A stretch of DNA of 64,000 nt from Rhizobiaceae bacterium (lineage in GTDB: Bacteria > Pseudomonadota > Alphaproteobacteria > Rhizobiales > Rhizobiaceae), in the NCBI GenBank assembly GCA_019635795.1, contig JAHBYV010000016.1, positions 1 through 64,000 on the forward strand, in the 5' to 3' direction. Shown piece after piece: positions 1 through 64,000 of the stretch. The notes below the pieces were generated by a model. That model worked only from the letters and a program-made list of their open reading frames with translations, did no database searches and was not told where the DNA came from. A program made the translations under genes and the position numbers. How positions within the stretch are numbered: position 1 is the stretch's first letter; every line of letters begins with the position of its first letter.

Positions 1-1
1 A

Positions 2-2095
2 GACAGTGCAGCCTGCCTTGGCATTGTGCTGGAATTCTACGGCCACGTCCATTCTGCACTGGATCTGCGGCGCCTTTGCGCGGTTGGCCGCGATGGCGCA
101 AGTGTCGCGCAGATTCAACGTGGCACAGAGGCACTCGGCCACAAATGCAGAATTGTGAAGAAAGGAATTGAAAGCCTGCGCAAGGCGACAATGCCTATCA
201 TCCTGCATTGGGATCTTCGACATTTCGTCGTTCTGGAGGGAATGTCAAAGGACCGCGTCTGGATCAACGATCCGGCGGTGGGCCGAAGAAAGTTGACGCG
301 TGCGGAATTCGAGCGCCACTTCACAGGCATATGTTTGGAAATAACCGTCGATGCGGAAGCAGAGGCGAAGGAAAAAGGCCCATCCTGGAGTGCACTTAAG
401 GCCTTGGCTCCGGCTGGAACGCAACATATCAAGACTGCGCTGTCCGTCGGCATTGCCGGCAGTTTCCTGGTGTTCATCGTAGACCTTGTTTTCGGGGGCA
501 TACCTCGCGCGTTTTTTGACTATATCGTCGGCTATCAGATTTCGTCATGGGGTTACGCCCTTGGCCTCGTCGGGTTACCGATCCTGCTCATAAGATCCGC
601 GCTTCGCCATTTGCAGTCACTCAGGTTGGAAAGCCAGACGCAGGACTTGTCGCTTCATATGAAGCGCGCTTTTCTGGACCGATTATACGCGCGACCCACT
701 GTATTTTTTGACACACACTTTGCCGGCGAGTTGTTCGGGCGCTTGCGCGATCTTGATCAGAGTTTGCGCGTCTCGCTCAAGGCGCTGCACACGATCATGC
801 CACAAACGGTCACGATTTTGCTGAGCATTGGAACGCTCGTGTTCTTTGCGCCTCTGATGGCTGTGATGCTGGTGGTGCCGCGTATTGCTCTGCTGGGTTG
901 GCTGTTTCTTCTGACGACTCGAACCCGCGAGCTGGAATTGAGATTGCGAGATGAAATGGCGCGCAATCAGGCGTTACAGGCTCAGCGGGCCGGCGGCTTT
1001 TTGCGCTTTTTCTCGACCGGTCTGCAGGATCACCTGCTGGCTACCTGTCTTCCGCTGATTGGAAGATGGCAGGCAGCCAAGGCAGCGAAAGAACGACACT
1101 TTATCGCATACAATTCCGCCCAGCGTTCATTCGAGACGATTTCCCTGCCGCTGTCGTCGTTTGTCGGGGCATATCTGATGATGGATGCCCAGCTTACTTA
1201 TGGCGGCTTTATGCTGGCGAGTGCGCTTGCCGTCATTCTCAGTACGCAGATGTCTGAGCTATTCGATACGATTCAGAAACTGCGCGGGCTTCAACCTATT
1301 GTTCGCCGGGTGGCTGAAGTGGTGGAAGAAGCGGAGCTGGAAGAGCATCTGGAATCTCAGGAATTCCCGGTAATGCAGAGCGATTCGATGGAGCTCGATT
1401 CATCGGTCCACATTTTCCTGAATCGTGTTGGTTTTGGCTACAACAGTATTGATGCCGATCTTTATGCGGATCTCAGTTTTGCGATTAAACGGCATGAGTT
1501 TGTCTGCATTCTTGGGCAAAGTGGCGTTGGCAAAAGCACGCTGCTCGATTTGATCGCAGGTTTACGCCGACCTATCGGCGGCGGCGTTTATTTCAATGGT
1601 CAATTGCTAAAGGGGCCTGCGCCTTGCGGATTCGTTGTCGCTGACGACGAGTTGATGGTCGGCACCTTGGCGAGCTTTGTGGCTAGCGGAAAGGAGGCGG
1701 ATCCGGAACGTCTCACCGACGTTCTGCGTGAGGTTGAACTTTGGGACCGTCTCGGGTTCTTCGTTCACGCTGATGGGTCCGAGAAGCTTGAGAAGCAGGG
1801 ACTGAGCCGTGGCGAGGTGCAACGCCTTATGCTCGCGCAGGCGCTTTACCGAAATCAGGAGTGCTTGCTTTTCGACGAGGCGTTCAACCATCTCTCCCTT
1901 GAACAAAGTATGCGTATTTTGACGCGGCTGCGACAGAAGGGCATGACGATCGTCATGGCGACGCACCGGCCTGAAATCCAGCAGCTTTGCGATCGATTTG
2001 TAATTCTGAAACCACAAGTCGGTGGGCCGATCCAGGTGAGCACCATGCCCAACCCTGCGGCAAACACAAATGCATTGACGGACGGTACAAGATGA
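2..2095 (+). CDS. Peptide/bacteriocin-type ABC exporter, C39-like domain (5' partial)
   Basis: The reading frame is already open at base 2, so the gene starts upstream of the window. The visible product has a C39 peptidase-like domain (first ~115 residues), an exporter-type membrane domain (~residues 130-420) and a C-terminal ATPase. Counting from the GTG at 26, Walker A (GQSGVGKST) lies near residue 500, a degenerate signature (LSRGEVQR) near 593, Walker B (CLLFDEA) near 612 and the switch histidine (ATHRP) near 645. The C39 His (RHFVV) and Asp (NDPA) are present. At the nucleophile position the frame reads DSAACLGIVLEFYG where active members have C-G-x-A-x-L, so Asp replaces the catalytic Cys. 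This suggests a non-cleaving C39-like domain that binds substrate, as in HlyB. The likely role is inner-membrane export of a peptide or RiPP. The substrate and any adaptor gene are outside the window. Confidence 0.85.
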   Translation, partial: DSAACLGIVLEFYGHVHSALDLRRLCAVGRDGASVAQIQRGTEALGHKCRIVKKGIESLRKATMPIILHWDLRHFVVLEGMSKDRVWINDPAVGRRKLTRAEFERHFTGICLEITVDAEAEAKEKGPSWSALKALAPAGTQHIKTALSVGIAGSFLVFIVDLVFGGIPRAFFDYIVGYQISSWGYALGLVGLPILLIRSALRHLQSLRLESQTQDLSLHMKRAFLDRLYARPTVFFDTHFAGELFGRLRDLDQSLRVSLKALHTIMPQTVTILLSIGTLVFFAPLMAVMLVVPRIALLGWLFLLTTRTRELELRLRDEMARNQALQAQRAGGFLRFFSTGLQDHLLATCLPLIGRWQAAKAAKERHFIAYNSAQRSFETISLPLSSFVGAYLMMDAQLTYGGFMLASALAVILSTQMSELFDTIQKLRGLQPIVRRVAEVVEEAELEEHLESQEFPVMQSDSMELDSSVHIFLNRVGFGYNSIDADLYADLSFAIKRHEFVCILGQSGVGKSTLLDLIAGLRRPIGGGVYFNGQLLKGPAPCGFVVADDELMVGTLASFVASGKEADPERLTDVLREVELWDRLGFFVHADGSEKLEKQGLSRGEVQRLMLAQALYRNQECLLFDEAFNHLSLEQSMRILTRLRQKGMTIVMATHRPEIQQLCDRFVILKPQVGGPIQVSTMPNPAANTNALTDGTR

Positions 2096-2892
2096 TAAAT
2101 GCAAAGTCTGTCTTATCCGGCAAATTATTTATACCTCTGGCATTTGCTGTGCTCATTACAGTGATGTCGGTTTTGGTTGTAGCTTATGCCAATAGTCTCC
2201 CGTCCGGCGCGCGCACAATCATCCTCTACACCTTATCCGCGATCCAGCTGGGGTGCGCAGTCTTGGTGTTTTTGCGAATGGACGGCGTGAGCCTGCGTCG
2301 GGAGTTTGGGTTGCGAAGCTCGGTTGCTTCATTCAGGCTGCGAGCAATTCTGGGGGGCACCACATGGTTTCTCGTTATGGGCATGTATTTTGCCCTGACG
2401 ACCCGATCGGGGCTGTTTCCCTCTGGTATTGGGGCAGTATGGCAGCTGGTTTACTTCATCTTCCTGATTGCGCTGCCAGAAGAACTGATTTTCCGGGGCA
2501 TAATAATGCGCGCGCTGGCCGGACAGATCAGGATAGCCATGCTAGCGAGCGCGGCTCTATTCTCGCTCCTCCATCTGAACAACGGTCTGCCGATGCTGCC
2601 ATATTATTTTGCGCTCGGACTTCTTCTTTCAATGCTCAGACGATCTGGCCTGACGATCGCGGAATTGACCATCTGGCACGCAATGTTCAATTTTGTTTCT
2701 GTTGTCGCATTGCCCGCAGAAGGGTTTCGCGTTTCGGCCACATCATTCAATGTTGTCGCGCCGATCTTCCTGCTGTTCATGACTTCGTTTGTGGGCTGGA
2801 TTTCATCGGAAAGCACGGTGCCTGATGAAGATGAACTGGTGGAGCCAGAGAAGCCCGTTCAGCGTGATGGTAAAGCGCTGGCTGCTACCTAG
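2092..2892 (+). CDS. CPBP family intramembrane metalloprotease
   Basis: The 266-residue product is a multi-pass membrane protein with the three CPBP (Abi/Rce1-like) motifs: EELIFRG (the EExxxR pair), FSLLHL (FxxxH) and HAMFNF (HxxxN). The ATG overlaps the TGA of the ABC exporter gene by four bases (ATGA), so the two are probably translationally coupled. CPBP proteins next to bacteriocin genes often act as self-immunity or processing proteases in Gram-positive bacteria. Here the neighbour's C39 domain looks catalytically dead, so a role in leader removal or immunity is an attractive but unproven inference. The in-frame extension back to 1987 lies inside the ABC gene and is rejected as a start. 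Confidence 0.82.
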   Translation: MINAKSVLSGKLFIPLAFAVLITVMSVLVVAYANSLPSGARTIILYTLSAIQLGCAVLVFLRMDGVSLRREFGLRSSVASFRLRAILGGTTWFLVMGMYFALTTRSGLFPSGIGAVWQLVYFIFLIALPEELIFRGIIMRALAGQIRIAMLASAALFSLLHLNNGLPMLPYYFALGLLLSMLRRSGLTIAELTIWHAMFNFVSVVALPAEGFRVSATSFNVVAPIFLLFMTSFVGWISSESTVPDEDELVEPEKPVQRDGKALAAT

Positions 2893-4403
<1,511 letters not shown>

Positions 4404-4406
4404 CCC

Positions 4407-5420
4407 ATGCCGCGCAAAACAATGATTGAAGCCATTCGTGATGGCTTGGACGTGATGATGGGCCGCGATAATCGCGTTGTCGTCTACGGGGAAGATGTAG
4501 GATATTTCGGTGGCGTGTTCCGCTGCACGGCGGGCCTGCAAGCCAAGTACGGCAAGGCCCGTTGCTTCGATGCTCCGATTAATGAATCGGGAATTGTCGG
4601 AACAGCAATCGGCATGGCCGCTTACGGGCTTCGCCCATGTGTGGAAATCCAGTTTGCGGATTATATGTATCCTGCCTACGACCAGCTTACGCAAGAAGCG
4701 TCGCGCCTGCGCTACCGTTCTGCAGGCGATTTTACATGCCCGCTCGTCGTGCGAATGCCTACAGGTGGCGGCATTTTCGGTGGCCAGACGCACAGCCAAA
4801 GTCCGGAAGCACTGTTCACTCATGTGTCAGGTCTGAAAACGGTCGTTCCCTCCAATCCGCTTGACGCCAAGGGCTTGCTGATTGCGGCGATCGAAGATCC
4901 CGATCCGGTTATCTTCCTTGAGCCAAAGCGCCTTTATAATGGTCCGTTTGATGGTCATCACGACCGGCCCATTACGGCGTGGTCCAAGCACGAGCTGGGC
5001 GAAGTGCCTGATGGACATTATGTCGTGCCGTTGGGCAAGGCCGCAATCCGCCGTTCGGGATCCGCTGTCACGGTGCTGGCTTATGGCACGATGGTTCATG
5101 TTGCGCTGGCAGCGGTGGAAGATACCGGCGTTGATGCTGAAGTGATTGACCTGCGCACGCTCGTGCCGCTCGATCTCGATACGATTGTCGAATCCGTCAA
5201 GAAGACCGGACGCTGTGTGGTTATCCATGAAGCCACAATGACATCCGGTTACGGCGCTGAACTTGTGTCGCTCGTGCAGGAAAGCTGCTTCTACCATCTG
5301 GAAGCGCCGGTCGCACGCGTGGCGGGATGGGACACGCCCTATCCTCATGCGCAGGAATGGGACTATTTCCCCGGTCCAGCCCGTGTCGGGCGGGCTCTCA
5401 TCGAAACCGTGGAGGCTTGA
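4407..5420 (+). CDS. bkdA2: 2-oxoisovalerate dehydrogenase E1, beta subunit
   Basis: The 337-residue beta subunit pairs with BkdA1 to form the alpha2-beta2 decarboxylase. It carries the transketolase-like pyrimidine-binding half (VYGEDVGYFGGVF, then FDAPINESGIVG) and the C-terminal half (VLAYGTMVHVAL, EVIDLRTLVPLD). Length and motif order match branched-chain rather than pyruvate E1 beta proteins. It lies three bases after bkdA1 and three before the E2 gene, so the genes are surely co-transcribed. Products feed acyl-CoA breakdown and can prime branched-chain fatty acids, although branched-chain fatty acids are not typical of this bacterial group. Confidence 0.95.
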   Translation: MPRKTMIEAIRDGLDVMMGRDNRVVVYGEDVGYFGGVFRCTAGLQAKYGKARCFDAPINESGIVGTAIGMAAYGLRPCVEIQFADYMYPAYDQLTQEASRLRYRSAGDFTCPLVVRMPTGGGIFGGQTHSQSPEALFTHVSGLKTVVPSNPLDAKGLLIAAIEDPDPVIFLEPKRLYNGPFDGHHDRPITAWSKHELGEVPDGHYVVPLGKAAIRRSGSAVTVLAYGTMVHVALAAVEDTGVDAEVIDLRTLVPLDLDTIVESVKKTGRCVVIHEATMTSGYGAELVSLVQESCFYHLEAPVARVAGWDTPYPHAQEWDYFPGPARVGRALIETVEA

Positions 5421-5423
5421 GCG

Positions 5424-6731
5424 ATGGGTGAGTATGTCATCAAGCTCCCCGATGTGGGTGAAGGTGTTGCCGAGGCTGAGCTTGTCGAATGGCAAGTAAA
5501 GGTAGGCGATCTCGTGCGTGAAGACGCCGTTTTGGCTGCCGTCATGACGGACAAGGCGACCGTCGAGATTCCCTCGCCAGTGGATGGCACCGTGATTTGG
5601 CTGGGGGCGGAAATTGGCGAAACTGTTGCCATTGGCTCTCCAATCGTACGTCTCGAAGTTGCTGGCGAAGGCAATGTGAAGGGCGATGCACAGCCCGCGC
5701 CAACACAGGCCAAGCAGGAAGAAAAGCCCGTTCAGGCTGCTCCTGCACCTGTAAAGGAAGAAGAAGTTGCGCCACCGCCCAAGTCGGCCCCCTCGGCGCC
5801 TGTGGCAACAAAGGTTGCCGCTATGTCAGGCGCGCCACGCCCTGAAGGTGAAAAGCCACTTGCATCGCCTGCGGTTCGTCAGCGAGCGCGCGAGGCGGGT
5901 ATCGATCTGCGCCAGGTAGCGGGCTCTGGTCCGGCTGGTCGCATTACCCACGATGATGTTGATGCGTTTATCGCGCGCGGTCCCCAGCCCGTTGGTGGTG
6001 GAAGCGGTCTGGTCCGGAATAACGCCGTTGACGACATCAAGGTGGTCGGCCTGCGTCGTAAGATTGCGGAGAAAATGCGGGTTGCGAAAAGCCGTATTCC
6101 GCACATCACATATGTCGAAGAAGTGGACGTGACCGCTCTTGAAGAGTTGCGCGCAGCGCTCAACAAGGAAAAGCGCGCTGACAGGCCAAAGCTCACAATC
6201 CTGCCATTCCTGATGCGCGCCATGGTGAAGGCGATTGCGGAACAGCCGCAGTTGAACGCCTTGTTCGATGATGATGCGGGGGTAATCCATCAGCATGGCG
6301 GCGTTCATATCGGCATGGCAGCTCAAACCCCTAGCGGTCTGGTTGTGCCTGTTGTGCGGCATGCCGAGGCTCGCGATCTGTGGGACTGCGCTGCGGAAGT
6401 GAGCCGTCTTGCCGACGCGGCGAAATCTGGAACGGCGACCCGCGAAGAACTCAGCGGCTCGACCATTACGATTACATCGCTGGGGGCAATGGGCGGCATC
6501 GCAACCACGCCGGTGATCAACTATCCGGAAGTCGCAATTGTTGGCGTCAACAAGATGATGGTGCGCCCAATGTGGGATGGCTCGCAGTTTGTCCCACGCA
6601 AGATGATGAATCTGTCTTCTTCATTCGATCACCGTGTGATCGATGGTTGGGATGCTGCGGTCTTTGTCCAGCGCATCAAGGCGCTGCTCGAAACGCCCGC
6701 ACTTATCTTCGTGGACCAGGGGGTATCCTGA
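5424..6731 (+). CDS. bkdB: Branched-chain 2-oxoacid dehydrogenase E2 (dihydrolipoyl acyltransferase)
   Basis: The 435-residue E2 core subunit transfers the acyl group to CoA. Domains in order: one lipoyl domain (residues ~1-75, lipoylated Lys in MTDKATVE), an Ala/Pro/Lys-rich linker, a peripheral-subunit-binding domain (~residues 145-180, ASPAVRQRAREAGIDL, GRITHDDV) and the catalytic domain ending with the active-site motif DHRVIDG near residue 405. There is a single lipoyl domain, as in most bacterial BkdB proteins. It is followed one base later by the E3 gene. The ATG at 5424 is three bases after the bkdA2 stop. Confidence 0.95.
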   Translation: MGEYVIKLPDVGEGVAEAELVEWQVKVGDLVREDAVLAAVMTDKATVEIPSPVDGTVIWLGAEIGETVAIGSPIVRLEVAGEGNVKGDAQPAPTQAKQEEKPVQAAPAPVKEEEVAPPPKSAPSAPVATKVAAMSGAPRPEGEKPLASPAVRQRAREAGIDLRQVAGSGPAGRITHDDVDAFIARGPQPVGGGSGLVRNNAVDDIKVVGLRRKIAEKMRVAKSRIPHITYVEEVDVTALEELRAALNKEKRADRPKLTILPFLMRAMVKAIAEQPQLNALFDDDAGVIHQHGGVHIGMAAQTPSGLVVPVVRHAEARDLWDCAAEVSRLADAAKSGTATREELSGSTITITSLGAMGGIATTPVINYPEVAIVGVNKMMVRPMWDGSQFVPRKMMNLSSSFDHRVIDGWDAAVFVQRIKALLETPALIFVDQGVS

Positions 6732-6732
6732 C

Positions 6733-8127
6733 ATGAAAGAAATTACCTGCAAGCTACTGGTTATCGGTGCCGGTCCGGGCGGTTATGTCTGCGCAATCCG
6801 CGCGGGTCAGCTCGGTATCGATACGGTGATCGTTGAGGCGAAAAAGCCGGGCGGTACTTGCCTGACGATTGGGTGTATTCCTTCCAAGGCTTTGATTCAC
6901 GCTGCGGAAGAATTTGAAAAGGCCGTGCATTTTTCGGAAGGCAAAAACTCGATGGGCATCAGCCTGTCCGAGCCGAAAATCGACTTGGCAAAAACGGTCG
7001 CCTGGAAAGATAGCATTGTTACCCGTCTGACGGGCGGTGTTTCCGGTCTGCTGAAAAAGAACAAGGTGAAGGTCGTCGAAGGCTGGGCGAGGTTTCGCGA
7101 CGGAAAGACTGTCGAAGTCGAAACAGAAATCGGCACCCAGATCATCCGCGCCGAGACAGTGGTTATTGCAACAGGATCGGTTCCGGTCGAGCTGCCTTTT
7201 CTGCCATTTGGCGGTAATGTTATTTCCTCAACCGAAGCGTTGTCTCTGGACAAGGTTCCGCCACGGCTCGCCGTTGTCGGCGGCGGCTATATAGGCCTTG
7301 AGCTCGGTATTGCCTTCGCGAAAATGGGCTCGAAAGTGACGGTGGTTGAGGCGCTGCCACAATTGCTGGCAAGCTATGATGCGGAATTGACCCGCCCTGT
7401 ATTGAAGCGGCTCGCTGCCCTTGGCGTTACTGTTCTGACAAATGCAAAAGCCAAAGGGCTGTCTGGCAAGGGTGACGCCCTGCTGGTCGAAGTGGAAGGC
7501 GAATCCAGGGAAATCGCTGCTGACAAGATATTGGTGACGGTTGGCCGCAAACCGCTTACGGAAGGGTGGGGACTGGATCAGATTGAACTTGATATGGCCG
7601 GACGGTTTATTCGCATTGACGATCAATGCAGGACCTCCATGCGCGGCATCTTCGCTATTGGGGACGTCACGGGCGAGCCGATGCTTGCACATCGGGCCAT
7701 GGCACAAGGTGAGATGGTTGCTGAGATCGTTGCCGGTCACAAGAGGGTCTGGGACAAGCGCTGCATTCCAGCCATCTGCTTCACCGACCCTGAAGTTGTT
7801 TCTGTTGGGCTGACTCCCGAGGAAGCCAAGGTACAGGGACTGGAACTCAAAATCGGCATGTTCCCATTCGCAGCCAATGGCCGCGCCATGACGAGACTTG
7901 GTGAAGATGGCTTTGTGCGGGTGGTTGCCCGGGCCGACAACCACGTTGTGCTTGGCATTCAGGCTGTCGGGCAGGGCGTTTCAGAGCTGTCAGCCGCATT
8001 CGGCCTTGCAATTGAGATGGGTTCGCGGCTTGAGGATATCGCGGGAACAATTCACGCCCACCCCACTCAGGGCGAAGCATTGCAGGAAGCAGCCCTCAAG
8101 GCGCTTGGTCACGCGCTACACATTTAG
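6733..8127 (+). CDS. lpd: Dihydrolipoyl dehydrogenase (E3 of the branched-chain complex)
   Basis: The flavoprotein of 464 residues reoxidises the E2 lipoyl group with NAD+. It shows the N-terminal FAD-binding motif (GAGPGGYVCAIRAGQLG), the redox disulfide GGTCLTIGCIPSK, the NAD-binding motif (VVGGGYIGLELG) and a second FAD motif (GIFAIGDVTGEPMLAH). The C-terminal active-site His-Glu pair sits in HAHPTQGEAL. Start 6733 is chosen because the upstream extension runs inside bkdB. A perfect hairpin terminator follows the stop, closing the operon. This is probably the complex-specific E3 (LpdV type), with other Lpd copies expected elsewhere in the genome. Confidence 0.95.
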   Translation: MKEITCKLLVIGAGPGGYVCAIRAGQLGIDTVIVEAKKPGGTCLTIGCIPSKALIHAAEEFEKAVHFSEGKNSMGISLSEPKIDLAKTVAWKDSIVTRLTGGVSGLLKKNKVKVVEGWARFRDGKTVEVETEIGTQIIRAETVVIATGSVPVELPFLPFGGNVISSTEALSLDKVPPRLAVVGGGYIGLELGIAFAKMGSKVTVVEALPQLLASYDAELTRPVLKRLAALGVTVLTNAKAKGLSGKGDALLVEVEGESREIAADKILVTVGRKPLTEGWGLDQIELDMAGRFIRIDDQCRTSMRGIFAIGDVTGEPMLAHRAMAQGEMVAEIVAGHKRVWDKRCIPAICFTDPEVVSVGLTPEEAKVQGLELKIGMFPFAANGRAMTRLGEDGFVRVVARADNHVVLGIQAVGQGVSELSAAFGLAIEMGSRLEDIAGTIHAHPTQGEALQEAALKALGHALHI

Positions 8128-8156
8128 CGTCTTGCAGCGCAGTGACTATCAAGATC

Positions 8157-8182
8157 AGCCTCCCCATCGGGGAGGCTTTTTT
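8157..8182 (+). terminator. Rho-independent terminator of the bkd operon
   Basis: A perfect nine-base stem, AGCCTCCCC (8157-8165) pairing with GGGGAGGCT (8169-8177) around the loop ATC, is followed by a run of T. It lies 29 bases after the lpd stop. Confidence 0.9.
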
Positions 8183-8219
8183 GCATGAACGTGCAGGCAA
8201 ATAATGAGTGCAAGTTTCT

Positions 8220-9218
8220 TTATGCTGGCAACAAGCCAGCCTTGATCGCCTCTTCACGCAGGTTCTGCGTTGGCCGCGGCCCGATCTGCTCAATTACAAG
8301 ACCTGCGGCGAGAGAACCCAGATCGCCGCAAAGCTTGAGGTCAAGACCTTGCGTGTAGCCGAAAAGGAAACCGGCGGCGTAAAGGTCGCCAGCGCCCGTC
8401 GTGTCCACAACCTGCCGAACTGCGCGCGGCGCAATCTCATATGTTTCGCTGCCACGCACGATGACCGACCCTTTCTCCGAGCGGGTAACCGCAGCTAGCT
8501 TGCAATCCTTGCGGATCAGATCGACAGCAGTCTCAAACGATGAGGTTTCGTAAAGCGACCTGATCTCGTGGCTGTTTGCAAAAACAATATCCACGGTCCC
8601 GGAACGCATGAGGTCCAGAAACTCGTCGCGATAGCGCCCCACGCAGAACGAATCCGAAAGGGTCATGGAGACTTCCCGTCCCGCGGAATGCGCGAATTCG
8701 GCTGTGCGACGGATAGCATCTTTGGCGCGCGGCGGATCCCAGAGATAGCCTTCGAAATAGGTGACCTGTGCGTTGCGCGCCTTGTCTTCTTCCACATCAT
8801 CCGGCCCAAGCTCAACGCAGGCGCCAAGATAGGTGTTCATGGAGCGCTCGCCGTCTGGGGTAACAAAAATCATTGAGCGCGCTGTGGGAGGCGGGCCAGC
8901 AAGCGGAGGGGTGTCGAAAGCAACGCCCTGCGCCCTGATGTCGTGCGTATAAATTTCGCCGAGTTGGTCACGCGCGACCTTCCCGAAAAAGGCGGTGCGT
9001 CCGCCAAAACTTGCAATGCCAGCGGCGGTGTTTCCAGCGCTTCCGCCGGATGCTTCAATGGCAGGGCCCATGCGACTGTAGAGGAGTTCAGCACGGTCTG
9101 CATCGATGAGGTTCATCGCGCCTTTAATGATGCCGTTCTCGACCAGAAAAGCTTCGTCGCTGTGTGAAATGATGTCGACAATAGCATTGCCGATACAAAG
9201 AACGTCAAATTTGGTCAT
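8220..9218 (-). CDS. PfkB-family sugar/adenosine kinase
   Basis: This 332-residue ribokinase-superfamily protein phosphorylates a sugar or nucleoside with ATP. The N-terminal signature GGSAGNTAAGIASFGG and the C-terminal anion-hole/catalytic motif DTTGAGD are both intact, and the end reads IGPRPTQNL. The overall pattern resembles alphaproteobacterial proteins annotated as adenosine kinases, but the substrate cannot be fixed from sequence alone. Start 9218 (MTKFDVLCIGNAI) is preferred to 9317 because the upstream part is unlike the family. It converges on the bkd operon and lies downstream of dut on the same strand with a 117-base gap. Confidence 0.88.
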   Translation of the reverse strand: MTKFDVLCIGNAIVDIISHSDEAFLVENGIIKGAMNLIDADRAELLYSRMGPAIEASGGSAGNTAAGIASFGGRTAFFGKVARDQLGEIYTHDIRAQGVAFDTPPLAGPPPTARSMIFVTPDGERSMNTYLGACVELGPDDVEEDKARNAQVTYFEGYLWDPPRAKDAIRRTAEFAHSAGREVSMTLSDSFCVGRYRDEFLDLMRSGTVDIVFANSHEIRSLYETSSFETAVDLIRKDCKLAAVTRSEKGSVIVRGSETYEIAPRAVRQVVDTTGAGDLYAAGFLFGYTQGLDLKLCGDLGSLAAGLVIEQIGPRPTQNLREEAIKAGLLPA

Positions 9219-9335
9219 GCGTGTCTCAATTGTGATCCGGGCGGGGTCTATGATGTTTCTCACGCAAAAGAAAGCGCGCTTTTCAGCGCAAGAAGAACCC
9301 GTATCGGTCAGCTTCAACCACGCGTAGTTTGGGGG

Positions 9336-9809
9336 TCAGCCGGTTCCGGTCGACCCAAATCCGCCGGTCGAGCGTTCAGTTGCTGCGGTCTGGTTGCGCT
9401 CGCTAAGCGTTGCGCGCACTACCGGGGCAAAGACTATCTGGGCGATACGCATTCCGCGGCTGATGGTGAAATCATCCTCGCCCAGATTTATGAGCAGCAC
9501 CTTCACCTCGCCGCGATAATCGCTGTCAATCGTACCGGGTGTATTCAGGCAAGTGATCCCGTGCTTGAGCGCAAGCCCGGAGCGTGGCCGCACCTGCCCT
9601 TCAAAGCCATCCGGTATTTCCATAACGAGACCGGTGGGCACCAGCGCGCGGCGGCCCGGCAAAATGACGAGTGGACGATCTTCGGGAACGGCGGCACGTA
9701 AATCCATGCCCGCCGCGCCGCCCGTCTCATAAGCAGGCAACTCCACATCCTGCCCGTGAGGCAGGCGAACAGTACCAATTTCAGGCTGAGTTTCGTGCAC
9801 CGGTTTCAT
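9336..9809 (-). CDS. dut: Deoxyuridine 5'-triphosphate nucleotidohydrolase
   Basis: dUTPase hydrolyses dUTP to dUMP and pyrophosphate, keeping uracil out of DNA and supplying dTMP synthesis. The 157-residue product has the five trimer motifs: [40 protein letters not shown] and the C-terminal Gly-rich STGGFGSTG. Length matches the family. The start at 9809 (MKPVHETQ) is chosen since the region upstream to 10070 overlaps the divergent amidotransferase gene. The gene is divergent from the amidotransferase across a 143-base gap that must carry both promoters. Confidence 0.95.
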
Positions 9810-9952
9810 GGCCGCAGATATTGAGGTCAGTGGGATGCGGGTCAATCGCAAATGTCGAAACGGTAGCCGATTTCCACCGCAACAACCGCTTAACCACGCG
9901 GATGCCATATTCTGCCTGTTGAAGCGGACAATATTACCGGGGGAATCAGGAA

Positions 9953-10747
9953 ATGTGTCGCTGGGCAGCCTATATTGGTGAGCAGGTATTTCTGGAGCAG
10001 ATCGTAACCGCTCCGTGCCATTCACTGATTGCGCAAAGCCACCACGCGCTGGAAGCCAAGACGCCGACAAATGGCGACGGTTTCGGGGTTGCCTGGTATG
10101 GGGAACGGCCGCAGCCTGGCCTCTATCGGGATATTCTTCCCGCGTGGTCCGATCCCAACCTCAAGAGCATTTGCAAGCAAATCAGGTCGGGGTTGTTTCT
10201 TGCCCATGTGCGCGCCTCCACGGGCGGGGCGACAAGCAGAGCCAATTGCCACCCCTTCGTGTTTGACCGCTGGAGCTTCATGCACAATGGTCAGATTGGC
10301 GAATTTGAACGCTTGCGGCGCAAGCTGGAAGCATCGATTTCCGACACACTTTACGAGCACCTTGAAGGCACAACGGATTCCGAATTGCTGTTCCTGATGA
10401 TGATTCAGGAAGGGCTTGATGAAGACCCGCGAGGAGCCGCGCAAAGAGCCGTTGGCCGCGTGCTGGCGGAGGCGCGCAATGCGGGCATTAATCCGCACCT
10501 GCGGATGACTGCCGCGTTTTCAGATGGCGAGCGGCTTTATGCTGTTCGCTATACCAGCGACGCAATTGCGCCCACGCTTTATCTCGCGCACACCTCTCGC
10601 AATGGTCATTGCCTTGTGTCAGAGCCGCTTGACCGCGAAGTGCAGCGCTGGGAAACGGTTTCGCCCGGTAGTTTTGTAACTGCTACCGCTGATGACGTTA
10701 CGGTTGCGCCGTTTGAAATCCGGATGCCGCAGACCGTCGCGGCCTGA
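9953..10747 (+). CDS. Class II glutamine amidotransferase (YafJ-like)
   Basis: The 264-residue product starts MCRWAAYIG, so Cys2 becomes the N-terminal nucleophile after Met removal, as in Ntn-type class II glutamine amidotransferases. Supporting motifs are [18 protein letters not shown] and FMHNGQIG. No synthetase domain is fused, and no obvious acceptor enzyme lies beside it, so the ammonia acceptor is unknown. It resembles E. coli YafJ and the EgtC branch, but the egtABD genes of ergothioneine synthesis are not in the window. Function is assigned at family level only. Confidence 0.85.
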
Positions 10748-10813
10748 TAGCTGCTTCCTCGACATGTGCCTTCGGGGTGGCTATATGCCGTCCGACTGAA
10801 CGGAATCCTTATA

Positions 10814-12406
10814 ATGGCCGAGCCAATCGAGAAGGCGGTCGCCCGCCGCAGAACATTTGCGATTATCGCGCACCCGGATGCGGGCAAAACCACGCTGACC
10901 GAAAAGCTGTTGCTGTTCGGCGGCGCGATTCAGCTTGCAGGAGAGGTCAAGGCCAAGAAGGACCGCATGAACACGCGCTCCGACTGGATGAAGATCGAGC
11001 GCGAGCGCGGCATTTCGGTCGTCACCTCGGTGATGACGTTCGAGTATGGCGACAATGTTTTCAACCTGCTCGACACGCCGGGTCACGAGGACTTCGCCGA
11101 CGACACCTATCGCACACTCTCGGCGGTCGATAGCGCCGTCATGGTGATAGACGCAGCCAAGGGCATCGAGCCCCGCACGCTGAAACTGTTTGAAGTGTGC
11201 CGCTTGCGCGACATTCCGATTGTGACCTTTGTGAACAAGATGGACCGGGAAAGCCGCGATCCATTCGAAATTCTGGACGAGATCGAACAGAAGCTCGCTT
11301 TGGATACTGCCCCGGTGACGTGGCCTATTGGCAGCGGTAAGACCTTCGCCGGAACGTATCACCTTTCTGAAAATGCGGTGCGGCGCAGCGACGATGAAGT
11401 TGAGCGGCAGAAGGTTAATGGGCCGGATTCCAATCGCGCCTCCGGTCTGTTGCCGGAAAACGCACGCGAAGCGTTCATTGAAGAACTGGAGCTGGCGCGC
11501 GAGGCCTGCCGCCCGTTTGATCGGACAGCGTTTCTGGAAGGGCATCTCACCCCGGTTTTCTTCGGGTCGGCGTTGCGCAATTTTGGTGTGCGAGATTTGA
11601 TCGAGGCGCTGGGTGCCTGGGCGCCGCCGCCTCGCGATCAGGAGGCGGATACCCGCGTCGTTCACGCGAGCGAGAAAAAGATGACCTCGTTCGTGTTCAA
11701 AATTCAGGCGAATATGGACCCGAACCATCGCGACCGTATTGCGTTTGTCCGGGTTTGTTCAGGAACACTTGAGCGCGGCATGAAGGCAAAGCTGGTGCGT
11801 ACCGGCAAACAGTTGAGCCTGACAGCGCCACAATTCTTTTTTGCCCGCAGCCGCGTAACTGCCGATGAGGCGTATCCTGGTGATGTGGTCGGCATTCCAA
11901 ACCACGGAACGTTGCGTATTGGCGACACGCTGACCGAAGGGGAAGACGTAATTTTCCGCGGCGTACCAAACTTCGCGCCCGAGATCCTGCGCCGCGTCCG
12001 GCTTGGTGATGCGATGAAGGCCAAGAAGCTGAAAGAAGCCTTGCAGCAGATGGCGGAAGAGGGCGTCGTGCAGCTTTTCCAGCCGGAAGATGGCTCGCCT
12101 GCCATAGTGGGGGTCGTGGGCGCGCTGCAGCTTGACGTTCTGAAGGAACGGCTTGCAGCCGAGTACGGTCTGCCGGTTGATTTCGAAGTGTCGCGCTTTT
12201 CAGTATGCCGCTGGATTGACGCTGATGACCGCGCCGAGGTTCACCGCTTTATTGAGTCGCATCGCGGCGACATCGCCCGCGATCTCGATGGGGATGCCGT
12301 GTTTTTGGCGCAGCACACCTTCTCGTTGAACTATGAGGCGGAGCGCTGGAAGGCGATCAGGTTCACGGATGTGAAGGATTATCAGGTTCGTGCGGATGCA
12401 GCCTGA
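10814..12406 (+). CDS. prfC: Peptide chain release factor 3
   Basis: RF3 is the GTPase that recycles RF1/RF2 from the ribosome after termination. The 530-residue product has G1 AHPDAGKTT, the switch stretch ERERGISVVTSVM, G3 DTPGHEDF and G4 NKMDRE, followed by EF-G-like domains II and III. Length matches the family. Start 10814 (MAEPIEKAVARRRTFAIIAHP) fits homologues; the frame extends to 10766 without support. It lies between the amidotransferase and glnD. Confidence 0.95.
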   Translation: MAEPIEKAVARRRTFAIIAHPDAGKTTLTEKLLLFGGAIQLAGEVKAKKDRMNTRSDWMKIERERGISVVTSVMTFEYGDNVFNLLDTPGHEDFADDTYRTLSAVDSAVMVIDAAKGIEPRTLKLFEVCRLRDIPIVTFVNKMDRESRDPFEILDEIEQKLALDTAPVTWPIGSGKTFAGTYHLSENAVRRSDDEVERQKVNGPDSNRASGLLPENAREAFIEELELAREACRPFDRTAFLEGHLTPVFFGSALRNFGVRDLIEALGAWAPPPRDQEADTRVVHASEKKMTSFVFKIQANMDPNHRDRIAFVRVCSGTLERGMKAKLVRTGKQLSLTAPQFFFARSRVTADEAYPGDVVGIPNHGTLRIGDTLTEGEDVIFRGVPNFAPEILRRVRLGDAMKAKKLKEALQQMAEEGVVQLFQPEDGSPAIVGVVGALQLDVLKERLAAEYGLPVDFEVSRFSVCRWIDADDRAEVHRFIESHRGDIARDLDGDAVFLAQHTFSLNYEAERWKAIRFTDVKDYQVRADAA

Positions 12407-12466
12407 CCCTTTCGGCTTCAAGCGAAACGTTCTATAGCAGCCGCCGGTTGAAATTTGTGGGCACGA

Positions 12467-15262
12467 ATGGCCGAACTCGATTTCCCCCGCGCCAGTAACA
12501 CGCTTCGCGAGCGACTAGCCGCACTGACAGCGCCATTGCAGGGCGATGGCTCCAGCGTCGGAACGCGCTTGGAAGTGCTCAACACTTTGAAGGAAGAGCT
12601 TCGCGCTGGCAGGCAAGAGGCCGAAGCACAACTGATCCGCACCGGGGACGGAACACGGTGCGCGCAGTGGCTCTGCCAATCTATGGATGAGCTGATCCGC
12701 GCTCTTTATGACTTCGCTGTCGAGCATGTGTACCGGTCGCGCAATCCTTCCACAGCTGAGCGAATGGCGATTGTCGCTGTTGGCGGATATGGACGGGGCC
12801 TGCTGGCACCCGGTTCAGATATCGATCTGCTGTTTTTGCTGCCCTACAAGCAAACGCCCTGGGGCGAGCAGATCGTTGAGTACATACTGTATATGCTGTG
12901 GGATATGGGGCTGAAAGTCGGCCACGCGTCCCGCAACGTTGATGAATGCCTGCGACAGTCCGAAGCGGATATGACGATCCGCACATCAATTCTTGAGGCG
13001 CGCTTCGTCTGGGGCGAGAAGTCGCTCTACGAGGATCTGGTCCGTCGGTTTGATGATGAAATCGTACGCAATACCGGTGCCGAGTTCGCACAGGCGAAGT
13101 TGGCCGAGCGTGATGCACGGCACGCGAAGGGCGGTGAAAGCCGCTATCTGGTCGAGCCGAATGTGAAAGACGGCAAGGGCGGCTTGCGCGACCTGCATAC
13201 GCTGTTCTGGATCGGCAAATATTTTTATCGCGTTCGCGATGCGGAAGAGCTGGTCGAGAAAGGCGTCTTCAACCGGCAGGAATATCTGCAATTCAAAAAG
13301 GCGGAAGATTTTCTGTGGGCCGTGCGTTGTCACATGCATTTTTTCGCGGGAAAGGCAGAGGAACGTCTACACTTTGACCTGCAGCGCGAGATTGCCGAGC
13401 GGCTTGGCTATACGGACCATCCGGGCCTGTCAGCCGTCGAGCGCTTCATGAAGCACTACTTTCTTGTTGCCAAGGATGTGGGCGACCTTACGCGCATATT
13501 CTGCTCTGCGCTTGAGGAGGAGCAGGCCAATCACGTTCCGGGGTTCAACCGGATTTTTGCAACCTTCTCGCGTCGCAGGCGCAAGATCGCCGGAACGTCG
13601 GATTTTATCGTCGACAACCATCGCATCAATGTGGCGGGCGATGATGTGTTCAACCGCGACCCGGTCAATATGCTGCGGCTGTTCTGGTTCGCTGACCGGC
13701 ACGGTTTCGAATTCCATCCCGACGCGCTCAAACTGCTCACAAGATCGCTGAATCTTGTTGATCGCAACCTTCGCCGGAACAAGGAAGCGAACCGCCTGTT
13801 CCTGGACATACTGACATCTGACCGTAACCCCGAGCTGAACTTGCGGCGCATGAACGAGGCGGGACTGCTGAGCAAGCTGATACCGGATTTCGGCAAGATC
13901 GTCGCGATGATGCAATTTTCGATGTACCACCATTACACGGTGGACGAGCATCTTATCCGCTGCATTGGTGTGCTATCCGAAATTGAACATGGCGAAGGCG
14001 CAAGTATTCACCCGCTTTCACACACCTTGATGCCCGGCCTGCGGCGCTATCGCGAGGCGTTGTACGTGGCTGTCCTGCTGCATGACATCGCCAAGGGCAG
14101 GCCCGAAGATCATTCGGATGAAGGTGCGCGCATCGCGCGGCGAATCTGTCCGCATATGGGGCTGTCGCCTGCGGATACGGAGCTTATTGCCTGGTTGGTG
14201 CAGAACCATCTCGTAATGTCGATGACCGCGCAAACGCGTGATCTCAATGACCGCAAGACGATCGATGATTTTGCCACCATTGTGCAGTCAGTTGACCGGC
14301 TGAAACTGCTTCTGATCCTGACTGTGTGCGATATTCGCGGCGTGGGTCCGGGCGTCTGGAATGGCTGGAAAGGGCAGTTGCTGCGTACCCTTTACTATGA
14401 AACCGAACTGTTGCTGACAGGCGGTTTTTCCGAGGTGTCACGCTCGGAGCGTACGCAATCGTCGCGTGGTGAACTGGAGGCAGCATTGGCAGGCTGGCCC
14501 GAAGGGCTGGGCGCCAAATACGCAGGCCTGCACTACGAGAATTATCTTCTGACCGTCGATCTCGCCGATCAGGTGCGTCATGCGCAGTTTATACGCGACG
14601 CGGACCAGCACGGTCGCAAGGTCGCGACCATGGTGAAAATTCATAATTTCGAGGCGGTTACGGAAATCACCGTCCTCGCGCAGGATCACCCGCGTCTCCT
14701 GTCTATCATTGCCGGGGCTTGCGCCGCTGCTGGCGGCAATATTGTGGACGCTCAGGTGTTCACCACATCCGACGGGCGGGCGCTTGATACTATCCTTATT
14801 GCCCGCGAGTTCGACCGCGACGAAGATGAATTGCGCCGGGGCGAACGTGTGGGAAAGTTGATAGAAGACGCGTTGAGCGGCAAAAGCTGGTTGCCGGACA
14901 TAATTGAAAAGCGCAGCAAATCGCGTCGCGGTGCCAAGGCTTTTGTGATCGAGCCACGCGCTGCGGTGCGAAATGCCCTTTCCAACAAGTTCTCGGTAAT
15001 CGAGGTGGAGGGGCTGGATCGGCCAGGCCTTCTATCTGAAATTACGCGGGCGCTGTCTGATCTTTCGCTCGACATTGCCTCAGCGCACATCACGACTTTC
15101 GGGGAAAAGGTGATCGATACTTTCTATGTCACCGATCTGACGGGCCAGAAAATCGAGAACCCCTCTCGCCAGAAAACCATTCAAACAAGGCTGCTGGAAA
15201 CATTGGCAGGCAACCGCGACAAGCCGGGCGACAAGTTGCGCGGTTCTGTGGCGGCAAAGTAA
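12467..15262 (+). CDS. glnD: Bifunctional [protein-PII] uridylyltransferase / uridylyl-removing enzyme
   Basis: GlnD is the cell's glutamine sensor, adding UMP to PII proteins when nitrogen is short and removing it when glutamine is high. The 931-residue product has an N-terminal nucleotidyltransferase (GGYGRG, then [11 protein letters not shown], about residues 105-120), a central HD domain ([17 protein letters not shown], about residues 540-555) and two C-terminal ACT domains ([14 protein letters not shown] and [14 protein letters not shown]). All catalytic motifs look intact. murJ starts 16 bases after the stop, followed by trpS and usp, an order conserved in many rhizobia. Confidence 0.96.
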
Positions 15263-15278
15263 AGGCGGCGGCTTTCCC

Positions 15279-16877
15279 ATGAGTCTTGTGAAGAAATTCG
15301 CCACTGTTGCTTCCGGCACGCTGATGAGCCGCATCCTTGGCTTCACGCGCGAGATGTTTATGGCCGCGGCGCTGGGTACAGGCCCGATTGCGGATGCCTT
15401 TAACGCTGCTTTTCAGTTTCCGAACACGTTTCGTCGCCTGTTTGCTGAGGGCGCCTTCAACTCCGCCTTTGTGCCACTGTTTGCGAAGGAGATTGAAGCA
15501 AACGGTACCGACGGCGCGAAGCGGTTTTCTGAAGAAGTTTTCGGCGTTCTTTTCACGACGTTGCTGACGCTCACGATCGTGATGGAACTCTCCATGCCGT
15601 TCATCGTGCGCTATGCGGTAGCGCCTGGATTTTCGGACCAGCCGGAAAAGTTTGAAATGACGGTGCGTCTGGCCACGATCATGTTTCCATACCTGATCTG
15701 CATGTCGCTGGCGGCAATGATGAGCGGAATGCTGAATTCGCTGCGCCGCTATTTCGCGGCAGCCGTAGCTCCGGTTTTCCTGAACATCATATTGATCGCG
15801 GTACTTGGATACGCCTGGTATTACGGGATGACCGATATTGATATCGGTTACGCGCTTTCCTGGGGTGTGCTGGCGGCGGGGCTGGTGCAGTTGGCCATTG
15901 TCTGGGGAGCGGTCCGTCACGCGGGGATTTCCATCGGGTTCAGGCGTCCGAAACTGACGAAGAACGTCAAGCGTCTGCTGCTGCTCGCGCTGCCAGCGGC
16001 CGTGACCGGTGGCATTACGCAGATCAACACACTGGTTGGCACGGCGATAGCCTCGGGAGTGAGCAGTGCGGTATCTTCGCTAGCCTACGCTGATCGCATC
16101 TATCAATTGCCGCTGGGCGTTGTGGGAATTGCGGTTGCAATCGTACTCCTGCCGGAGCTTGCGCGCGCGCTGAAGGCGGAAAATCTGGCAGAGGCGGAAA
16201 ACCTGCAAAACCGTTCCGTGGAATTTACGCTCTTCCTGACACTTCCCGCGGCTGCCGCGCTGGTCGTCATTTCGGAGCCCATTGTGCGTGTGCTTTACGA
16301 GCGCGGGCAGTTTCTTGCCACAAACAGCACACCTACTGTATCTGCAATTCTTGCCATTTTCGGCTTGGGCCTTCCCGCCTTTGTGCTCATCAAGGCCTTT
16401 ACGCCCGGCTATTTTGCTCGCGAGGATACGCGCACGCCAATGATATTCGCGGCCATTTCCGTGGCGGTGAATCTTGCGCTGGCAATAGCTTTGTTGCCTC
16501 GCATGGGCGCACCGGGAATTGCGGTCGCGGCCGTTGTTTCAGGCTGGCTGAACGCGATCATGTTGCTCTTTACGCTTGTGCGGCGCGGCCATTGGGGCAC
16601 CGATAAGGCACTGCTGAAGCGCATACCAAGACTGCTGCTGGCGTCGGGAGTAATGGGGCTGGCGCTTTGGTATGCAAATGATTGGCTTGCCCCCTGGCTC
16701 GTCACCGGCTCGCCACTGCTCACAAAGGCTGCTGCGCTCGGTGTCATGACCGGCGGCGGTGCCCTCGTTTACTTTGCAGTCGCCTTTGGCATTGGCGGCG
16801 CGGATATAGGCATGGTCCGCCGCAATATTCGGCGCGGCAAGGAACAGCCTGATATCCAGAACGCAGAGCTTGATTGA
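15279..16877 (+). CDS. murJ: Lipid II flippase MurJ
   Basis: MurJ (formerly MviN) flips the peptidoglycan precursor lipid II to the periplasmic face of the inner membrane. The 532-residue product is hydrophobic throughout, consistent with the 14-helix MOP-fold, and starts with the typical stretch [17 protein letters not shown] followed by [16 protein letters not shown], which carries conserved charged cavity residues. It is 16 bases downstream of glnD, suggesting co-transcription. Confidence 0.96.
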
Positions 16878-16959
16878 AAACGATGGTTGCGCGATAAGCC
16901 CGCACGCGAATTTCGCCGCGCGCGAAACGGCCCTCCACAAGCCACAAGGATTTTCGGGA

Positions 16960-18027
16960 ATGTCTGCCTTCAAACCCCTCGTTTTTTCAGGTGTTCAGCC
17001 CACGGGCAATCTGCATCTGGGCAATTATCTGGGCGCTATCCGGCGCTTCGTGGCCTTGCAGGAAAGCCATGACTGCATTTATTGCGTCGTCGATCTGCAT
17101 TCGCTGACCGCCCAGTTGGTGCATGAGGATTTGGGAGAGCAGACGCGCTCAATCACCGCGGCGTTTCTGGCATCCGGCATCGACCCGAAAAAGCATATTG
17201 TGTTCAACCAGAGCCGTGTCATGCAGCACTCCGAGCTTGCGTGGATATTCAACTGCGTCGCGCGGATCGGTTGGATGAACCGCATGACGCAGTTCAAGGA
17301 CAAGGCAGGGAAGGACCGCGAGAACGCGTCTCTGGGCCTGCTGGCCTATCCAAGCCTCATGGCTGCCGACATACTGCTTTACCGCGCAACGCATGTTCCT
17401 GTGGGTGAGGACCAGAAGCAGCATCTGGAGCTGACCCGCGACATCGCGCAAAAGTTCAACAACGACTTTTCCGAACGGATCGCCGCTCGTGGCCTGGGTG
17501 TTGAAATGCAGGTCGGGGACGAAACTGTGAACGGCTATTTCCCGATTACAGAGCCTGTCATTGGTGGGCCGGCTGCCCGGATCATGTCGCTGCGCGATGG
17601 CTCCAAGAAAATGTCCAAATCTGATCCGTCAGACCTTTCGCGCATCAACCTTACTGATGACGCTGATACGATCGCCAAGAAAATCAAGAAGGCAAAAACC
17701 GACCCTGACGCTTTGCCAAGCGAAGTGGACGGTCTCGCTGGAAGGCCGGAAGCTGAAAATCTGGTCGGCATCTACGCTGGCCTTGCAGACATATCCAGGG
17801 AACAGGTTCTGAAAGAATTTGGCGGCCAGCAATTCTCGGCGTTCAAGCCGGCACTGGCTGAGTTGGCAGTCGTGACAATGGCGCCAATTGCCGATGAAAT
17901 GCGTCGCATCAGCGCCGATCCCGCTTATGTGGACAGTGTTCTGCGTGATGGAGGCGACAGGGCGCGCGCACTGGCAGAGGCGACTATGCGGGATGTACGC
18001 GACATTATCGGATTATTGCAGGACTAA
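16960..18027 (+). CDS. trpS: Tryptophan--tRNA ligase
   Basis: TrpS charges tRNA-Trp. The 355-residue class Ic synthetase has the HIGH-like motif in [13 protein letters not shown] and the KMSKS loop as [10 protein letters not shown]. The start at 16960 ([16 protein letters not shown]) fits homologues; the longer frame to 16870 overlaps the end of murJ and looks non-coding. It is 82 bases downstream of murJ. Confidence 0.95.
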
Positions 18028-18106
18028 TAACCAGACTGGTGACCTGCTTGCAGGCGGGCCGCCCAGATGGCAGATTGCCTGACCATAGCTATAACGGACC
18101 CGATTC

Positions 18107-18598
18107 ATGGTATCCAAGCGATTGAGCCGGGAAGCCGGCCACCGGCGAAAATTCCTCGTTATTATTGACGATACGCCGGAATGTGAGCGCGCCGTTGCCT
18201 ATGCAGCGCGCCGCGCGGTCAACACCAATGGCGTGGTGGTGCTTCTCTACGTTATTGATCCGACGGATTTCCAGCAATGGCTTGGGGTTGAGCGCATCAT
18301 GCGCGACGAAGCAACAGCTGCGGCTAAAGCAGCGCTGGATTCCGCAGCCTCCAAAATCCGCACCTCACTTGGCACAGAGCCTGAACTGGTCGTGCGGGAA
18401 GGCAAGGCTACTGATGAAATCCATGCCTTGATTGAGGAAGATCAGGACATCGCAATTCTTGTTCTTGCGGCAGGCGGGAATAAGGAAGGCCCCGGACCTC
18501 TCGTCGCGTCAATAGCCGGTAAGGCAGCGGCCTTCCCGATCCCCGTCACGGTTGTTCCGATGAACCTGACAGACGAAGATATTGACAGCCTGACCTGA
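18107..18598 (+). CDS. Universal stress protein (UspA fold)
   Basis: The 163-residue product has a UspA-like start (FLVIIDDTPECERAVAYAARRA) and ends in a GPLVASIAGKAAAFPIPVTVVP stretch comparable to the nucleotide-binding loop plus last strand of Usp proteins. The classical ATP motif G-2x-G-9x-G-S/T is not clear, so nucleotide binding is doubtful. It sits between trpS and nfuA in the same order seen in other rhizobia. The function in this setting is unknown. Confidence 0.85.
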   Translation: MVSKRLSREAGHRRKFLVIIDDTPECERAVAYAARRAVNTNGVVVLLYVIDPTDFQQWLGVERIMRDEATAAAKAALDSAASKIRTSLGTEPELVVREGKATDEIHALIEEDQDIAILVLAAGGNKEGPGPLVASIAGKAAAFPIPVTVVPMNLTDEDIDSLT

Positions 18599-18660
18599 CG
18601 CGTCGATCAAAAAAAGTGTATGCTGGATCTCAGGCTTGAAACGCCACTGAATTAGGATTA

Positions 18661-18677
18661 CTTAGAATTATTCTAAG
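18661..18677. promoter_or_regulatory. Irr-type iron control element (ICE) at the nfuA promoter
   Basis: A perfect palindrome, CTTAGAAT-T-ATTCTAAG, has eight-base arms around a central T. This matches the known rhizobial Irr box pattern (TTTAGAA-N3-TTCTAAA). A possible -35 TTGAAA lies at 18636-18641, which would place the palindrome over the -10/start region, 28 bases before the nfuA ATG. That placement suggests repression by Irr when iron is low. The same 16-base core recurs at 34441. Confidence 0.8.
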
Positions 18678-18705
18678 AAGCGAGTTGGCTCGCGCGGAGA
18701 TTGCG

Positions 18706-19278
18706 ATGTTCATCCAGACCGAAGCCACGCCGAACCCGGCGACCTTGAAGTTTTTGCCCGGCAGGGAAGTCCTGACCGATGGCACGGCGGATTTTCGCGA
18801 TGCGGAAAGCGCTGCGGCTGGATCGCCGCTTGCGGCTCGCCTGTTTGAGATTCCCGGTGTGACCGGGGTGTTCTTCGGCTATGATTTCATCACCGTCACT
18901 AAAGATGGGCCTGAATGGCAACATCTGAAACCCGCTATACTTGGCTCGATCATGGAGCATTTCATGACCGGTGCGCCGGTTATGGCGACGGGCGGGCAAA
19001 AGCAGGCTGAAGTCGATGAGGCCGGCGAGTTTTACGACAAGGCCGACGAAGAAATCGTCCTTACAATCAAGGAATTGCTGGACACGCGCGTTCGCCCGGC
19101 GGTTGCGCAGGACGGCGGCGATATAACCTTCCGTGGTTATGAGAACGGCACCGTGTTCCTGAACATGAAAGGGGCGTGTGCGGGGTGTCCGTCATCGACT
19201 GCCACGCTCAAGCACGGCATTCAGAACTTGCTACGGCATTTCGTGCCGGAAGTTCAGCAGGTCGAACAAGTCAGCTGA
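18706..19278 (+). CDS. nfuA: NfuA/NifU-like Fe-S cluster carrier
   Basis: The 190-residue product has an N-terminal Nfu domain (MFIQTEATPNPATLKF, GVFFGYDFITVTK) and a C-terminal NifU-like domain with the cluster-binding CxxC in GACAGCPSST. It would receive an Fe-S cluster and pass it to apo-proteins in the cytoplasm. An Irr-type palindrome overlaps the likely promoter, which fits the known placing of Fe-S assembly genes in the Irr regulon. The start at 18706 is preferred to 18685 because it matches homologues. A bidirectional terminator follows. Confidence 0.93.
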   Translation: MFIQTEATPNPATLKFLPGREVLTDGTADFRDAESAAAGSPLAARLFEIPGVTGVFFGYDFITVTKDGPEWQHLKPAILGSIMEHFMTGAPVMATGGQKQAEVDEAGEFYDKADEEIVLTIKELLDTRVRPAVAQDGGDITFRGYENGTVFLNMKGACAGCPSSTATLKHGIQNLLRHFVPEVQQVEQVS

Positions 19279-19284
19279 AAATCA

Positions 19285-19311
19285 AAAAAGCCGGGCATTG
19301 CCCGGCTTTTT
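19285..19311. terminator. Bidirectional terminator between nfuA and the L,D-transpeptidase
   Basis: The stem AAAAAGCCGGGCA (19285-19297) pairs with TGCCCGGCTTTTT (19299-19311). It has an A-run on one side and a T-run on the other, so it can end both of these convergent genes. Confidence 0.9.
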
Positions 19312-19346
19312 AGTACGCTAGGTTCCGTTGTTGCCGGACGGTTCGC

Positions 19347-19961
19347 CTACTTCACAATCACTTTCGCACCAACGCTGGCGCGATCATACAAGTCTATAAT
19401 GTCCTGATTCATCAAGCGGATGCAGCCGGAGGACATGGCTTTGCCAATCGACCACCATTCCGGCGTGCCGTGTAACCGGTAACCGGTGTCACCGCCCTTG
19501 TTGAACAGGTAGAGGGCGCGGGCACCGAGTGGATTTTGCAATCCGCCCGGCTGTCCGCCCGCCCACTTCGCCAATTCCGGCTGGCGACGGATCATCGCAG
19601 CCGGAGGCGTCCACGTCGGCCATTCGCGCTTGAGCGCGACACGAGCCGTTCCGTTCCATTCAAACCCTTCACGGCCCACCCCAATGCCGTAACGCACGGC
19701 CTTTCCGTCAGGGAGAATGAAATAGAGATACTTGCTGCCGGTATCGACAATAATGGTTCCGGGCGCTTCTTTCGTATCGTAACGCACGATCTGGCGACGG
19801 TACTGTGCCGGAACCTTGTAGATAGGGATGGCGGGGAGCGAGTAGCCCAAATCCCGCTGCGCGCCATAGTTAGCGGTTATCAGGGTAGGCACGCCATCGA
19901 AGCTGCATCCCGCCAAGGCAGCAGACATCGCAATAGCCAGCCAAGCAAATTTCCGCTTCAT
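19347..19961 (-). CDS. L,D-transpeptidase lipoprotein (YkuD domain)
   Basis: The 204-residue product begins with a lipoprotein signal peptide (lipobox LAGC) and carries the YkuD domain, with HGTPEWWSIGKAMSSGCIRL containing the catalytic His and Cys (SxGCIR). Enzymes of this fold make 3-3 peptidoglycan cross-links or anchor outer-membrane proteins to peptidoglycan, which is common in the Brucella group. The start at 19961 (MKRKFAWL) gives a proper signal peptide; the longer frame to 20198 runs through the divergent promoter region. It converges on nfuA and is divergent from the MerR gene. Confidence 0.92.
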   Translation of the reverse strand: MKRKFAWLAIAMSAALAGCSFDGVPTLITANYGAQRDLGYSLPAIPIYKVPAQYRRQIVRYDTKEAPGTIIVDTGSKYLYFILPDGKAVRYGIGVGREGFEWNGTARVALKREWPTWTPPAAMIRRQPELAKWAGGQPGGLQNPLGARALYLFNKGGDTGYRLHGTPEWWSIGKAMSSGCIRLMNQDIIDLYDRASVGAKVIVK

Positions 19962-20197
19962 CCGCACTCCGCCCGTTCCGAACTGATTCGGCCTTATCTC
20001 CGCCACAATTGATATGCGGCTTGCCGATTGATTGCCAAGGCACACCACACCAACTTTATAGTCATTTTGTACTACGGATGGTTGGCTATGGCATTTTGGC
20101 AACAACCGGACGTTGCGGGCAAAAATCTGCTCGCGAACTTGTGATAATTTACGGCCTGCATTGAACTTCTGGTAACGCGGTCGTGAGGAGTGAAGCA

Positions 20198-20596
20198 ATG
20201 AATGTGGGGCGCGCTTCCGAGATTTCCGGCCTTCCGGCTAAAACCATCCGCTACTACGAGGATATCGGTCTCATTAGTCCCCAACGCGCAGGAAATGGCT
20301 ATCGTGACTACTCGCAGGATGACATTGATCGACTGGCGTTCTTGCGGCGGGCGCGCAGTCTCGGCTTCTCAATCGAGAATTGTCGGCAGTTGATGGAGCT
20401 TTATCGTGATGGCGACCGTGCAAGCCAGGATGTGCGCGCAGTCGCCCTGGCGCACATGGAAGAGGTCGAACACAAAATCGCAGAGCTTGAGGCTATGCGG
20501 ACCAATTTGCAGAAACTGGTCCGCGCCTGCCATGGGGATACCCGTTCGGACTGCGCGATTCTAAATGATATCGCAGGCAAGAAGCCGGCAAAATAA
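20198..20596 (+). CDS. hmrR: MerR-family copper-responsive regulator (CueR/HmrR)
   Basis: The 132-residue product has an N-terminal MerR helix-turn-helix (GRASEISGLPAKTIRYYEDIG), a coiled-coil dimer helix and a metal loop with Cys111 and Cys119 (CHGDTRSDC), the pair that binds Cu(I) in CueR. GAGGAG precedes the ATG at 20198. CueR proteins normally activate copA and copper oxidase promoters by untwisting a long spacer. No copper ATPase or oxidase lies nearby, so its targets are elsewhere. Confidence 0.88.
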   Translation: MNVGRASEISGLPAKTIRYYEDIGLISPQRAGNGYRDYSQDDIDRLAFLRRARSLGFSIENCRQLMELYRDGDRASQDVRAVALAHMEEVEHKIAELEAMRTNLQKLVRACHGDTRSDCAILNDIAGKKPAK

Positions 20597-20598
20597 CC

Positions 20599-22716
20599 CT
20601 AATTCTGTTGTTTGTCCGGCACTATGATGTCGCCAGGCTGTTCGCCGGCAATATATCTGTTGTAAGCGAGCTGTAATCCGGCCTCAAAGTTGCTCGTATA
20701 GCGGCGCGTGTCGAACAAGGGTGCCTTGCGGCGCGCCTGAGCAAGCTTTTTGCTGATTTGTGAAAGCTTGCCTGGATCACTGGCGAGTTCGAGGATCAGG
20801 TTTTCGTATTCCTGTGCCGAATTGGCGACAAGTTCCGGTAGCCCTGCGGCGTTCAACAGACTTGCTCCAACGCGCGCGGAGAACTGACGACCGGGCCGCG
20901 TTACGAGCGGCAAGCCCATCCACAGTGCATCGCTACCAGTGGTGTGGGCATTATAATTGAACGTGTCGAGGAACAGGTCAGCATGTTTGTGCCGCTCAAG
21001 ATGCTCTGCGTAATCCACTTTCGGCGCGAAGATCAGGCGGTCTGCCGAGACCCCGCGCTGCTCTGCTGCCTTCCTTAGATTATCCTTCGCCCATTGGTTG
21101 GAATCGATCAGCCACAACACGCTGCCTTCGACCTTATTCAGGACGCGCATCCAGATTTCGAATTCCTCAAGGCCGATCTTGTAGGAGCTGTTGAAACAGC
21201 AGAACACGAACCCCTTGTTAGGCAACCCGACCGAGGCTCTTTTCGTCGACGTCGTGGCCGCCTTGCGTTGGCTGTCGTTCGGTTGGTAGCTGTTCGGCAG
21301 ATAAATCACGCTCTCGCTGTAGCAATCACGCACTTCATCTGGGATCACAGTGTTGTCGGCGATTATGTAATCCATCGCGTCTGTGCCCAAGGTTCCCGGA
21401 TACCCCAGAAAACTCATCTGGATCGGCGCAAGCCGGAAGCCGAACAATTCGCACCGCGTTTCAGACGTAAAGCCCTTGAGATCGATAGCGATGTCGAGTT
21501 GATGTGACCGTGCAAGCTGGGCTATGGCCGCATCCGGTGCAGATTGTACGTCGTGGAAATGAAGATCGCCCTTCACCACAGCCTCGCGCAGTGGTCCTGT
21601 CTTTCCCAGCCCATAGCTGTAGATGAACAGTTCGAACCGGGAACGATCATGTTCCCGAATCAAACCCGACATAAGCCTCAGTGTGGCGTGCTCGTGAAAA
21701 TCCGCCGAAAAGTAGCCTATGCGGATACGTTCAGGCCTGTCCTTCGGCGCTGCGGGCAAGGGCACAGGTCTGATAGCGCCTGCGCGCCGGTTCCAGTGAA
21801 ACTTCGCGCGATCAAGATGGCGCTTTGGATTGTCTTCAAGCGCAAACATCGCGAAAGGCGACGTTCTGGTGCCAACCCTCTCGACAATCGACGGATCTGC
21901 TTCCGGGAAATCGCAAATTTTGGCTTTTGCGTACAGCTTTTGAGCAAGTGCGCTGCTCGCGTTCTGATCAAGCGAATATGCTTGTTCGAATGCCGCTATA
22001 GCTTCAGGCAGTTCCTGTTTTGCTGCCAGCACTATGCCAAGATTCTCGTGTGCGATAGCAAGTCCAGGCATATGCTCGATGGCGCTGCGAAAGCATGTCA
22101 ACGCGGCATCAATGGCCGACAGTCGCAAAAAAATGGTCCCAAGATCATTGTGTGCCTGGGCAAAGCCCGGGTTGCAGCGAATGGCATTTGAGTAAGCCGA
22201 TACCGCTTCCCCCAGATTTCCGACCGTGGCGAGCAGATTGCCGCGGTAATAATGTGCTGATGCGAAATCGGGCTGCAATTCAACTACCCGGTCAAAAGCC
22301 GCGCCGGCAATCTGGATATTTCCCGCCCGGTAGTGGATCAGGCCACGATGGTGGTGCGCCATGACCATTTTGGGATCAAGCTCTGCGGCGCGATCAAAGC
22401 ATTGAAGCGCTTCGTCAAGCTTTCCCATAGAGCGAAGCACGAGTCCTAGATTGAGGTGACCGGGTGCTAATTGCGGCGCGAGAGCAACCGCGCGCCGGGC
22501 CAGCGTTTCCGCGTCCGCATGTCGTCCCATTTGCCCGAAAATCGAAACGCCTAGTGACAGCAACACGAGCGAGTCTGGGAACTGTGGCAATAGCTGGCCA
22601 AGCTCAGCGGATGCTCTCTCGAATTGCTGGCTGTTGGATAATTCGAGCAGAAAGGCGAGTTGCTGCGGGGATGGCTCGCGGACATTTCCGTCTTCAACCA
22701 GGGTGTTGCTTGTCAA
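20599..22716 (-). CDS. TPR-repeat, O-GlcNAc-transferase-like (GT41) protein
   Basis: The 705-residue product has about eight N-terminal TPR repeats (residues ~20-280, for example AHHHRGLIHYRAGNI) followed by a C-terminal GT41/SPINDLY-like glycosyltransferase region (IGYFSADFHEHAT, FLGYPGTLGTDAMDYIIAD, LFLDTFNYNAHTTGSDALW, MGLPLVTRPG). These match the domain architecture of eukaryotic O-GlcNAc transferase. No ATG is near the start; the best start is a TTG at 22716 with GGAG eight bases upstream. Its acceptor (protein or surface polysaccharide) is unknown. It converges with hmrR and is divergent from mmcB. Confidence 0.87.
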   Translation of the reverse strand: MTSNTLVEDGNVREPSPQQLAFLLELSNSQQFERASAELGQLLPQFPDSLVLLSLGVSIFGQMGRHADAETLARRAVALAPQLAPGHLNLGLVLRSMGKLDEALQCFDRAAELDPKMVMAHHHRGLIHYRAGNIQIAGAAFDRVVELQPDFASAHYYRGNLLATVGNLGEAVSAYSNAIRCNPGFAQAHNDLGTIFLRLSAIDAALTCFRSAIEHMPGLAIAHENLGIVLAAKQELPEAIAAFEQAYSLDQNASSALAQKLYAKAKICDFPEADPSIVERVGTRTSPFAMFALEDNPKRHLDRAKFHWNRRAGAIRPVPLPAAPKDRPERIRIGYFSADFHEHATLRLMSGLIREHDRSRFELFIYSYGLGKTGPLREAVVKGDLHFHDVQSAPDAAIAQLARSHQLDIAIDLKGFTSETRCELFGFRLAPIQMSFLGYPGTLGTDAMDYIIADNTVIPDEVRDCYSESVIYLPNSYQPNDSQRKAATTSTKRASVGLPNKGFVFCCFNSSYKIGLEEFEIWMRVLNKVEGSVLWLIDSNQWAKDNLRKAAEQRGVSADRLIFAPKVDYAEHLERHKHADLFLDTFNYNAHTTGSDALWMGLPLVTRPGRQFSARVGASLLNAAGLPELVANSAQEYENLILELASDPGKLSQISKKLAQARRKAPLFDTRRYTSNFEAGLQLAYNRYIAGEQPGDIIVPDKQQN

Positions 22717-22842
22717 GGAACGCGCTCCAATTCACAATATCAATTAGATATTAGGAACATATGATTTGAATTTCAATTCCGGCACGTCTTTTTCCTCAAT
22801 GAAAAAGGTTCAAAACGTGAACAAAAGCTGGCATGGTGAGAC

Positions 22843-23343
22843 ATGCCTATTGTAACTTCCTTCTCCGCAAACCCGTTGGTCGATGGCCGCCAGTCAGAGC
22901 GGGCGATGCTTGTCAGGCGAGGCGTCCAGCGCTTGCTTGTCGATATGGGAATGCATGTTTTGCCCGAGATTTCCCTGTCCACGGGGCGCCGTGCCGATCT
23001 CGTTGCGCTCACGCGTCAAGGAGACATCTGGATCATCGAGATAAAGTCGTCAGTGGAAGATTTTCGAGTGGATCGAAAATGGCCCGAATACAGGCTGCAT
23101 TCTGACCGCTTTTTCTTCGCAACCCATCCGGAGGTTCCAGCAGGGATATTTCCTGCCGAATGCGGGTTCATCCTGTCCGACGGTTACGGAGCGGAAATTA
23201 TGCGAGAGGCACCGGAGCATCGGATTTCCGCGGCGGCGCGAAAAGCGTTGATGCTGCGTTTGGCGCGGGCAGGTGCAGCGCGCTTGCTGGCCGCAGAACT
23301 TGCAGGTGTGCAAGTGCAGGCGCTCGAAAACGAATCTGACTAG
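22843..23343 (+). CDS. mmcB: MmcB family DNA repair protein
   Basis: This 166-residue protein resembles Caulobacter MmcB, a PD-(D/E)xK-like putative nuclease needed with other factors for mitomycin C resistance. The nuclease-type core is visible as GRRADLVALTRQGDIWIIEIKSS, where D, the E and the K fit the D-x(n)-ExK pattern. In Caulobacter it assists imuAB/dnaE2 translesion activity. Those genes are not in the window. It converges with the response regulator gene with a four-base overlap of the two 3' ends. Confidence 0.85.
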   Translation: MPIVTSFSANPLVDGRQSERAMLVRRGVQRLLVDMGMHVLPEISLSTGRRADLVALTRQGDIWIIEIKSSVEDFRVDRKWPEYRLHSDRFFFATHPEVPAGIFPAECGFILSDGYGAEIMREAPEHRISAAARKALMLRLARAGAARLLAAELAGVQVQALENESD

Positions 23344-23900
23344 CGCGGTGCGCGCTTGGCCAGAATACGCTGCAAGGTGCGGCGATGCATGTTGAGACGG
23401 CGCGCGGTTTCGGAAACATTCCGGTCGCACATTTCGAATACGCGTTGAATATGCTCCCAACGCACACGATCAGCCGACATCGGGTTTTCCGGCGGGGCAG
23501 CACGCTGTTCGCCGCTATTGGTTAGAGCCGCGAAAATATCGTCTGCATCTGCTGGCTTGGATAGATAGTCGATAGCGCCAAGCTTTACCGCAGTAACAGC
23601 GGTCGCAATGTTTCCATAACCTGTCAGAATGACAGCGCGCGCATCGGCCCGTTTTTCGCGTATGGCGGCCACCACATCCAGACCATTGCCATCGCCAAGG
23701 CGCATATCGACCACCGCATAGGCGGGGGGATTTGCCTTCGCCTTGGCAACCGCTTCCGCTACGCTTTCGGCAGTGTCGACAACAAAGCCACGTGTCTCCA
23801 TCGCCCGTGCGAGACGCGTCACGAAGGGCTTGTCATCGTCGACCAACAGTAGGGATGTGTCTTCGCCCGTGACCTGAGGCGCGTTTCCGTCAATGCTCAT
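23340..23900 (-). CDS. regA: Redox response regulator (ActR/RegA/PrrA)
   Basis: The 186-residue product has a receiver domain with the acidic pocket (LLLVDDD) and phospho-acceptor Asp65 (VVDMRLGDGNG), then a short Fis-type helix-turn-helix (NVSETARRLNMHRRTLQRIL). This short RegA architecture lacks an AAA+ domain. RegA controls redox, respiratory and nitrogen/carbon genes, and the Brucella orthologue (PrrA) is linked to low-oxygen survival. The cognate sensor gene is 76 bases upstream on the same strand. Confidence 0.93.
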   Translation of the reverse strand: MSIDGNAPQVTGEDTSLLLVDDDKPFVTRLARAMETRGFVVDTAESVAEAVAKAKANPPAYAVVDMRLGDGNGLDVVAAIREKRADARAVILTGYGNIATAVTAVKLGAIDYLSKPADADDIFAALTNSGEQRAAPPENPMSADRVRWEHIQRVFEMCDRNVSETARRLNMHRRTLQRILAKRAPR

Positions 23901-23976
23901 TTTCGACCATTATTGCCTTTTTCTTGTCTACCTATAGCCAGTTTGTTCGGTACGTTCCAACAATACCTTCAAACAT

Positions 23977-25305
23977 TCATGCAATTTCTGTTGTAGCGGC
24001 AGCTTCAATGTCGCCGCCGAGGAACGCACGTCTTTGCCACACAATCTCCACAAGCGCACCTTCGCCGTGGCCTGCTGAATTTCCAAAACTCAGATCTGCA
24101 CCCGAACGTTCCAATAAGGTTTTGGCGATGAAGAGGCCAAGGCCCAGCCCGCCGCCACCGGAATCCGGGTTGCCTTGTCGGGTTGAGACGTAAGGTTCGC
24201 CGATCCGGTCAATAATTTCAGCCGGAAACCCCGGCCCATCATCCAGCACCGAAATGCGAACGCTTGAGCTGTCCCAGCTCCATTTCACCGTCACCTTCTT
24301 GTGTGCAAAATCCACGGCATTCTCGACCAGATTACCGAGGCCATAGATCACACCCGGATTGCGCTGCCCGACAGGTTCAGGGCCGACACAAGCCTCTGGA
24401 ACCATCTGGATTTCAATGCCGAAATCACGGTGAGGTGCGGTTATTTCTTCGATAAGCGACGTTAGGGGAAGGCGTGCCAGATGCGCCTCGCTCTCGCTCG
24501 ACAGGCTGGTCAGGCGCTTGAGTATCTGCCTGCAACGCTCGCCCTGTGTTCGCAACAAGGTGACATCTTCCTTGAAACGGCTATCTTCGCCCAGCGCGCG
24601 TTCCATTTCCCGCGCAACGAGCGTGATGGTGGCAAGCGGTGTTCCAAGTTCATGGGCAGCCGCAGCCGCAAGGCCGTCCAGCGCGGAAAGATGCTGCTCG
24701 CGCATCAGGACAAGCTCGGTGGCAGTCAGCGCGTCCGCAAGCTGGCGCGCTTCGTCAGCAACGCGGAACGCATAAAGGCCGGTGAATGAAATACAGGAAA
24801 ACACTGCCATCCACATGCCCGCGACATAAACGAATGGAATCTGCAGCGCCTGTCCACTGGTCCAGGGCAGGGGCAGGTGGAAGAAAACCAGAATAGTCGC
24901 CGCAGCCATCACGAACCCGCCAAGTATCGCGGTCAGCCGCATGGGCAAGGATGTGGCCGAGATGACAACGGGCACGGTCAGCAACAGCGCAAACGGATTC
25001 GTCAGCCCGCCGGTCATGTAAAGCAGACCCGCCAATTGCAGACTGTCAAACATCAATATGCCGAACGCGGCGTGAGGCTTCAGCCGGTGCGCTGCCGGAT
25101 ATCGGAAAGCCAGAAAAAGGTTGAGCCAGGCCGAGCAGGCAATCAGCGCAAAGCAAAGGCTGACGGGCAAAGGATAGTTCAGCCAATAGGCCACAGTCAA
25201 AACAGTGACGCTCTGGCCGACTATTGCCAGCCAGCGCAAGCGGATCAGCGTGTTGAGCCGCAGCCGGTTGGATTGCGCAGGGTCGGAAAATCCGTAGCTC
25301 TTCAT
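23977..25305 (-). CDS. regB: Redox sensor histidine kinase (ActS/RegB/PrrB)
   Basis: The 442-residue sensor has six predicted N-terminal membrane helices, the RegB-specific GGLTNPF loop (quinone-binding in Rhodobacter), an H-box AAAAHELGTPLATI (His near residue 218) and a Cys near residue 256 in GERCRQIL that matches the redox-active Cys265 of Rhodobacter RegB. The ATPase G-box is DDGPGFPAEI and GGGGLGLGLF. Start 25305 is favoured by an AGGG just before it. It phosphorylates RegA, encoded next door. hrpB ends 36 bases upstream on the same strand. Confidence 0.93.
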   Translation of the reverse strand: MKSYGFSDPAQSNRLRLNTLIRLRWLAIVGQSVTVLTVAYWLNYPLPVSLCFALIACSAWLNLFLAFRYPAAHRLKPHAAFGILMFDSLQLAGLLYMTGGLTNPFALLLTVPVVISATSLPMRLTAILGGFVMAAATILVFFHLPLPWTSGQALQIPFVYVAGMWMAVFSCISFTGLYAFRVADEARQLADALTATELVLMREQHLSALDGLAAAAAHELGTPLATITLVAREMERALGEDSRFKEDVTLLRTQGERCRQILKRLTSLSSESEAHLARLPLTSLIEEITAPHRDFGIEIQMVPEACVGPEPVGQRNPGVIYGLGNLVENAVDFAHKKVTVKWSWDSSSVRISVLDDGPGFPAEIIDRIGEPYVSTRQGNPDSGGGGLGLGLFIAKTLLERSGADLSFGNSAGHGEGALVEIVWQRRAFLGGDIEAAATTEIA

Positions 25306-25341
25306 CGAACCCTTATGCCCTTGCAATTGACCATGAGCAAA

Positions 25342-27816
25342 TCATTTGCCGCGCGGTTTGGCGCGGCTGGTTGCCTGAGCGGTTGCCGGGTCTTCCGGCC
25401 AGACATGCTTTGGATAGCGCCCGCGCATCTCGGCGCGAACATCCGCCCACGAGCCACGCCAGAAACCGGGCAGATCACTTGTAAGCTGAATGGGGCGGTG
25501 GGCGGGGGAAAGCAGTTCGAGCGTAAGCGGAACCGCGCCGCCGGCAATTGCCGGGTGGCTGCCAAGGCCAAAGAGTTCCTGCACACGTATAGAAAGCGTG
25601 GGGTTCTCGCGCTCATAATCGATTGGAACATTGTTTCCCGAAGGTGCAGCAAAGTGCGTCGGTGCGAGTGCGTCCAGCCGACGTTGCAGATCGTGGGGAA
25701 CCAGCGATAGTAAGCCCATGCGCAATGCAGATGGTTCGAGGCGTTTCAGATCAGCCTCACCAGTCAGGAATGGCTCCAGCCATTCGCCAAGATGCTCGAT
25801 AAGAAATTCGTCAGACATATCCGGCCAGGGATCGCCAAGGCCACGATGCAGCCACATCAGGCGCCGGTGCATCTGCAAGGCATCTTTCGGCCAGGGCAAT
25901 ATGCCAAGGCCATGATCCCGCACGGCTGACAGCACGGCCTGATTTGCTGCGTCGCCCGTTGGCGGGGGCAACATGCGTTCGCCAAGTGTAATAGCTCCGA
26001 GCCGAACAGTCTCACAAACGCGAACCGCGCCGCGCGCCGGGTCGAACTCGACCTTTGTAGATTTCTCGATCCTGTCGCCAAGCGCACCACGAATTTCGGG
26101 CTCTTCAATGGAACACGCAGCCGCGATGCGCGCCGATTGCGCCTTGCCTTGCAGGTCTGCAACGACAAGAAATGGCTGTGCTGCCAGCCGATCAGTTTCG
26201 GGCAAGGAGGCACCGCGTCCATTTGCCAGAACGAAGCTTCCACTTGCGCCACGCGCTTTGGCTACGCGGTCGGGCCAGGCGTGAATAAGCAGATTTCCAA
26301 TGTGCCCGGAGGCACCATCGTGCACTGCAGGCCCGGTTTGACGCGCAAGTCGTTCAGCAAGCTGCCGGGCCGTCACTGCGCGTGTGGAACGATCAGATTT
26401 GAAGCGCGCAAGGCGGTTCTCCAGATCGATCGAATCGCCACCGAGTCCACGCTCTGTGAGGAGGACTGCCAAAAGCGCAGCTTCCAGCGCGTCACCGGTT
26501 TCGGCGGCTTTAGCGACCATATGTGCGAGCCGAACTGGCAAAGCCAGCTTTCGCATGGCCGCTCCTGTTTGCGTTAACCTGCCGGATGCGTCGAGCGCGC
26601 CGAGTTGTTCCAGAAGCGCGCGGGCTTCCGCCAATGCGGCCTTGGGCGGCGGATCGAGAAAGGATAGCTGGGCTGGATCGGAAACGCCGAAGGCAGCGCT
26701 GTCCAGCAACAGGCCGGAAAGGTCCGCCTCAAGTATTTCCGGTGGCGTGAAAGCCGGCAGGGCTGTGGTCTGCTCGGCGCGCCACAGCCGCAGCGCAATG
26801 CCCGGCTGGGTACGACCAGCGCGACCGGCACGCTGGTCCGCGGAAGCGCGGGAGACGCGCACTGTTTCAAGCCGTGTCAAACCTGTTGCAGGTTCAAAGC
26901 GTGGCAGGCGCGAAAGCCCCGAGTCTATGACGACCCGCACGCCATCGATGGTTATCGAGGTTTCAGCGATTGCGGTTGCGAGAACGACCTTGCGATGGCC
27001 GGATGGAGCAGGGCGAATGGCGCGATCCTGCGCCTTGCCATCCATCATGCCGTATAGGGCAACGAGATCAACATTGGCTGGCACCCGCCCTTCCAGACGT
27101 TCGATGGTGCGCTCAATCTCGCGTTGACCCGGCAGAAACGCCAGAACACTGCCCGGTTCGCTGGCCAATACCTCGCGGACAGCTCGCGCCATGGCGTCCT
27201 CGATAGCCTCTCCCGCGGGACGCTCGGAATATCTGACATCGACTGGAAAGCTGCGGCCTTCGCTTTGAATGACGGGGGCATCACCCAGCAGGGAAGCAAC
27301 TCTGGCCCCGTCTATGGTCGCCGACATGACCAGCAACCGCAAATCCGGCCGCAATGCGCCTTGCACGTCGAGCGCCAAAGCAAGTCCGAAGTCTCCGTCC
27401 AGAGAGCGTTCATGGAACTCGTCAAACAGAACGGCGCTAACACCGGCAAGCTCAGGATCATCAAGGATCATGCGCGACAAAACGCTTTCGGTGACCACAA
27501 GAATGCGCGTCGCCGCAGAGGTGCGGGTTTCCATCCGCATGGCATAACCGACCGTTTTGCCAACATCCTCGCCAAGAAGTTCAGCCATGCGCCGTGCCGC
27601 CGCGCGCGCCGCAAGCCTGCGCGGTTCGAGCAGGATGATCTTGCCGTTCGCGGACCAAGGCTGTTCCAGCAGCGCAAGCGGAACCAGGGTCGTTTTGCCA
27701 GCGCCGGGAGGAGCGACCAATACCGCATTACTGGTGGCGGAAAGTGCATCAAGCAGCGAGGGTATCGCTGCGCGAACGGGCAGGTCCAAATCTATCTGGT
27801 CAAAACGCTTTGCCAT
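25342..27816 (-). CDS. hrpB: ATP-dependent helicase HrpB
   Basis: The 824-residue DEAH/DExH-type helicase has Walker A GAGKTTLVPLALL, motif II DEFHERSLDGD (DEFH), motif III SATIDG and motif VI QRAGRAGRTQPG, then the HrpB-specific C-terminal region. The family is widespread in proteobacteria, acts on RNA in vitro-like assays in some species, and its cell role is poorly defined. Length is normal. The gene is divergent from the GFA-family gene. Confidence 0.93.
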   Translation of the reverse strand: MAKRFDQIDLDLPVRAAIPSLLDALSATSNAVLVAPPGAGKTTLVPLALLEQPWSANGKIILLEPRRLAARAAARRMAELLGEDVGKTVGYAMRMETRTSAATRILVVTESVLSRMILDDPELAGVSAVLFDEFHERSLDGDFGLALALDVQGALRPDLRLLVMSATIDGARVASLLGDAPVIQSEGRSFPVDVRYSERPAGEAIEDAMARAVREVLASEPGSVLAFLPGQREIERTIERLEGRVPANVDLVALYGMMDGKAQDRAIRPAPSGHRKVVLATAIAETSITIDGVRVVIDSGLSRLPRFEPATGLTRLETVRVSRASADQRAGRAGRTQPGIALRLWRAEQTTALPAFTPPEILEADLSGLLLDSAAFGVSDPAQLSFLDPPPKAALAEARALLEQLGALDASGRLTQTGAAMRKLALPVRLAHMVAKAAETGDALEAALLAVLLTERGLGGDSIDLENRLARFKSDRSTRAVTARQLAERLARQTGPAVHDGASGHIGNLLIHAWPDRVAKARGASGSFVLANGRGASLPETDRLAAQPFLVVADLQGKAQSARIAAACSIEEPEIRGALGDRIEKSTKVEFDPARGAVRVCETVRLGAITLGERMLPPPTGDAANQAVLSAVRDHGLGILPWPKDALQMHRRLMWLHRGLGDPWPDMSDEFLIEHLGEWLEPFLTGEADLKRLEPSALRMGLLSLVPHDLQRRLDALAPTHFAAPSGNNVPIDYERENPTLSIRVQELFGLGSHPAIAGGAVPLTLELLSPAHRPIQLTSDLPGFWRGSWADVRAEMRGRYPKHVWPEDPATAQATSRAKPRGK

Positions 27817-27932
27817 GCGGTCCGGTTATCAGCTTGCTCATGCGGTTTCCAGACACGGCTTGCGCTGCCCGGGGCGAACGTGCTTGTTTCGCGCCATTCG
27901 CTTTGTCGTGCAGCCAGTTTCGGAGAGAAAGT

Positions 27933-28289
27933 ATGAGCGTTCAATCTTACAAAGGGGGATGCCAGTGCGGTGCCGTTCGCTACGAGGTCGAGGCTGACCT
28001 TGATCATACAGTGACCTGCAATTGCTCCCGGTGCGGACGCCTGGGTTCGATCCTGACATTTGCGCCCAAAGGTTCATTCCGTTTGGTATCCGGCGAAGGC
28101 GCGACGACGGAATATCTTTTCAACAAAAAGGCGATCCATCACCTGTTTTGCAGCACTTGCGGCATTGAATCCTACGCCGTTGGCAAGGGCCCGGATGGCT
28201 CGGAAATGGTGGCGGTGAACGTGCGCTGTCTGGATGGTGTTGAGGCGGGCAGCCTGACACCCAAAAAAGTAGACGGGCGATCGTTCTAG
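27933..28289 (+). CDS. GFA-family (glutathione-dependent formaldehyde-activating fold) protein
   Basis: The 118-residue zinc protein has the GFA/CENP-V Cys motifs: GGCQCGAVRYE, CNCSRCGRLG and FCSTCGIESY. Members bind two zinc ions; only some act on S-hydroxymethylglutathione, so the catalytic role is open. A GAGAG ribosome site precedes the ATG at 27933. It converges with the DUF1513 gene with a four-base overlap, so no room for an ordinary terminator remains between them. Confidence 0.88.
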   Translation: MSVQSYKGGCQCGAVRYEVEADLDHTVTCNCSRCGRLGSILTFAPKGSFRLVSGEGATTEYLFNKKAIHHLFCSTCGIESYAVGKGPDGSEMVAVNVRCLDGVEAGSLTPKKVDGRSF

Positions 28290-29386
28290 AGACGGATTCG
28301 CAGCAGGTGGTTGTCCCACACATAGTCGGGTTCGGTTACCGACGTTGAGTCTGGTGCCACGATCTCGCCCGTGCCAGTGCTTGCCAAAAAGCCGGCATCG
28401 TCAGGGGCGAGACCGCAGACTTCTGTTAGGGTGGTAGCCGACAAGACAGCGCCGCTAGTGGCATCAAGCACCGCATAGGCGTTGCCCTGCGGCGAAGACA
28501 CGGCAATGGTTCCGGCATCGCGATTGGCGGCGACGGAGCCGATATAGTTGCGGAAGCCGCCGAGTATTTCGGCGGGCATATCGACAAGCCCGAAAGCTTT
28601 GCCGCGTTCGGCCTTGCCAATGAGCAGAGGTCGCTCGGATGCGGGGCCTTCATGCTGACAGCCGAACCAGATCGTCCCGCGATGGTCAATGTCCATATGG
28701 CGAATGGAAAGCTTGTGAAGGGCGGATGGCAGCTCGTGCTTCTCCAGCAATTCGCCGGTTTCGCGATCAATGAAAACGAAGGATGGTTTCATGGTGGCCA
28801 GATTGAGCTTGGCCCTGCCGAAATCCGGATGCGTTTCGATACCGCCATTGCAGATCGCGAGACTGTGGCCGTCGCCAAGAAGCACCAGCTCATGCGGCCC
28901 CACGCCATAGGTAGGGAATTCTCCGATGCGGCGAAACCCGTCGCTTGCATCATAAACGCCAACCATGCCTGCGGCATTGTCGAAATCGTTCTCGGTCGCA
29001 TACAGGAGCTTGCCGTCTGGAGAGAACGCGCCGTGTCCATAAAAGTGCCGGCCTTCAACACTGTTGATCGTCAGCGGTTCGGCTTTTCCGCCAGGGTCGA
29101 ACACCACGGCAAATGTTCCGGGCTGTCGGGCAAATACGACGGAGCGGCGCGAGATGGGGTCATATGCAACATCGTGGCCACGTTCCGGCAGGGCAATCGA
29201 GTGAACCAGCTTTCCGCGCTCGGTCAGAATGGCCGCGCCATAGCTTCCATCCCGGCGCTGGAACGCGGTGGCGAAAACGGCATCCGCTTCTGCCGCCATC
29301 GCAATCCCGCGTGGCGTGAGGGACGCAAGAAAGCCCACGCCAGCGGCCTTGAGGAATGCACGGCGGTCTATCAGTTTGCTCACCAC
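28286..29386 (-). CDS. DUF1513 periplasmic beta-propeller-like protein
   Basis: The 366-residue product opens with a twin-arginine signal (DRRAFLKAAGVGFLASL) and an Ala-rich cleavage region, so it is probably exported folded by Tat. The rest resembles DUF1513 proteins, with repeated blade-like segments (GHGAFSPDGKLLYATEN, GPHELVLLGDGHSLAICNGG). Biochemical function is unknown. It starts one base after the second imelysin gene ends and is the last gene of the irpA-bfd-bfr-diheme enzyme-imelysin series. That setting points to periplasmic iron handling. Confidence 0.85.
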   Translation of the reverse strand: MVSKLIDRRAFLKAAGVGFLASLTPRGIAMAAEADAVFATAFQRRDGSYGAAILTERGKLVHSIALPERGHDVAYDPISRRSVVFARQPGTFAVVFDPGGKAEPLTINSVEGRHFYGHGAFSPDGKLLYATENDFDNAAGMVGVYDASDGFRRIGEFPTYGVGPHELVLLGDGHSLAICNGGIETHPDFGRAKLNLATMKPSFVFIDRETGELLEKHELPSALHKLSIRHMDIDHRGTIWFGCQHEGPASERPLLIGKAERGKAFGLVDMPAEILGGFRNYIGSVAANRDAGTIAVSSPQGNAYAVLDATSGAVLSATTLTEVCGLAPDDAGFLASTGTGEIVAPDSTSVTEPDYVWDNHLLRIRL

Positions 29387-30463
29387 TCAATCTCCGTCGA
29401 GTGAAGAAAATCCCGCAGTCAGGTCGAGCGCCCCGGACAAGCGCGTTCCAAACAATTCGGAAAGGCTTGACGTGACCGTTCGGAAATAATCCAGCTTCTG
29501 GCGCTGGTCGGGATCGCGTAGCACCGCGTCAATTGGCTTACCCTTCACGGCAGCAAGGGCATTTTGAGCATTGCCAAATTCGAAACCGATTGAATTGCCA
29601 AGGTACGCATTGTCCCCTGTGGCAAGGTCTGCCATGCGGGAGGCTTCAAACAATTTGTTCAAGCCTTCAATATTGGCGCCGAGCGAAAGCGCGGTTCCGT
29701 TGGATCGCCAGTAAATTGCCTGCTTCGCCTTGTCGCCTTCAGGCTTTTCGCCAAGGAAGCCGTTTGTGCGAACGTCGCGCACAAGTTCAATTCCTTGTAC
29801 GAAGATTTCTATCAGATCGGTGAGTGCTTCGGTGTCGCTGCGGTAAAGGTTGTTCTGCGGCGAAGGGTTCTCCCACGTCTTGGCGAAACCCTCCGGCGCG
29901 TCCCATTCTTTTGAAATGTCGCTGGACATGGAGGAAATATTGTCCGCAACCGCCTGCGCATAGTGGCAGCGAAATGTTTCGCGCCACGCTGCTACATCAT
30001 CGGAACCGGTGCCGAAAAGCAGGAATTCCAGCGCACCGAAACCTTGCATGGCTACACTCTTTTGCGCCAGCCTCTCTGCGTCGATTGCTGTTAGATCCTT
30101 TTGCGCAAGGGCGGCCTGTACCTGCTTCAAGCCGATGCCTTTGCGGTCAGGCCAATGCAGGATGCGGTCGAGCCTGTTTTGCTCGGTCACCGGGCCCAGC
30201 CTTATGATCTCCACCTCGCTCCATGCCAAGGCTGCATTGGTGAAGGCTGCGCGCGCGGCCTCAAGCGCCGATGCGTCACCCGATTTGCAAAGCTTGTCGA
30301 GGGTTGGAACAAGCCGTTCGGTTTCGGTCGCGAGATTGCGATATGCGGGACGCACAAAGCCATCGACTGCGTTCGCAATTGTCTGGTTCCTGGCGCTCGC
30401 GGCAACAATCGAGCAGCCGAGGATAGCTAATGTCGTAGCGAGCGTTTTCATGGAAAAATGCAT
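29387..30463 (-). CDS. Imelysin-family periplasmic protein (second copy)
   Basis: The 358-residue product has a Sec signal peptide (LATTLAILGCSIVAASA) and an imelysin-like helical fold. Where classical imelysins have GxHxxE (here in IrpA as GYHAIE), this one reads GFGALEFLLFG, so the motif His is replaced by Gly. It may therefore bind a different ligand or act as a partner of the diheme oxidoreductase. Its ATG shares one base with the stop of the diheme gene (TAATG), so the two are translationally coupled. Confidence 0.88.
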   Translation of the reverse strand: MHFSMKTLATTLAILGCSIVAASARNQTIANAVDGFVRPAYRNLATETERLVPTLDKLCKSGDASALEAARAAFTNAALAWSEVEIIRLGPVTEQNRLDRILHWPDRKGIGLKQVQAALAQKDLTAIDAERLAQKSVAMQGFGALEFLLFGTGSDDVAAWRETFRCHYAQAVADNISSMSSDISKEWDAPEGFAKTWENPSPQNNLYRSDTEALTDLIEIFVQGIELVRDVRTNGFLGEKPEGDKAKQAIYWRSNGTALSLGANIEGLNKLFEASRMADLATGDNAYLGNSIGFEFGNAQNALAAVKGKPIDAVLRDPDQRQKLDYFRTVTSSLSELFGTRLSGALDLTAGFSSLDGD

Positions 30464-32058
30464 TATAGCGACTCCAGAAAATCGATCAGCTTTTGGCGAT
30501 CAGCAGCCGACAAATTCGCGAATGCGTCACGTGCCGATTGAGCCTCGCCGCCGTGCCAAAGAATGGCTTCAGGAAGGTTTCGCGCCCTCCCGTCATGCAG
30601 GAAGAAGGTATGCCCGTTGACGCGCTTGGTCAGGCCGATGCCCCACAATGGTGGTGTCCGCCACTCCGTACCAGATGCCTCGCCAACCCGTTGGCCATCC
30701 GCCAGACCTTCGCCCATGTCATGCAGCAGAAAATCCGAGTAAGGCCATATGAGCTGGAAGCTGTGTGCCTTGTTCGGGGCGTCCTTGCGCGTGACGAATT
30801 TAGGGGTGTGGCAGGAAATGCATCCGCTTTCATAGAACAGTTTCTTGCCGGCTAGGACATTCGGCTTGTTCAAGCCGCGTCGGGCAGGAACGGCGAGATG
30901 TTGCGAGTAGAAAGTTACGAGGTCCATCACTGGATCAGGCGCCTCCACCGGTCCGAGACGTTCCTGAACCCCAACGGGCATGGCAAGGCACGGAGCCTGC
31001 TTTTCAGTGCAATCACCCCAACTCCTGGGAACGTCAGGCGTTGATATTCCAATGTCGCCGGCAAACGCATCAGCCGATTGTTGGCGAATGCTCGGTGTCT
31101 GCGCCTTCCACCCAAACCGCCCCAGCGTCAGTTCACCGGTCTTGTGGTCACGCATGAGGTTGGGCCTGCCCGATATGCCGTCCGCATTTTTGTCATCCGG
31201 ATCAGCGTTGGCAAGAATGTCAGCCGGGTGGATTTGTTCGACAAGCCCAAGGCCGATCATTTGCGGTGTTACGCGGGGCGACAGTGTTGTGTGCTTGTCC
31301 AGCGCCCCATAGCCGGGGTCTTCCACCGAATATGTTGGCTTGCGCAAGGAAAGCTGAGTGCCGTCACCCAGCGTCACCGGCATTTCCTCATATGTGATTT
31401 TCATTCGCCCTTCGCCGGAAAGTCCGGGGACTGCAAGGTCTTGCAATTGTGCGCCGTAGATAGGGTCTGGGAAATTCAGTGCCCGATGTTCAGCCTGCGC
31501 ACGACGTTCGTCATCGGTCTGAGCCTCGCGAGCCAGACGCAAAAACATCGACGTGCTGTCACTCGCGCCTTCAGGCGGATGACCGCGCCCATCTTTCAAA
31601 TGGCAGCTCTGACACGCACGGGCGTTGAAAAGTGGCCCCAACCCATCCGACGCCTGAGTGGAAGATGGCGAGGACACCCAGACTTTGCGAAACAGGCCAT
31701 TACCCAGCTTGAATGTTGCTTCTTCCTCAAACGTTATGTTGGCGGAAGATTGCGAAAACGCATCCTGATTGGGCCGCTTCTTTGAAGTCCCGGCGCCGCC
31801 CTGCATAAGTTCGAAGTTCTCGGGTCTGGAAAAATCTTTTGTGGGCGCTGTCACTGCTTGCACACGCGCCAGACCCTCTGCATTTAAATCATGACGCGAG
31901 GCACCAAGACCCGGCGGTTCGTCGGCAATAGCGCCACCTGCGGCAAGACACAGAACGAGCAAAATCGTCGCGCGGACGGTTCCGCGCGTGTTCAAATTTG
32001 TAAAATTATTCATGATCGTTAGAGGGCGAATGCGGCGCACCTGAATGTTACGCCGCAT
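30463..32058 (-). CDS. Diheme oxidoreductase (DUF1111, c-type cytochrome, peroxidase-like)
   Basis: The 531-residue exported protein carries two c-type haem sites, CQSCH (early) and CISCH (late), in the di-haem oxidoreductase family (DUF1111), distantly related to MauG and cytochrome c peroxidase. It would act in the periplasm on electron transfer or metal redox chemistry; the substrate is unknown. The start at 32058 has AAGGA seven bases upstream and lies nine bases after the bfr stop. A second ATG at 32013 gives a shorter signal peptide but lacks a ribosome site. The gene sits between bacterioferritin and an imelysin gene. Confidence 0.9.
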   Translation of the reverse strand: MRRNIQVRRIRPLTIMNNFTNLNTRGTVRATILLVLCLAAGGAIADEPPGLGASRHDLNAEGLARVQAVTAPTKDFSRPENFELMQGGAGTSKKRPNQDAFSQSSANITFEEEATFKLGNGLFRKVWVSSPSSTQASDGLGPLFNARACQSCHLKDGRGHPPEGASDSTSMFLRLAREAQTDDERRAQAEHRALNFPDPIYGAQLQDLAVPGLSGEGRMKITYEEMPVTLGDGTQLSLRKPTYSVEDPGYGALDKHTTLSPRVTPQMIGLGLVEQIHPADILANADPDDKNADGISGRPNLMRDHKTGELTLGRFGWKAQTPSIRQQSADAFAGDIGISTPDVPRSWGDCTEKQAPCLAMPVGVQERLGPVEAPDPVMDLVTFYSQHLAVPARRGLNKPNVLAGKKLFYESGCISCHTPKFVTRKDAPNKAHSFQLIWPYSDFLLHDMGEGLADGQRVGEASGTEWRTPPLWGIGLTKRVNGHTFFLHDGRARNLPEAILWHGGEAQSARDAFANLSAADRQKLIDFLESL

Positions 32059-32067
32059 TGCTTTTCC

Positions 32068-32562
32068 TTAGTGAGCGTCCTCGGCTTCGTTGGCCGGGGC
32101 GGCGTTAAGTTGGCCATATTTGGCCTCGCCAATGGTTTCAAGAAGCTGGAGTTGTGTTTCGAGGAAGTCGATGTGGCCTTCTTCGTCGATCAGCAATTCC
32201 TCAAACAGTTTCATGGTGACGTAGTCACCCTTCTCGTTACAAATCTCACGTGATTTCTTGTACGAGGTCCGCGCGTCATACTCGCCGGCAAGGTCGCTTT
32301 CCAGAACTTCCTTTACGCTCTGCCCGATGCGCAGCGGCGCAACTGACTGAAGGTTGGGGTGGCCTTCCAGGAAGATGATGCGGGCCACGAGCTTGTCAGC
32401 GTGCTGCATCTCTTCGATTGATTCCGCGCGTTCCTTTTTCGCGAGGTTCATGAAACCCCAGTCCTCAAGCAATCTGTAGTGCAACCAGTACTGGTTGACC
32501 GCGCCAAGCTCGAGATAGAGGGCTTCGTTAAGCCGCTCGATGATTTCCTTGTCGCCCTTCAT
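32068..32562 (-). CDS. bfr: Bacterioferritin
   Basis: The 164-residue subunit forms the 24-mer haem-containing iron store. Every di-iron ferroxidase ligand matches E. coli Bfr numbering: Glu18, Glu51, His54, Glu94, Glu127 and His130. Met52, the haem axial ligand, is also present. AGGA precedes the ATG at 32562. The start overlaps the end of bfd by 35 bases, so storage and release proteins are made together. The gene lies inside an operon with an Irr-type site upstream, consistent with iron-dependent control. Confidence 0.96.
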
Positions 32563-32839
32563 AGGTCCTGCTCCCAAATTGGACACGTAGTTCTCTAACT
32601 CGGTCCAGGTGTGAAACGACATCTGTTGCGCTCGCCTCCGAACGCGCATGATAGGCTTCGGTTACCCGGATGATTGTTTCGACCACATTTGGGAAGCAGC
32701 CGCAACAACGACCGCGCATACGGAGCCTGTGATAAACTTTCGCAGGAACGATCAATTGCCAGGCATCTTCGTCCAGAAGTTCGAGAATCGTTGCTTCGAT
32801 CTCTTTCTCTGTGATGAGGTTGCAGTGACAAATCAGCAT
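32528..32839 (-). CDS. bfd: Bacterioferritin-associated ferredoxin
   Basis: Bfd is the [2Fe-2S] protein that reduces the core of Bfr to release iron. The 103-residue product has the ligand pattern CHC near the N-terminus (MLICHCN) and CxxC in [13 protein letters not shown]. It is longer than typical Bfd (about 65-90 residues) owing to a basic C-terminal tail that overlaps the bfr start. It lies 44 bases downstream of irpA. Confidence 0.93.
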
Positions 32840-32883
32840 GATTTTCTCTGTGGCTAACGGGTAACCGTCTGGCTGGCTTAGGA

Positions 32884-34185
32884 TTACTGGAAAACCTTGT
32901 CCGGTGAATCCAGACTGTCGGACCCTTCAAAAGCGATAGAGTCGAGCTTCAGCGCCGTGACTGCGCGTTCAATAGACCTTGTTTGATCAACAAGCGCATC
33001 GATCGCGGCCTGCACGGTGGCATTGCCTTCGGCGTTGCCTTCCCCGATTTGCTGGTCATAGGCTTCACCATCCATGGCGCGCTTTTCAATCGCTTCCATT
33101 TTGGCGACCGTTGCATCAAGTTTGCCGCCGAGCTCGGCATCCACCGCCGGATCGGACTCTTTTACGAGGTCAGAGACCGAGGGGCCGGAAACTTCCGTGC
33201 CGTCTATGCGCTTGTAGCTGCCGCGATAGACATTGCGGATGCCTACTGCATCGTAGAGGTGCGAGATGTAAGTGTTGTCTGAAAAGCAATCATGCTCTTC
33301 TTCAGGATCGTGCAGCAAAAGGCCAAGTTTCATGCGCTCTCCAGCCAACTCGCCGTAGGACAATGAACCCATGCCGGTAAAAACGGTTGAAATTCCCTGT
33401 TGAACGTCGCCATCTTCAAGATTCTTGCGAGCAGCGCCGCCATCCTTCCAATTGTCTACCATCTCCTGAAGATCGTTGACGAGAAGGGTGCTTGCAGATT
33501 TCAGATAATCGGCGCGCCGGTCGCAATTGCCTCCGGTGCAGTTTGCCGTATCGTAATCGGTGTAAGGGCGATTTCCCGCCCCCGGTCCGGTACCGTTGAG
33601 GTCCTGACCCCAAAGAAGAAACTCGATTGCATGGTATCCGGTTGCAACATTCGCCTCGATATCACCTGCTTCCTGCAAGGTTTGCGATAGCAACTCCGGA
33701 GTAATCTTTGAGACATCGACTTTTTGTCCGTCGATCTCGATCTCCGTGTTGGCAATTACATTGGCGGTATAAAGCGAATTCTCGTCAGACTCCGAACCGT
33801 AAGAGCTGTCTACATAGTCGATCAGGCCTTCGTCCAATGGCCATGCATTCACCCGGCCTTCCCAATCGTCCACAATGGCATTGCCGAAACGAAAGACTTC
33901 AGATTGCTGATAGGGGATGCGCGCTGCTTTCCATGCCTCGCGAGCCGCTTCCAGCGATTGCGCGGATGGATTTGCAATAAGGGCGTCAATTGCCGTGTTG
34001 AGGGATTTTGCTGTGGTGAGCGAGTCCTCGAATACCGCCAGCGCAATGTCAGAGTATGTTTTGATAATTTCTTTCGGCGCGGTTTCTGCCTTGGCCGGAA
34101 GCACAAACACCGCTGCGGTGAGTGCTGCCGTTGCCGCGATAGCCGCAAAACGTCTATGACGCTTCGTCACGAGCGAATTCCTCAT
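32884..34185 (-). CDS. irpA: Imelysin family iron-regulated protein IrpA
   Basis: The 433-residue product has a signal peptide (RHRRFAAIAATAALTAAVFV) and the imelysin fold with the intact GxHxxE motif (ATGYHAIEFLLWGQD). IrpA-type proteins are iron-regulated and located in the periplasm or outer membrane, with a role in iron uptake inferred from mutants. The start at 34185 has GGGAG six bases upstream. The gene begins a six-gene minus-strand series, and an Irr-type palindrome lies 256 bases upstream of the ATG. Confidence 0.92.
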   Translation of the reverse strand: MRNSLVTKRHRRFAAIAATAALTAAVFVLPAKAETAPKEIIKTYSDIALAVFEDSLTTAKSLNTAIDALIANPSAQSLEAAREAWKAARIPYQQSEVFRFGNAIVDDWEGRVNAWPLDEGLIDYVDSSYGSESDENSLYTANVIANTEIEIDGQKVDVSKITPELLSQTLQEAGDIEANVATGYHAIEFLLWGQDLNGTGPGAGNRPYTDYDTANCTGGNCDRRADYLKSASTLLVNDLQEMVDNWKDGGAARKNLEDGDVQQGISTVFTGMGSLSYGELAGERMKLGLLLHDPEEEHDCFSDNTYISHLYDAVGIRNVYRGSYKRIDGTEVSGPSVSDLVKESDPAVDAELGGKLDATVAKMEAIEKRAMDGEAYDQQIGEGNAEGNATVQAAIDALVDQTRSIERAVTALKLDSIAFEGSDSLDSPDKVFQ

Positions 34186-34440
34186 CAAAAACTCCCTGAA
34201 AAATTGGATAGAAGCGATATCGACGCCGGCGAGCACGTGCCAGCGCGCACAAACATGCGCAGCAAATTGGGATTGAGACAGCAATGGGAACGCCCGCGAA
34301 AGGGCGCGTAACAGATCATTTTCACCATTTCCTCCAATCGATTGGGTTCAAGGCCCAAACATCAAAGGTTCGTCGGCCATAAAGCCGAATCTATAGCCCG
34401 TGTCAATAAAATATGTCGCAAAACCCTTATATTTCAATAT
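34186..34440 (-). promoter_or_regulatory. Long leader and candidate promoter of the irpA operon
   Basis: No gene is supported here. On the minus strand a TTGACA (34406-34401) is followed 17 bases later by TTTATG (34383-34378), a reasonable -35 with a weak -10. This would give a leader of roughly 180 bases before the irpA ATG. The leader contains a small GC-rich hairpin, CGCCC (34291-34295) with GGGCG (34302-34306). The frame stays open upstream of irpA to 34284 but lacks a good start. Confidence 0.4.
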
Positions 34441-34457
34441 CTTAGAATTATTCTAAA
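34441..34457. promoter_or_regulatory. Irr-type iron control element upstream of irpA
   Basis: CTTAGAATTATTCTAAA shares its first 16 bases with the palindrome at the nfuA promoter. It lies about 35 bases upstream of the candidate -35 box of irpA. In rhizobia an Irr site upstream of the promoter has been linked to activation and one over the promoter to repression. That rule would predict opposite responses for irpA and nfuA, which is inference. Confidence 0.78.
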
Positions 34458-34790
34458 CTAGAAATGTCCAGTTTAATGCGCGGGAAAGTACAGGTGGATT
34501 GTCTGTTTGAAAAAGGATGGAACGGCGAACCAGCAATCAGTCAAGATCAAGTCGCGAGAAGCTCGCTCAGATCGAATTGCCTATAGGCATAATCATATCT
34601 ATGAATAGTCGGGATTATAGGAAATCATACCCACGAATTCGATTGGAATACTCTTGGAAATACTATTCTGCTTCACGACCTACTCATGCTGCGACGCAAA
34701 AATTGCCTTTGAATGGTCAAATTGTCGTCACGACATCTGCACGTTTGGTTTCTAGGCGGCTCGCAACGTTAATAGCTTAGGAACTACCTG
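34458..34790. other. AT-rich intergenic region, no supported gene
   Basis: This stretch of about 330 bases between the Irr-type site and the RlpA-like gene is visibly richer in A and T than its neighbours. A frame of 87 codons (34517-34780) has no family resemblance, no ribosome site and odd composition, so I do not call it a gene. A short hairpin GCGAG-AA-GCTCGC region (about 34552-34566) is present. It may hold promoters or a small RNA, or be the scar of an insertion. Confidence 0.4.
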
Positions 34791-35156
34791 ATGATGGGAA
34801 TGAAGCGGCCCGTGGTGGCCGGTCTTGTCGCAGCAGCATTGATTTCTCTTGCAGGAACATCGGTTGCAAATGCCCAATGCGGCAAAGCTTCGTGGTACGG
34901 ACCAGGGTTTCATGGACGCTCGACCGCAAACGGAGAACGCTTCAATCAATCAGGAATGACCGCCGCGCATAAGCATCTGCCTTTTGGCACAAAACTGCGT
35001 GTTACCAACAAGCGCAACGGCAAGAGCGTTGTGGTGCGCATCAATGATCGTGGGCCTTTTATTCGCGGTCGCGTGCTTGATCTTTCCAAAGGTGCGGCAA
35101 AGCAAATCGGGATGCTGCGTTCCGGCTCCGCACCGGTGTGCATGGCTAAAGTCTGA
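34791..35156 (+). CDS. RlpA-like double-psi beta-barrel protein
   Basis: The 121-residue exported protein has a signal peptide (ending SVANAQ) and one RlpA-like double-psi beta-barrel domain ([36 protein letters not shown]). Full RlpA proteins are septal lytic transglycosylases with a C-terminal SPOR domain, which is absent here. The conserved catalytic acid stretch is present in part, so a peptidoglycan role is likely but not proven. It converges with the SMP-30 gene two bases later. Confidence 0.88.
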
Positions 35157-35158
35157 CG

Positions 35159-36028
35159 CTAGAATGCTACGGGCGGATCAAACCGCCCGTTCACCTCAAC
35201 ATTGAGTAGAAATGTGCGTCCTGCCTCGGGATCAGCAGCCTTTTCGGCTTCGCCAAGGCCCTTCCATGCGGAAGTCACGGCCATGTGCTGTGCATTCTTG
35301 CCGATAAATACCGGGCAGGATGGTTGTCGCGCTGGTACGGGAACAGTCCTGACCAGCGTGCCGTCCGGAGCATAGGCATCGACGCAACTGCCGCCCCATC
35401 GCGCATTCCATAAAATGCCGTCAGCATCCATGACCGAACCGTCGAGCCCACCATCACCGCGGTGCGCGTAGAAAAGTTGCGGCTCACCGGTGGGCAGTCC
35501 AGTCAGCGGATCGCAGGTCACGCGCTTCAGCATGTTGGTTTGCGTGTCGGTAAAGTAAGCGCAGGAACCATCCGGTGCAAAGCAGATTGAATTCGGAATC
35601 GTGATGGACGGAAAAAGCAGCCGCACCTCGCCGTGTCGGTACCAGTAAATGGCGCCCGCTCCGCTGCGTTCATCCTTCGCCATTGTGCTGAACCACAGCG
35701 AGCCGCCCGGATGCACACGAGCGTCATTCGAGCGTGTTATTTCATTGTTGTCCTCAACACCCACGTGCAGGGTCAGTTTTCCTGTAGCTTTTTCGCGAAC
35801 ATAAAGGCCGTGTTCCGTCACCAGCAACTGGCGCGCAGGATCAATCACCGCAAGCGCACTTGCCATGAATGGCAAGTCATGAACGACGAGCTCGCCATCC
35901 GGCATTCGCTTTTCCAGCAGCTTTGATTCAACGATATCGAACCAGTAAAGCGTCCCGGTAGCCGGATCATATGCCGGACCTTCACCAAGCTCTGCCCTGT
36001 AGTCCGCAATCGGCTTTGTTTCCGTCAC
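35159..36028 (-). CDS. SMP-30/gluconolactonase family lactonase
   Basis: The 289-residue beta-propeller belongs to the SMP-30/LRE family. The metal ligands fit the family: Glu in LGEGPAYD, Asn in IPNSICFAPDG and Asp in DGSVMDADG. Its ATG overlaps the dgoA stop by four bases. In this operon it most likely opens D-galactono-lactone to galactonate, the second step of the De Ley-Doudoroff route. The exact lactone is inferred from context. Confidence 0.88.
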   Translation of the reverse strand: MTETKPIADYRAELGEGPAYDPATGTLYWFDIVESKLLEKRMPDGELVVHDLPFMASALAVIDPARQLLVTEHGLYVREKATGKLTLHVGVEDNNEITRSNDARVHPGGSLWFSTMAKDERSGAGAIYWYRHGEVRLLFPSITIPNSICFAPDGSCAYFTDTQTNMLKRVTCDPLTGLPTGEPQLFYAHRGDGGLDGSVMDADGILWNARWGGSCVDAYAPDGTLVRTVPVPARQPSCPVFIGKNAQHMAVTSAWKGLGEAEKAADPEAGRTFLLNVEVNGRFDPPVAF

Positions 36029-36663
36029 GACTGCCTCCCGAAAACTGAGTCATAGGCTGCCACAGCAGCTTTGGCACGCTCTGCAACATCTGAAACGGTC
36101 AGGGAAGGTGTGAACAGGCTTGAGCCAAGACCAAACGCTTTCACACCAACTTGAGCATATTCGGCAAAGTCTTTTTCCGAGACACCACCGACCGCCCCGA
36201 CAATGGCATCGGCAGGCAGCACAGCCTTGATCGCCGATATGCCTTTTGCGCCGAGGGCGATTGCTGGAAAGAACTTCAACGCCGAAGCCCCCAGCGCCAG
36301 TGCCTGAAGCGCTTCTGTTGGCGTAAAAACGCCGGGCATGGTCACCATACGGTGCTCCGCTGCACGACTCATGACGCTGGCATCAATATTCGGGCTGACC
36401 AGCAATGTGCCCCCAGCCTCGTGAAGCCGGTCCACCTGAGCTGGGGTCAGAACGGTTCCTGCGCCCAGCAATGCTGATTTTGGCAAAGCCGCTACGAGCC
36501 GTTCTATGGAAAGAAACGGATCGGGCGAATTGAGGGGGACTTCAATTGCTTCAATGCCGGCATCGAACAGGGCCTTGCCATATTCGACGGCTGCATCGGG
36601 CGACAGGCCGCGCAATATTGCGATGATATTACGTTCCAGTTTGGGAAAAGCGGCGGATTTCAT
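36025..36663 (-). CDS. dgoA: 2-dehydro-3-deoxy-6-phosphogalactonate aldolase
   Basis: The 212-residue class I aldolase cleaves KDPGal to pyruvate and glyceraldehyde-3-phosphate. Features of the KDPG/KDPGal aldolase family are LGAGTVLTPAQ, TMPGVFTPTEAL and the Schiff-base Lys in ALKFFPA. It lies three bases downstream of dgoK and overlaps the lactonase gene by four bases. The pairing with dgoK makes KDPGal rather than KDPG the likely substrate. Confidence 0.92.
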   Translation of the reverse strand: MKSAAFPKLERNIIAILRGLSPDAAVEYGKALFDAGIEAIEVPLNSPDPFLSIERLVAALPKSALLGAGTVLTPAQVDRLHEAGGTLLVSPNIDASVMSRAAEHRMVTMPGVFTPTEALQALALGASALKFFPAIALGAKGISAIKAVLPADAIVGAVGGVSEKDFAEYAQVGVKAFGLGSSLFTPSLTVSDVAERAKAAVAAYDSVFGRQS

Positions 36664-36666
36664 TTT

Positions 36667-37587
36667 TTACCCCACCATGCCGCACCGCTTTGCAGCAGCA
36701 AACAGTCCGCGGCGCACGGCCACTTCCGCATCGGCTCGCTCCGCTTCAATGCCGGCGACTTCAAAGGCGCGTTCATAAAGCTTGTACATCAGGCCGGAGC
36801 CAACGAGAACAACGGGTCCGGTGGCAGGGTAGCGCCGCTCTGCAGCGCCTATTTCTGCGCCGATAAGAAGACCTGACAGACGCGCTGCCGCATCTTCCGG
36901 GCCAAGCCCGAGCAGCAGCCCGCCAGCGCGAATGCCGAAAAGATGTGATGTAAGATCGGCGCGGTCCGACAGTCCTGCCTCAACACCTGAAGCGAATGCG
37001 GGTGAGGCAGCAAGCACACCGGCCGAACCTTCGCCCACAGAATGTTTCAGAACCGATTGCTGCGTGAGGAGCGAGTACAACTCTCCCGTCATCCACGTAC
37101 CGAAACCAGATACGCGTCCATCTTCAATGGTAACCCACTTTGAATGCGTTCCGGGCAGACAGGCAACGTGACTTCCCGCGCGGCGGAGGACGTCGACGCC
37201 AGCAAGCTGCGTTTCCTCACCCCGCATCACATCAGGCGCGTCGGCCTTGCGCTGTGAAAGGCCGGGAATTATGCGCACGTCCCTATCATTGCCGGGAACC
37301 GGGATCGCGGCACCCAGTACAGCATCCAGATAAGCGGGCGTTTCGATGTAAGGCGCTTCGATCCATCCCTGTCGCGCGCCTGCCATACCGCAAATTATGA
37401 CTGGCAAGTTCGGTGCCGCGCTCAATTCAGCAAGATTTCGTTCCAGTACTGTTTTGAAGCCTGCTCCGGCAGAAAAGAGCATTCCTTCCTCGCTCCGACG
37501 TTCAGCAAGGCTGTTGCCTTGCTCGTCCAGAAGCCAGACACGAAGGCGGCTGGTTCCCCAGTCGACTGCTGCGACGACGGCGCTCAA
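36667..37587 (-). CDS. dgoK: 2-dehydro-3-deoxygalactonokinase
   Basis: The 306-residue kinase phosphorylates 2-dehydro-3-deoxy-D-galactonate at O-6. The N-terminal DWGTSRLRVWLLDEQGN stretch is the ASKHA/DgoK phosphate loop, with further family motifs in CLPGTHSKWV and GTWMTGELYSLL. It overlaps the SDR gene upstream by four bases and is followed three bases later by dgoA, so all four genes form one tight operon. Confidence 0.92.
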   Translation of the reverse strand: MSAVVAAVDWGTSRLRVWLLDEQGNSLAERRSEEGMLFSAGAGFKTVLERNLAELSAAPNLPVIICGMAGARQGWIEAPYIETPAYLDAVLGAAIPVPGNDRDVRIIPGLSQRKADAPDVMRGEETQLAGVDVLRRAGSHVACLPGTHSKWVTIEDGRVSGFGTWMTGELYSLLTQQSVLKHSVGEGSAGVLAASPAFASGVEAGLSDRADLTSHLFGIRAGGLLLGLGPEDAAARLSGLLIGAEIGAAERRYPATGPVVLVGSGLMYKLYERAFEVAGIEAERADAEVAVRRGLFAAAKRCGMVG

Positions 37588-38351
37588 AGTGAGCCTCCAT
37601 CAACGATCAACATTTGCGCGGTGATCATTCGAGATCCGTTCGACGCCAGAAAAAGCACCGGTCCAACCATATCGTGTGGCAGCATGATGTCCTTTATGCA
37701 TTGTCTTGCAACGTGCGCCGCAAGGGCTTCCTCAGTAACCCAGAGCTGGCGCTGGCGCTCGGTTATGACCCAACCCGGAGCGATAGCATTGACCCTGATG
37801 CGGTCTTTGCCGAGCAGGCCGGCCAAGCCTTTCGTAAGCCCGACAATGCCTGCCTTCGCGGCTGTGTAGGAAGGCATCTCAGGATGATTGATAAGAAAGG
37901 ATGTGGAGGTGAAATTGATGATCGAGCCGCCGCCTGCCGCCTTCATACCGGGGGCAACGGCCTTTGCGCTGAATGCGTGTGGGCGCAAATTGATAGCCTG
38001 ATTGTTTTCCCAATACTCGACCGTCATATCTTCAAGCGCATGGCGCTCGTCGGTCGCCGCATTGTTGACCAGAACGGTGATAGGTCCGTGCGCTTTCGCG
38101 GCTGTGGCGATTGATGCTTCGAGCGCAGGTATGTCGCGCACATCGGTTTTTATGAATAGCGGACGATTGCCGGTTGAGGTTTCAAGGCTATCGCAAAGCG
38201 CAATGCTCGGCTCATCGGCAATGTCGAGAAAGGCAACCTTGCTGCCTTGACGCACGAAGCCCTCGGTCAACGCTGCGCCAATACCGGAACCGCCACCGGT
38301 AATGAGTACCGATGCGCCACCAAGCTCAGGATAATGAACTCCGGAACGCAC
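37584..38351 (-). CDS. SDR dehydrogenase, probable D-galactose 1-dehydrogenase
   Basis: The 255-residue short-chain dehydrogenase has the Rossmann motif TGGGSGIG, the NNAA motif and catalytic Ser, Tyr and Lys (FTSTSFLI, SYTAAKAG). As the first gene of a dgoK-dgoA-lactonase operon it probably oxidises D-galactose (or a related aldose) to the lactone. The start is taken as the GTG at 38351 with GGGAGGAG about ten bases upstream, since no ATG fits and the frame further upstream overlaps gshB regulatory DNA. The dehydratase needed for the pathway is absent from the window. Confidence 0.82.
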   Translation of the reverse strand: MRSGVHYPELGGASVLITGGGSGIGAALTEGFVRQGSKVAFLDIADEPSIALCDSLETSTGNRPLFIKTDVRDIPALEASIATAAKAHGPITVLVNNAATDERHALEDMTVEYWENNQAINLRPHAFSAKAVAPGMKAAGGGSIINFTSTSFLINHPEMPSYTAAKAGIVGLTKGLAGLLGKDRIRVNAIAPGWVITERQRQLWVTEEALAAHVARQCIKDIMLPHDMVGPVLFLASNGSRMITAQMLIVDGGSL

Positions 38352-38367
38352 TACGCCGAAACTCCTC

Positions 38368-38385
38368 CCAACCGTCTGTGGTTGG
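38368..38385. promoter_or_regulatory. Inverted repeat between the galactose operon and gshB
   Basis: CCAACC-gtctgt-GGTTGG lies just upstream of the SDR ribosome site in the 135-base divergent gap. It could be an operator for a sugar-responsive repressor, but no regulator gene is adjacent. The call rests only on symmetry and position. Confidence 0.3.
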
Positions 38386-38486
38386 TTGTACGCTGCCACA
38401 TCGTCATCTAGCAAGCACTGGAACTGATTGGCAGATATGCAGCAACGCTGTAGATGGTTGTCGCACAGTCGAAAATTGGAGTTGCC

Positions 38487-39425
38487 ATGTCGCTCAAAGT
38501 AGCCGTCCAGATGGATCACGTCTCGACCATTAATATTGCGGGGGACACCAGTTTCGCGCTCTCGCTGGAAGCACAACGTCGTGGCCATCAACTGTTTCAT
38601 TACACGCCCGACCGGTTATCCATGCAGAACGGGAAGGTCGTAGCGCGCATTGAGGAAATGGAGGTTCGTGACACGAAAGGTGATCACTTCATGCTTGGCG
38701 AGCCGGTGCGCACTGACCTGTCAGAAATGGATGTGATATTGCTGCGGCAAGACCCTCCCTTCGACATGAATTACATCACAACCACGCATCTCCTGGAGCG
38801 GATTCATCCCGAGACGCTGGTCGTCAATGATCCGGCATGGGTGCGCAACAGCCCGGAAAAGATATTTGTCACCGAGTTTCCCGACCTGATGCCGGAAACG
38901 CTGATCACGAAAGACCCGCAGGAAGTCGCTGCATTCCGCAAGGAGTTTGGCGATGTGATTGTAAAGCCGCTTTACGGCAATGGCGGCGCTGGCATTTTCC
39001 ATATGGCGGAAGCTGACCGCAATCTTGCATCATTGCTTGAAATGTTTGGCCAGCTTTTCCGTGAGCCTTACATCGTTCAGCGCTACCTCAAGGATGTGCG
39101 CAAGGGAGACAAGCGCATCATCCTTATTGATGGCGAGCCGGTCGGCGCAATCAATCGCGTTCCTGCCGAGCATGATTCAAGGTCCAATATGCATGTTGGC
39201 GGCAGGGCCGAGAAAACAGAGCTCACTGCACGCGAGCGCGAAATCTGTGAACGGATCGGGCCTTCCTTGCGGGAACGCGGTTTCATCCTCGTCGGTATCG
39301 ACGTGATCGGCGATTACATGACCGAAATCAATGTGACGTCACCAACAGGCATTCGCGAGATCAAGCGCTTTGGTGGTGCTGATGTGGCGGCAATATTCTG
39401 GGACGCGGTGGAAGCGAAGCGTTGA
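38487..39425 (+). CDS. gshB: Glutathione synthetase
   Basis: GshB adds glycine to gamma-glutamylcysteine using ATP. The 312-residue ATP-grasp protein has the usual N-terminal [21 protein letters not shown], the ATP-binding loops [13 protein letters not shown] and [19 protein letters not shown], and the C-terminal [13 protein letters not shown] metal-ligand motif. Start 38487 (MSLKVAVQ) fits homologues. It converges with tonB, the two stops being only two bases apart. Confidence 0.96.
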
Positions 39426-39427
39426 CG

Positions 39428-40309
39428 CTATTCGAAATTCACCGGAATGGTGAAAGGATGGCTGGTAATCCCGGAATCTTTCGGCGGGGCAGGCACACGG
39501 GCTCCCCGCACCATGCCAAGAGCAGCATTGTCCAACTTCGGATTGCCTGACGAACGGGCAATTCCGGATGAGGTCACGGCCCCCGACTGGTTAACCACAA
39601 ACCGTACACTAACCCTTCCGGCCGCGCCGATGCTGCGCGGCTTGCGGCGCGCAATCGCTGCCTGAACCTGCGCGTACCAGCGACTCGGATTGATCACCTG
39701 CGCGCGCGGCGCTGCCGAACCAGCAACTGATTGCCTTGACTGCGTTGGCCTTTTCTCGGCTTCAACAACCGGTTTCTTTTCAGCCTTGCGTGGCTTGATC
39801 TTCTTCGGCTCCGGCTTCGGCTTTTCAACCTCAACCGTTTCCTCAGCGATTTCCGGTCGGGGCTGTGGAAGCGCGGCTACAGTTTGCGGCGTCTCGATGG
39901 GATCCGCCTCAACAACCTCCTCCATCTCCTCAGCCTTCGCTACCTCGACAGGCTTTGCCTCTTCAGGCTCTTCCATCTCGGCTTCGGGAGTTTCCTCAAC
40001 GTGCTCCTCCTCCACGACCTCCTCAACCCTTGTTGGAAGGTCTGGCAATTCCGCGAGTTGTTCGGGCAGTTCTTCAGCCGCCGCGTTCTCGACGACCGGT
40101 TCTGCTGTGCTGACGAGCAAAGGCGTCAGCTCGATGTTCATGGCCTGCTCAACGGCTATGGGCGAAGGCTTTGGAGCAAGCACAATCACACTATAGGCAG
40201 CGGCAGCATGTGCCATGCCAACGACGATTGCCGCAGCGCCCCAGCGTATGGCTTCACGCTTCCATGGCGTCCGATGAATCTCGATTTCGTGGTGATCCTG
40301 GATGCTCAT
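39428..40309 (-). CDS. tonB: TonB energy-transducing protein
   Basis: The 293-residue protein spans the periplasm and couples the ExbB/ExbD proton-driven motor to the haem receptor. It has one N-terminal membrane helix (residues ~25-45), a long acidic Glu/Pro stretch (~residues 75-150) then a basic Lys/Pro stretch, and a C-terminal TonB domain (YAQVQAAIARRKPRS, VRFVVNQSGAVTSSGIA). The acid-then-base split of the linker is striking. Its ATG overlaps the exbD stop by four bases. It ends the receptor-exbB-exbD-tonB operon, so it probably serves haem uptake specifically. Confidence 0.93.
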   Translation of the reverse strand: MSIQDHHEIEIHRTPWKREAIRWGAAAIVVGMAHAAAAYSVIVLAPKPSPIAVEQAMNIELTPLLVSTAEPVVENAAAEELPEQLAELPDLPTRVEEVVEEEHVEETPEAEMEEPEEAKPVEVAKAEEMEEVVEADPIETPQTVAALPQPRPEIAEETVEVEKPKPEPKKIKPRKAEKKPVVEAEKRPTQSRQSVAGSAAPRAQVINPSRWYAQVQAAIARRKPRSIGAAGRVSVRFVVNQSGAVTSSGIARSSGNPKLDNAALGMVRGARVPAPPKDSGITSHPFTIPVNFE

Positions 40310-40737
40310 TTTGCCGTTGCCTGACCAGCCTCCAGACCAACCAGCGCGATCTTGAGATAGCCGCTTGCCCGCAAGAGGTTCATCACCTCGGCCAAATCGC
40401 CATAAGGAACGGATTTATCGGCGCGCAAGAATATGCGCGTCTCCTTGTCGCCGCCGGTCAATGTATCCATTCTCGTTCCGAATGCTTCCCGCGACACCGC
40501 ATCGTTGCCAAGCATTATGGATAGGTCCTGCTTCACCGTCATAAATACAGGCTTCTCCGGCCTTGGCGATGCAGGGGCTGTGGAACCGGGAAGATCAACA
40601 TTCACATCAACGGTTGCGAGCGGTGCGGCCACCATGAAGATGATCAGCAGTACCAGCATCACGTCGATGAATGGCGTGACGTTGATCTCGTGCGTTTCTT
40701 CCAGATCGTCTGACCCTTCCCGGATGCGCGACGCCAT
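40306..40737 (-). CDS. exbD: ExbD biopolymer transport protein
   Basis: The 143-residue protein has one membrane helix with the conserved Asp in INVTPFIDVMLVLLIIF, which carries protons in the Exb motor, and a small periplasmic domain. Only three bases separate it from exbB, and it overlaps tonB by four bases. Confidence 0.95.
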   Translation of the reverse strand: MASRIREGSDDLEETHEINVTPFIDVMLVLLIIFMVAAPLATVDVNVDLPGSTAPASPRPEKPVFMTVKQDLSIMLGNDAVSREAFGTRMDTLTGGDKETRIFLRADKSVPYGDLAEVMNLLRASGYLKIALVGLEAGQATAK

Positions 40738-40740
40738 TTT

Positions 40741-41586
40741 CTACTCCGCTGCAATGCGGTGGCGCGGCGTGGCGCGGCGGTCGAGGTCGCGGCTCACGAG
40801 TCGTTCGACACCTGCCGAAACATCGCCCAGCAATTGCTTGTAGGCCGAGATTGAGCGCGCGAACACGTTGTAAATGATAACGGCGGGGATCGCAGCAACA
40901 AGGCCAATAGCTGTGGCAAGCAAAGCTTCGGCGATACCGGGCGCAACGACGGCCAGATTGGTCGTCTGCGACTGCGATATGCCTATGAATGCGTTCATGA
41001 TTCCCCAAACCGTGCCAAACAGACCAACGAAGGGAGCGGTCGCGCCAATCGTGGCGATGATTCCCGTTCCACGCGTCATCTTTCGACCGGCGCGGGCCTC
41101 AATGCGCGAAAGCCGGGATGACACGCGTTCCTTCACGCCTTCACCGCCCGCATGGTCAACGACAGGACCGGAGAGTTCCATTTCTTCGCTTGCCGCGCGA
41201 ACGAGCAAAGCGGGAATATCGCCGCGCTTTCCCACCAACCGGGTAAGCTGAACGAGGCTTTGTGAGTGGACAACTTCGACCAATCCCTTTTCAGCGTTTC
41301 TTTTGGCAGAGAAAAGTTCCAGCGTTTTGTAAAGCCAGATCGTCCAGGTGATGAGGGAGGCAAATGCAAGGCCGACCATCACCGCCTTCACGACGATGTC
41401 GGCATCCATGAACATGCCCCAAGGTGACAGATTGACCGGCAAGTGGGTCGCCGGGGGGCTTTGCAACTGCGCAAAGGCCGCTGTCGTGCCGTAGGCCGTC
41501 AGACAGATGGCGGCTACAGGCGACAGGAATTTCCCCCGATAAGCACCGGGGAAAACATACCTGGCCTTTCGATGGTTCGTGCTCAA
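40741..41586 (-). CDS. exbB: ExbB TonB-system energizer
   Basis: ExbB forms the pentameric membrane scaffold of the TonB motor. The product has an N-terminal signal-like segment ending AAFAQ and three membrane helices with ExbB signatures (GIIATIGATAPFVGLFGTVW, AEALLATAIGLVAAIPAVI). The start is unclear. A TTG at 41586 gives 281 residues with a normal-looking signal segment and avoids the upstream gene. An ATG at 41703 has a better ribosome site (GGAG four bases before) but would overlap the upstream gene by 80 bases and add 39 residues. Confidence 0.9.
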   Translation of the reverse strand: MSTNHRKARYVFPGAYRGKFLSPVAAICLTAYGTTAAFAQLQSPPATHLPVNLSPWGMFMDADIVVKAVMVGLAFASLITWTIWLYKTLELFSAKRNAEKGLVEVVHSQSLVQLTRLVGKRGDIPALLVRAASEEMELSGPVVDHAGGEGVKERVSSRLSRIEARAGRKMTRGTGIIATIGATAPFVGLFGTVWGIMNAFIGISQSQTTNLAVVAPGIAEALLATAIGLVAAIPAVIIYNVFARSISAYKQLLGDVSAGVERLVSRDLDRRATPRHRIAAE

Positions 41587-41623
41587 TTTCTTGTCCAATC
41601 TTCGTGCCGCAGGCAGGCCCGCC

Positions 41624-42070
41624 TCACGTCCCAAATTCGATGCCAGCCCTTGACGTTGTCCGTAGCTGACGTGAGCAATCGTCGGGCGCAACTCCATCAC
41701 CATTGCACTCCGTGACGGAATTGATAAGCACGCGCCCGATATTAGCACAATCAACATCCGCCAGATCGAAGCGTGAGACTTTCGTTTTCCCGCCAGTCAG
41801 TTCCTTGAAACCGACAGCGGTGATGCGATCGACGACTCCCGCCTTGTCAAAGAGCACAAGTTCGAAAGACGCCGCCTTCAATGTGCCTGCAAGGCCATTA
41901 TTCACCACAAAAGTGAGGCGGCAGCCCTTCTCCGAAGGCTGGGCCGCGTTCAACTCCAGCGATAGAACGCCTTCCTTCTGCGCGGCTTCAGACTGTGCGA
42001 ATGCTGAGGCGGTGGCTGCAATATACAGCCCCGCACCAACCATGATCGTTGCTTTCGTCAAGTTTTTCAC
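41624..42070 (-). CDS. Unknown periplasmic protein in the haem receptor-exbB operon
   Basis: The 148-residue product has a clear Sec signal peptide (AATASAFAQ cleavage region) and a mature part of about 122 residues with four Cys: one in KGCRLTF, then VDCANIG, TECNGD and PDDCSRQ. That pattern fits two disulfides. I do not recognise the family. It lies one base after the haem receptor stop and just before exbB, so it is surely co-expressed with the receptor and the TonB motor. A periplasmic accessory role in haem transfer or TonB function is the simplest inference. Confidence 0.8.
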   Translation of the reverse strand: MKNLTKATIMVGAGLYIAATASAFAQSEAAQKEGVLSLELNAAQPSEKGCRLTFVVNNGLAGTLKAASFELVLFDKAGVVDRITAVGFKELTGGKTKVSRFDLADVDCANIGRVLINSVTECNGDGVAPDDCSRQLRTTSRAGIEFGT

Positions 42071-42071
42071 G

Positions 42072-44357
42072 TCAGAACTTCTGCGTTACTGCCAGTCGGA
42101 ACGTCGTGCCAGGCTCTGAGTACCGATCGTAAACATCCGGGCTCGTGCCGTCCGGGACATCAAGTGCGTTCCAGTACTTCTTGTTGAACAGATTGTACAC
42201 ACCTGCCTGAACGCGAAGGCCCTTCACCTGTTCCGGTTCCCAATATCCCGTCACGTCAACTATGCCGTATCCCGGAGCCGCAAAGCCGGTTCCGCTAACC
42301 TTGTCGCGAGCGGCCGCCAATGTGGTGGATACATCAATGCCCCATGTTTCCTGCTCATAGCCGAGGCCGAGTATAGCACGCAAAGGTGGGATCGAGTTGA
42401 TATATTCATCCGTCTCCGTGTTCTTGCCATGTGAGTAGGCGAAAGAACCCCAAGCCTTCCAATTGCTGTTGAAACGCTTGTAGCCGCGAACTTCAGCACC
42501 GTAGATCTGCACGCGCGCCAGATTTTGAGATGAGAATATCATCGGAAAATCAGCCGTCGGAGCCAGCGTCACTTCTTCGATGAAATTGCGGTAGTAATTA
42601 TTGAAGATATTGGCCGAGAAACCAAAATCCGGTGTTTCATAAGCGGCACCAAACTCAAAGCCGTTGCTTGTTTCAGGCTTCAGATCGGGATTGCCGATGC
42701 GTGCATACTGACCCGCATTTGCGAAGTTTTCATAGAGTTCCTGTGCGCTGGGTGCGCGGAAACCCTGTGCCCATTGGGCGAAAACGGTGACTTCCGGAGT
42801 TGCCTTGTACGCAACACGCAGCTTGGGAGAAATCCGCGAATCGCTGTTGTCGACCAGATAGGCAGGGTCGTAATTCGGGCTGGCTTGATATTCCGGCGTG
42901 GACTTGGGCCGATGCTGATACCAGTCGAAGCGCAAGCCTGGCGTTACGGTGAGCCGACCATCCATAAACTGGATGTCGTCTTCAAGGAATGCGCCGAAGA
43001 ATGTGCTGTCAACTTCCGGCATGTCGGCAGTGTTGGAATGCAGGAACCGGCAGCTTTGCGGTCCGTATGGAGACGGGATCGTTGACCAGTCAACATCCGG
43101 GCAATTGTCTTCACCATAGGAAAACTGGGTTGTTTTCTGGGTGTAAAGCTCGCCGCCAAAGCGCAGGGTGTTCACATGGCCGCCGAGGTCAAGCTCCTTG
43201 GAGGCATCGCCGTTGAAGCCGTAGCTTGTCTGCTTGATCCAGTTGTCGCGAATGTATGGACCGGCTGGATACCCGTACAGAAGATCTGCGCCGCTGGGGA
43301 AACCGGCGAAAAACGGCGGGGCAGCCGGGATAGCCGGAATGAAGGAGCGCGCATCTGGCAGCCGGATGGCGTCGGTCGTCGCGCTGAGCTTCTGATCTGT
43401 CCAGAACAGATTGAGATTCGCGGTATCCACAATGTCCGACTTGTCTGGCGACTCGAACTTGTACTCACCGGAGACACGTTTACGGTCAATCTTGTTACCA
43501 GACATGAATGACCCCTCTTCATAACTCGAGGTCATCCCGCTCATGTTCTCATATTCGAAATCGCGACCGGAAAACTCGCCGGTCAGGCCGAATCTGTGGC
43601 CGCCCTCAACATACTGATGCAGCTTCGCGAGAATGTTGCGCTGGGTGTAGTCACCGGGGTTAGGCTCGGTGCGAAGATTACCGTAGCCATCAACATCACC
43701 CATGTTTTCGGTTTCGTGTCCCTTGCGGTATCCGCCCTGCACAAGCAGCCATGTATCGTTTGCGCGCCCCGCAATTGCGGCATTGCCGCGCCAGCTTCGG
43801 TCAGCGCTGTCATAGCCGGTTTTCAGGATTGCGCCGAAACGCTTACCGTCCTCGATGAGGTCCTCGGGATCAAGCGTGCGGAGTTGAACAACGCCCCCGA
43901 GAGAGCCGGAGCCGTAGCGGCTCGAATCGCCGCCTCTTACGATATCGAGTTCGGAAAGGGAGTCGAAATCGAAAGCGTTCAGGCCACCCTTTGCGCTATC
44001 GCGTGGATCGACGAGCCAGGGCACACGCACACCGTCAACAGTGGTCAATACCCGGTCGTCCTGGAGCCCGCGCAGATTTATGCTTGTGTTGCGCTCGTTG
44101 AAATTGACGCCGGCATCGACCCGGCGACCAATGTCACTGAAATCTTCCACCATGCGCTTCTGGATGGCGGGGCGCTCGATCTTTGTTTCCGTTGCGGCCT
44201 GAATCGGCTGATCGGTAGGTAGTTGTGCACCCTCCACAACAACCGGCGCCAGCTCTACCTCGCTTCCACCTTGCGCTTGCGCCCTGGAATTCACCAGGAC
44301 GATGCTTGCAGCGACGCTGCAAGCCAGCAGCAGCGTACTCTGCCGAAAAATCCCCAT
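42072..44357 (-). CDS. bhuA: TonB-dependent haem receptor (BhuA/HmuR type)
   Basis: The 761-residue outer-membrane receptor has a signal peptide, a TonB-box-like VELAPVVVEG, a plug domain (SINLRGLQDDRVLTTVDGVR, GSLGGVVQLRT) and a 22-strand barrel ending in an aromatic residue (LAVTQKF). The haem-receptor boxes are present as FRAPSAQELYENF and IGNPDLKPETS. GGAG precedes the ATG at 44357. It heads a minus-strand operon with exbBD-tonB and is divergent from hmuSTUV across a gap with two RirA-type sites. Confidence 0.93.
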   Translation of the reverse strand: MGIFRQSTLLLACSVAASIVLVNSRAQAQGGSEVELAPVVVEGAQLPTDQPIQAATETKIERPAIQKRMVEDFSDIGRRVDAGVNFNERNTSINLRGLQDDRVLTTVDGVRVPWLVDPRDSAKGGLNAFDFDSLSELDIVRGGDSSRYGSGSLGGVVQLRTLDPEDLIEDGKRFGAILKTGYDSADRSWRGNAAIAGRANDTWLLVQGGYRKGHETENMGDVDGYGNLRTEPNPGDYTQRNILAKLHQYVEGGHRFGLTGEFSGRDFEYENMSGMTSSYEEGSFMSGNKIDRKRVSGEYKFESPDKSDIVDTANLNLFWTDQKLSATTDAIRLPDARSFIPAIPAAPPFFAGFPSGADLLYGYPAGPYIRDNWIKQTSYGFNGDASKELDLGGHVNTLRFGGELYTQKTTQFSYGEDNCPDVDWSTIPSPYGPQSCRFLHSNTADMPEVDSTFFGAFLEDDIQFMDGRLTVTPGLRFDWYQHRPKSTPEYQASPNYDPAYLVDNSDSRISPKLRVAYKATPEVTVFAQWAQGFRAPSAQELYENFANAGQYARIGNPDLKPETSNGFEFGAAYETPDFGFSANIFNNYYRNFIEEVTLAPTADFPMIFSSQNLARVQIYGAEVRGYKRFNSNWKAWGSFAYSHGKNTETDEYINSIPPLRAILGLGYEQETWGIDVSTTLAAARDKVSGTGFAAPGYGIVDVTGYWEPEQVKGLRVQAGVYNLFNKKYWNALDVPDGTSPDVYDRYSEPGTTFRLAVTQKF

Positions 44358-44432
44358 AACCCACTCCTGTTCGCGTTGCCTGTGCTGGCTCGCGGATACG
44401 CTTGCTTGCACTCAATCCGTGTGTTTAGAACT

Positions 44433-44447
44433 TGACTATTGCAGTCA
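44433..44447. promoter_or_regulatory. RirA-type iron-rhodo box (receptor side)
   Basis: TGACTATTGCAGTCA fits the known rhizobial RirA site pattern TGA-N9-TCA, and has five-base symmetric arms. It lies 76 bases upstream of the haem receptor ATG, where binding of iron-loaded RirA would block its promoter. Confidence 0.7.
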
Positions 44448-44469
44448 TGTAATGCACTGCTATTAAAGC

Positions 44470-44484
44470 TGACAATTAGAGTCA
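44470..44484. promoter_or_regulatory. RirA-type iron-rhodo box (hmuS side)
   Basis: TGACAATTAGAGTCA is a second TGA-N9-TCA site in the same divergent gap, 22 bases after the first. It lies 67 bases upstream of the hmuS ATG. One site per divergent promoter is the obvious reading. Confidence 0.7.
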
Positions 44485-44551
44485 AGATAGATCGTACGCT
44501 TTCGCAAGCTCAGCTTGTGGATGCGGCGGAAAGGCAACGGAGAGGGCAAGA

Positions 44552-45604
44552 ATGAGCAAGGCGGCACGACCGAACGCAGCGGAAATCCGAAAGGCACGGC
44601 AAGAAAATCCAAAGCTGAGAGAGCGTGACCTGGCGCAGAATCTGGGCATTTCCGAAGGCGAGCTGGTTGCTGCACACTGCGGGGAGGGCGTCACCCGAAT
44701 TCGGCCGCAAGTCGTGGAAATCCTTCGTGGGCTGGAAGCTGTGGGCGAGGTCATGGCGCTGACCAGAAACGAGAGCGCGGTTCATGAAAAGATTGGCGTT
44801 TTTGAAAAGGTTGTGCCGGGCGATCATGCCGTGCTCACACTTGGTGAGCACATCGACCAGCGCATATTCCCCAATGTCTGGAAGCACGGATTTGCTGTTG
44901 AAAAGCGCGATGGCGATGAAGTGCGGCGTTCCTTGCAGTTCTTCGACTCTGCGGGGGAAGCGGTTCACAAGGTTCATCTGCGTCCGGCATCGGACCTGAA
45001 AGCTTACGAGGCGCTGGTCGCGGCACACGTTTCCGATGATCAGGCACAGGGCCTGCACGTTGAGGCGGTTGCGCCAGAAACTGTTGAGGAGTCCCAGGCG
45101 TCGGCTGAGGAACTGCGCGACAAGTGGAGCAAGATGACTGACGTACATCAGTTCTTCGGGCTTCTGCGTTCGCTCAAGCTTTCACGCCGTCAGGCAATGC
45201 GCATGGTCGGCCAGGATTTCGCCTGGAGCCTTGATCCACAGGCCGTCGGAGCGATGATGGAAGGTGCGGCTGCGTCCGGGCAGCCAATCATGTGCTTTGT
45301 CGGCAATCGCGGCTGCATTCAGATTCATACCGGCCCCATCTCATCCATAAAGACGATGGGCCCATGGCTGAACATTCTGGACGAGACGTTCCATCTTCAT
45401 CTGCGCACCGACCATATTCGGGAGGTGTGGGGCGTTCGCAAGCCGACGAAGGACGGACATGTGACTTCGGTTGAAGCGTATGACGCACAAGGCCAGATGA
45501 TTATTCAGTTTTTCGGCAAGCGTCATGAAGGTGAGGGTGAGCGGGAAGACTGGCGTGGTCTTGTTGCTGGCCTGCCTCGCATTGCTACCCAGAGTGCAGC
45601 TTAA
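44552..45604 (+). CDS. hmuS: Hemin-degrading/haem-trafficking factor HmuS
   Basis: The 350-residue cytoplasmic protein has the two HemS/ChuX-like repeats (EVMALTRNESAVHEKIG in the N-half; PIMCFVGNRGCIQIHTGPI in the C-half). It binds haem delivered by HmuUV and either degrades it or passes it on. GAGGGCAAG sits before the ATG. hmuT begins ten bases after the stop. Divergent from the receptor gene, it leads the hmuSTUV operon. Confidence 0.94.
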   Translation: MSKAARPNAAEIRKARQENPKLRERDLAQNLGISEGELVAAHCGEGVTRIRPQVVEILRGLEAVGEVMALTRNESAVHEKIGVFEKVVPGDHAVLTLGEHIDQRIFPNVWKHGFAVEKRDGDEVRRSLQFFDSAGEAVHKVHLRPASDLKAYEALVAAHVSDDQAQGLHVEAVAPETVEESQASAEELRDKWSKMTDVHQFFGLLRSLKLSRRQAMRMVGQDFAWSLDPQAVGAMMEGAAASGQPIMCFVGNRGCIQIHTGPISSIKTMGPWLNILDETFHLHLRTDHIREVWGVRKPTKDGHVTSVEAYDAQGQMIIQFFGKRHEGEGEREDWRGLVAGLPRIATQSAA

Positions 45605-45614
45605 GGTGCAGAGA

Positions 45615-46487
45615 ATGATAAAGCCCAACTTTGTGGTGGCCCTGCTGTTGGGCTTTGCGCTGACGGCAAGTGCTGGTGCTGAAGAGACGACGAGCCTGAA
45701 TGACACGTCTCGCGTGGTAGCCATCGGTGGTTCGATCACCGAGATAGTCTATGCGCTTGGCGCCCAGAACAAGCTGGTAGCGCGTGATTCCACCAGCGTT
45801 TACCCGGAAGCGGCCAGTCAACTCCCTGATGTGGGTTACGTTCGGCAGCTTTCGCCGGAGGGCGTACTGTCAGTGAATCCCAGCGGCATTATCGCGATTG
45901 AAGGCTCTGGCCCGAAGGAAGCGGTAGATGTCCTGAAAAAGGCCAGCATTCCCTATGTTGAGGTTCCTGAAACCTTCGACCACAAGGGAATTATCGACAA
46001 GATCAGGATAGTCGGAAATGCCCTGGGGGAGAAGGAAAAGACCGAAGCGCTTTCCCGTCAGGTCGATGCCGATCTAAGCGCGGCAGAAGCACTTACCAGC
46101 AATATCAAGGAACGCCGGCGCGTGCTTTTCGTTCTGTCCATGCAGGGCGGAAAAATCCTTGCCGCAGGTAGCGGGACGGCTGCACAAGGCATGATCGATC
46201 TGGCCGGCGCGACAAATGCAGTTGAGGGCTTTTCAGGCTACAAGCAACTGACCGATGAAGCAGTGATAAAGGCCAAACCAGATGCTGTTCTGGTCATGGA
46301 GCGGGCGAGGGCTTCAATCGCTGACGAGCAAATTCTCGGTCACCCCGCCATCGCATCTACACCTGTCGGCCAGAACAAGACTATCGTTCGTATGGACGGC
46401 TCGTATTTGCTTGGCTTTGGCCCCCGAACCGCAAGCGCCATCCGGGAGCTTGCCGCAGCGCTCTACGGCCCTGCTGTCGCAAACTGA
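45615..46487 (+). CDS. hmuT: Periplasmic haem-binding protein HmuT
   Basis: The 290-residue substrate-binding protein has a Sec signal peptide (FVVALLLGFALTASAGAEE) and a cluster A-II type fold (RVVAIGGSITEIVYALGAQ, VARDSTSVYPEAA). The Tyr in STSVYPEA aligns with the haem-ligand Tyr of HmuT/ShuT proteins. Start 45615 is preferred because the longer frame overlaps hmuS. It delivers haem to HmuU. Confidence 0.93.
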   Translation: MIKPNFVVALLLGFALTASAGAEETTSLNDTSRVVAIGGSITEIVYALGAQNKLVARDSTSVYPEAASQLPDVGYVRQLSPEGVLSVNPSGIIAIEGSGPKEAVDVLKKASIPYVEVPETFDHKGIIDKIRIVGNALGEKEKTEALSRQVDADLSAAEALTSNIKERRRVLFVLSMQGGKILAAGSGTAAQGMIDLAGATNAVEGFSGYKQLTDEAVIKAKPDAVLVMERARASIADEQILGHPAIASTPVGQNKTIVRMDGSYLLGFGPRTASAIRELAAALYGPAVAN

Positions 46488-46499
46488 TCGGTTAGTAAC

Positions 46500-47594
46500 G
46501 TGGCGATTGAAACAATGAGCGCTGGCGCGCCGGTCGAGACAAACCGCACTGCCGCAGGCGACAGGACTAGGCGCGCGCGCCTGGCGATTCTTCTTCTTGC
46601 GATCCTTCTGCTGGCAACAATGCTGCTTAGCCTTGCATCCGGGGCCTCTGGTGCTTCAGCGCTGGTCATTCTGCGTGACCTGTTCGGCCAGGCTGATGCC
46701 GAAGCCTTGCGTGACCGAATTATCATTTATGACATTCGTCTCCCGCGGCTGCTGCTTGGCGCGTTGGTGGGCGCAGCGCTTGCTGTTTCGGGAGCCGTGA
46801 TGCAGGGATTGTTCCGCAATCCGCTCGCCGACCCTGGGCTCGTTGGCGTTTCGTCCGGTGCCAGCCTCGGGGCTGTCGCAATGATCGTGCTTGGGCCGAC
46901 AATGTTCGGTTCCTTCAACGCGACATTGGGGCCGCTTGCATTGCCGGTCATGGCATTTTTGGGCGGCTTGATAACTACCTTTGTGCTGTATCAGGTTGCC
47001 ACAAGACAGGGGCGCACCTCCGTCGCCACAATGCTGCTGGCAGGAATTGCGCTCGGCGCACTTGCCATGGCGGTTACAGGCGTCATGATCTTCATAGCCG
47101 ATGACCGGCAGCTTAGAGACCTGACATTCTGGTCCCTTGGATCACTTGCTGGCGCAACCTGGTCAAAGATTTATGTGGTTGGCCCGATAATTCTGGCTTC
47201 GCTCGCCATAAGCCCGTTTTTGGCACGGGGGCTGAATGCTCTGGCGTTGGGCGAACCGACGGCTCATCACATGGGGATTCCGGTTCAGAAGCTGAAATAT
47301 GCGGCAATCGTTTCTGTCGCGGCGGCAGTAGGCGCGGCGGTGGCGGTCAGCGGCGGCATCGGCTTCGTCGGTATCGTCGTGGCGCATATGCTGCGGCTGG
47401 CCATTGGGCCGGACAACCGGTATTTGCTGCCAGCTTCGGCTCTTTTGGGCGCAAGCCTGCTATTGCTCGCTGATGCTATTGCTCGCACCATAGTCGCGCC
47501 CGCCGAATTGCCAATCGGCATTGTGACAGCGCTGGCCGGCGCGCCATTCTTCCTCTGGATATTGCTGCGCAAGCGCGGCTTGCTGGATTTGTGA
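46500..47594 (+). CDS. hmuU: Haem ABC transporter permease HmuU
   Basis: The 364-residue FecCD-type permease has the conserved IYDIRLPRLLLGALVGAALA, GAVMQGLFRNPLADPGLVG and GFVGIVVAHMLRL motifs; about ten membrane helices are expected. The GTG at 46500 and ATG at 46515 are both possible starts and neither has a strong ribosome site. It overlaps the hmuV region at its stop. Confidence 0.94.
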   Translation: MAIETMSAGAPVETNRTAAGDRTRRARLAILLLAILLLATMLLSLASGASGASALVILRDLFGQADAEALRDRIIIYDIRLPRLLLGALVGAALAVSGAVMQGLFRNPLADPGLVGVSSGASLGAVAMIVLGPTMFGSFNATLGPLALPVMAFLGGLITTFVLYQVATRQGRTSVATMLLAGIALGALAMAVTGVMIFIADDRQLRDLTFWSLGSLAGATWSKIYVVGPIILASLAISPFLARGLNALALGEPTAHHMGIPVQKLKYAAIVSVAAAVGAAVAVSGGIGFVGIVVAHMLRLAIGPDNRYLLPASALLGASLLLLADAIARTIVAPAELPIGIVTALAGAPFFLWILLRKRGLLDL

Positions 47595-47596
47595 CA

Positions 47597-48388
47597 ATGA
47601 TCAGGCTTGATGATGTCTCGGTTGCTATCGGCAAGCGAACCATTCTTGGCGGTGTGACCTTTGAAGCAGCGCCGCGAGGTCTGACGGTAATCGTTGGCCC
47701 GAATGGTTCTGGCAAAACAACATTGATGAAGGCGATGTCTGGTGAAATGGCCTATGGCGGCTCCATCACCATGAACGGCTATGAAGTCTCAAAAGCCGAG
47801 TCTGCCAGACAGGCGCTCATGCGCGCGGTCCTGCCTCAGGCCACTGCGCTTTCATTTCCCTTCACCGTGCGCGAGATCGTCAATCTCGGCGTGCTTTCAG
47901 GACGCAGTGGTGTCAGGGGCGGGTTTGGCTTTGATCTTGTCGAACAAGCGCTGGCCGCCGTCGATCTGCAAGGCTTTTCGGGAAGGTTCTATCAGGAACT
48001 GTCCGGCGGCGAGCAGCAGCGTGTTCAGCTTGCGCGTGTCCTGTGTCAGGTATGGGAGCCGGTTCTGGACGGGCAGCCTCGCTATCTGTTTCTGGATGAG
48101 CCAGTGTCCAGCCTCGACATCAAGCACCAGCTTGCGATCATGGAAACGGCACGAGGCTTCGCCGACCGTGGCGGCGGTGTTATCGCAATATTGCACGATC
48201 TCAACCTCGCTGCGATGTATGCTGACAATATCATAGTTCTCGCGCGCGGGCGCATGGTTGCGGCTGGATCGCCACGGCAGGTTATCCGCGATAGCGTGAT
48301 TGCCACCGCGTTTGAATGCAACCTTGGGGTTGGGAAAACGCCGAGCGGAGGAGCACCTTTCGTTCTGCCGCAATCTTTTTCCCCTTGA
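47597..48388 (+). CDS. hmuV: Haem ABC transporter ATPase HmuV
   Basis: The 263-residue ATPase drives haem import through HmuU. It has Walker A GPNGSGKTT, signature LSGGEQQR, Walker B YLFLDEPVSSLD and the switch LHDLNLA. The ATG at 47597 lies two bases after the hmuU stop; a GTG at 47591 is an alternative that overlaps hmuU by four bases. Confidence 0.95.
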   Translation: MIRLDDVSVAIGKRTILGGVTFEAAPRGLTVIVGPNGSGKTTLMKAMSGEMAYGGSITMNGYEVSKAESARQALMRAVLPQATALSFPFTVREIVNLGVLSGRSGVRGGFGFDLVEQALAAVDLQGFSGRFYQELSGGEQQRVQLARVLCQVWEPVLDGQPRYLFLDEPVSSLDIKHQLAIMETARGFADRGGGVIAILHDLNLAAMYADNIIVLARGRMVAAGSPRQVIRDSVIATAFECNLGVGKTPSGGAPFVLPQSFSP

Positions 48389-48419
48389 GCGGCGCGCGCA
48401 TTCGGCCCACAAAGTTGGT

Positions 48420-49472
48420 ATGCGCAAGACAATTGAATTTATCGAAGGAGACACGGAAGGCGTCTCCTATTCCTTTCCGGTCTACGTTTTCGAAGGCGGA
48501 CCGACCGGCCCCACCGCTTATCTGCAAGCCGCGCTGCATGGCGGTGAACTTCCCGGGGTGGTCGCTCTCGATGCGTTGATGCCGCTATTGCGGCAGGCAG
48601 ATATTGAAGGCCGCATTCGTGGGAAGATCACGGTGGTTCCTTCGGCTAACCCCATAGCGCGGGCGCAATATCAGGCGCATGAGTTGATGGGACGATTCCA
48701 TTTCCGGACACTGACGAATTTCAATCGGGATTTTCCGCTGTTGTCGTCACCCGGCGACGACCCATATGCATTGCTTGAAGAAAACAGCGCGGACCAGCGC
48801 CTCAAGGCCAGACTTCTCGCCCTGTCCATGGGGCACGACATCGTTCTCGATCTGCACTGCGATGATGAAAGCTTGCCTTATCTTTATGTTCCAAAGGTAT
48901 TGTGGCCGTTCATGCGCGATTGTGCTGGCGCGATGAATATGGACGCTGTCCTTCTGTGGGACGGTGATTGCGGCGCTGCATTCGATCAGGCGTCAATTGA
49001 TCCTTATCTTGGTGCACCCGCAAGCTTGGCACGCTTCAATAAGCGGATTGTTTCCACGGTGGAATATCGTGGTTTGGCGGATGTGGATGCAAATATCGCA
49101 CAGCATGATGCGAGAGGGCTTTATCGCGTTCTGGTTATGCGCGGCGTAATTGAAGATGAGAAATTGCCGCCGCCAAACCAGTTCAGCGGCCTCGCTGCAC
49201 CGGTCGAGAATGTTGAAATGGTGCGCGCGCCGTGCGCTGGAGCCTTGCTCTATCACGTCAAGCCCGGTGACCGGGTGGAAGAAGGGCAGAGACTCGTTAC
49301 GATTGTTCAGATGCCAGGTGAGATGGATGGGCGAACAGAGGTCTTTGCGCCGCAGTCGGGCCTGATCCTTACCCGTCGCCACCACCGTGCGACGACCAAA
49401 GGCGATGACTTGCTGAAACTTGTGGGTGCGCACCCCAGCGCGACCCATAAGCCGGGTGCGTTAGAGGACTGA
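48420..49472 (+). CDS. Succinylglutamate desuccinylase/aspartoacylase family zinc hydrolase
   Basis: The 350-residue product has the M14-like zinc ligands of the AstE/ASPA family: His and Glu in ALHGGELPG and His in LDLHCDD. The C-terminal domain (CAGALLYHVKPGDRVEEGQ, FAPQSGLIL) resembles a lipoyl-like barrel-sandwich fold, as in the longer aspartoacylase-type members. Substrate is unknown. It starts 31 bases after hmuV on the same strand with no terminator seen, so it may be read through from the haem operon. It is followed by the trp leader. Confidence 0.85.
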   Translation: MRKTIEFIEGDTEGVSYSFPVYVFEGGPTGPTAYLQAALHGGELPGVVALDALMPLLRQADIEGRIRGKITVVPSANPIARAQYQAHELMGRFHFRTLTNFNRDFPLLSSPGDDPYALLEENSADQRLKARLLALSMGHDIVLDLHCDDESLPYLYVPKVLWPFMRDCAGAMNMDAVLLWDGDCGAAFDQASIDPYLGAPASLARFNKRIVSTVEYRGLADVDANIAQHDARGLYRVLVMRGVIEDEKLPPPNQFSGLAAPVENVEMVRAPCAGALLYHVKPGDRVEEGQRLVTIVQMPGEMDGRTEVFAPQSGLILTRRHHRATTKGDDLLKLVGAHPSATHKPGALED

Positions 49473-49549
49473 GAAGCCAGCTTTCAGGCGACCGCTCGGT
49501 CTGTGAGAAATTGTTGCAGAGCAATGCAATCGCGGCTATGGAAGCAAGC

Positions 49550-49594
49550 ATGAATATGAAGTCGATCGCAACTGCGTGGTGGTGGGGCTGTTAA
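49550..49594 (+). CDS. trpL: trp leader peptide TrpL
   Basis: A 14-codon peptide, MNMKSIATAWWWGC, contains three consecutive Trp codons (49577-49585). GGAAG precedes the ATG; an in-frame ATG at 49538 would add four residues. Starvation for charged tRNA-Trp would stall a ribosome on the Trp codons and let transcription continue into trpE(G). Leaders with a WWW run are known before trpE(G) in Sinorhizobium. Confidence 0.93.
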   Translation: MNMKSIATAWWWGC

Positions 49595-49595
49595 A

Positions 49596-49669
49596 GCGGC
49601 CTGCGATGACGCGCGTGCGTGAATATGTGGTGGCCGCAACGGATAATCCGGGCGGCCATTTGCTTTATT
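49596..49669 (+). promoter_or_regulatory. trp attenuator (antiterminator/terminator)
   Basis: The terminator stem is TGGCCGC (49631-49637) with GCGGCCA (49652-49658), continued inside by CGGAT/ATCCG, and followed by TTTGCTTTATT. The segment GCGGCC just after the leader stop (49596-49601) can pair instead with GGCCGC (49632-49637). That pairing would be the antiterminator and excludes the terminator. This is classical transcription attenuation. Confidence 0.9.
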
Positions 49670-49707
49670 GGTAGCCAGGGTTCCTTGCCTGATTGTTGGA
49701 GACAGGA

Positions 49708-51897
49708 ATGACATTGGAAATTCTGGACAACGGCGCGGAGCGATTTCGAACCGAAGGCGGCGTGTCCATCACGCGCAAGCGACGCACCACGCCTTATGAA
49801 GGTGCAATCGAAGCTTATGTTGATGGGCTGAACAGCCGTCGCGGCGCGGTGTTTTCCTCAAATTACGAATATCCGGGTCGCTATACGCGCTGGGACACGG
49901 CCATCATTGATCCGCCGCTGGTGGTGACGGCGCGTGGCCGCGTCATGCATATTGAGGCGCTGAACAATCGTGGCCGGCCGTTGCTGGAGATCGTTCACAA
50001 GGCGCTTTCCGGGCTGACGCAAGCAAAGGTGGCTCGGCGCGGCGATAGCGTGATCCGCATAGATATTGCCGAGCCGGGCAGGGTATATACGGAAGAGGAG
50101 CGTTCACGCGCGCCGTCTGTATTCACGGTCCTTCGCGCGATCACGGCACTTTTCCGCACGCAGGACGATGCCACATTGGGCCTTTATGGCGCGTTCGGGT
50201 ACGATCTGGCATTCCAGTTCGACCCGGTTGAGTTGCATCTGGAGCGCCCTGAAGATCAGCGTGATCTGGTGCTGTTTTTGCCCGATGAAGTGCTGGTGGT
50301 AGATCACTACTCAACCAGAGCCTGGATCGACAGCTATGATTTTGCCTTCGCGGGCGCTTCCACCGAAGGTTTGTCGCGCGATACACAAGAGCAGCCGTTC
50401 AAAGTGTCTGACAGGATTCCGCCGAGGGGCGATCATGAGCCGGGAGAATATGCCGCGCTTGTGCGCGACGCGATGGACAGTTTCAAGCGGGGCGACCTGT
50501 TTGAGGTTGTTCCGGGGCAGATGTTCTATGAGCGTTGCGAAACCCAGCCCTCGGAAATTTCGCGCAAGCTGAAATCCATCAACCCATCCCCATATTCCTT
50601 TTTCATAAATCTGGGGGATGGCGAGTATCTGATCGGCGCATCGCCGGAAATGTTTGTGAGGGTCAATGGCCGCCGCGTCGAAACCTGCCCGATTTCCGGC
50701 ACGATCAAGCGCGGTGATGACGCCATCTCCGATTCCGAACAGATTCTGAAGCTTCTCAACTCCAAGAAGGATGAGTCGGAACTGACGATGTGTTCCGACG
50801 TTGACCGCAACGATAAAAGCCGTGTTTGTGAGCCGGGTTCCGTGCGCGTGATTGGCCGCCGCCAGATCGAGATGTATTCCAGGCTGATCCACACAGTCGA
50901 TCATATTGAAGGTCGTCTGCGCGAAGGAATGGATGCTTTCGATGCCTTCCTGTCTCATGCGTGGGCGGTGACCGTCACTGGCGCACCGAAGCTCTGGGCC
51001 ATGCGGTTCATCGAGAAGCATGAAAAAAGCCCGCGCGCCTGGTATGGCGGGGCGGTCGGCATGGTCAACTTCAATGGCGACATGAACACCGGCCTGACCT
51101 TGCGAACCATACGCATCAAGGACGGGATTGCCGAGGTGCGGGCAGGAGCAACGCTGCTGTTTGATTCCAATCCTGAGGAAGAAGAAGCTGAAACCGAACT
51201 GAAGGCCTCTGCCATGCTTTCCGCAATACGCGAAGCCAAGACAGCAAATGCCAGCAATGCGGAGCGTCAGACCGCCCGGGTCGGCGAGGGCGTGAACATC
51301 CTGCTCGTCGATCACGAAGATTCCTTCGTTCACACGCTGGCGAACTACTTCCGCCAGACAGGCGCAAATGTTTCGACGGTCCGCTCGCCGGTGCCGGAGG
51401 AGATATTTGACAGGTTGCAACCCGACCTTGTTGTGTTGTCACCGGGACCGGGTTCACCAAAGGATTTTGATTGCGCTGCAACGATCAGCAAGGCCCGTAA
51501 GCGCGATCTGCCGATCTTCGGCGTTTGCCTTGGATTGCAAGCTTTGGCGGAAGCCTATGGTGGCGAACTGCGACACCTGCATGTGCCGATGCACGGCAAG
51601 CCCTCGCGCATAAGGGTTTCAAAACCCGGCGTAATTTTCTCCGGTTTGCCGAAGGAGGTGACGGTCGGGCGCTATCATTCGATCTTTGCCGACCCAGTTC
51701 GGTTACCCGACGAGTTCGTTGTGACCGCCGAGACCGAAGACGGCATTATAATGGCGTTTGAACACAAGAAAGAGCGTGTCGCGGCCGTGCAATTCCATCC
51801 CGAATCGATCATGACCCTCGGACAAAATGCGGGAATGCGCATGATCGAGAACGTGGTCGCGCATCTGCCGCGCAAGGCAAAGGAAAAGGCCGCCTGA
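49708..51897 (+). CDS. trpEG: Fused anthranilate synthase TrpE(G)
   Basis: The 729-residue fusion makes anthranilate from chorismate and glutamine. The N-terminal TrpE part (to ~residue 510) has [31 protein letters not shown]-type chorismate-site motifs and [17 protein letters not shown]. The C-terminal TrpG amidotransferase (~residues 530-720) has the nucleophile in FGVCLGLQA and His-Glu in FHPESI. The single-chain form is typical of rhizobia and Brucella. GGAGACAGG lies before the ATG. Expression is set by the trpL attenuator upstream. Confidence 0.96.
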
Positions 51898-51936
51898 GGC
51901 GGCTTACTCCAATTATATTGCGTACCGGAGAGTAAT

Positions 51937-52845
51937 ATGGCTGCCAGCTCCAAAGTGACAGCTTTGGCAATGTGGACGATACCCATTGCGGTGTTGGTGT
52001 TCGCCCTGAAGCTTGGGGCGTGGTGGCTCACAGGGTCCGTTGCACTTTACTCGGATGCACTTGAATCAATCGTGAACGTCATTGCAGCCGGCGCCGCATT
52101 TTGGGCCATTCGGGTGAGCCATAAGCCGGCGGACAGGGATCATCAGCACGGGCACCACAAGGCGGAGTATTTCTCGGCAGTTCTCGAAGGCGTGCTGATC
52201 GTCGTGGCGGCGCTGCTCATTCTCAATGAGGTCTGGAATGTCTGGCGTCAGCCGCATCCGTTGGAGGAGCCCGGAATAGGTCTGGGAGTGAACATAGCTG
52301 CTTCTGTGGTCAATGTTATCTGGGCATCCATATTGGTTTCTGTTGGCAGAAAAGAGCGCTCACCCGCGCTTGTTGCCGACGGCAAACACATAATGACCGA
52401 CGTGATTACCTCGGTTGGTGTGGTAATCGGCTTGCTCGGCGCTATCGCAACCGGCTGGTATTGGCTCGACCCGGCATTGGCGGCAATTGTCGCTGTCAAC
52501 ATTCTCTATCAAGGCTGGCAGGTAATCAGCTCGTCGCTGGGCGGCCTGATGGACAGGGCCGTAGAGCCGGACGAGGCAATGCAAATCCGTGACATTATCT
52601 CGGCCAATTCCAAAGGTGCGCTTGAGGTGCACGATCTCAAGACGCGCATTGCTGGCCGCGCGACGTTCATTGAATTTCATCTGGTCGTGGAAGCACGCAT
52701 GTCTGTCGGCGAAAGTCATGTGATTTGTGATCGTATAGAGGAAGCGCTGAAAGCGGAGATTCCAAGTGTGCGCGTGACAATTCACGTTGAGCCGGAGGAT
52801 GAGGCCAAGCTGCCGAAGGGAACCGTTGCGGTCCCGTTTGCATAA
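51937..52845 (+). CDS. Cation diffusion facilitator family metal transporter
   Basis: The 302-residue protein has six predicted membrane helices and a C-terminal cytoplasmic domain (VHDLKTRIAGRATFIEFHLVV) typical of CDF proteins, which export divalent metals by proton antiport. Membrane motifs are YSDALESIVNVI in helix 2 and ADGKHIMTDVITS in helix 5, with a His-rich loop (HQHGHHKAEYFSAV). The helix 2 pattern is not the standard HxxxD or DxxxD, so metal choice is unclear. GGAGAG precedes the ATG. Confidence 0.9.
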   Translation: MAASSKVTALAMWTIPIAVLVFALKLGAWWLTGSVALYSDALESIVNVIAAGAAFWAIRVSHKPADRDHQHGHHKAEYFSAVLEGVLIVVAALLILNEVWNVWRQPHPLEEPGIGLGVNIAASVVNVIWASILVSVGRKERSPALVADGKHIMTDVITSVGVVIGLLGAIATGWYWLDPALAAIVAVNILYQGWQVISSSLGGLMDRAVEPDEAMQIRDIISANSKGALEVHDLKTRIAGRATFIEFHLVVEARMSVGESHVICDRIEEALKAEIPSVRVTIHVEPEDEAKLPKGTVAVPFA

Positions 52846-52896
52846 GTTTTGCAATTGCTCTTGTTAAGCAGCGCTGTCTCGGTTATGACGCTGCCC

Positions 52897-53016
52897 ATGT
52901 CATATATCGATGCAAAGAACCAGTCGCGCCCAGCCGCATTCGCGGTTGAGACCGTGCGCGCTCTTGCATCCGCATTGCTTCTCCTCGGCCTTAGCGGCGA
53001 TCGCCGGGCTCGTTGA
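52897..53016 (+). CDS. Candidate leuA leader peptide (Leu-rich)
   Basis: A 39-codon frame contains ALLLLGL near its end, with four consecutive Leu codons at 52975-52986 and a fifth at 52990-52992. It ends at a TGA (53014-53016) within the loop of a terminator hairpin ahead of leuA. A start at 52885 or an internal GTG at 52954 is also possible; none has a strong ribosome site. The Leu run plus terminator before leuA points to attenuation by leucine. Confidence 0.65.
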   Translation: MSYIDAKNQSRPAAFAVETVRALASALLLLGLSGDRRAR

Positions 53017-53039
53017 AGGAGCGCCCGGCGGTCGATTTT
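52998..53039 (+). terminator. Attenuator hairpin in the leuA leader
   Basis: The arm CGATCGCCGGGC (52998-53009) pairs with GCCCGGCGGTCG (53023-53034), twelve base pairs with one G-T wobble, followed by ATTTT. It lies 104 bases before leuA and overlaps the end of the Leu-rich leader peptide. Confidence 0.75.
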
Positions 53040-53143
53040 CCGCCCTGTGCGCCAGCTCCTTGTCAGCACCTGTTTTAAACCTGATTTAATTTGGCGTTAG
53101 CGAGCCGGTCGTGTACTACCTCCGCGCGCCGGGAGAAGTTGAA

Positions 53144-54862
53144 ATGAACGCACCTCAAACCATTCGCGCCACTGCGACTGTCGTCAAAGGCATGCCCAGT
53201 GCAGCGCGCAAATATGAACCTTATCCGCAGGTGGGATTGAAAGATCGCACATGGCCCGACAAGCGCATTGAAAAAGCGCCTGTGTGGTGCTCCGTGGATT
53301 TGCGTGACGGCAATCAGGCGCTGGTTGACCCAATGGGGCAGGAGCGCAAGGCGCGCATGTTCCAGTTGCTGCTGGACATGGGCTTTCGCGAAATTGAGAT
53401 AGGGTTTCCTTCAGCCTCGCAGACGGACTTCGACTTTGCCCGCTGGTGTATCGAGGAAGGCAATGTCCCGGACCACGTGGACTTGCAGGTTCTGGTGCAG
53501 TGCCGCCCTGAATTGATTACGCGCACTTTCGAGGCACTTGAGGGTGCAAAGACGCCGATCGTCCATTTTTACAATTCGACCAGCGAATTGCAGCGCCGCG
53601 TGGTGTTCGAAAAGGATGTACGCGGGATCAAGGCGATTGCTACAGACGCTGCAAAAATGATTACTGACATGGCGGCCAAGGCTGGCGGTGGCTACCGGCT
53701 ACAATATTCCCCTGAGAGCTTTACGGGCACTGAACTCGAAGTTGCATTGGAAATCTGCAATGCGGTCTCTGAAATTGTGAAGCCGACGCCCGAAAACAAG
53801 CTGATCATCAATTTGCCCGCCACAGTCGAGATGTCGACCCCGAACATTTATGCAGACCAGATAGAATGGATGTGTCGCCAGATTGATAATCGGGAAAACA
53901 TCATCATTTCCTTGCATCCGCATAATGACCGCGGAACCGGTGTCGCCGCAACAGAACTGGGCTTGATGGCTGGTGCGGACCGCGTTGAAGGCACGCTGTT
54001 CGGAAATGGTGAGCGCACGGGCAATGTGGATATAGTCAATCTGGCGCTGAACATGTTCACGCAAGGCGTCGATCCTGAGCTGGATTGCTCGGATATCCCG
54101 CGCATGAAGGCGGTTTACGAATATTCCAACCAGTTGCGCATTCCTGAGCGTCACCCGTATGTGGGCGAGCTGGTCTACACAGCTTTCTCAGGCTCGCACC
54201 AGGATGCCATTAATAAGGGCATGAAAGCGCTGGCCAAGGCGAACAAGGAATTGTGGGAAGTCCCATATTTGCCCATCGACCCGCAAGACGTTGGACGGAC
54301 CTATGAAGCGATCATTCGTATCAATTCGCAGTCCGGGAAGGGCGGCATAGCCTATGTTCTGCAAGCCGATTATGGTCTCAACCTGCCGCGCAACTTGCAG
54401 ATCGAATTCTCCAAAGACATTCAGCACATCACCGATGTTGAGGGGAAAGAGGTTTCTTCAAAGCGGATCCACGAGCGGTTTATGGAAGTCTATGTGGACC
54501 AGCCCGGCGCGCGGTTGAAGTTCGTCGATCACACCACTTTCCCTGATCCTGCGGTGAAGGGAAGGCGCAATCTGGAAGCAACGGTGATCGACAACGGCAA
54601 GGAGGTCACGATCGCGGGGTCGGGAACCGGCCCGATTGACGGCTTCATTGATGCGCTTTCGCGCCATATCGGCATACCCATGTCGGTGCTTGATTACTCG
54701 GAGCACTCCATGCAGCAGGGCTCAAACGCTGCCGCAATCAGCTATGTGGAAGTCGAGCATGATAGCAAGCGCACCTTCGGCGTGGGCGTGAACACCAACA
54801 TCGTTGCCGCCTCTCTGGAAGCGATCGTATCGGCTGCAAATCGCATATTGGCCGCTGCATGA
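53144..54862 (+). CDS. leuA: 2-isopropylmalate synthase
   Basis: LeuA condenses acetyl-CoA with 2-oxoisovalerate, the first committed step of leucine synthesis. The 572-residue product is of the longer LeuA2 type (start AARKYEPYPQVGLKDRTWPD). It has the metal-site motif SVDLRDGNQAL, the second motif SLHPHNDRGTG, FGNGERTGN, and a C-terminal regulatory domain with likely leucine feedback. GGGAGAAG precedes the ATG at 53144. The downstream hydrolase gene overlaps by four bases. Confidence 0.95.
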   Translation: MNAPQTIRATATVVKGMPSAARKYEPYPQVGLKDRTWPDKRIEKAPVWCSVDLRDGNQALVDPMGQERKARMFQLLLDMGFREIEIGFPSASQTDFDFARWCIEEGNVPDHVDLQVLVQCRPELITRTFEALEGAKTPIVHFYNSTSELQRRVVFEKDVRGIKAIATDAAKMITDMAAKAGGGYRLQYSPESFTGTELEVALEICNAVSEIVKPTPENKLIINLPATVEMSTPNIYADQIEWMCRQIDNRENIIISLHPHNDRGTGVAATELGLMAGADRVEGTLFGNGERTGNVDIVNLALNMFTQGVDPELDCSDIPRMKAVYEYSNQLRIPERHPYVGELVYTAFSGSHQDAINKGMKALAKANKELWEVPYLPIDPQDVGRTYEAIIRINSQSGKGGIAYVLQADYGLNLPRNLQIEFSKDIQHITDVEGKEVSSKRIHERFMEVYVDQPGARLKFVDHTTFPDPAVKGRRNLEATVIDNGKEVTIAGSGTGPIDGFIDALSRHIGIPMSVLDYSEHSMQQGSNAAAISYVEVEHDSKRTFGVGVNTNIVAASLEAIVSAANRILAAA

Positions 54863-55611
54863 GCGGGCTTGGTGCGGAAATCAGAACCGGCAGCGGGACG
54901 CCAATCGTCCTGCTGCACGGCTTTGGTTCTTCAAACCAGACCTGGCTGCCAATCATTGAGAAGCTGATTGGCCGACCAATTGTCGCCTATGATCTGCCCG
55001 GACATGCGGGCTCACTGCAATACCCCAACGCTGGTTCGCCGGGAACGGCCGCAAAGGCAATCATCGCGGATTTGAACGAACGCGGAATCGAAAAGGCGCA
55101 TATTGCCGGGCATTCGATGGGCGGGGCAATTGCAACGCTTATTGCACTCATGAATCCGGGGCTTGTGGCAAGCCTCACGCTTCTTTCGCCCGGTGGCTAT
55201 GGCGAGCAGATCAACGCCCCGTTGCTCCGTCGATACGCAAGCGCAGTCCAGGCCGAAGATATAGCTGACTGTCTGAAGAGTATGTCCGGGCCTGATGCTG
55301 CCATCGACCCTTCTGTTGCCGAGGAAATGGCCCGGATGCGGCAGGCACAGGGTCAGATCGAAATGCTTGAGAAGATCGTTGGGATTATAGCCCGCGATGG
55401 CAAGCAGGGCGTTATACCAGCTGATGGCATTGCAGGAATAAACGTGCCCGTCGCGGTGCTGTGGGGCACGCACGATACAGTTCTGCCGGTGGAGCAGATG
55501 GCTTCGATGCCGTCCGGGTGGAAGAAGATTTCCATCGAGCGGGCCGGTCATATGCTTGTTGACGAGGTGCCTGAAGCTGTGACTAACCGGCTGTTGGCGC
55601 TAGCCCAATAG
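54859..55611 (+). CDS. Alpha/beta hydrolase
   Basis: The 250-residue product has the oxyanion stretch VLLHGFGSSNQTW, the nucleophile elbow GHSMGG, the acid in LWGTHDTVLP and the His in RAGHMLVDE, a complete Ser-Asp-His triad. It overlaps leuA by ATGA, so the two are coupled, but nothing in leucine synthesis calls for this enzyme. Substrate unknown. Confidence 0.88.
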   Translation: MSGLGAEIRTGSGTPIVLLHGFGSSNQTWLPIIEKLIGRPIVAYDLPGHAGSLQYPNAGSPGTAAKAIIADLNERGIEKAHIAGHSMGGAIATLIALMNPGLVASLTLLSPGGYGEQINAPLLRRYASAVQAEDIADCLKSMSGPDAAIDPSVAEEMARMRQAQGQIEMLEKIVGIIARDGKQGVIPADGIAGINVPVAVLWGTHDTVLPVEQMASMPSGWKKISIERAGHMLVDEVPEAVTNRLLALAQ

Positions 55612-55682
55612 ACTCAGGTGCATTTCACCAGAAGCTATGTTAACGTTTTGTTCACTATAGCATCGGTGGCCGAGTGCGTTGA

Positions 55683-56348
55683 ATGAGTGACACAAGTGAC
55701 AAGGTGAGACTTCTCGATCCTTCCCGCTCGTTGGCGGAGGCGGTTCGTTCAGTGAAGAATGCGGAGGCTGACCGCGATGATGTGGTGATCGAGATGCGGG
55801 ACGCGGAGCGTATGCGTCTCGAAATACTCGCCGCTGAATTGGGGCCCGTAATTGCTGAAGTCCCGAAAGACCTTGATATTTTCGATTTCGCTCTCTCTGC
55901 AGGGCTGAGACCGAGGTTCTGGGTCGATACCGTAAGTCATGTGAGCATGGGGCGCGACAAGCGGACCTACCGCTTCCTGAAGGATACGCGCAACGGACGT
56001 ATCGTTCTGGCGGAATCGACCGATCCAAAGCCGATTGCCAACCAAGTAACGCGCTACATCGCGGAACGGATCGTTGAGCGTGAACGTGCGGTGGAAAGCG
56101 GCACCCCTTTTACCTATCGCAGCGTGGCCCTGGCGGCGCCGGAAAGCGCGCGAAATGTGCCGCAGGATCAGCCGGCCCAGATCGCATTTCCGGCACAGCA
56201 ACAGCCACAATCGCATGTGGTGCAGCAATCGGCTCCTCCAGGCGGGATCAAGGCCTTGGTGTGGGGAGTTGCGATATTTCTGCTGGGCGTGATTTTCGGT
56301 CTGGCCTTGCTGTCAAATTACTGGTGGGAAGTAATCGCGCGAAGCTAG
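55683..56348 (+). CDS. Conserved hypothetical C-terminally anchored membrane protein
   Basis: The 221-residue product has no signal peptide. It has a charged N-terminal helical region, a central folded part (FRFLKDTRNGR-like segment YRFLKDTRNGRIVLAES), a Gln/Pro-rich linker (~residues 165-190) and one membrane helix near the C-terminus (ALVWGVAIFLLGVIFGLALL). This suggests a cytoplasmic domain held at the inner membrane by a tail anchor. I do not recognise a named family. Its 3' end overlaps the metallophosphoesterase gene by four bases. Confidence 0.75.
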   Translation: MSDTSDKVRLLDPSRSLAEAVRSVKNAEADRDDVVIEMRDAERMRLEILAAELGPVIAEVPKDLDIFDFALSAGLRPRFWVDTVSHVSMGRDKRTYRFLKDTRNGRIVLAESTDPKPIANQVTRYIAERIVERERAVESGTPFTYRSVALAAPESARNVPQDQPAQIAFPAQQQPQSHVVQQSAPPGGIKALVWGVAIFLLGVIFGLALLSNYWWEVIARS

Positions 56349-57286
56349 TCTTGTTCGGTCGCGGTTTCGACCATAGCGGCGGGCGTGCGGAAAAGGTCGA
56401 TAGTCTCAATTTCAGACGGCGGCGTCGAAAGGCCGGTTAGCCCGCGTCGCGTCAAATTCAGCGCCCAGTTGCCCTGGTTGCCCTTAATCTCGAACATGTT
56501 CCATTGCGCGGCAGGCTTCTTGCCGCCCGGCGCTTGTCCCGTTGCCGCAACACCGACCACAGGAACCGGCGAGCGCGGCCCCTGAATATGGAACAGTGAC
56601 GGCAGGTGCGAATGGCCGTGAATTACCAGTTCTGCGCCATGATTTTTGATAACGCGCTGGAAGCGGCCTATGCCCAAAAGCCGTTTGTGCTGGGAGACCG
56701 CAGCGCGAACGGGTGGATGATGAATCATGACGATGCGAAACAGCCCTTCGTCGCGCGTCATGTCCAGCAAACGTCGCAGGCGGCTGGCCTGTGCGCTCTT
56801 GAAGTATCCGGTAGCCATAAATGGCGCGGAAGCACGTGCGGAGGTAACACCTATCAGCGCAACCTTGCCCCGAACGCGCAGATAAGGAAATGTATCGCGG
56901 CTGACTGCACGCTGCTCTCCGTCTCCAGTCATCCAAGGCTGCCAGATACGGCAGCTTTTTCCGAAAGCACCGGGAACGTAAGCATCGTGGTTGCCCGGAA
57001 CTACCGACACGTCTTGCGGGTCGCCGAGCGTTTCCAGCCACTGCCGTGCCATCTCAAGTTCCGCATCAAGCGCGAGATTGACGAGATCACCTGTAATGGT
57101 GAGGTGATCGGCGGCGTGCGCCTTGATGTCTGAAACGATAGTATCGACTATGCCATCATGCATGGAATGACGGCGGTTTCGCTGCCAGTTCACATAGCCC
57201 ACCACCCGCTTGGAAGCGAGTTCGCGATAGGATATGTCGGGCAAAGGGCCGAGATGGACGTCTGAGATATGCGCAAGCCTGAACAT
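56345..57286 (-). CDS. Metallophosphoesterase
   Basis: The 313-residue calcineurin-like phosphoesterase has the full metal-site set: DVHLG in HISDVHLGPLP, GDLVN, GNHDAY and the late GHSHLP. Members hydrolyse phosphomonoesters, cyclic nucleotides or UDP-diacylglucosamine; which applies here is not clear. Start 57286 (MFRLAHISDVHLG) fits the family, with an ATG at 57295 as an alternative. It converges with the tail-anchored protein gene. Confidence 0.88.
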   Translation of the reverse strand: MFRLAHISDVHLGPLPDISYRELASKRVVGYVNWQRNRRHSMHDGIVDTIVSDIKAHAADHLTITGDLVNLALDAELEMARQWLETLGDPQDVSVVPGNHDAYVPGAFGKSCRIWQPWMTGDGEQRAVSRDTFPYLRVRGKVALIGVTSARASAPFMATGYFKSAQASRLRRLLDMTRDEGLFRIVMIHHPPVRAAVSQHKRLLGIGRFQRVIKNHGAELVIHGHSHLPSLFHIQGPRSPVPVVGVAATGQAPGGKKPAAQWNMFEIKGNQGNWALNLTRRGLTGLSTPPSEIETIDLFRTPAAMVETATEQD

Positions 57287-57339
57287 GTCCCGCATTTAGG
57301 CCAGTGCGCACGGCCTTGTCACCTTGGGAATCGCGTCTG

Positions 57340-57834
57340 ATGGACAATGAGGAAACACGATTTCGGCAGACAGGCTGGCCGGGCTTGCGTGCGCGCCTGT
57401 TTCATACGTTCTTTTTGCTTCGCCGGCCTATGACGCTCGGTGTTCGCGGGTTGGTTTATGACAGGCCGTCCGGCTCGGTTTTTCTTATCCGGCACACATA
57501 CGTTCCGGGTTGGCAATTGCCCGGCGGCGGTGTGGAAACAGGCGAAACCATGCTTCATGCATTGGAGCGCGAGCTTGAGGAAGAAGGCAACATTGAAATA
57601 ACGGCTCCTCCACTGTTGCTGAGCCTGCATTTTAACCGGCAGGCGAGCAGGCGTGACCATGTGGCTATGTACCTGATAGAATCCTTCCGGCAGGCAGCAC
57701 CAAAATTGCCTGACCGTGAAATTGCAGATGCAGGGTTCTTTTCGCTCGACGCATTGCCCGCCGACACAACTCCGGCGACACGTCGCAGGGTAGCCGAAGC
57801 ATTTCACGGCAATTCAGCCTCGCCTTATTGGTAA
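57340..57834 (+). CDS. NUDIX hydrolase
   Basis: The 164-residue product has the Nudix box GGGVETGETMLHALERELEE followed by EGNI, matching G-x5-E-x7-REUxEExGU. Such enzymes cleave nucleoside diphosphates linked to other moieties. The substrate is not predictable here. It is divergent from the metallophosphoesterase gene. Confidence 0.88.
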   Translation: MDNEETRFRQTGWPGLRARLFHTFFLLRRPMTLGVRGLVYDRPSGSVFLIRHTYVPGWQLPGGGVETGETMLHALERELEEEGNIEITAPPLLLSLHFNRQASRRDHVAMYLIESFRQAAPKLPDREIADAGFFSLDALPADTTPATRRRVAEAFHGNSASPYW

Positions 57835-57979
57835 GCGTGCGCTGGACGCGAGGCAAATTTGATGCTAGCGGGTCAGCCATGCAGATTGTGTCAAAGCAGA
57901 TCAGAATTGACCGACGACGACCGGCGATCGCTTGAGCGACAGCCCTTCGCGCCGCTTTTTCGCGGCTACTTCTGCACAA

Positions 57980-58504
57980 ATGAGTGACACAATGCTTCCC
58001 CTGGATGTTCTTTACCTGCCGGAAGAGCCGGCCCACAACGCTGAGATTGAGGAAATCAATGCAGAGGCGTTCGGTCCCGGACGCTTTGCGAAGGCCGCTT
58101 ACAAAATTCGTGAAGGCGGTCCGCACGATTTGAAGCTTTCCTTCGTTGCGGTGCGAAACGGTTCTGTTGTTGGATCGGTTCGAATGACGCCGGTCTCTGC
58201 CGGAGAGGGCCGGGCTGTTTTGCTCGGACCTTTGGCCGTTCGCCCCGCACACAAAAATCTCGGCATCGGGCGCAAGCTTGTCGCGATTGCGCAGAAAGCA
58301 GCGGAAGATCATGGTCACGGTGCAGTGGTTCTGGTCGGCGATGAACCGTATTACGGCCCGCTGGGTTTTAAAATGATCCCCCCGGGGCAGGTCAGGATGC
58401 CGCGCCCGGTCGATCCGCGCCGTCTCCTGTCATATGAAATCGTGCCGGGAACGACTGCCGCCCTGAAAGGCGAGATGAACCACGCCGCTGTGCCCGGACG
58501 TTGA
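57980..58504 (+). CDS. GNAT-family N-acetyltransferase (YhbS-like)
   Basis: The 174-residue product has the acetyl-CoA pyrophosphate loop LGIGRKLVAIAQ preceded by LLGPLAVRPAHKN and a YYGPLGFKMIPPG end typical of the YhbS group. The acceptor is unknown. Starts at 57980 and 57992 are both plausible; no strong ribosome site is seen. Confidence 0.82.
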   Translation: MSDTMLPLDVLYLPEEPAHNAEIEEINAEAFGPGRFAKAAYKIREGGPHDLKLSFVAVRNGSVVGSVRMTPVSAGEGRAVLLGPLAVRPAHKNLGIGRKLVAIAQKAAEDHGHGAVVLVGDEPYYGPLGFKMIPPGQVRMPRPVDPRRLLSYEIVPGTTAALKGEMNHAAVPGR

Positions 58505-58578
58505 GCGGGCGCAGTTGCATTGCGCGCCAAGGCGACCTAGAGCATACCCTTCGTGTTTGAATTATTTAGGAGACCCGC

Positions 58579-59340
58579 ATGAACGCGGAAGGTCAGATCG
58601 CAATCGTAACCGGCGCAGGTTCCGGTCTTGGCGAGGCAACGGCTCGGGCGCTTGCCGCAAAGGGCGTCAAGGTTGCTGTGCTTGATCTTAATCTGGAGCG
58701 TGCCGAACAGGTGGCGGCTTCGATTGGCGGACTGGCAATCAAGTGTGACGTTTCCGATGGAGCGAGCGCCGAAGCGGCGGTCGCCGAGGCTGTCTCAAAG
58801 CTTGGCGCGCCACGCATTCTGGTAAATTGCGCTGGCATCGTTATCGGCATGAGGACCTTGGGCAAGGAAGGCGCACATCCGCTGGATTCCTTCCGTAAGG
58901 TCATTGAGGTCAATCTCATCGGAACTTTCAATATGATCCGTCTCTTTGCAGATCAGGCCTCCAGGCTTGAACCTCTGGCAGGCGGAGAGCGTGGCGTTAT
59001 CATCAACACCGCCTCGGTGGCTGCATATGATGGACAGATCGGGCAGGCGGCATATTCTGCATCAAAGGGTGGCGTCGTTGGCATGACCCTGCCGATTGCC
59101 CGCGACCTTTCGCGCGCAGGTATACGCGTCATGACAATAGCGCCCGGCATCTTCAAAACCCCAATGATGGCTGGAATGCCTCAGGAAGTTCAGGATTCAC
59201 TAGGGGCTGCGGTGCCTTTCCCGCCGCGTCTTGGCGAACCGGCTGAATATGGCGCACTTGCAGTCCACATTGTTGAGAACCAGATGCTCAATGGCGAGAC
59301 AATCCGTCTCGACGGCGCAATTCGTCTGGCTCCGAAATAA
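58579..59340 (+). CDS. SDR oxidoreductase, 3-hydroxyacyl-CoA dehydrogenase type-2-like
   Basis: The 253-residue short-chain dehydrogenase has the cofactor loop [16 protein letters not shown], the NCAG motif and the catalytic Ser-Tyr-Lys ([23 protein letters not shown]). The pattern [11 protein letters not shown] matches the HSD10/3-hydroxy-2-methylbutyryl-CoA dehydrogenase group, which acts in isoleucine and fatty acid breakdown. TAGGAGA precedes the ATG. It could work downstream of the branched-chain dehydrogenase encoded at 3-8 kb, though it is far away. Confidence 0.87.
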
Positions 59341-59369
59341 TCCCGCGCTCGCAAAGCTGAACAGACATT

Positions 59370-59391
59370 GCGGGGCCTGATAAGGTCCCGC
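59370..59391 (+). terminator. Possible terminator after the SDR gene
   Basis: GCGGGGCCT (59370-59378) pairs with AGGTCCCGC (59383-59391) through one G-T wobble around the loop GATA. No T-run follows (ATATATTCG), so it is either a weak terminator or a transcript-end stabiliser. Confidence 0.45.
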
Positions 59392-59550
59392 ATATATTCG
59401 ATCGCGTCTACAAGCCGATTTTTGACGTTAAATTGCACGCAATTGCGGCGCAAACGCCGTTGAATATTGGCGTATCCGTTATCTCAGCTTAATAGCATCC
59501 GATTTGGGGCCGCACTGCATGTGCGAACCAGCGTATCGGAGAGCAATCGG

Positions 59551-60297
59551 ATGAATGAAAAGAAAGACGTGATCCGCCCGACAGATGCGGAAGCAATCAG
59601 CCTTTCAAAGAAGTTGGTGCGCACGGCGCATTTTGGTGCATTGGCTGTGCTTGACCCGCAGGACGGCTCTCCCTTCGTCAGTCGCGCGGGTGTCGCGACA
59701 TTGATGGACGGCACGCCAATAATACTGGTTTCACTACTTTCCCAACACACGCAGGCAATTCTGGCAGATGCTCGTTGCTCCCTGCTTTTGGGAGAACCCG
59801 GAAAGGGCGATCCGCTTGCATACCCGCGGTTGTCCCTCGTGTGCCGTGCGCAGAAAATCGAGCGCGACACTCCAGCCTACGAGACTGCGCGCCGGCGCTA
59901 TCTCAACCGGCACCAAAAGGCGAAACTCTATGTAGGGCTCGGGGATTTCAATTTCTTTGCGCTGCAGATCTCCCATGCGAGCCTGAACGGTGGGTTTGGC
60001 AAGGCATACCGCCTGACTGCCGATGACTTGCTCACAATTGGGCCAGCGAGCGAACTTGATGAGGTCGAGCAGGCGACCCTCGATGCAATAAATGAACAAC
60101 ATCCGGTTGAAGTTGAACGCTTTGCCCGTGCAGCCGGCGCAAAGGGCGAACGCTTCCGTCTCGTAGGCATTGGTGCCGACGGGATAGATATCGCCTCAGA
60201 AAGAGGCTTCTATCGCTTAGAATATTCGAATTATCTAAAGAATGCAAAAGACCTTTTACGGAATCTTGTTATTACTTGTGAGTATAGGGGTTGCTAA
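59551..60297 (+). CDS. HugZ-like pyridoxamine-phosphate-oxidase-fold haem utilisation protein
   Basis: The 248-residue product has an N-terminal split-barrel flavin/haem-type domain (VRTAHFGALAVLDPQDGSPFVSRAG) and a C-terminal DUF2470-like domain (QATLDAINEQHP, GADGIDIASERGFYRLEY). This two-domain layout is that of HugZ-type haem oxygenases and related PNPOx-like proteins. It is about 12 kb from the hmu genes and has no TGA-N9-TCA site upstream. The last residues are AT-rich in coding and unlike typical family ends. Start 59551 has GGAGAG upstream. Confidence 0.8.
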   Translation: MNEKKDVIRPTDAEAISLSKKLVRTAHFGALAVLDPQDGSPFVSRAGVATLMDGTPIILVSLLSQHTQAILADARCSLLLGEPGKGDPLAYPRLSLVCRAQKIERDTPAYETARRRYLNRHQKAKLYVGLGDFNFFALQISHASLNGGFGKAYRLTADDLLTIGPASELDEVEQATLDAINEQHPVEVERFARAAGAKGERFRLVGIGADGIDIASERGFYRLEYSNYLKNAKDLLRNLVITCEYRGC

Positions 60298-60473
60298 TTC
60301 TACTTTCTGCTAATACAGGTATTGGTGCATGACCGGAAATGGCGATTCCGACTTGCCGACGGTCACTTGTACAGTGGTTGAGTCTTGTGTGCGGAGTAAT
60401 AGCGCGACGAGGTTTTGAAATGTAATGGCAGGGTTGTGCGGACGACCCTTGCAAAACTAATTGGCGGATTAGA

Positions 60474-60770
60474 ATGCTCAAACAACCGAAAACTGATGTA
60501 ACCGGCGATGCTGCAAAGTTTTTGACAGCATTGGGGAACCGTAAGAGGCTGGCTATTGTTGGCCATCTTCTTGATGAAGAAATGTCGGTCAATGAAATTG
60601 CGGAGCAGGTCTCTTTGAGCCAATCCGCATTGTCCCAGCACCTTGCAAAGCTTCGGGGTCTTAACCTCGTTCAGACGCGCCGGGACCGGCAGATGATCTA
60701 TTACTCCTGCAAGTCAGAAGAAGTTCGCAAGCTCTACAATACGCTGAATGACATTTTTGGTGAAATGTAG
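60474..60770 (+). CDS. ArsR-family regulator (NolR-like)
   Basis: The 98-residue winged-helix protein has the recognition helix SLSQSALSQHLAKLRGLNLV and the wing TRRDRQMIYYSCKS. It lacks the CVC metal site of ArsR/SmtB sensors. The pattern is close to rhizobial NolR, a global repressor of nodulation and symbiosis genes in Sinorhizobium; non-symbiotic relatives carry it too. It is alone on its transcription unit. Confidence 0.87.
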   Translation: MLKQPKTDVTGDAAKFLTALGNRKRLAIVGHLLDEEMSVNEIAEQVSLSQSALSQHLAKLRGLNLVQTRRDRQMIYYSCKSEEVRKLYNTLNDIFGEM

Positions 60771-60788
60771 TTTTTGTTTCTGATGCTG

Positions 60789-60809
60789 GACCGGCTCAAT
60801 GAGCCGGTC
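60789..60809. other. Perfect hairpin at the start of the RNA methyltransferase gene
   Basis: GACCGGCTCA (60789-60798) pairs with TGAGCCGGTC (60800-60809) around one base. It lies between the ArsR gene and the methyltransferase start and has no T-run. It could end ArsR transcription, or hide the start region of the next gene if the mRNA runs through. Confidence 0.5.
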
Positions 60810-60822
60810 TATCAGCACGCGG

Positions 60823-61617
60823 ATGATACCGGTCAAGATTTCAGACGCAGACGATCCGCGAATTGCGCATTATCGCAATATTCGTGAGCGCGACCTTGTT
60901 GGAAGGCAGTCCCGCTTTGTTGCTGAAGGCAAGGTTGTTCTCGAACACCTTCTGCGATCCAGCCATTTCCAGACGGAGTCGCTGCTTCTGCTGGAGCGGC
61001 GCTTGCCATTGGTGGCCGACCTTATTGCATCACGTCCCGATGTGCCTGTTTTCGTGGTTAGCGATCAGGTCATGGAGGAAATCGCGGGGTTCAATGTCCA
61101 TCGTGGTATTCTCGCGATTGGCAGACGAGAACAACCCCTGGAGCCAGGGAAGCTTGCCGCCGGGCTTCCCGAACACGCCACTGTTGTCGTATGCGTGGGC
61201 ATATCAAATCACGACAACATAGGCTCGATTTTCCGCAACGCTGCCGCCTTCGGGGCCGGCGCGGTTCTGATCGACAAAACCTGTTGTGATCCGCTTTACC
61301 GCAAGGCCTTGCGCGTGTCCGTTGGTGCCGTGCTGAAGGTTCCATATGCGCAGTTCGACGATGCGGTGGAGCTGGCGGAACTGCTGGATTCGATGAATTT
61401 CCGGCAGTTCGGGCTTTCACCTTCGGGACGTCAAACGATTGGGGAGGTCGCGCCGGGTGGCCGAGTTGCGCTCTATGTCGGGGCGGAGGGGCCGGGTTTG
61501 CCGCCGTCAATTCTGGAGCGCATCACCAGTGTGCGCATTCCGATCCGCCAGGATTTCGATAGCCTGAATGCCGCGGCGGCGACAGCAATCGCATTGCATC
61601 ATTTTCCGGTGCTATGA
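60823..61617 (+). CDS. TrmH-family (SpoU) RNA 2'-O-methyltransferase
   Basis: The 264-residue product has a SpoU substrate-binding N-terminal domain (GRQSRFVAEGKVVLEHLL) and the trefoil-knot SAM-binding motifs NHDNIGSIFRNAAAFGAGAV, LYVGAEGPGLP and IPIRQDFDSLNAAAATAIAL. It methylates a ribose in tRNA or rRNA; the site is unknown. The start at 60823 fits homologues but has no clear ribosome site; 60799 is an in-frame alternative. It converges with the coiled-coil protein gene. Confidence 0.9.
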   Translation: MIPVKISDADDPRIAHYRNIRERDLVGRQSRFVAEGKVVLEHLLRSSHFQTESLLLLERRLPLVADLIASRPDVPVFVVSDQVMEEIAGFNVHRGILAIGRREQPLEPGKLAAGLPEHATVVVCVGISNHDNIGSIFRNAAAFGAGAVLIDKTCCDPLYRKALRVSVGAVLKVPYAQFDDAVELAELLDSMNFRQFGLSPSGRQTIGEVAPGGRVALYVGAEGPGLPPSILERITSVRIPIRQDFDSLNAAAATAIALHHFPVL

Positions 61618-62673
61618 CGACTTCGCAATCTCTCTGCTAACCTTGCGAATGCGTTCTTCAAGGCTGGGTGGAGGCTCGCTGGTACGATCCGGGAAACGCG
61701 GCGATTGCGTATCAAGCGCGCGCAAGATGGGTTCCCGCTGCCCTTCGCGCGAAGCGGTCAGAACGACAACGCGGGCAGCAAGATCGTGCATCGTTTCGCG
61801 CAATTGCGCATCGCTTTCCTCGACCTTTGATTGCAGCGTTTCCAACTCCTCAGCAAGCTGCGTGTTCTCGTGTTGCACTTCCGCCAACTTTACATCATCC
61901 GAAACGACTTCGCGCGTCCGGGCTTTCAGCCTCTCGATTTCACGTTCGCGGCGCGCGATCTTGTCGTCTCGGTCGCTCAAATCTGCGATTGCCCTGTCAA
62001 GTTTCTCCTGCAATTCGCGGATACGCTTGCGTTCATAATCGATACTGTCTGTCACGGATTTGTCCGATAATTCAATGGTTTCCAGCTTGCGCACGGCTCT
62101 TGTGCGCTCGCGTCGCAGTTTCGCCGTCTCGCGTTCGAGCCGGTCAATTTCAGTCTCGTTCGCCAAAAGCTCGACGTGGCGCGCAGTCGATGTCAGCTTT
62201 GCCTCTTCGTAAAGCTCTCCGAGCTTCGTGAGCTCTTCTATGCGGGCAGCGAGTGCGTTTTCCACCTCTTCGGCTTTGCTCGCAAACTGTTTGATATTTT
62301 CATCCCGCGCCCGGATTTCTTTCTGGAAGGAATCCTTCAATGATTCCAGCTCGCTGACGCGCAGACGCATTTGTTCGCGTTCCGTAGACCAGCGGTCCAG
62401 CTTGCGCTTCTGCCTGCTTGCTTCAACCTTTTGCGCCAGAAGTCTTTCCTTCGCGTCGTACAGTTGCATCTCAACACGTCGCAACGCCATCGCATATTCG
62501 GCGCGCTGCTGGTCACGTGAAGCAAGCAATTCTTCGCGAGAAATGGGGAGCGATGCCTCAATGCCCCGTTTGGTCAGGCGCACCGCCCGCCGCCAAATGG
62601 CAGGCAAGGCAAGTAAGGCCACAAACGAGGCGCAGAAAAAGCCAAGAAGGAAGATCAAGATTGATTGGATCAC
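61612..62673 (-). CDS. Membrane-anchored coiled-coil protein, unknown function
   Basis: The 353-residue product has one N-terminal membrane helix (ILIFLLGFFCASFVALLAL) followed by a long, highly charged coiled coil (residues ~50-300) rich in Glu, Arg and Leu heptads, and a short Pro-rich tail. The topology suggests a rod projecting into the cytoplasm from the inner membrane, as in cell-shape or division scaffold proteins. I do not recognise a family with a known job. It is upstream of eipA on the opposite end of a minus-strand pair and may share its transcript. Confidence 0.75.
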   Translation of the reverse strand: MIQSILIFLLGFFCASFVALLALPAIWRRAVRLTKRGIEASLPISREELLASRDQQRAEYAMALRRVEMQLYDAKERLLAQKVEASRQKRKLDRWSTEREQMRLRVSELESLKDSFQKEIRARDENIKQFASKAEEVENALAARIEELTKLGELYEEAKLTSTARHVELLANETEIDRLERETAKLRRERTRAVRKLETIELSDKSVTDSIDYERKRIRELQEKLDRAIADLSDRDDKIARREREIERLKARTREVVSDDVKLAEVQHENTQLAEELETLQSKVEESDAQLRETMHDLAARVVVLTASREGQREPILRALDTQSPRFPDRTSEPPPSLEERIRKVSREIAKSS

Positions 62674-62740
62674 AAACCTGATTCCGTTTCACAATGCCAG
62701 TATTTGGCACCGATGGGCAGCGATTCCAATCTTTGTCGGG

Positions 62741-63310
62741 TTAAAATGGGTTCCAGGTCGGCTGATCTGTCACTTTCAGATAGCCGACATTGACGCCAAG
62801 TCGCGCTCCGACGCCCGTGCGGATGGGAACAAGCAGCACATCGCCGTGCTTCATGACATTGAACCCGATACCCGCGACCACATAGGCCGACCCTGCGACG
62901 CCGCCAAAGCGATTATAAAGGTTGCTTGTGTCGGTCATGTTGTAAACCAACATCATTGTACGTGAACCCTGACCGCCAAAGTCGATGCCGATTGAAGGGC
63001 CTTGCCAGTAGAGCCGATGATCGCCCGCGTTCTTGGTGTAAAGCATTCCCTCGCCATAGGTGAGCCCGCCGATCCAGGCACCAGAGCCTTCCTCGCCAAG
63101 CACATAGCCATTCGGCAAACCGTAAGACGCAAAGGCCTTTTCTATAACGCTCGCCAAGCCGCCTGAGGTCGCACCGAAGAATCTGTGCCCTGAATCAACG
63201 ATTTCCTGCATGGAATATTCGTTGGCAGCGAGCGCTGGCGAGGCCATGGACACAAGCCCGGCGGCCGAAAGAATGAGCGCTGAACGTCGTGTGATCTTGC
63301 TGTTATGCAT
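62741..63310 (-). CDS. eipA: EipA-like DUF1134 envelope integrity protein
   Basis: The 189-residue exported protein has a signal peptide (ALILSAAGLVSMASPALAANE) and the DUF1134 domain (GAWIGGLTYGEGMLY, GPSIGIDFGGQGSRTMMLVY). DUF1134 is the family of Brucella abortus EipA, a periplasmic protein needed for envelope integrity and controlled by the CtrA cell-cycle pathway. The neighbouring divergent gene is chpT, as in Brucella. GGAG precedes the ATG at 63310. Confidence 0.9.
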   Translation of the reverse strand: MHNSKITRRSALILSAAGLVSMASPALAANEYSMQEIVDSGHRFFGATSGGLASVIEKAFASYGLPNGYVLGEEGSGAWIGGLTYGEGMLYTKNAGDHRLYWQGPSIGIDFGGQGSRTMMLVYNMTDTSNLYNRFGGVAGSAYVVAGIGFNVMKHGDVLLVPIRTGVGARLGVNVGYLKVTDQPTWNPF

Positions 63311-63496
63311 CTTGCAATCTCCGTTCCGGAGCGGTTCCATCAGAATCAAAGGGAAAATTAACGCGAAAATCTTTTCCAATTGTTAACCCTGAATCTCCTG
63401 ACCTTCCAATGCAGCCAATTGATTCCACGCAGGTATGATTTCGCACTTTTCTTGAATGGATGCTGAACGGTGTGTACCAGATTATACTTTGAAACG

Positions 63497-63527
63497 CTTG
63501 ATTCGGTACTTGCCGTATCGAATCAAG
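63497..63527. promoter_or_regulatory. Long inverted repeat just upstream of chpT
   Basis: CTTGATTCGGTAC (63497-63509) pairs with GTATCGAATCAAG (63515-63527) across five bases, giving a 13-base-pair stem with one G-T wobble. It lies 31 bases before the chpT ATG in the 248-base divergent gap with eipA. It could be an operator or a leader hairpin; there is no T-run. Confidence 0.55.
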
Positions 63528-63558
63528 TAATCCCTGATGTCTGGAGAACATAACGCCG

Positions 63559-64000
63559 ATGGCAGACCTGTTTACTTTGTCGGCAGCCGATCTGGCTGCG
63601 CTTTTGTGCAGCCGCGTTTGCCATGACATCATATCTCCGGTCGGTGCAATTAATAATGGTCTCGAATTGCTTGACGAAGGCGGGGCCGACGAAGACGCAA
63701 TGAATCTCATTCGCGCCAGCGCGCGCAATGCGTCGGCCCGGTTGCAATTTGCCCGGATTGCCTTTGGTGCAGCCGGTTCGGCCGGAATGCTCATAGATAC
63801 CGGCGATGCCGAATCGGTCGCGCATTCCTTCATGAAGGGCGAGAAGCCGGAGTTTATCTGGAACGGCAAACGCGCCTTGTTGCCTAAGAACAAGGTCAAG
63901 CTACTCTTGAACCTTATTCTGGTGGCAAACGCAGCTATCCCGCGCGGCGGCAAAATCGTTGTGACGTTGGAAGATCTCGAAACGCATCCGCGCTTCCGCC
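63559..64000 (+). CDS. chpT: Histidine phosphotransferase ChpT (3' partial)
   Basis: ChpT relays phosphate from CckA to CtrA and CpdR in the alphaproteobacterial cell-cycle phosphorelay. The first 147 residues are visible. The helix with the phospho-accepting His is LLCSRVCHDIISPVGAINNG, followed by the pseudo-ATPase region (LPKNKVKLLLNLILVANAAIPRGG). The gene runs off the window's right edge. It is divergent from eipA, and Brucella shows the same pairing. Confidence 0.9.
   Translation, partial: MADLFTLSAADLAALLCSRVCHDIISPVGAINNGLELLDEGGADEDAMNLIRASARNASARLQFARIAFGAAGSAGMLIDTGDAESVAHSFMKGEKPEFIWNGKRALLPKNKVKLLLNLILVANAAIPRGGKIVVTLEDLETHPRFR

What the first reader, a model, noticed from the sequence alone, without database searches (positions are those of the whole stretch)
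28286..34185. Six-gene periplasmic iron module with bacterioferritin built in
irpA, bfd, bfr, a diheme oxidoreductase, a second imelysin and a Tat-exported DUF1513 protein run head to tail with overlaps or gaps of 54 bases or less. Four are periplasmic or exported proteins of poorly known function, and two are cytoplasmic iron storage and release proteins. One Irr-type site precedes all six. The set looks like a single system linking periplasmic iron capture or redox change to storage. The imelysin/DUF1111/imelysin/DUF1513 set is seen in other proteobacteria, but its mechanism is not established. The bfd-bfr insertion between the parts is the notable feature here.
Basis: partly seen in the sequence, partly recalled or inferred. 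Interest (0 to 1): 0.75.

Follow-up and report, generated by a model that had tools for sequence, protein, structure and literature searches.

The report
Irr-controlled iron operon with RNA leader
Six iron-handling genes really do sit in one tight row here, but that gene order is already known from another bacterium; the new part is a conserved, probably folded RNA leader, shared with other iron-storage genes, that may set how much protein the genes make.

Summary
The six genes are there, on the minus strand, in the order irpA-bfd-bfr-DHOR(DUF1111)-imelysin-DUF1513. Junctions run from a 35-nt overlap to a 44-nt gap, and a perfect Irr-type ICE lies upstream (34442-34456). The arrangement is not new: Remes et al. 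2015 (passages read) say dRNA-seq strongly suggests that R. sphaeroides co-transcribes hemP-irpA-bfd-bfr with RSP_1545-1543, under IscR. I found bfd-bfr between irpA and DHOR in 22 of 141 loci (18 of 61 from the window's family). In the 80 best named relatives it is in 33, including 25 of 25 Mesorhizobium, but in 0 of 23 Rhizobium and 0 of 6 Agrobacterium. In the window's family bfr is nearly always single-copy, in this operon or elsewhere.

New here: in this lineage the operon has a conserved 5' leader (34282-34391) with a predicted hairpin that pairs with a Shine-Dalgarno, followed by a leader ORF whose stop overlaps the irpA start. The same leader precedes standalone bfd-bfr and an unnamed Cys-rich gene; it was found in 35 of 121 family genomes and matched no Rfam family. 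A direct periplasm-to-storage pathway is not shown; shared regulation is the safer reading. Whether Irr represses or activates here is open.

The parts
34442..34456 (-). ICE (Irr box) TTAGAATAATTCTAA
   Evidence: perfect match; perfect in 16 of 17 bfr-containing family operons read with full upstream (L033 1 mismatch) and in two loci that lost bfr (searched up to 900 nt upstream); motif recalled, Irr binding not tested
34378..34406 (-). predicted promoter TTGACA-N17-TTTATG, 35 nt after the ICE
   Evidence: TTGAC 34-38 nt after the ICE in 19 of 19 loci, TTTAT or TTTAA at N17 in only 9 of 19. Not listed by the consensus scan, which gives TTGAAA-16-CATATT at 34437-34410 and TTGAAA-18-TATTTT instead
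34282..34391 (-). conserved 5' leader element (model R1 hit, 75.8 bits); core 34332-34366, P1 CCUUUGAU/AUUGGAGG, P2 GGG/CCC
   Evidence: the window is one of the 33 seed sequences of the model
34185..34325 (-). leader ORF (46 aa, GTG at +41 of the core); its TGA overlaps the irpA ATG by 1 nt
32884..34185 (-). irpA, canonical imelysin (GxHxxE)
   Evidence: Pfam M75 1.3e-91; 7xrx (insulin-cleaving metalloproteinase outer membrane protein) E 2.3e-128
32528..32839 (-). bfd, bacterioferritin-associated ferredoxin
   Evidence: Fer2_BFD 2.8e-5, below cut-off; conserved next to bfr
32068..32562 (-). bfr, bacterioferritin
   Evidence: TIGR00754 184.8 bits, over cut-off; ligand positions
30463..32058 (-). 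DHOR/DUF1111 diheme c-type oxidoreductase
   Evidence: PF06537 9.6e-99 (run from the inner start 32022); two CxxCH; no PDB sequence relative to E 1
29387..30463 (-). second imelysin-like protein (GxxxxE variant)
   Evidence: Pfam M75 5e-48; 3pf0 imelysin-like protein best PDB match, 1e-11
28286..29386 (-). DUF1513 protein with Tat-like N-terminus
   Evidence: PF07433 2e-112; motif read from the sequence

Best explanation
A six-gene alphaproteobacterial iron operon of a kind already known in R. sphaeroides, here probably controlled at two levels. Shown: gene order, its conservation, a conserved ICE and TTGAC element, and a conserved leader with a leader ORF whose stop overlaps the irpA start. 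Inferred: Irr sets transcription from the ICE. The nascent leader folds so that P1 pairs with the leader ORF's Shine-Dalgarno; opening it lets ribosomes translate the leader ORF, and their arrival at the overlapping stop/start lets irpA be translated. The protein steps are inferred from family knowledge: the two imelysins bind iron in the periplasm, DHOR changes its redox state or removes peroxide, the DUF1513 protein assists, while Bfr stores iron in the cytoplasm and Bfd reduces Bfr to release it. The two halves most likely share regulation and an iron budget rather than forming a direct conduit, because no inner-membrane permease is among the six genes.
For: Order and domains. R. sphaeroides co-transcription statement: PMC4618611 passages. 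Recurrence: 22 of 141 loci. ICE perfect in 16 of 17, TTGAC in 19 of 19. Leader core with up to 3 mismatches: 28 places in 26 of 121 genomes, reversed-pattern control 0 in all 121. R1: 40 matches in 35 of 121 genomes, 30 of 80 named loci, 1 of 80 other loci. P1+P2 paired in 96.7% of cells against 28.4-71.2% for slid versions. A start codon at +38 to +43 in 31 of 33, exactly +41 in 22. Leader-ORF stop overlaps or abuts a possible start of the next gene in 15 of 32 in the +41 frame against 3 and 3 of 32 in the other two frames.
Against: No transcript data for this lineage. Covariation is weak: 2 of 11 pairs with double changes, and 11 of 500 shuffles reach the score; the P3 hairpin is not supported (mean z -0.52). 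The leader core is so conserved that a DNA site or a small-RNA target could explain it. The model was built from 33 of these leaders, so many of its matches are by construction. Two of 33 leaders have no start codon there, and several leader ORFs do not couple. The ICE lies upstream of the TTGACA element, which fits activation as well as repression; the -10 element is poorly conserved.
Confidence: 0.66

Rival explanations
1. The six products form one physical pathway: periplasmic imelysin/DHOR proteins capture iron and change its redox state, and it is delivered to Bfr for storage.
For: Tight packing and one control region; the junction irpA-bfd-bfr-DHOR recurs in the window's family and in f20.
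Against: No permease among the six; 119 of 141 loci lack bfd-bfr at that junction; standalone bfd-bfr is common.
Confidence: 0.2
2. The conserved leader is not a regulatory RNA structure but a binding site (a DNA operator inside the transcribed region, or a small-RNA target) or an encoded peptide.
For: Core nearly invariant, covariation weak. The two most variable core positions are third codon positions of a potential FDVWALNPFDWR reading.
Against: In the window that frame holds no ATG, GTG or TTG between its upstream TAG and the motif. RNAalifold predicts P1+P2 without being given them; mean folding z -1.83 (P0), -1.15 (P1P2), -1.18 (P4) against -0.04 for a control segment; start codon position and coupling.
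Confidence: 0.27
3. The bfd-bfr insertion was acquired by recent horizontal transfer of the whole operon between alphaproteobacterial families.
For: Same junction in the window's family and in f20.
Against: Bfr of the window's family, operon or standalone, form one group (99/84) with f20 Bfr outside it and standalone Bfr of other families of the order between (bootstrap not settled); the four core proteins also keep f20 apart.
Confidence: 0.07

Closest known systems
R. sphaeroides hemP-irpA-bfd-bfr-RSP_1545-1544-1543 (Remes et al. 2015, PMC4618611; passages read)
   Same: The same genes in the same order as far as the printed names go (1545 is called a probable thiol oxidoreductase with two haem sites, 1544 and 1543 hypothetical); reported as probably one transcript
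   Different: Starts with hemP and is repressed by Fe-S IscR through Iron-Rhodo-boxes; irpA, bfd and bfr rise under iron limitation (PMC3413700 passages). Here an Irr-type ICE and the leader are found instead.
Fur-regulated imelysin operons PA4370-PA4373 and VC1264-1266 (PMC3143127; passages read)
   Same: GxHxxE imelysin, DUF1111, GxxxxE imelysin set
   Different: No bfd-bfr named in the passages; 0 of 21 loci from outside the class examined here have it
Bradyrhizobium japonicum bfr (PMC4902296; passages read)
   Same: bacterioferritin gene as Irr target
   Different: repressed by Irr and derepressed by iron; no irpA operon or leader in the passages read
EfeUOB(M) iron transporter (recalled, and PMC3143127 passages)
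   Same: imelysin-type proteins with a haem peroxidase partner
   Different: no EfeU/Ftr1 permease among the six genes
Copper-responsive upstream ORF of Bordetella (organism recalled; PMC9426467, seen only as title and abstract start in the listing)
   Same: metal operon said to be controlled after transcription by an upstream ORF
   Different: other metal, other genes; mechanism not compared

Membership tests
imelysin-DUF1111-imelysin-DUF1513 operon | four genes in this order on one strand | tested here: met
   window, and 133 of 141 loci counted from the listings; extra genes allowed between irpA and DHOR
imelysin-DUF1111-imelysin-DUF1513 operon | first imelysin GxHxxE, second GxxxxE | tested here: met
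   best PDB relatives 7xrx and 3pf0
imelysin-DUF1111-imelysin-DUF1513 operon | two c-type haem sites in the DUF1111 protein | tested here: met
   CQSCH and CISCH
R. sphaeroides-type irpA-bfd-bfr-DHOR operon | bfd-bfr between irpA and DHOR | tested here: met
R. sphaeroides-type irpA-bfd-bfr-DHOR operon | hemP at the 5' end | tested here: inconclusive
   no HemP-like ORF recognised by eye among ORFs of 50 aa or more between 34185 and 34780; no model was run
R. sphaeroides-type irpA-bfd-bfr-DHOR operon | IscR control by Iron-Rhodo-box | not tested
   an ICE is present; the Iron-Rhodo-box was not searched for
Irr regulon | ICE conserved upstream | tested here: met
   motif itself recalled
Irr regulon | Irr gene in the genome | tested here: met
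   Fur-family gene with an HHH stretch beside fabA/fabB; assignment by eye
Irr regulon | Irr binds and iron changes expression | not testable with these tools
   needs EMSA and RNA data
EfeUOB | Ftr1-type permease in the operon | tested here: not met
   six genes identified, none is a permease
known Rfam RNA class | match over gathering score at the leader | tested here: not met
   cmscan of window 27800-34700 and of six leader loci; no listed match reaches its gathering score

The most novel reading that the evidence does not exclude
The leader is a new class of cis-acting regulatory RNA in the order of rhizobia that senses iron status (iron, haem or a related signal) and gates translation of iron-storage and iron-handling operons through a coupled leader ORF, below Irr.
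Probability: 0.25. Interest if true: 0.85.

Novelty: new variant of a known kind. Interest (0 to 1): 0.5.

Why it matters
What imelysin-DUF1111-DUF1513 operons do is still unclear. Here the same gene order sits under different regulators in two lineages (IscR in Rhodobacter; an Irr box plus a leader in Mesorhizobium relatives), so measuring when each is expressed would help say whether the periplasmic proteins serve uptake or protection. The shared leader is a compact, directly testable candidate for RNA-level control of bacterioferritin.

Tried and rejected
Brucella as the source: first guess from genome size and recollection; dropped because same-genus G118 contig 1 has the length of Mesorhizobium denitrificans LA-28 contig_1 (534,275 bp). 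Leader as a conserved peptide: rejected for the window because that frame has no usual start. Leader as belonging to bfr alone: rejected, since Breoghania (L273, 60.1 bits) and L113 (36.4 bits) carry it in loci where no bfr was found by the operon. Single insertion in the window's family: an early tree gave one clade of 20; adding Hoeflea, Salaquimonas, Nitratireductor and others made an older operon with later losses at least as likely (11 changes, at least 6 forced), so the origin is left open. Internal terminators or promoters: no more than in shuffles. Rodionov 2006 is not held, so its ICE lists could not be read. The Brucella DAP-seq paper: none of the terms bacterioferritin, bfr, imelysin, irpA was found in its main text. 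Structure of the Cys-rich protein not obtained. Print on the leader: only two searches used leader or RNA words; no listed title or abstract start describes it, and an S. meliloti RNA survey has no bfr, bacterioferritin or irr in its main text. That does not prove absence.
Full report
Observation. The six genes are open, head to tail on the minus strand, with junctions from a 35-nt overlap to a 44-nt gap. Family matches are clear for five and just under the cut-off for bfd. Key residues are in place: Bfr positions, GxHxxE in irpA, GxxxxE in the second imelysin, two CxxCH in DHOR. IrpA is closest to 7xrx and the second imelysin to 3pf0; DHOR has no sequence relative in the PDB up to E 1, and DUF1513 only weak ones (best E 0.0039).

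Organism. The genome is 3.26 Mb in 30 contigs. Its same-genus relative G118 has a contig of the same length as Mesorhizobium denitrificans LA-28 contig_1, so I take the window to come from a relative of that species, not from Brucella as I first guessed. I could not name it.

Conservation. DUF1513 matches occur in 76 of 121 family genomes, 59 of 289 class genomes and 76 of 299 phylum genomes at E up to 0.001, including some weak or partial ones. I read gene order in 140 fetched loci plus the window. These are the strong hits of the family (60 fetched) and chosen parts of the class and phylum hits, so they are not a random sample. Counted from the listings, 133 of 141 have irpA-DHOR-imelysin-DUF1513 in that order on one strand; the other 8 are L066, L122, L126, L132, L138, L156, L164 and L171, some of them cut by contig ends. 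bfd-bfr lies between irpA and DHOR in 22: 18 of 61 from the window's family and 4 from an unnamed family f20, which I take to be Rhodobacteraceae. None of the 21 loci from outside the class has it. By coordinates read, bfr lies within about 4 kb of DUF1513 in 22 of 76 DUF1513-positive family genomes (partly the same genomes as the 18), and none of these has a second Bfr over the cut-off. Bfr was found in 90 of 121 family genomes, once in all but three. In the standalone loci cut out and read, bfd usually lies just before bfr. Of 553 named relatives of irpA the 80 best were kept: 33 have bfd-bfr, namely 25 of 25 titled Mesorhizobium and 8 others (Oryzicola, Nitratireductor, two Hoeflea, Salaquimonas, three family-level MAGs), against 0 of 23 Rhizobium and 0 of 6 Agrobacterium.

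Origin. In the Bfr tree (74 rows), Bfr of the window's family, in or out of the operon, form one group (99/84). The f20 operon Bfr lie outside, with standalone Bfr of other families of the order between (bootstrap not settled). A four-protein tree of 96 rows (quick method) needs 11 changes of the bfr state, at least 6 forced. An ancient operon with repeated losses and repeated insertion both remain possible. G073 keeps bfd without bfr (L165), a loss caught half-way.

Already known. Remes et al. 2015 (PMC4618611; passages) state that dRNA-seq strongly suggests RSP_1545-1543 are co-transcribed with hemP-irpA-bfd-bfr in R. sphaeroides, with IscR sites before hemP and inside the operon. Peuser et al. 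2012 (PMC3413700; passages) give wild-type ratios under iron limitation of 4.05 (irpA), 2.71 (bfd) and 1.99 (bfr).

Control region. The ICE is perfect in 16 of 17 bfr-containing family operons whose upstream was read (L033 has one mismatch; L152 is cut off by the contig end) and in two loci that lost bfr. TTGAC follows 34-38 nt later in all 19, but a TTTAT/TTTAA at the right distance only in 9 of 19. Among bfr-less family loci and others the box is absent or degenerate. Other sites with up to one mismatch in this genome lie near an NfuA-like gene (window 18662), an iron-binding ABC protein, a cysteine desulfurase, and one (C3:6439) near no evident iron gene (genes named by eye). The reversed control pattern gave 4 hits against 9 for the pattern (palindromic sites counted twice). 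The sign is open: Irr represses bfr in Bradyrhizobium (PMC4902296, passages) and Brucella Bfr was lower (0.43) inside host cells (PMC5587712, passages), but the ICE centre lies about 78 nt upstream of the start that I would predict from TTGACA-N17-TTTATG.

Leader. Just after that element is a 35-nt core (34332-34366). With up to 3 mismatches it occurs 28 times in 26 of 121 family genomes; the reversed pattern occurs 0 times. It lies before fused irpA-bfd-bfr operons, before standalone bfd-bfr, and before a Cys-rich gene of about 170 aa. A covariance model from 33 leaders (window included) finds 40 matches in 35 of 121 family genomes, many of them its own seeds. Read against, 32 of the 40 lie within about 3 kb upstream of bfr. 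Of the other eight, three precede the Cys-rich gene, one (G073) the irpA-bfd operon, one (G115) lies about 4.6 kb upstream of DUF1513 with bfr on another contig, one (G050 C5) precedes a sulfate-binding-like protein (by eye), and two (G119 C41, G096) were not read. It finds 30 of 80 named loci and 1 of 80 other loci. No Rfam family matched over its gathering score.

Structure. RNAalifold alone predicts an 8-bp P1 that pairs the GGAG(G) Shine-Dalgarno and a 3-bp P2. 96.7% of cells pair, against 28-71% when slid; covariation is modest (2 pairs with double changes; shuffles reach the score in 11 of 500). Mean folding z over 33 leaders: -1.83 upstream hairpin, -1.15 P1/P2, -0.52 P3, -1.18 P4, -0.04 control segment. 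A start codon lies at +38 to +43 in 31 of 33, at exactly +41 in 22. The ORF in the +41 frame ends overlapping or abutting a possible start of the next gene in 15 of 32, against 3 and 3 of 32 for the other frames, whether that gene is irpA, bfd or the Cys-rich gene (in several leaders the start is shifted by one or two bases, so another frame is the relevant one). In the window the 46-aa ORF ends in TGATG at irpA. In L037, L165 and L180 it runs in frame into the next gene.

Reading. The most economical account is a known operon type with an Irr promoter and a translation-gating leader. The leader's signal is unknown. The protein roles are inferred from families; none is shown here.

Noticed in passing
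L241:6460-6966, L255:6468-6971, L262:6487-6990, L195:464-970, L235:420-941: Cys-rich protein of about 170 aa (CxxCPL..FPFGAHHxCRDEC, ends VH) encoded between the leader and irpA or bfd, or alone after the leader. Three members have no Pfam match and no credible NCBIfam match. One member gave no match in the window genome (no positive control).
   Followed up: partly
window 18662-18676: Second perfect ICE, 30 nt before the ATG (18706) of an NfuA/NifU-like scaffold protein (named by eye).
   Followed up: partly
L034, L038, L041, L135, L140, L163, L170 upstream of irpA: Several bfr-less irpA operons of the family share a different promoter block, TTNAAANNNTTCTAAACTATACNCTTTGACA or close to it, with a half-ICE directly before the TTGACA.
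   Followed up: no
L075 and L285: In two related genomes (L285 is titled Kiloniella) bfr lies upstream of irpA instead of between irpA and DHOR.
   Followed up: no
L308: Achromobacter aegrifaciens carries an irpA 67% identical to the window's with the full four-gene set, a possible transfer between classes.
   Followed up: no
L165: bfd remains between irpA and DHOR although bfr is gone; G073 is not among the genomes with a Bfr match.
   Followed up: no
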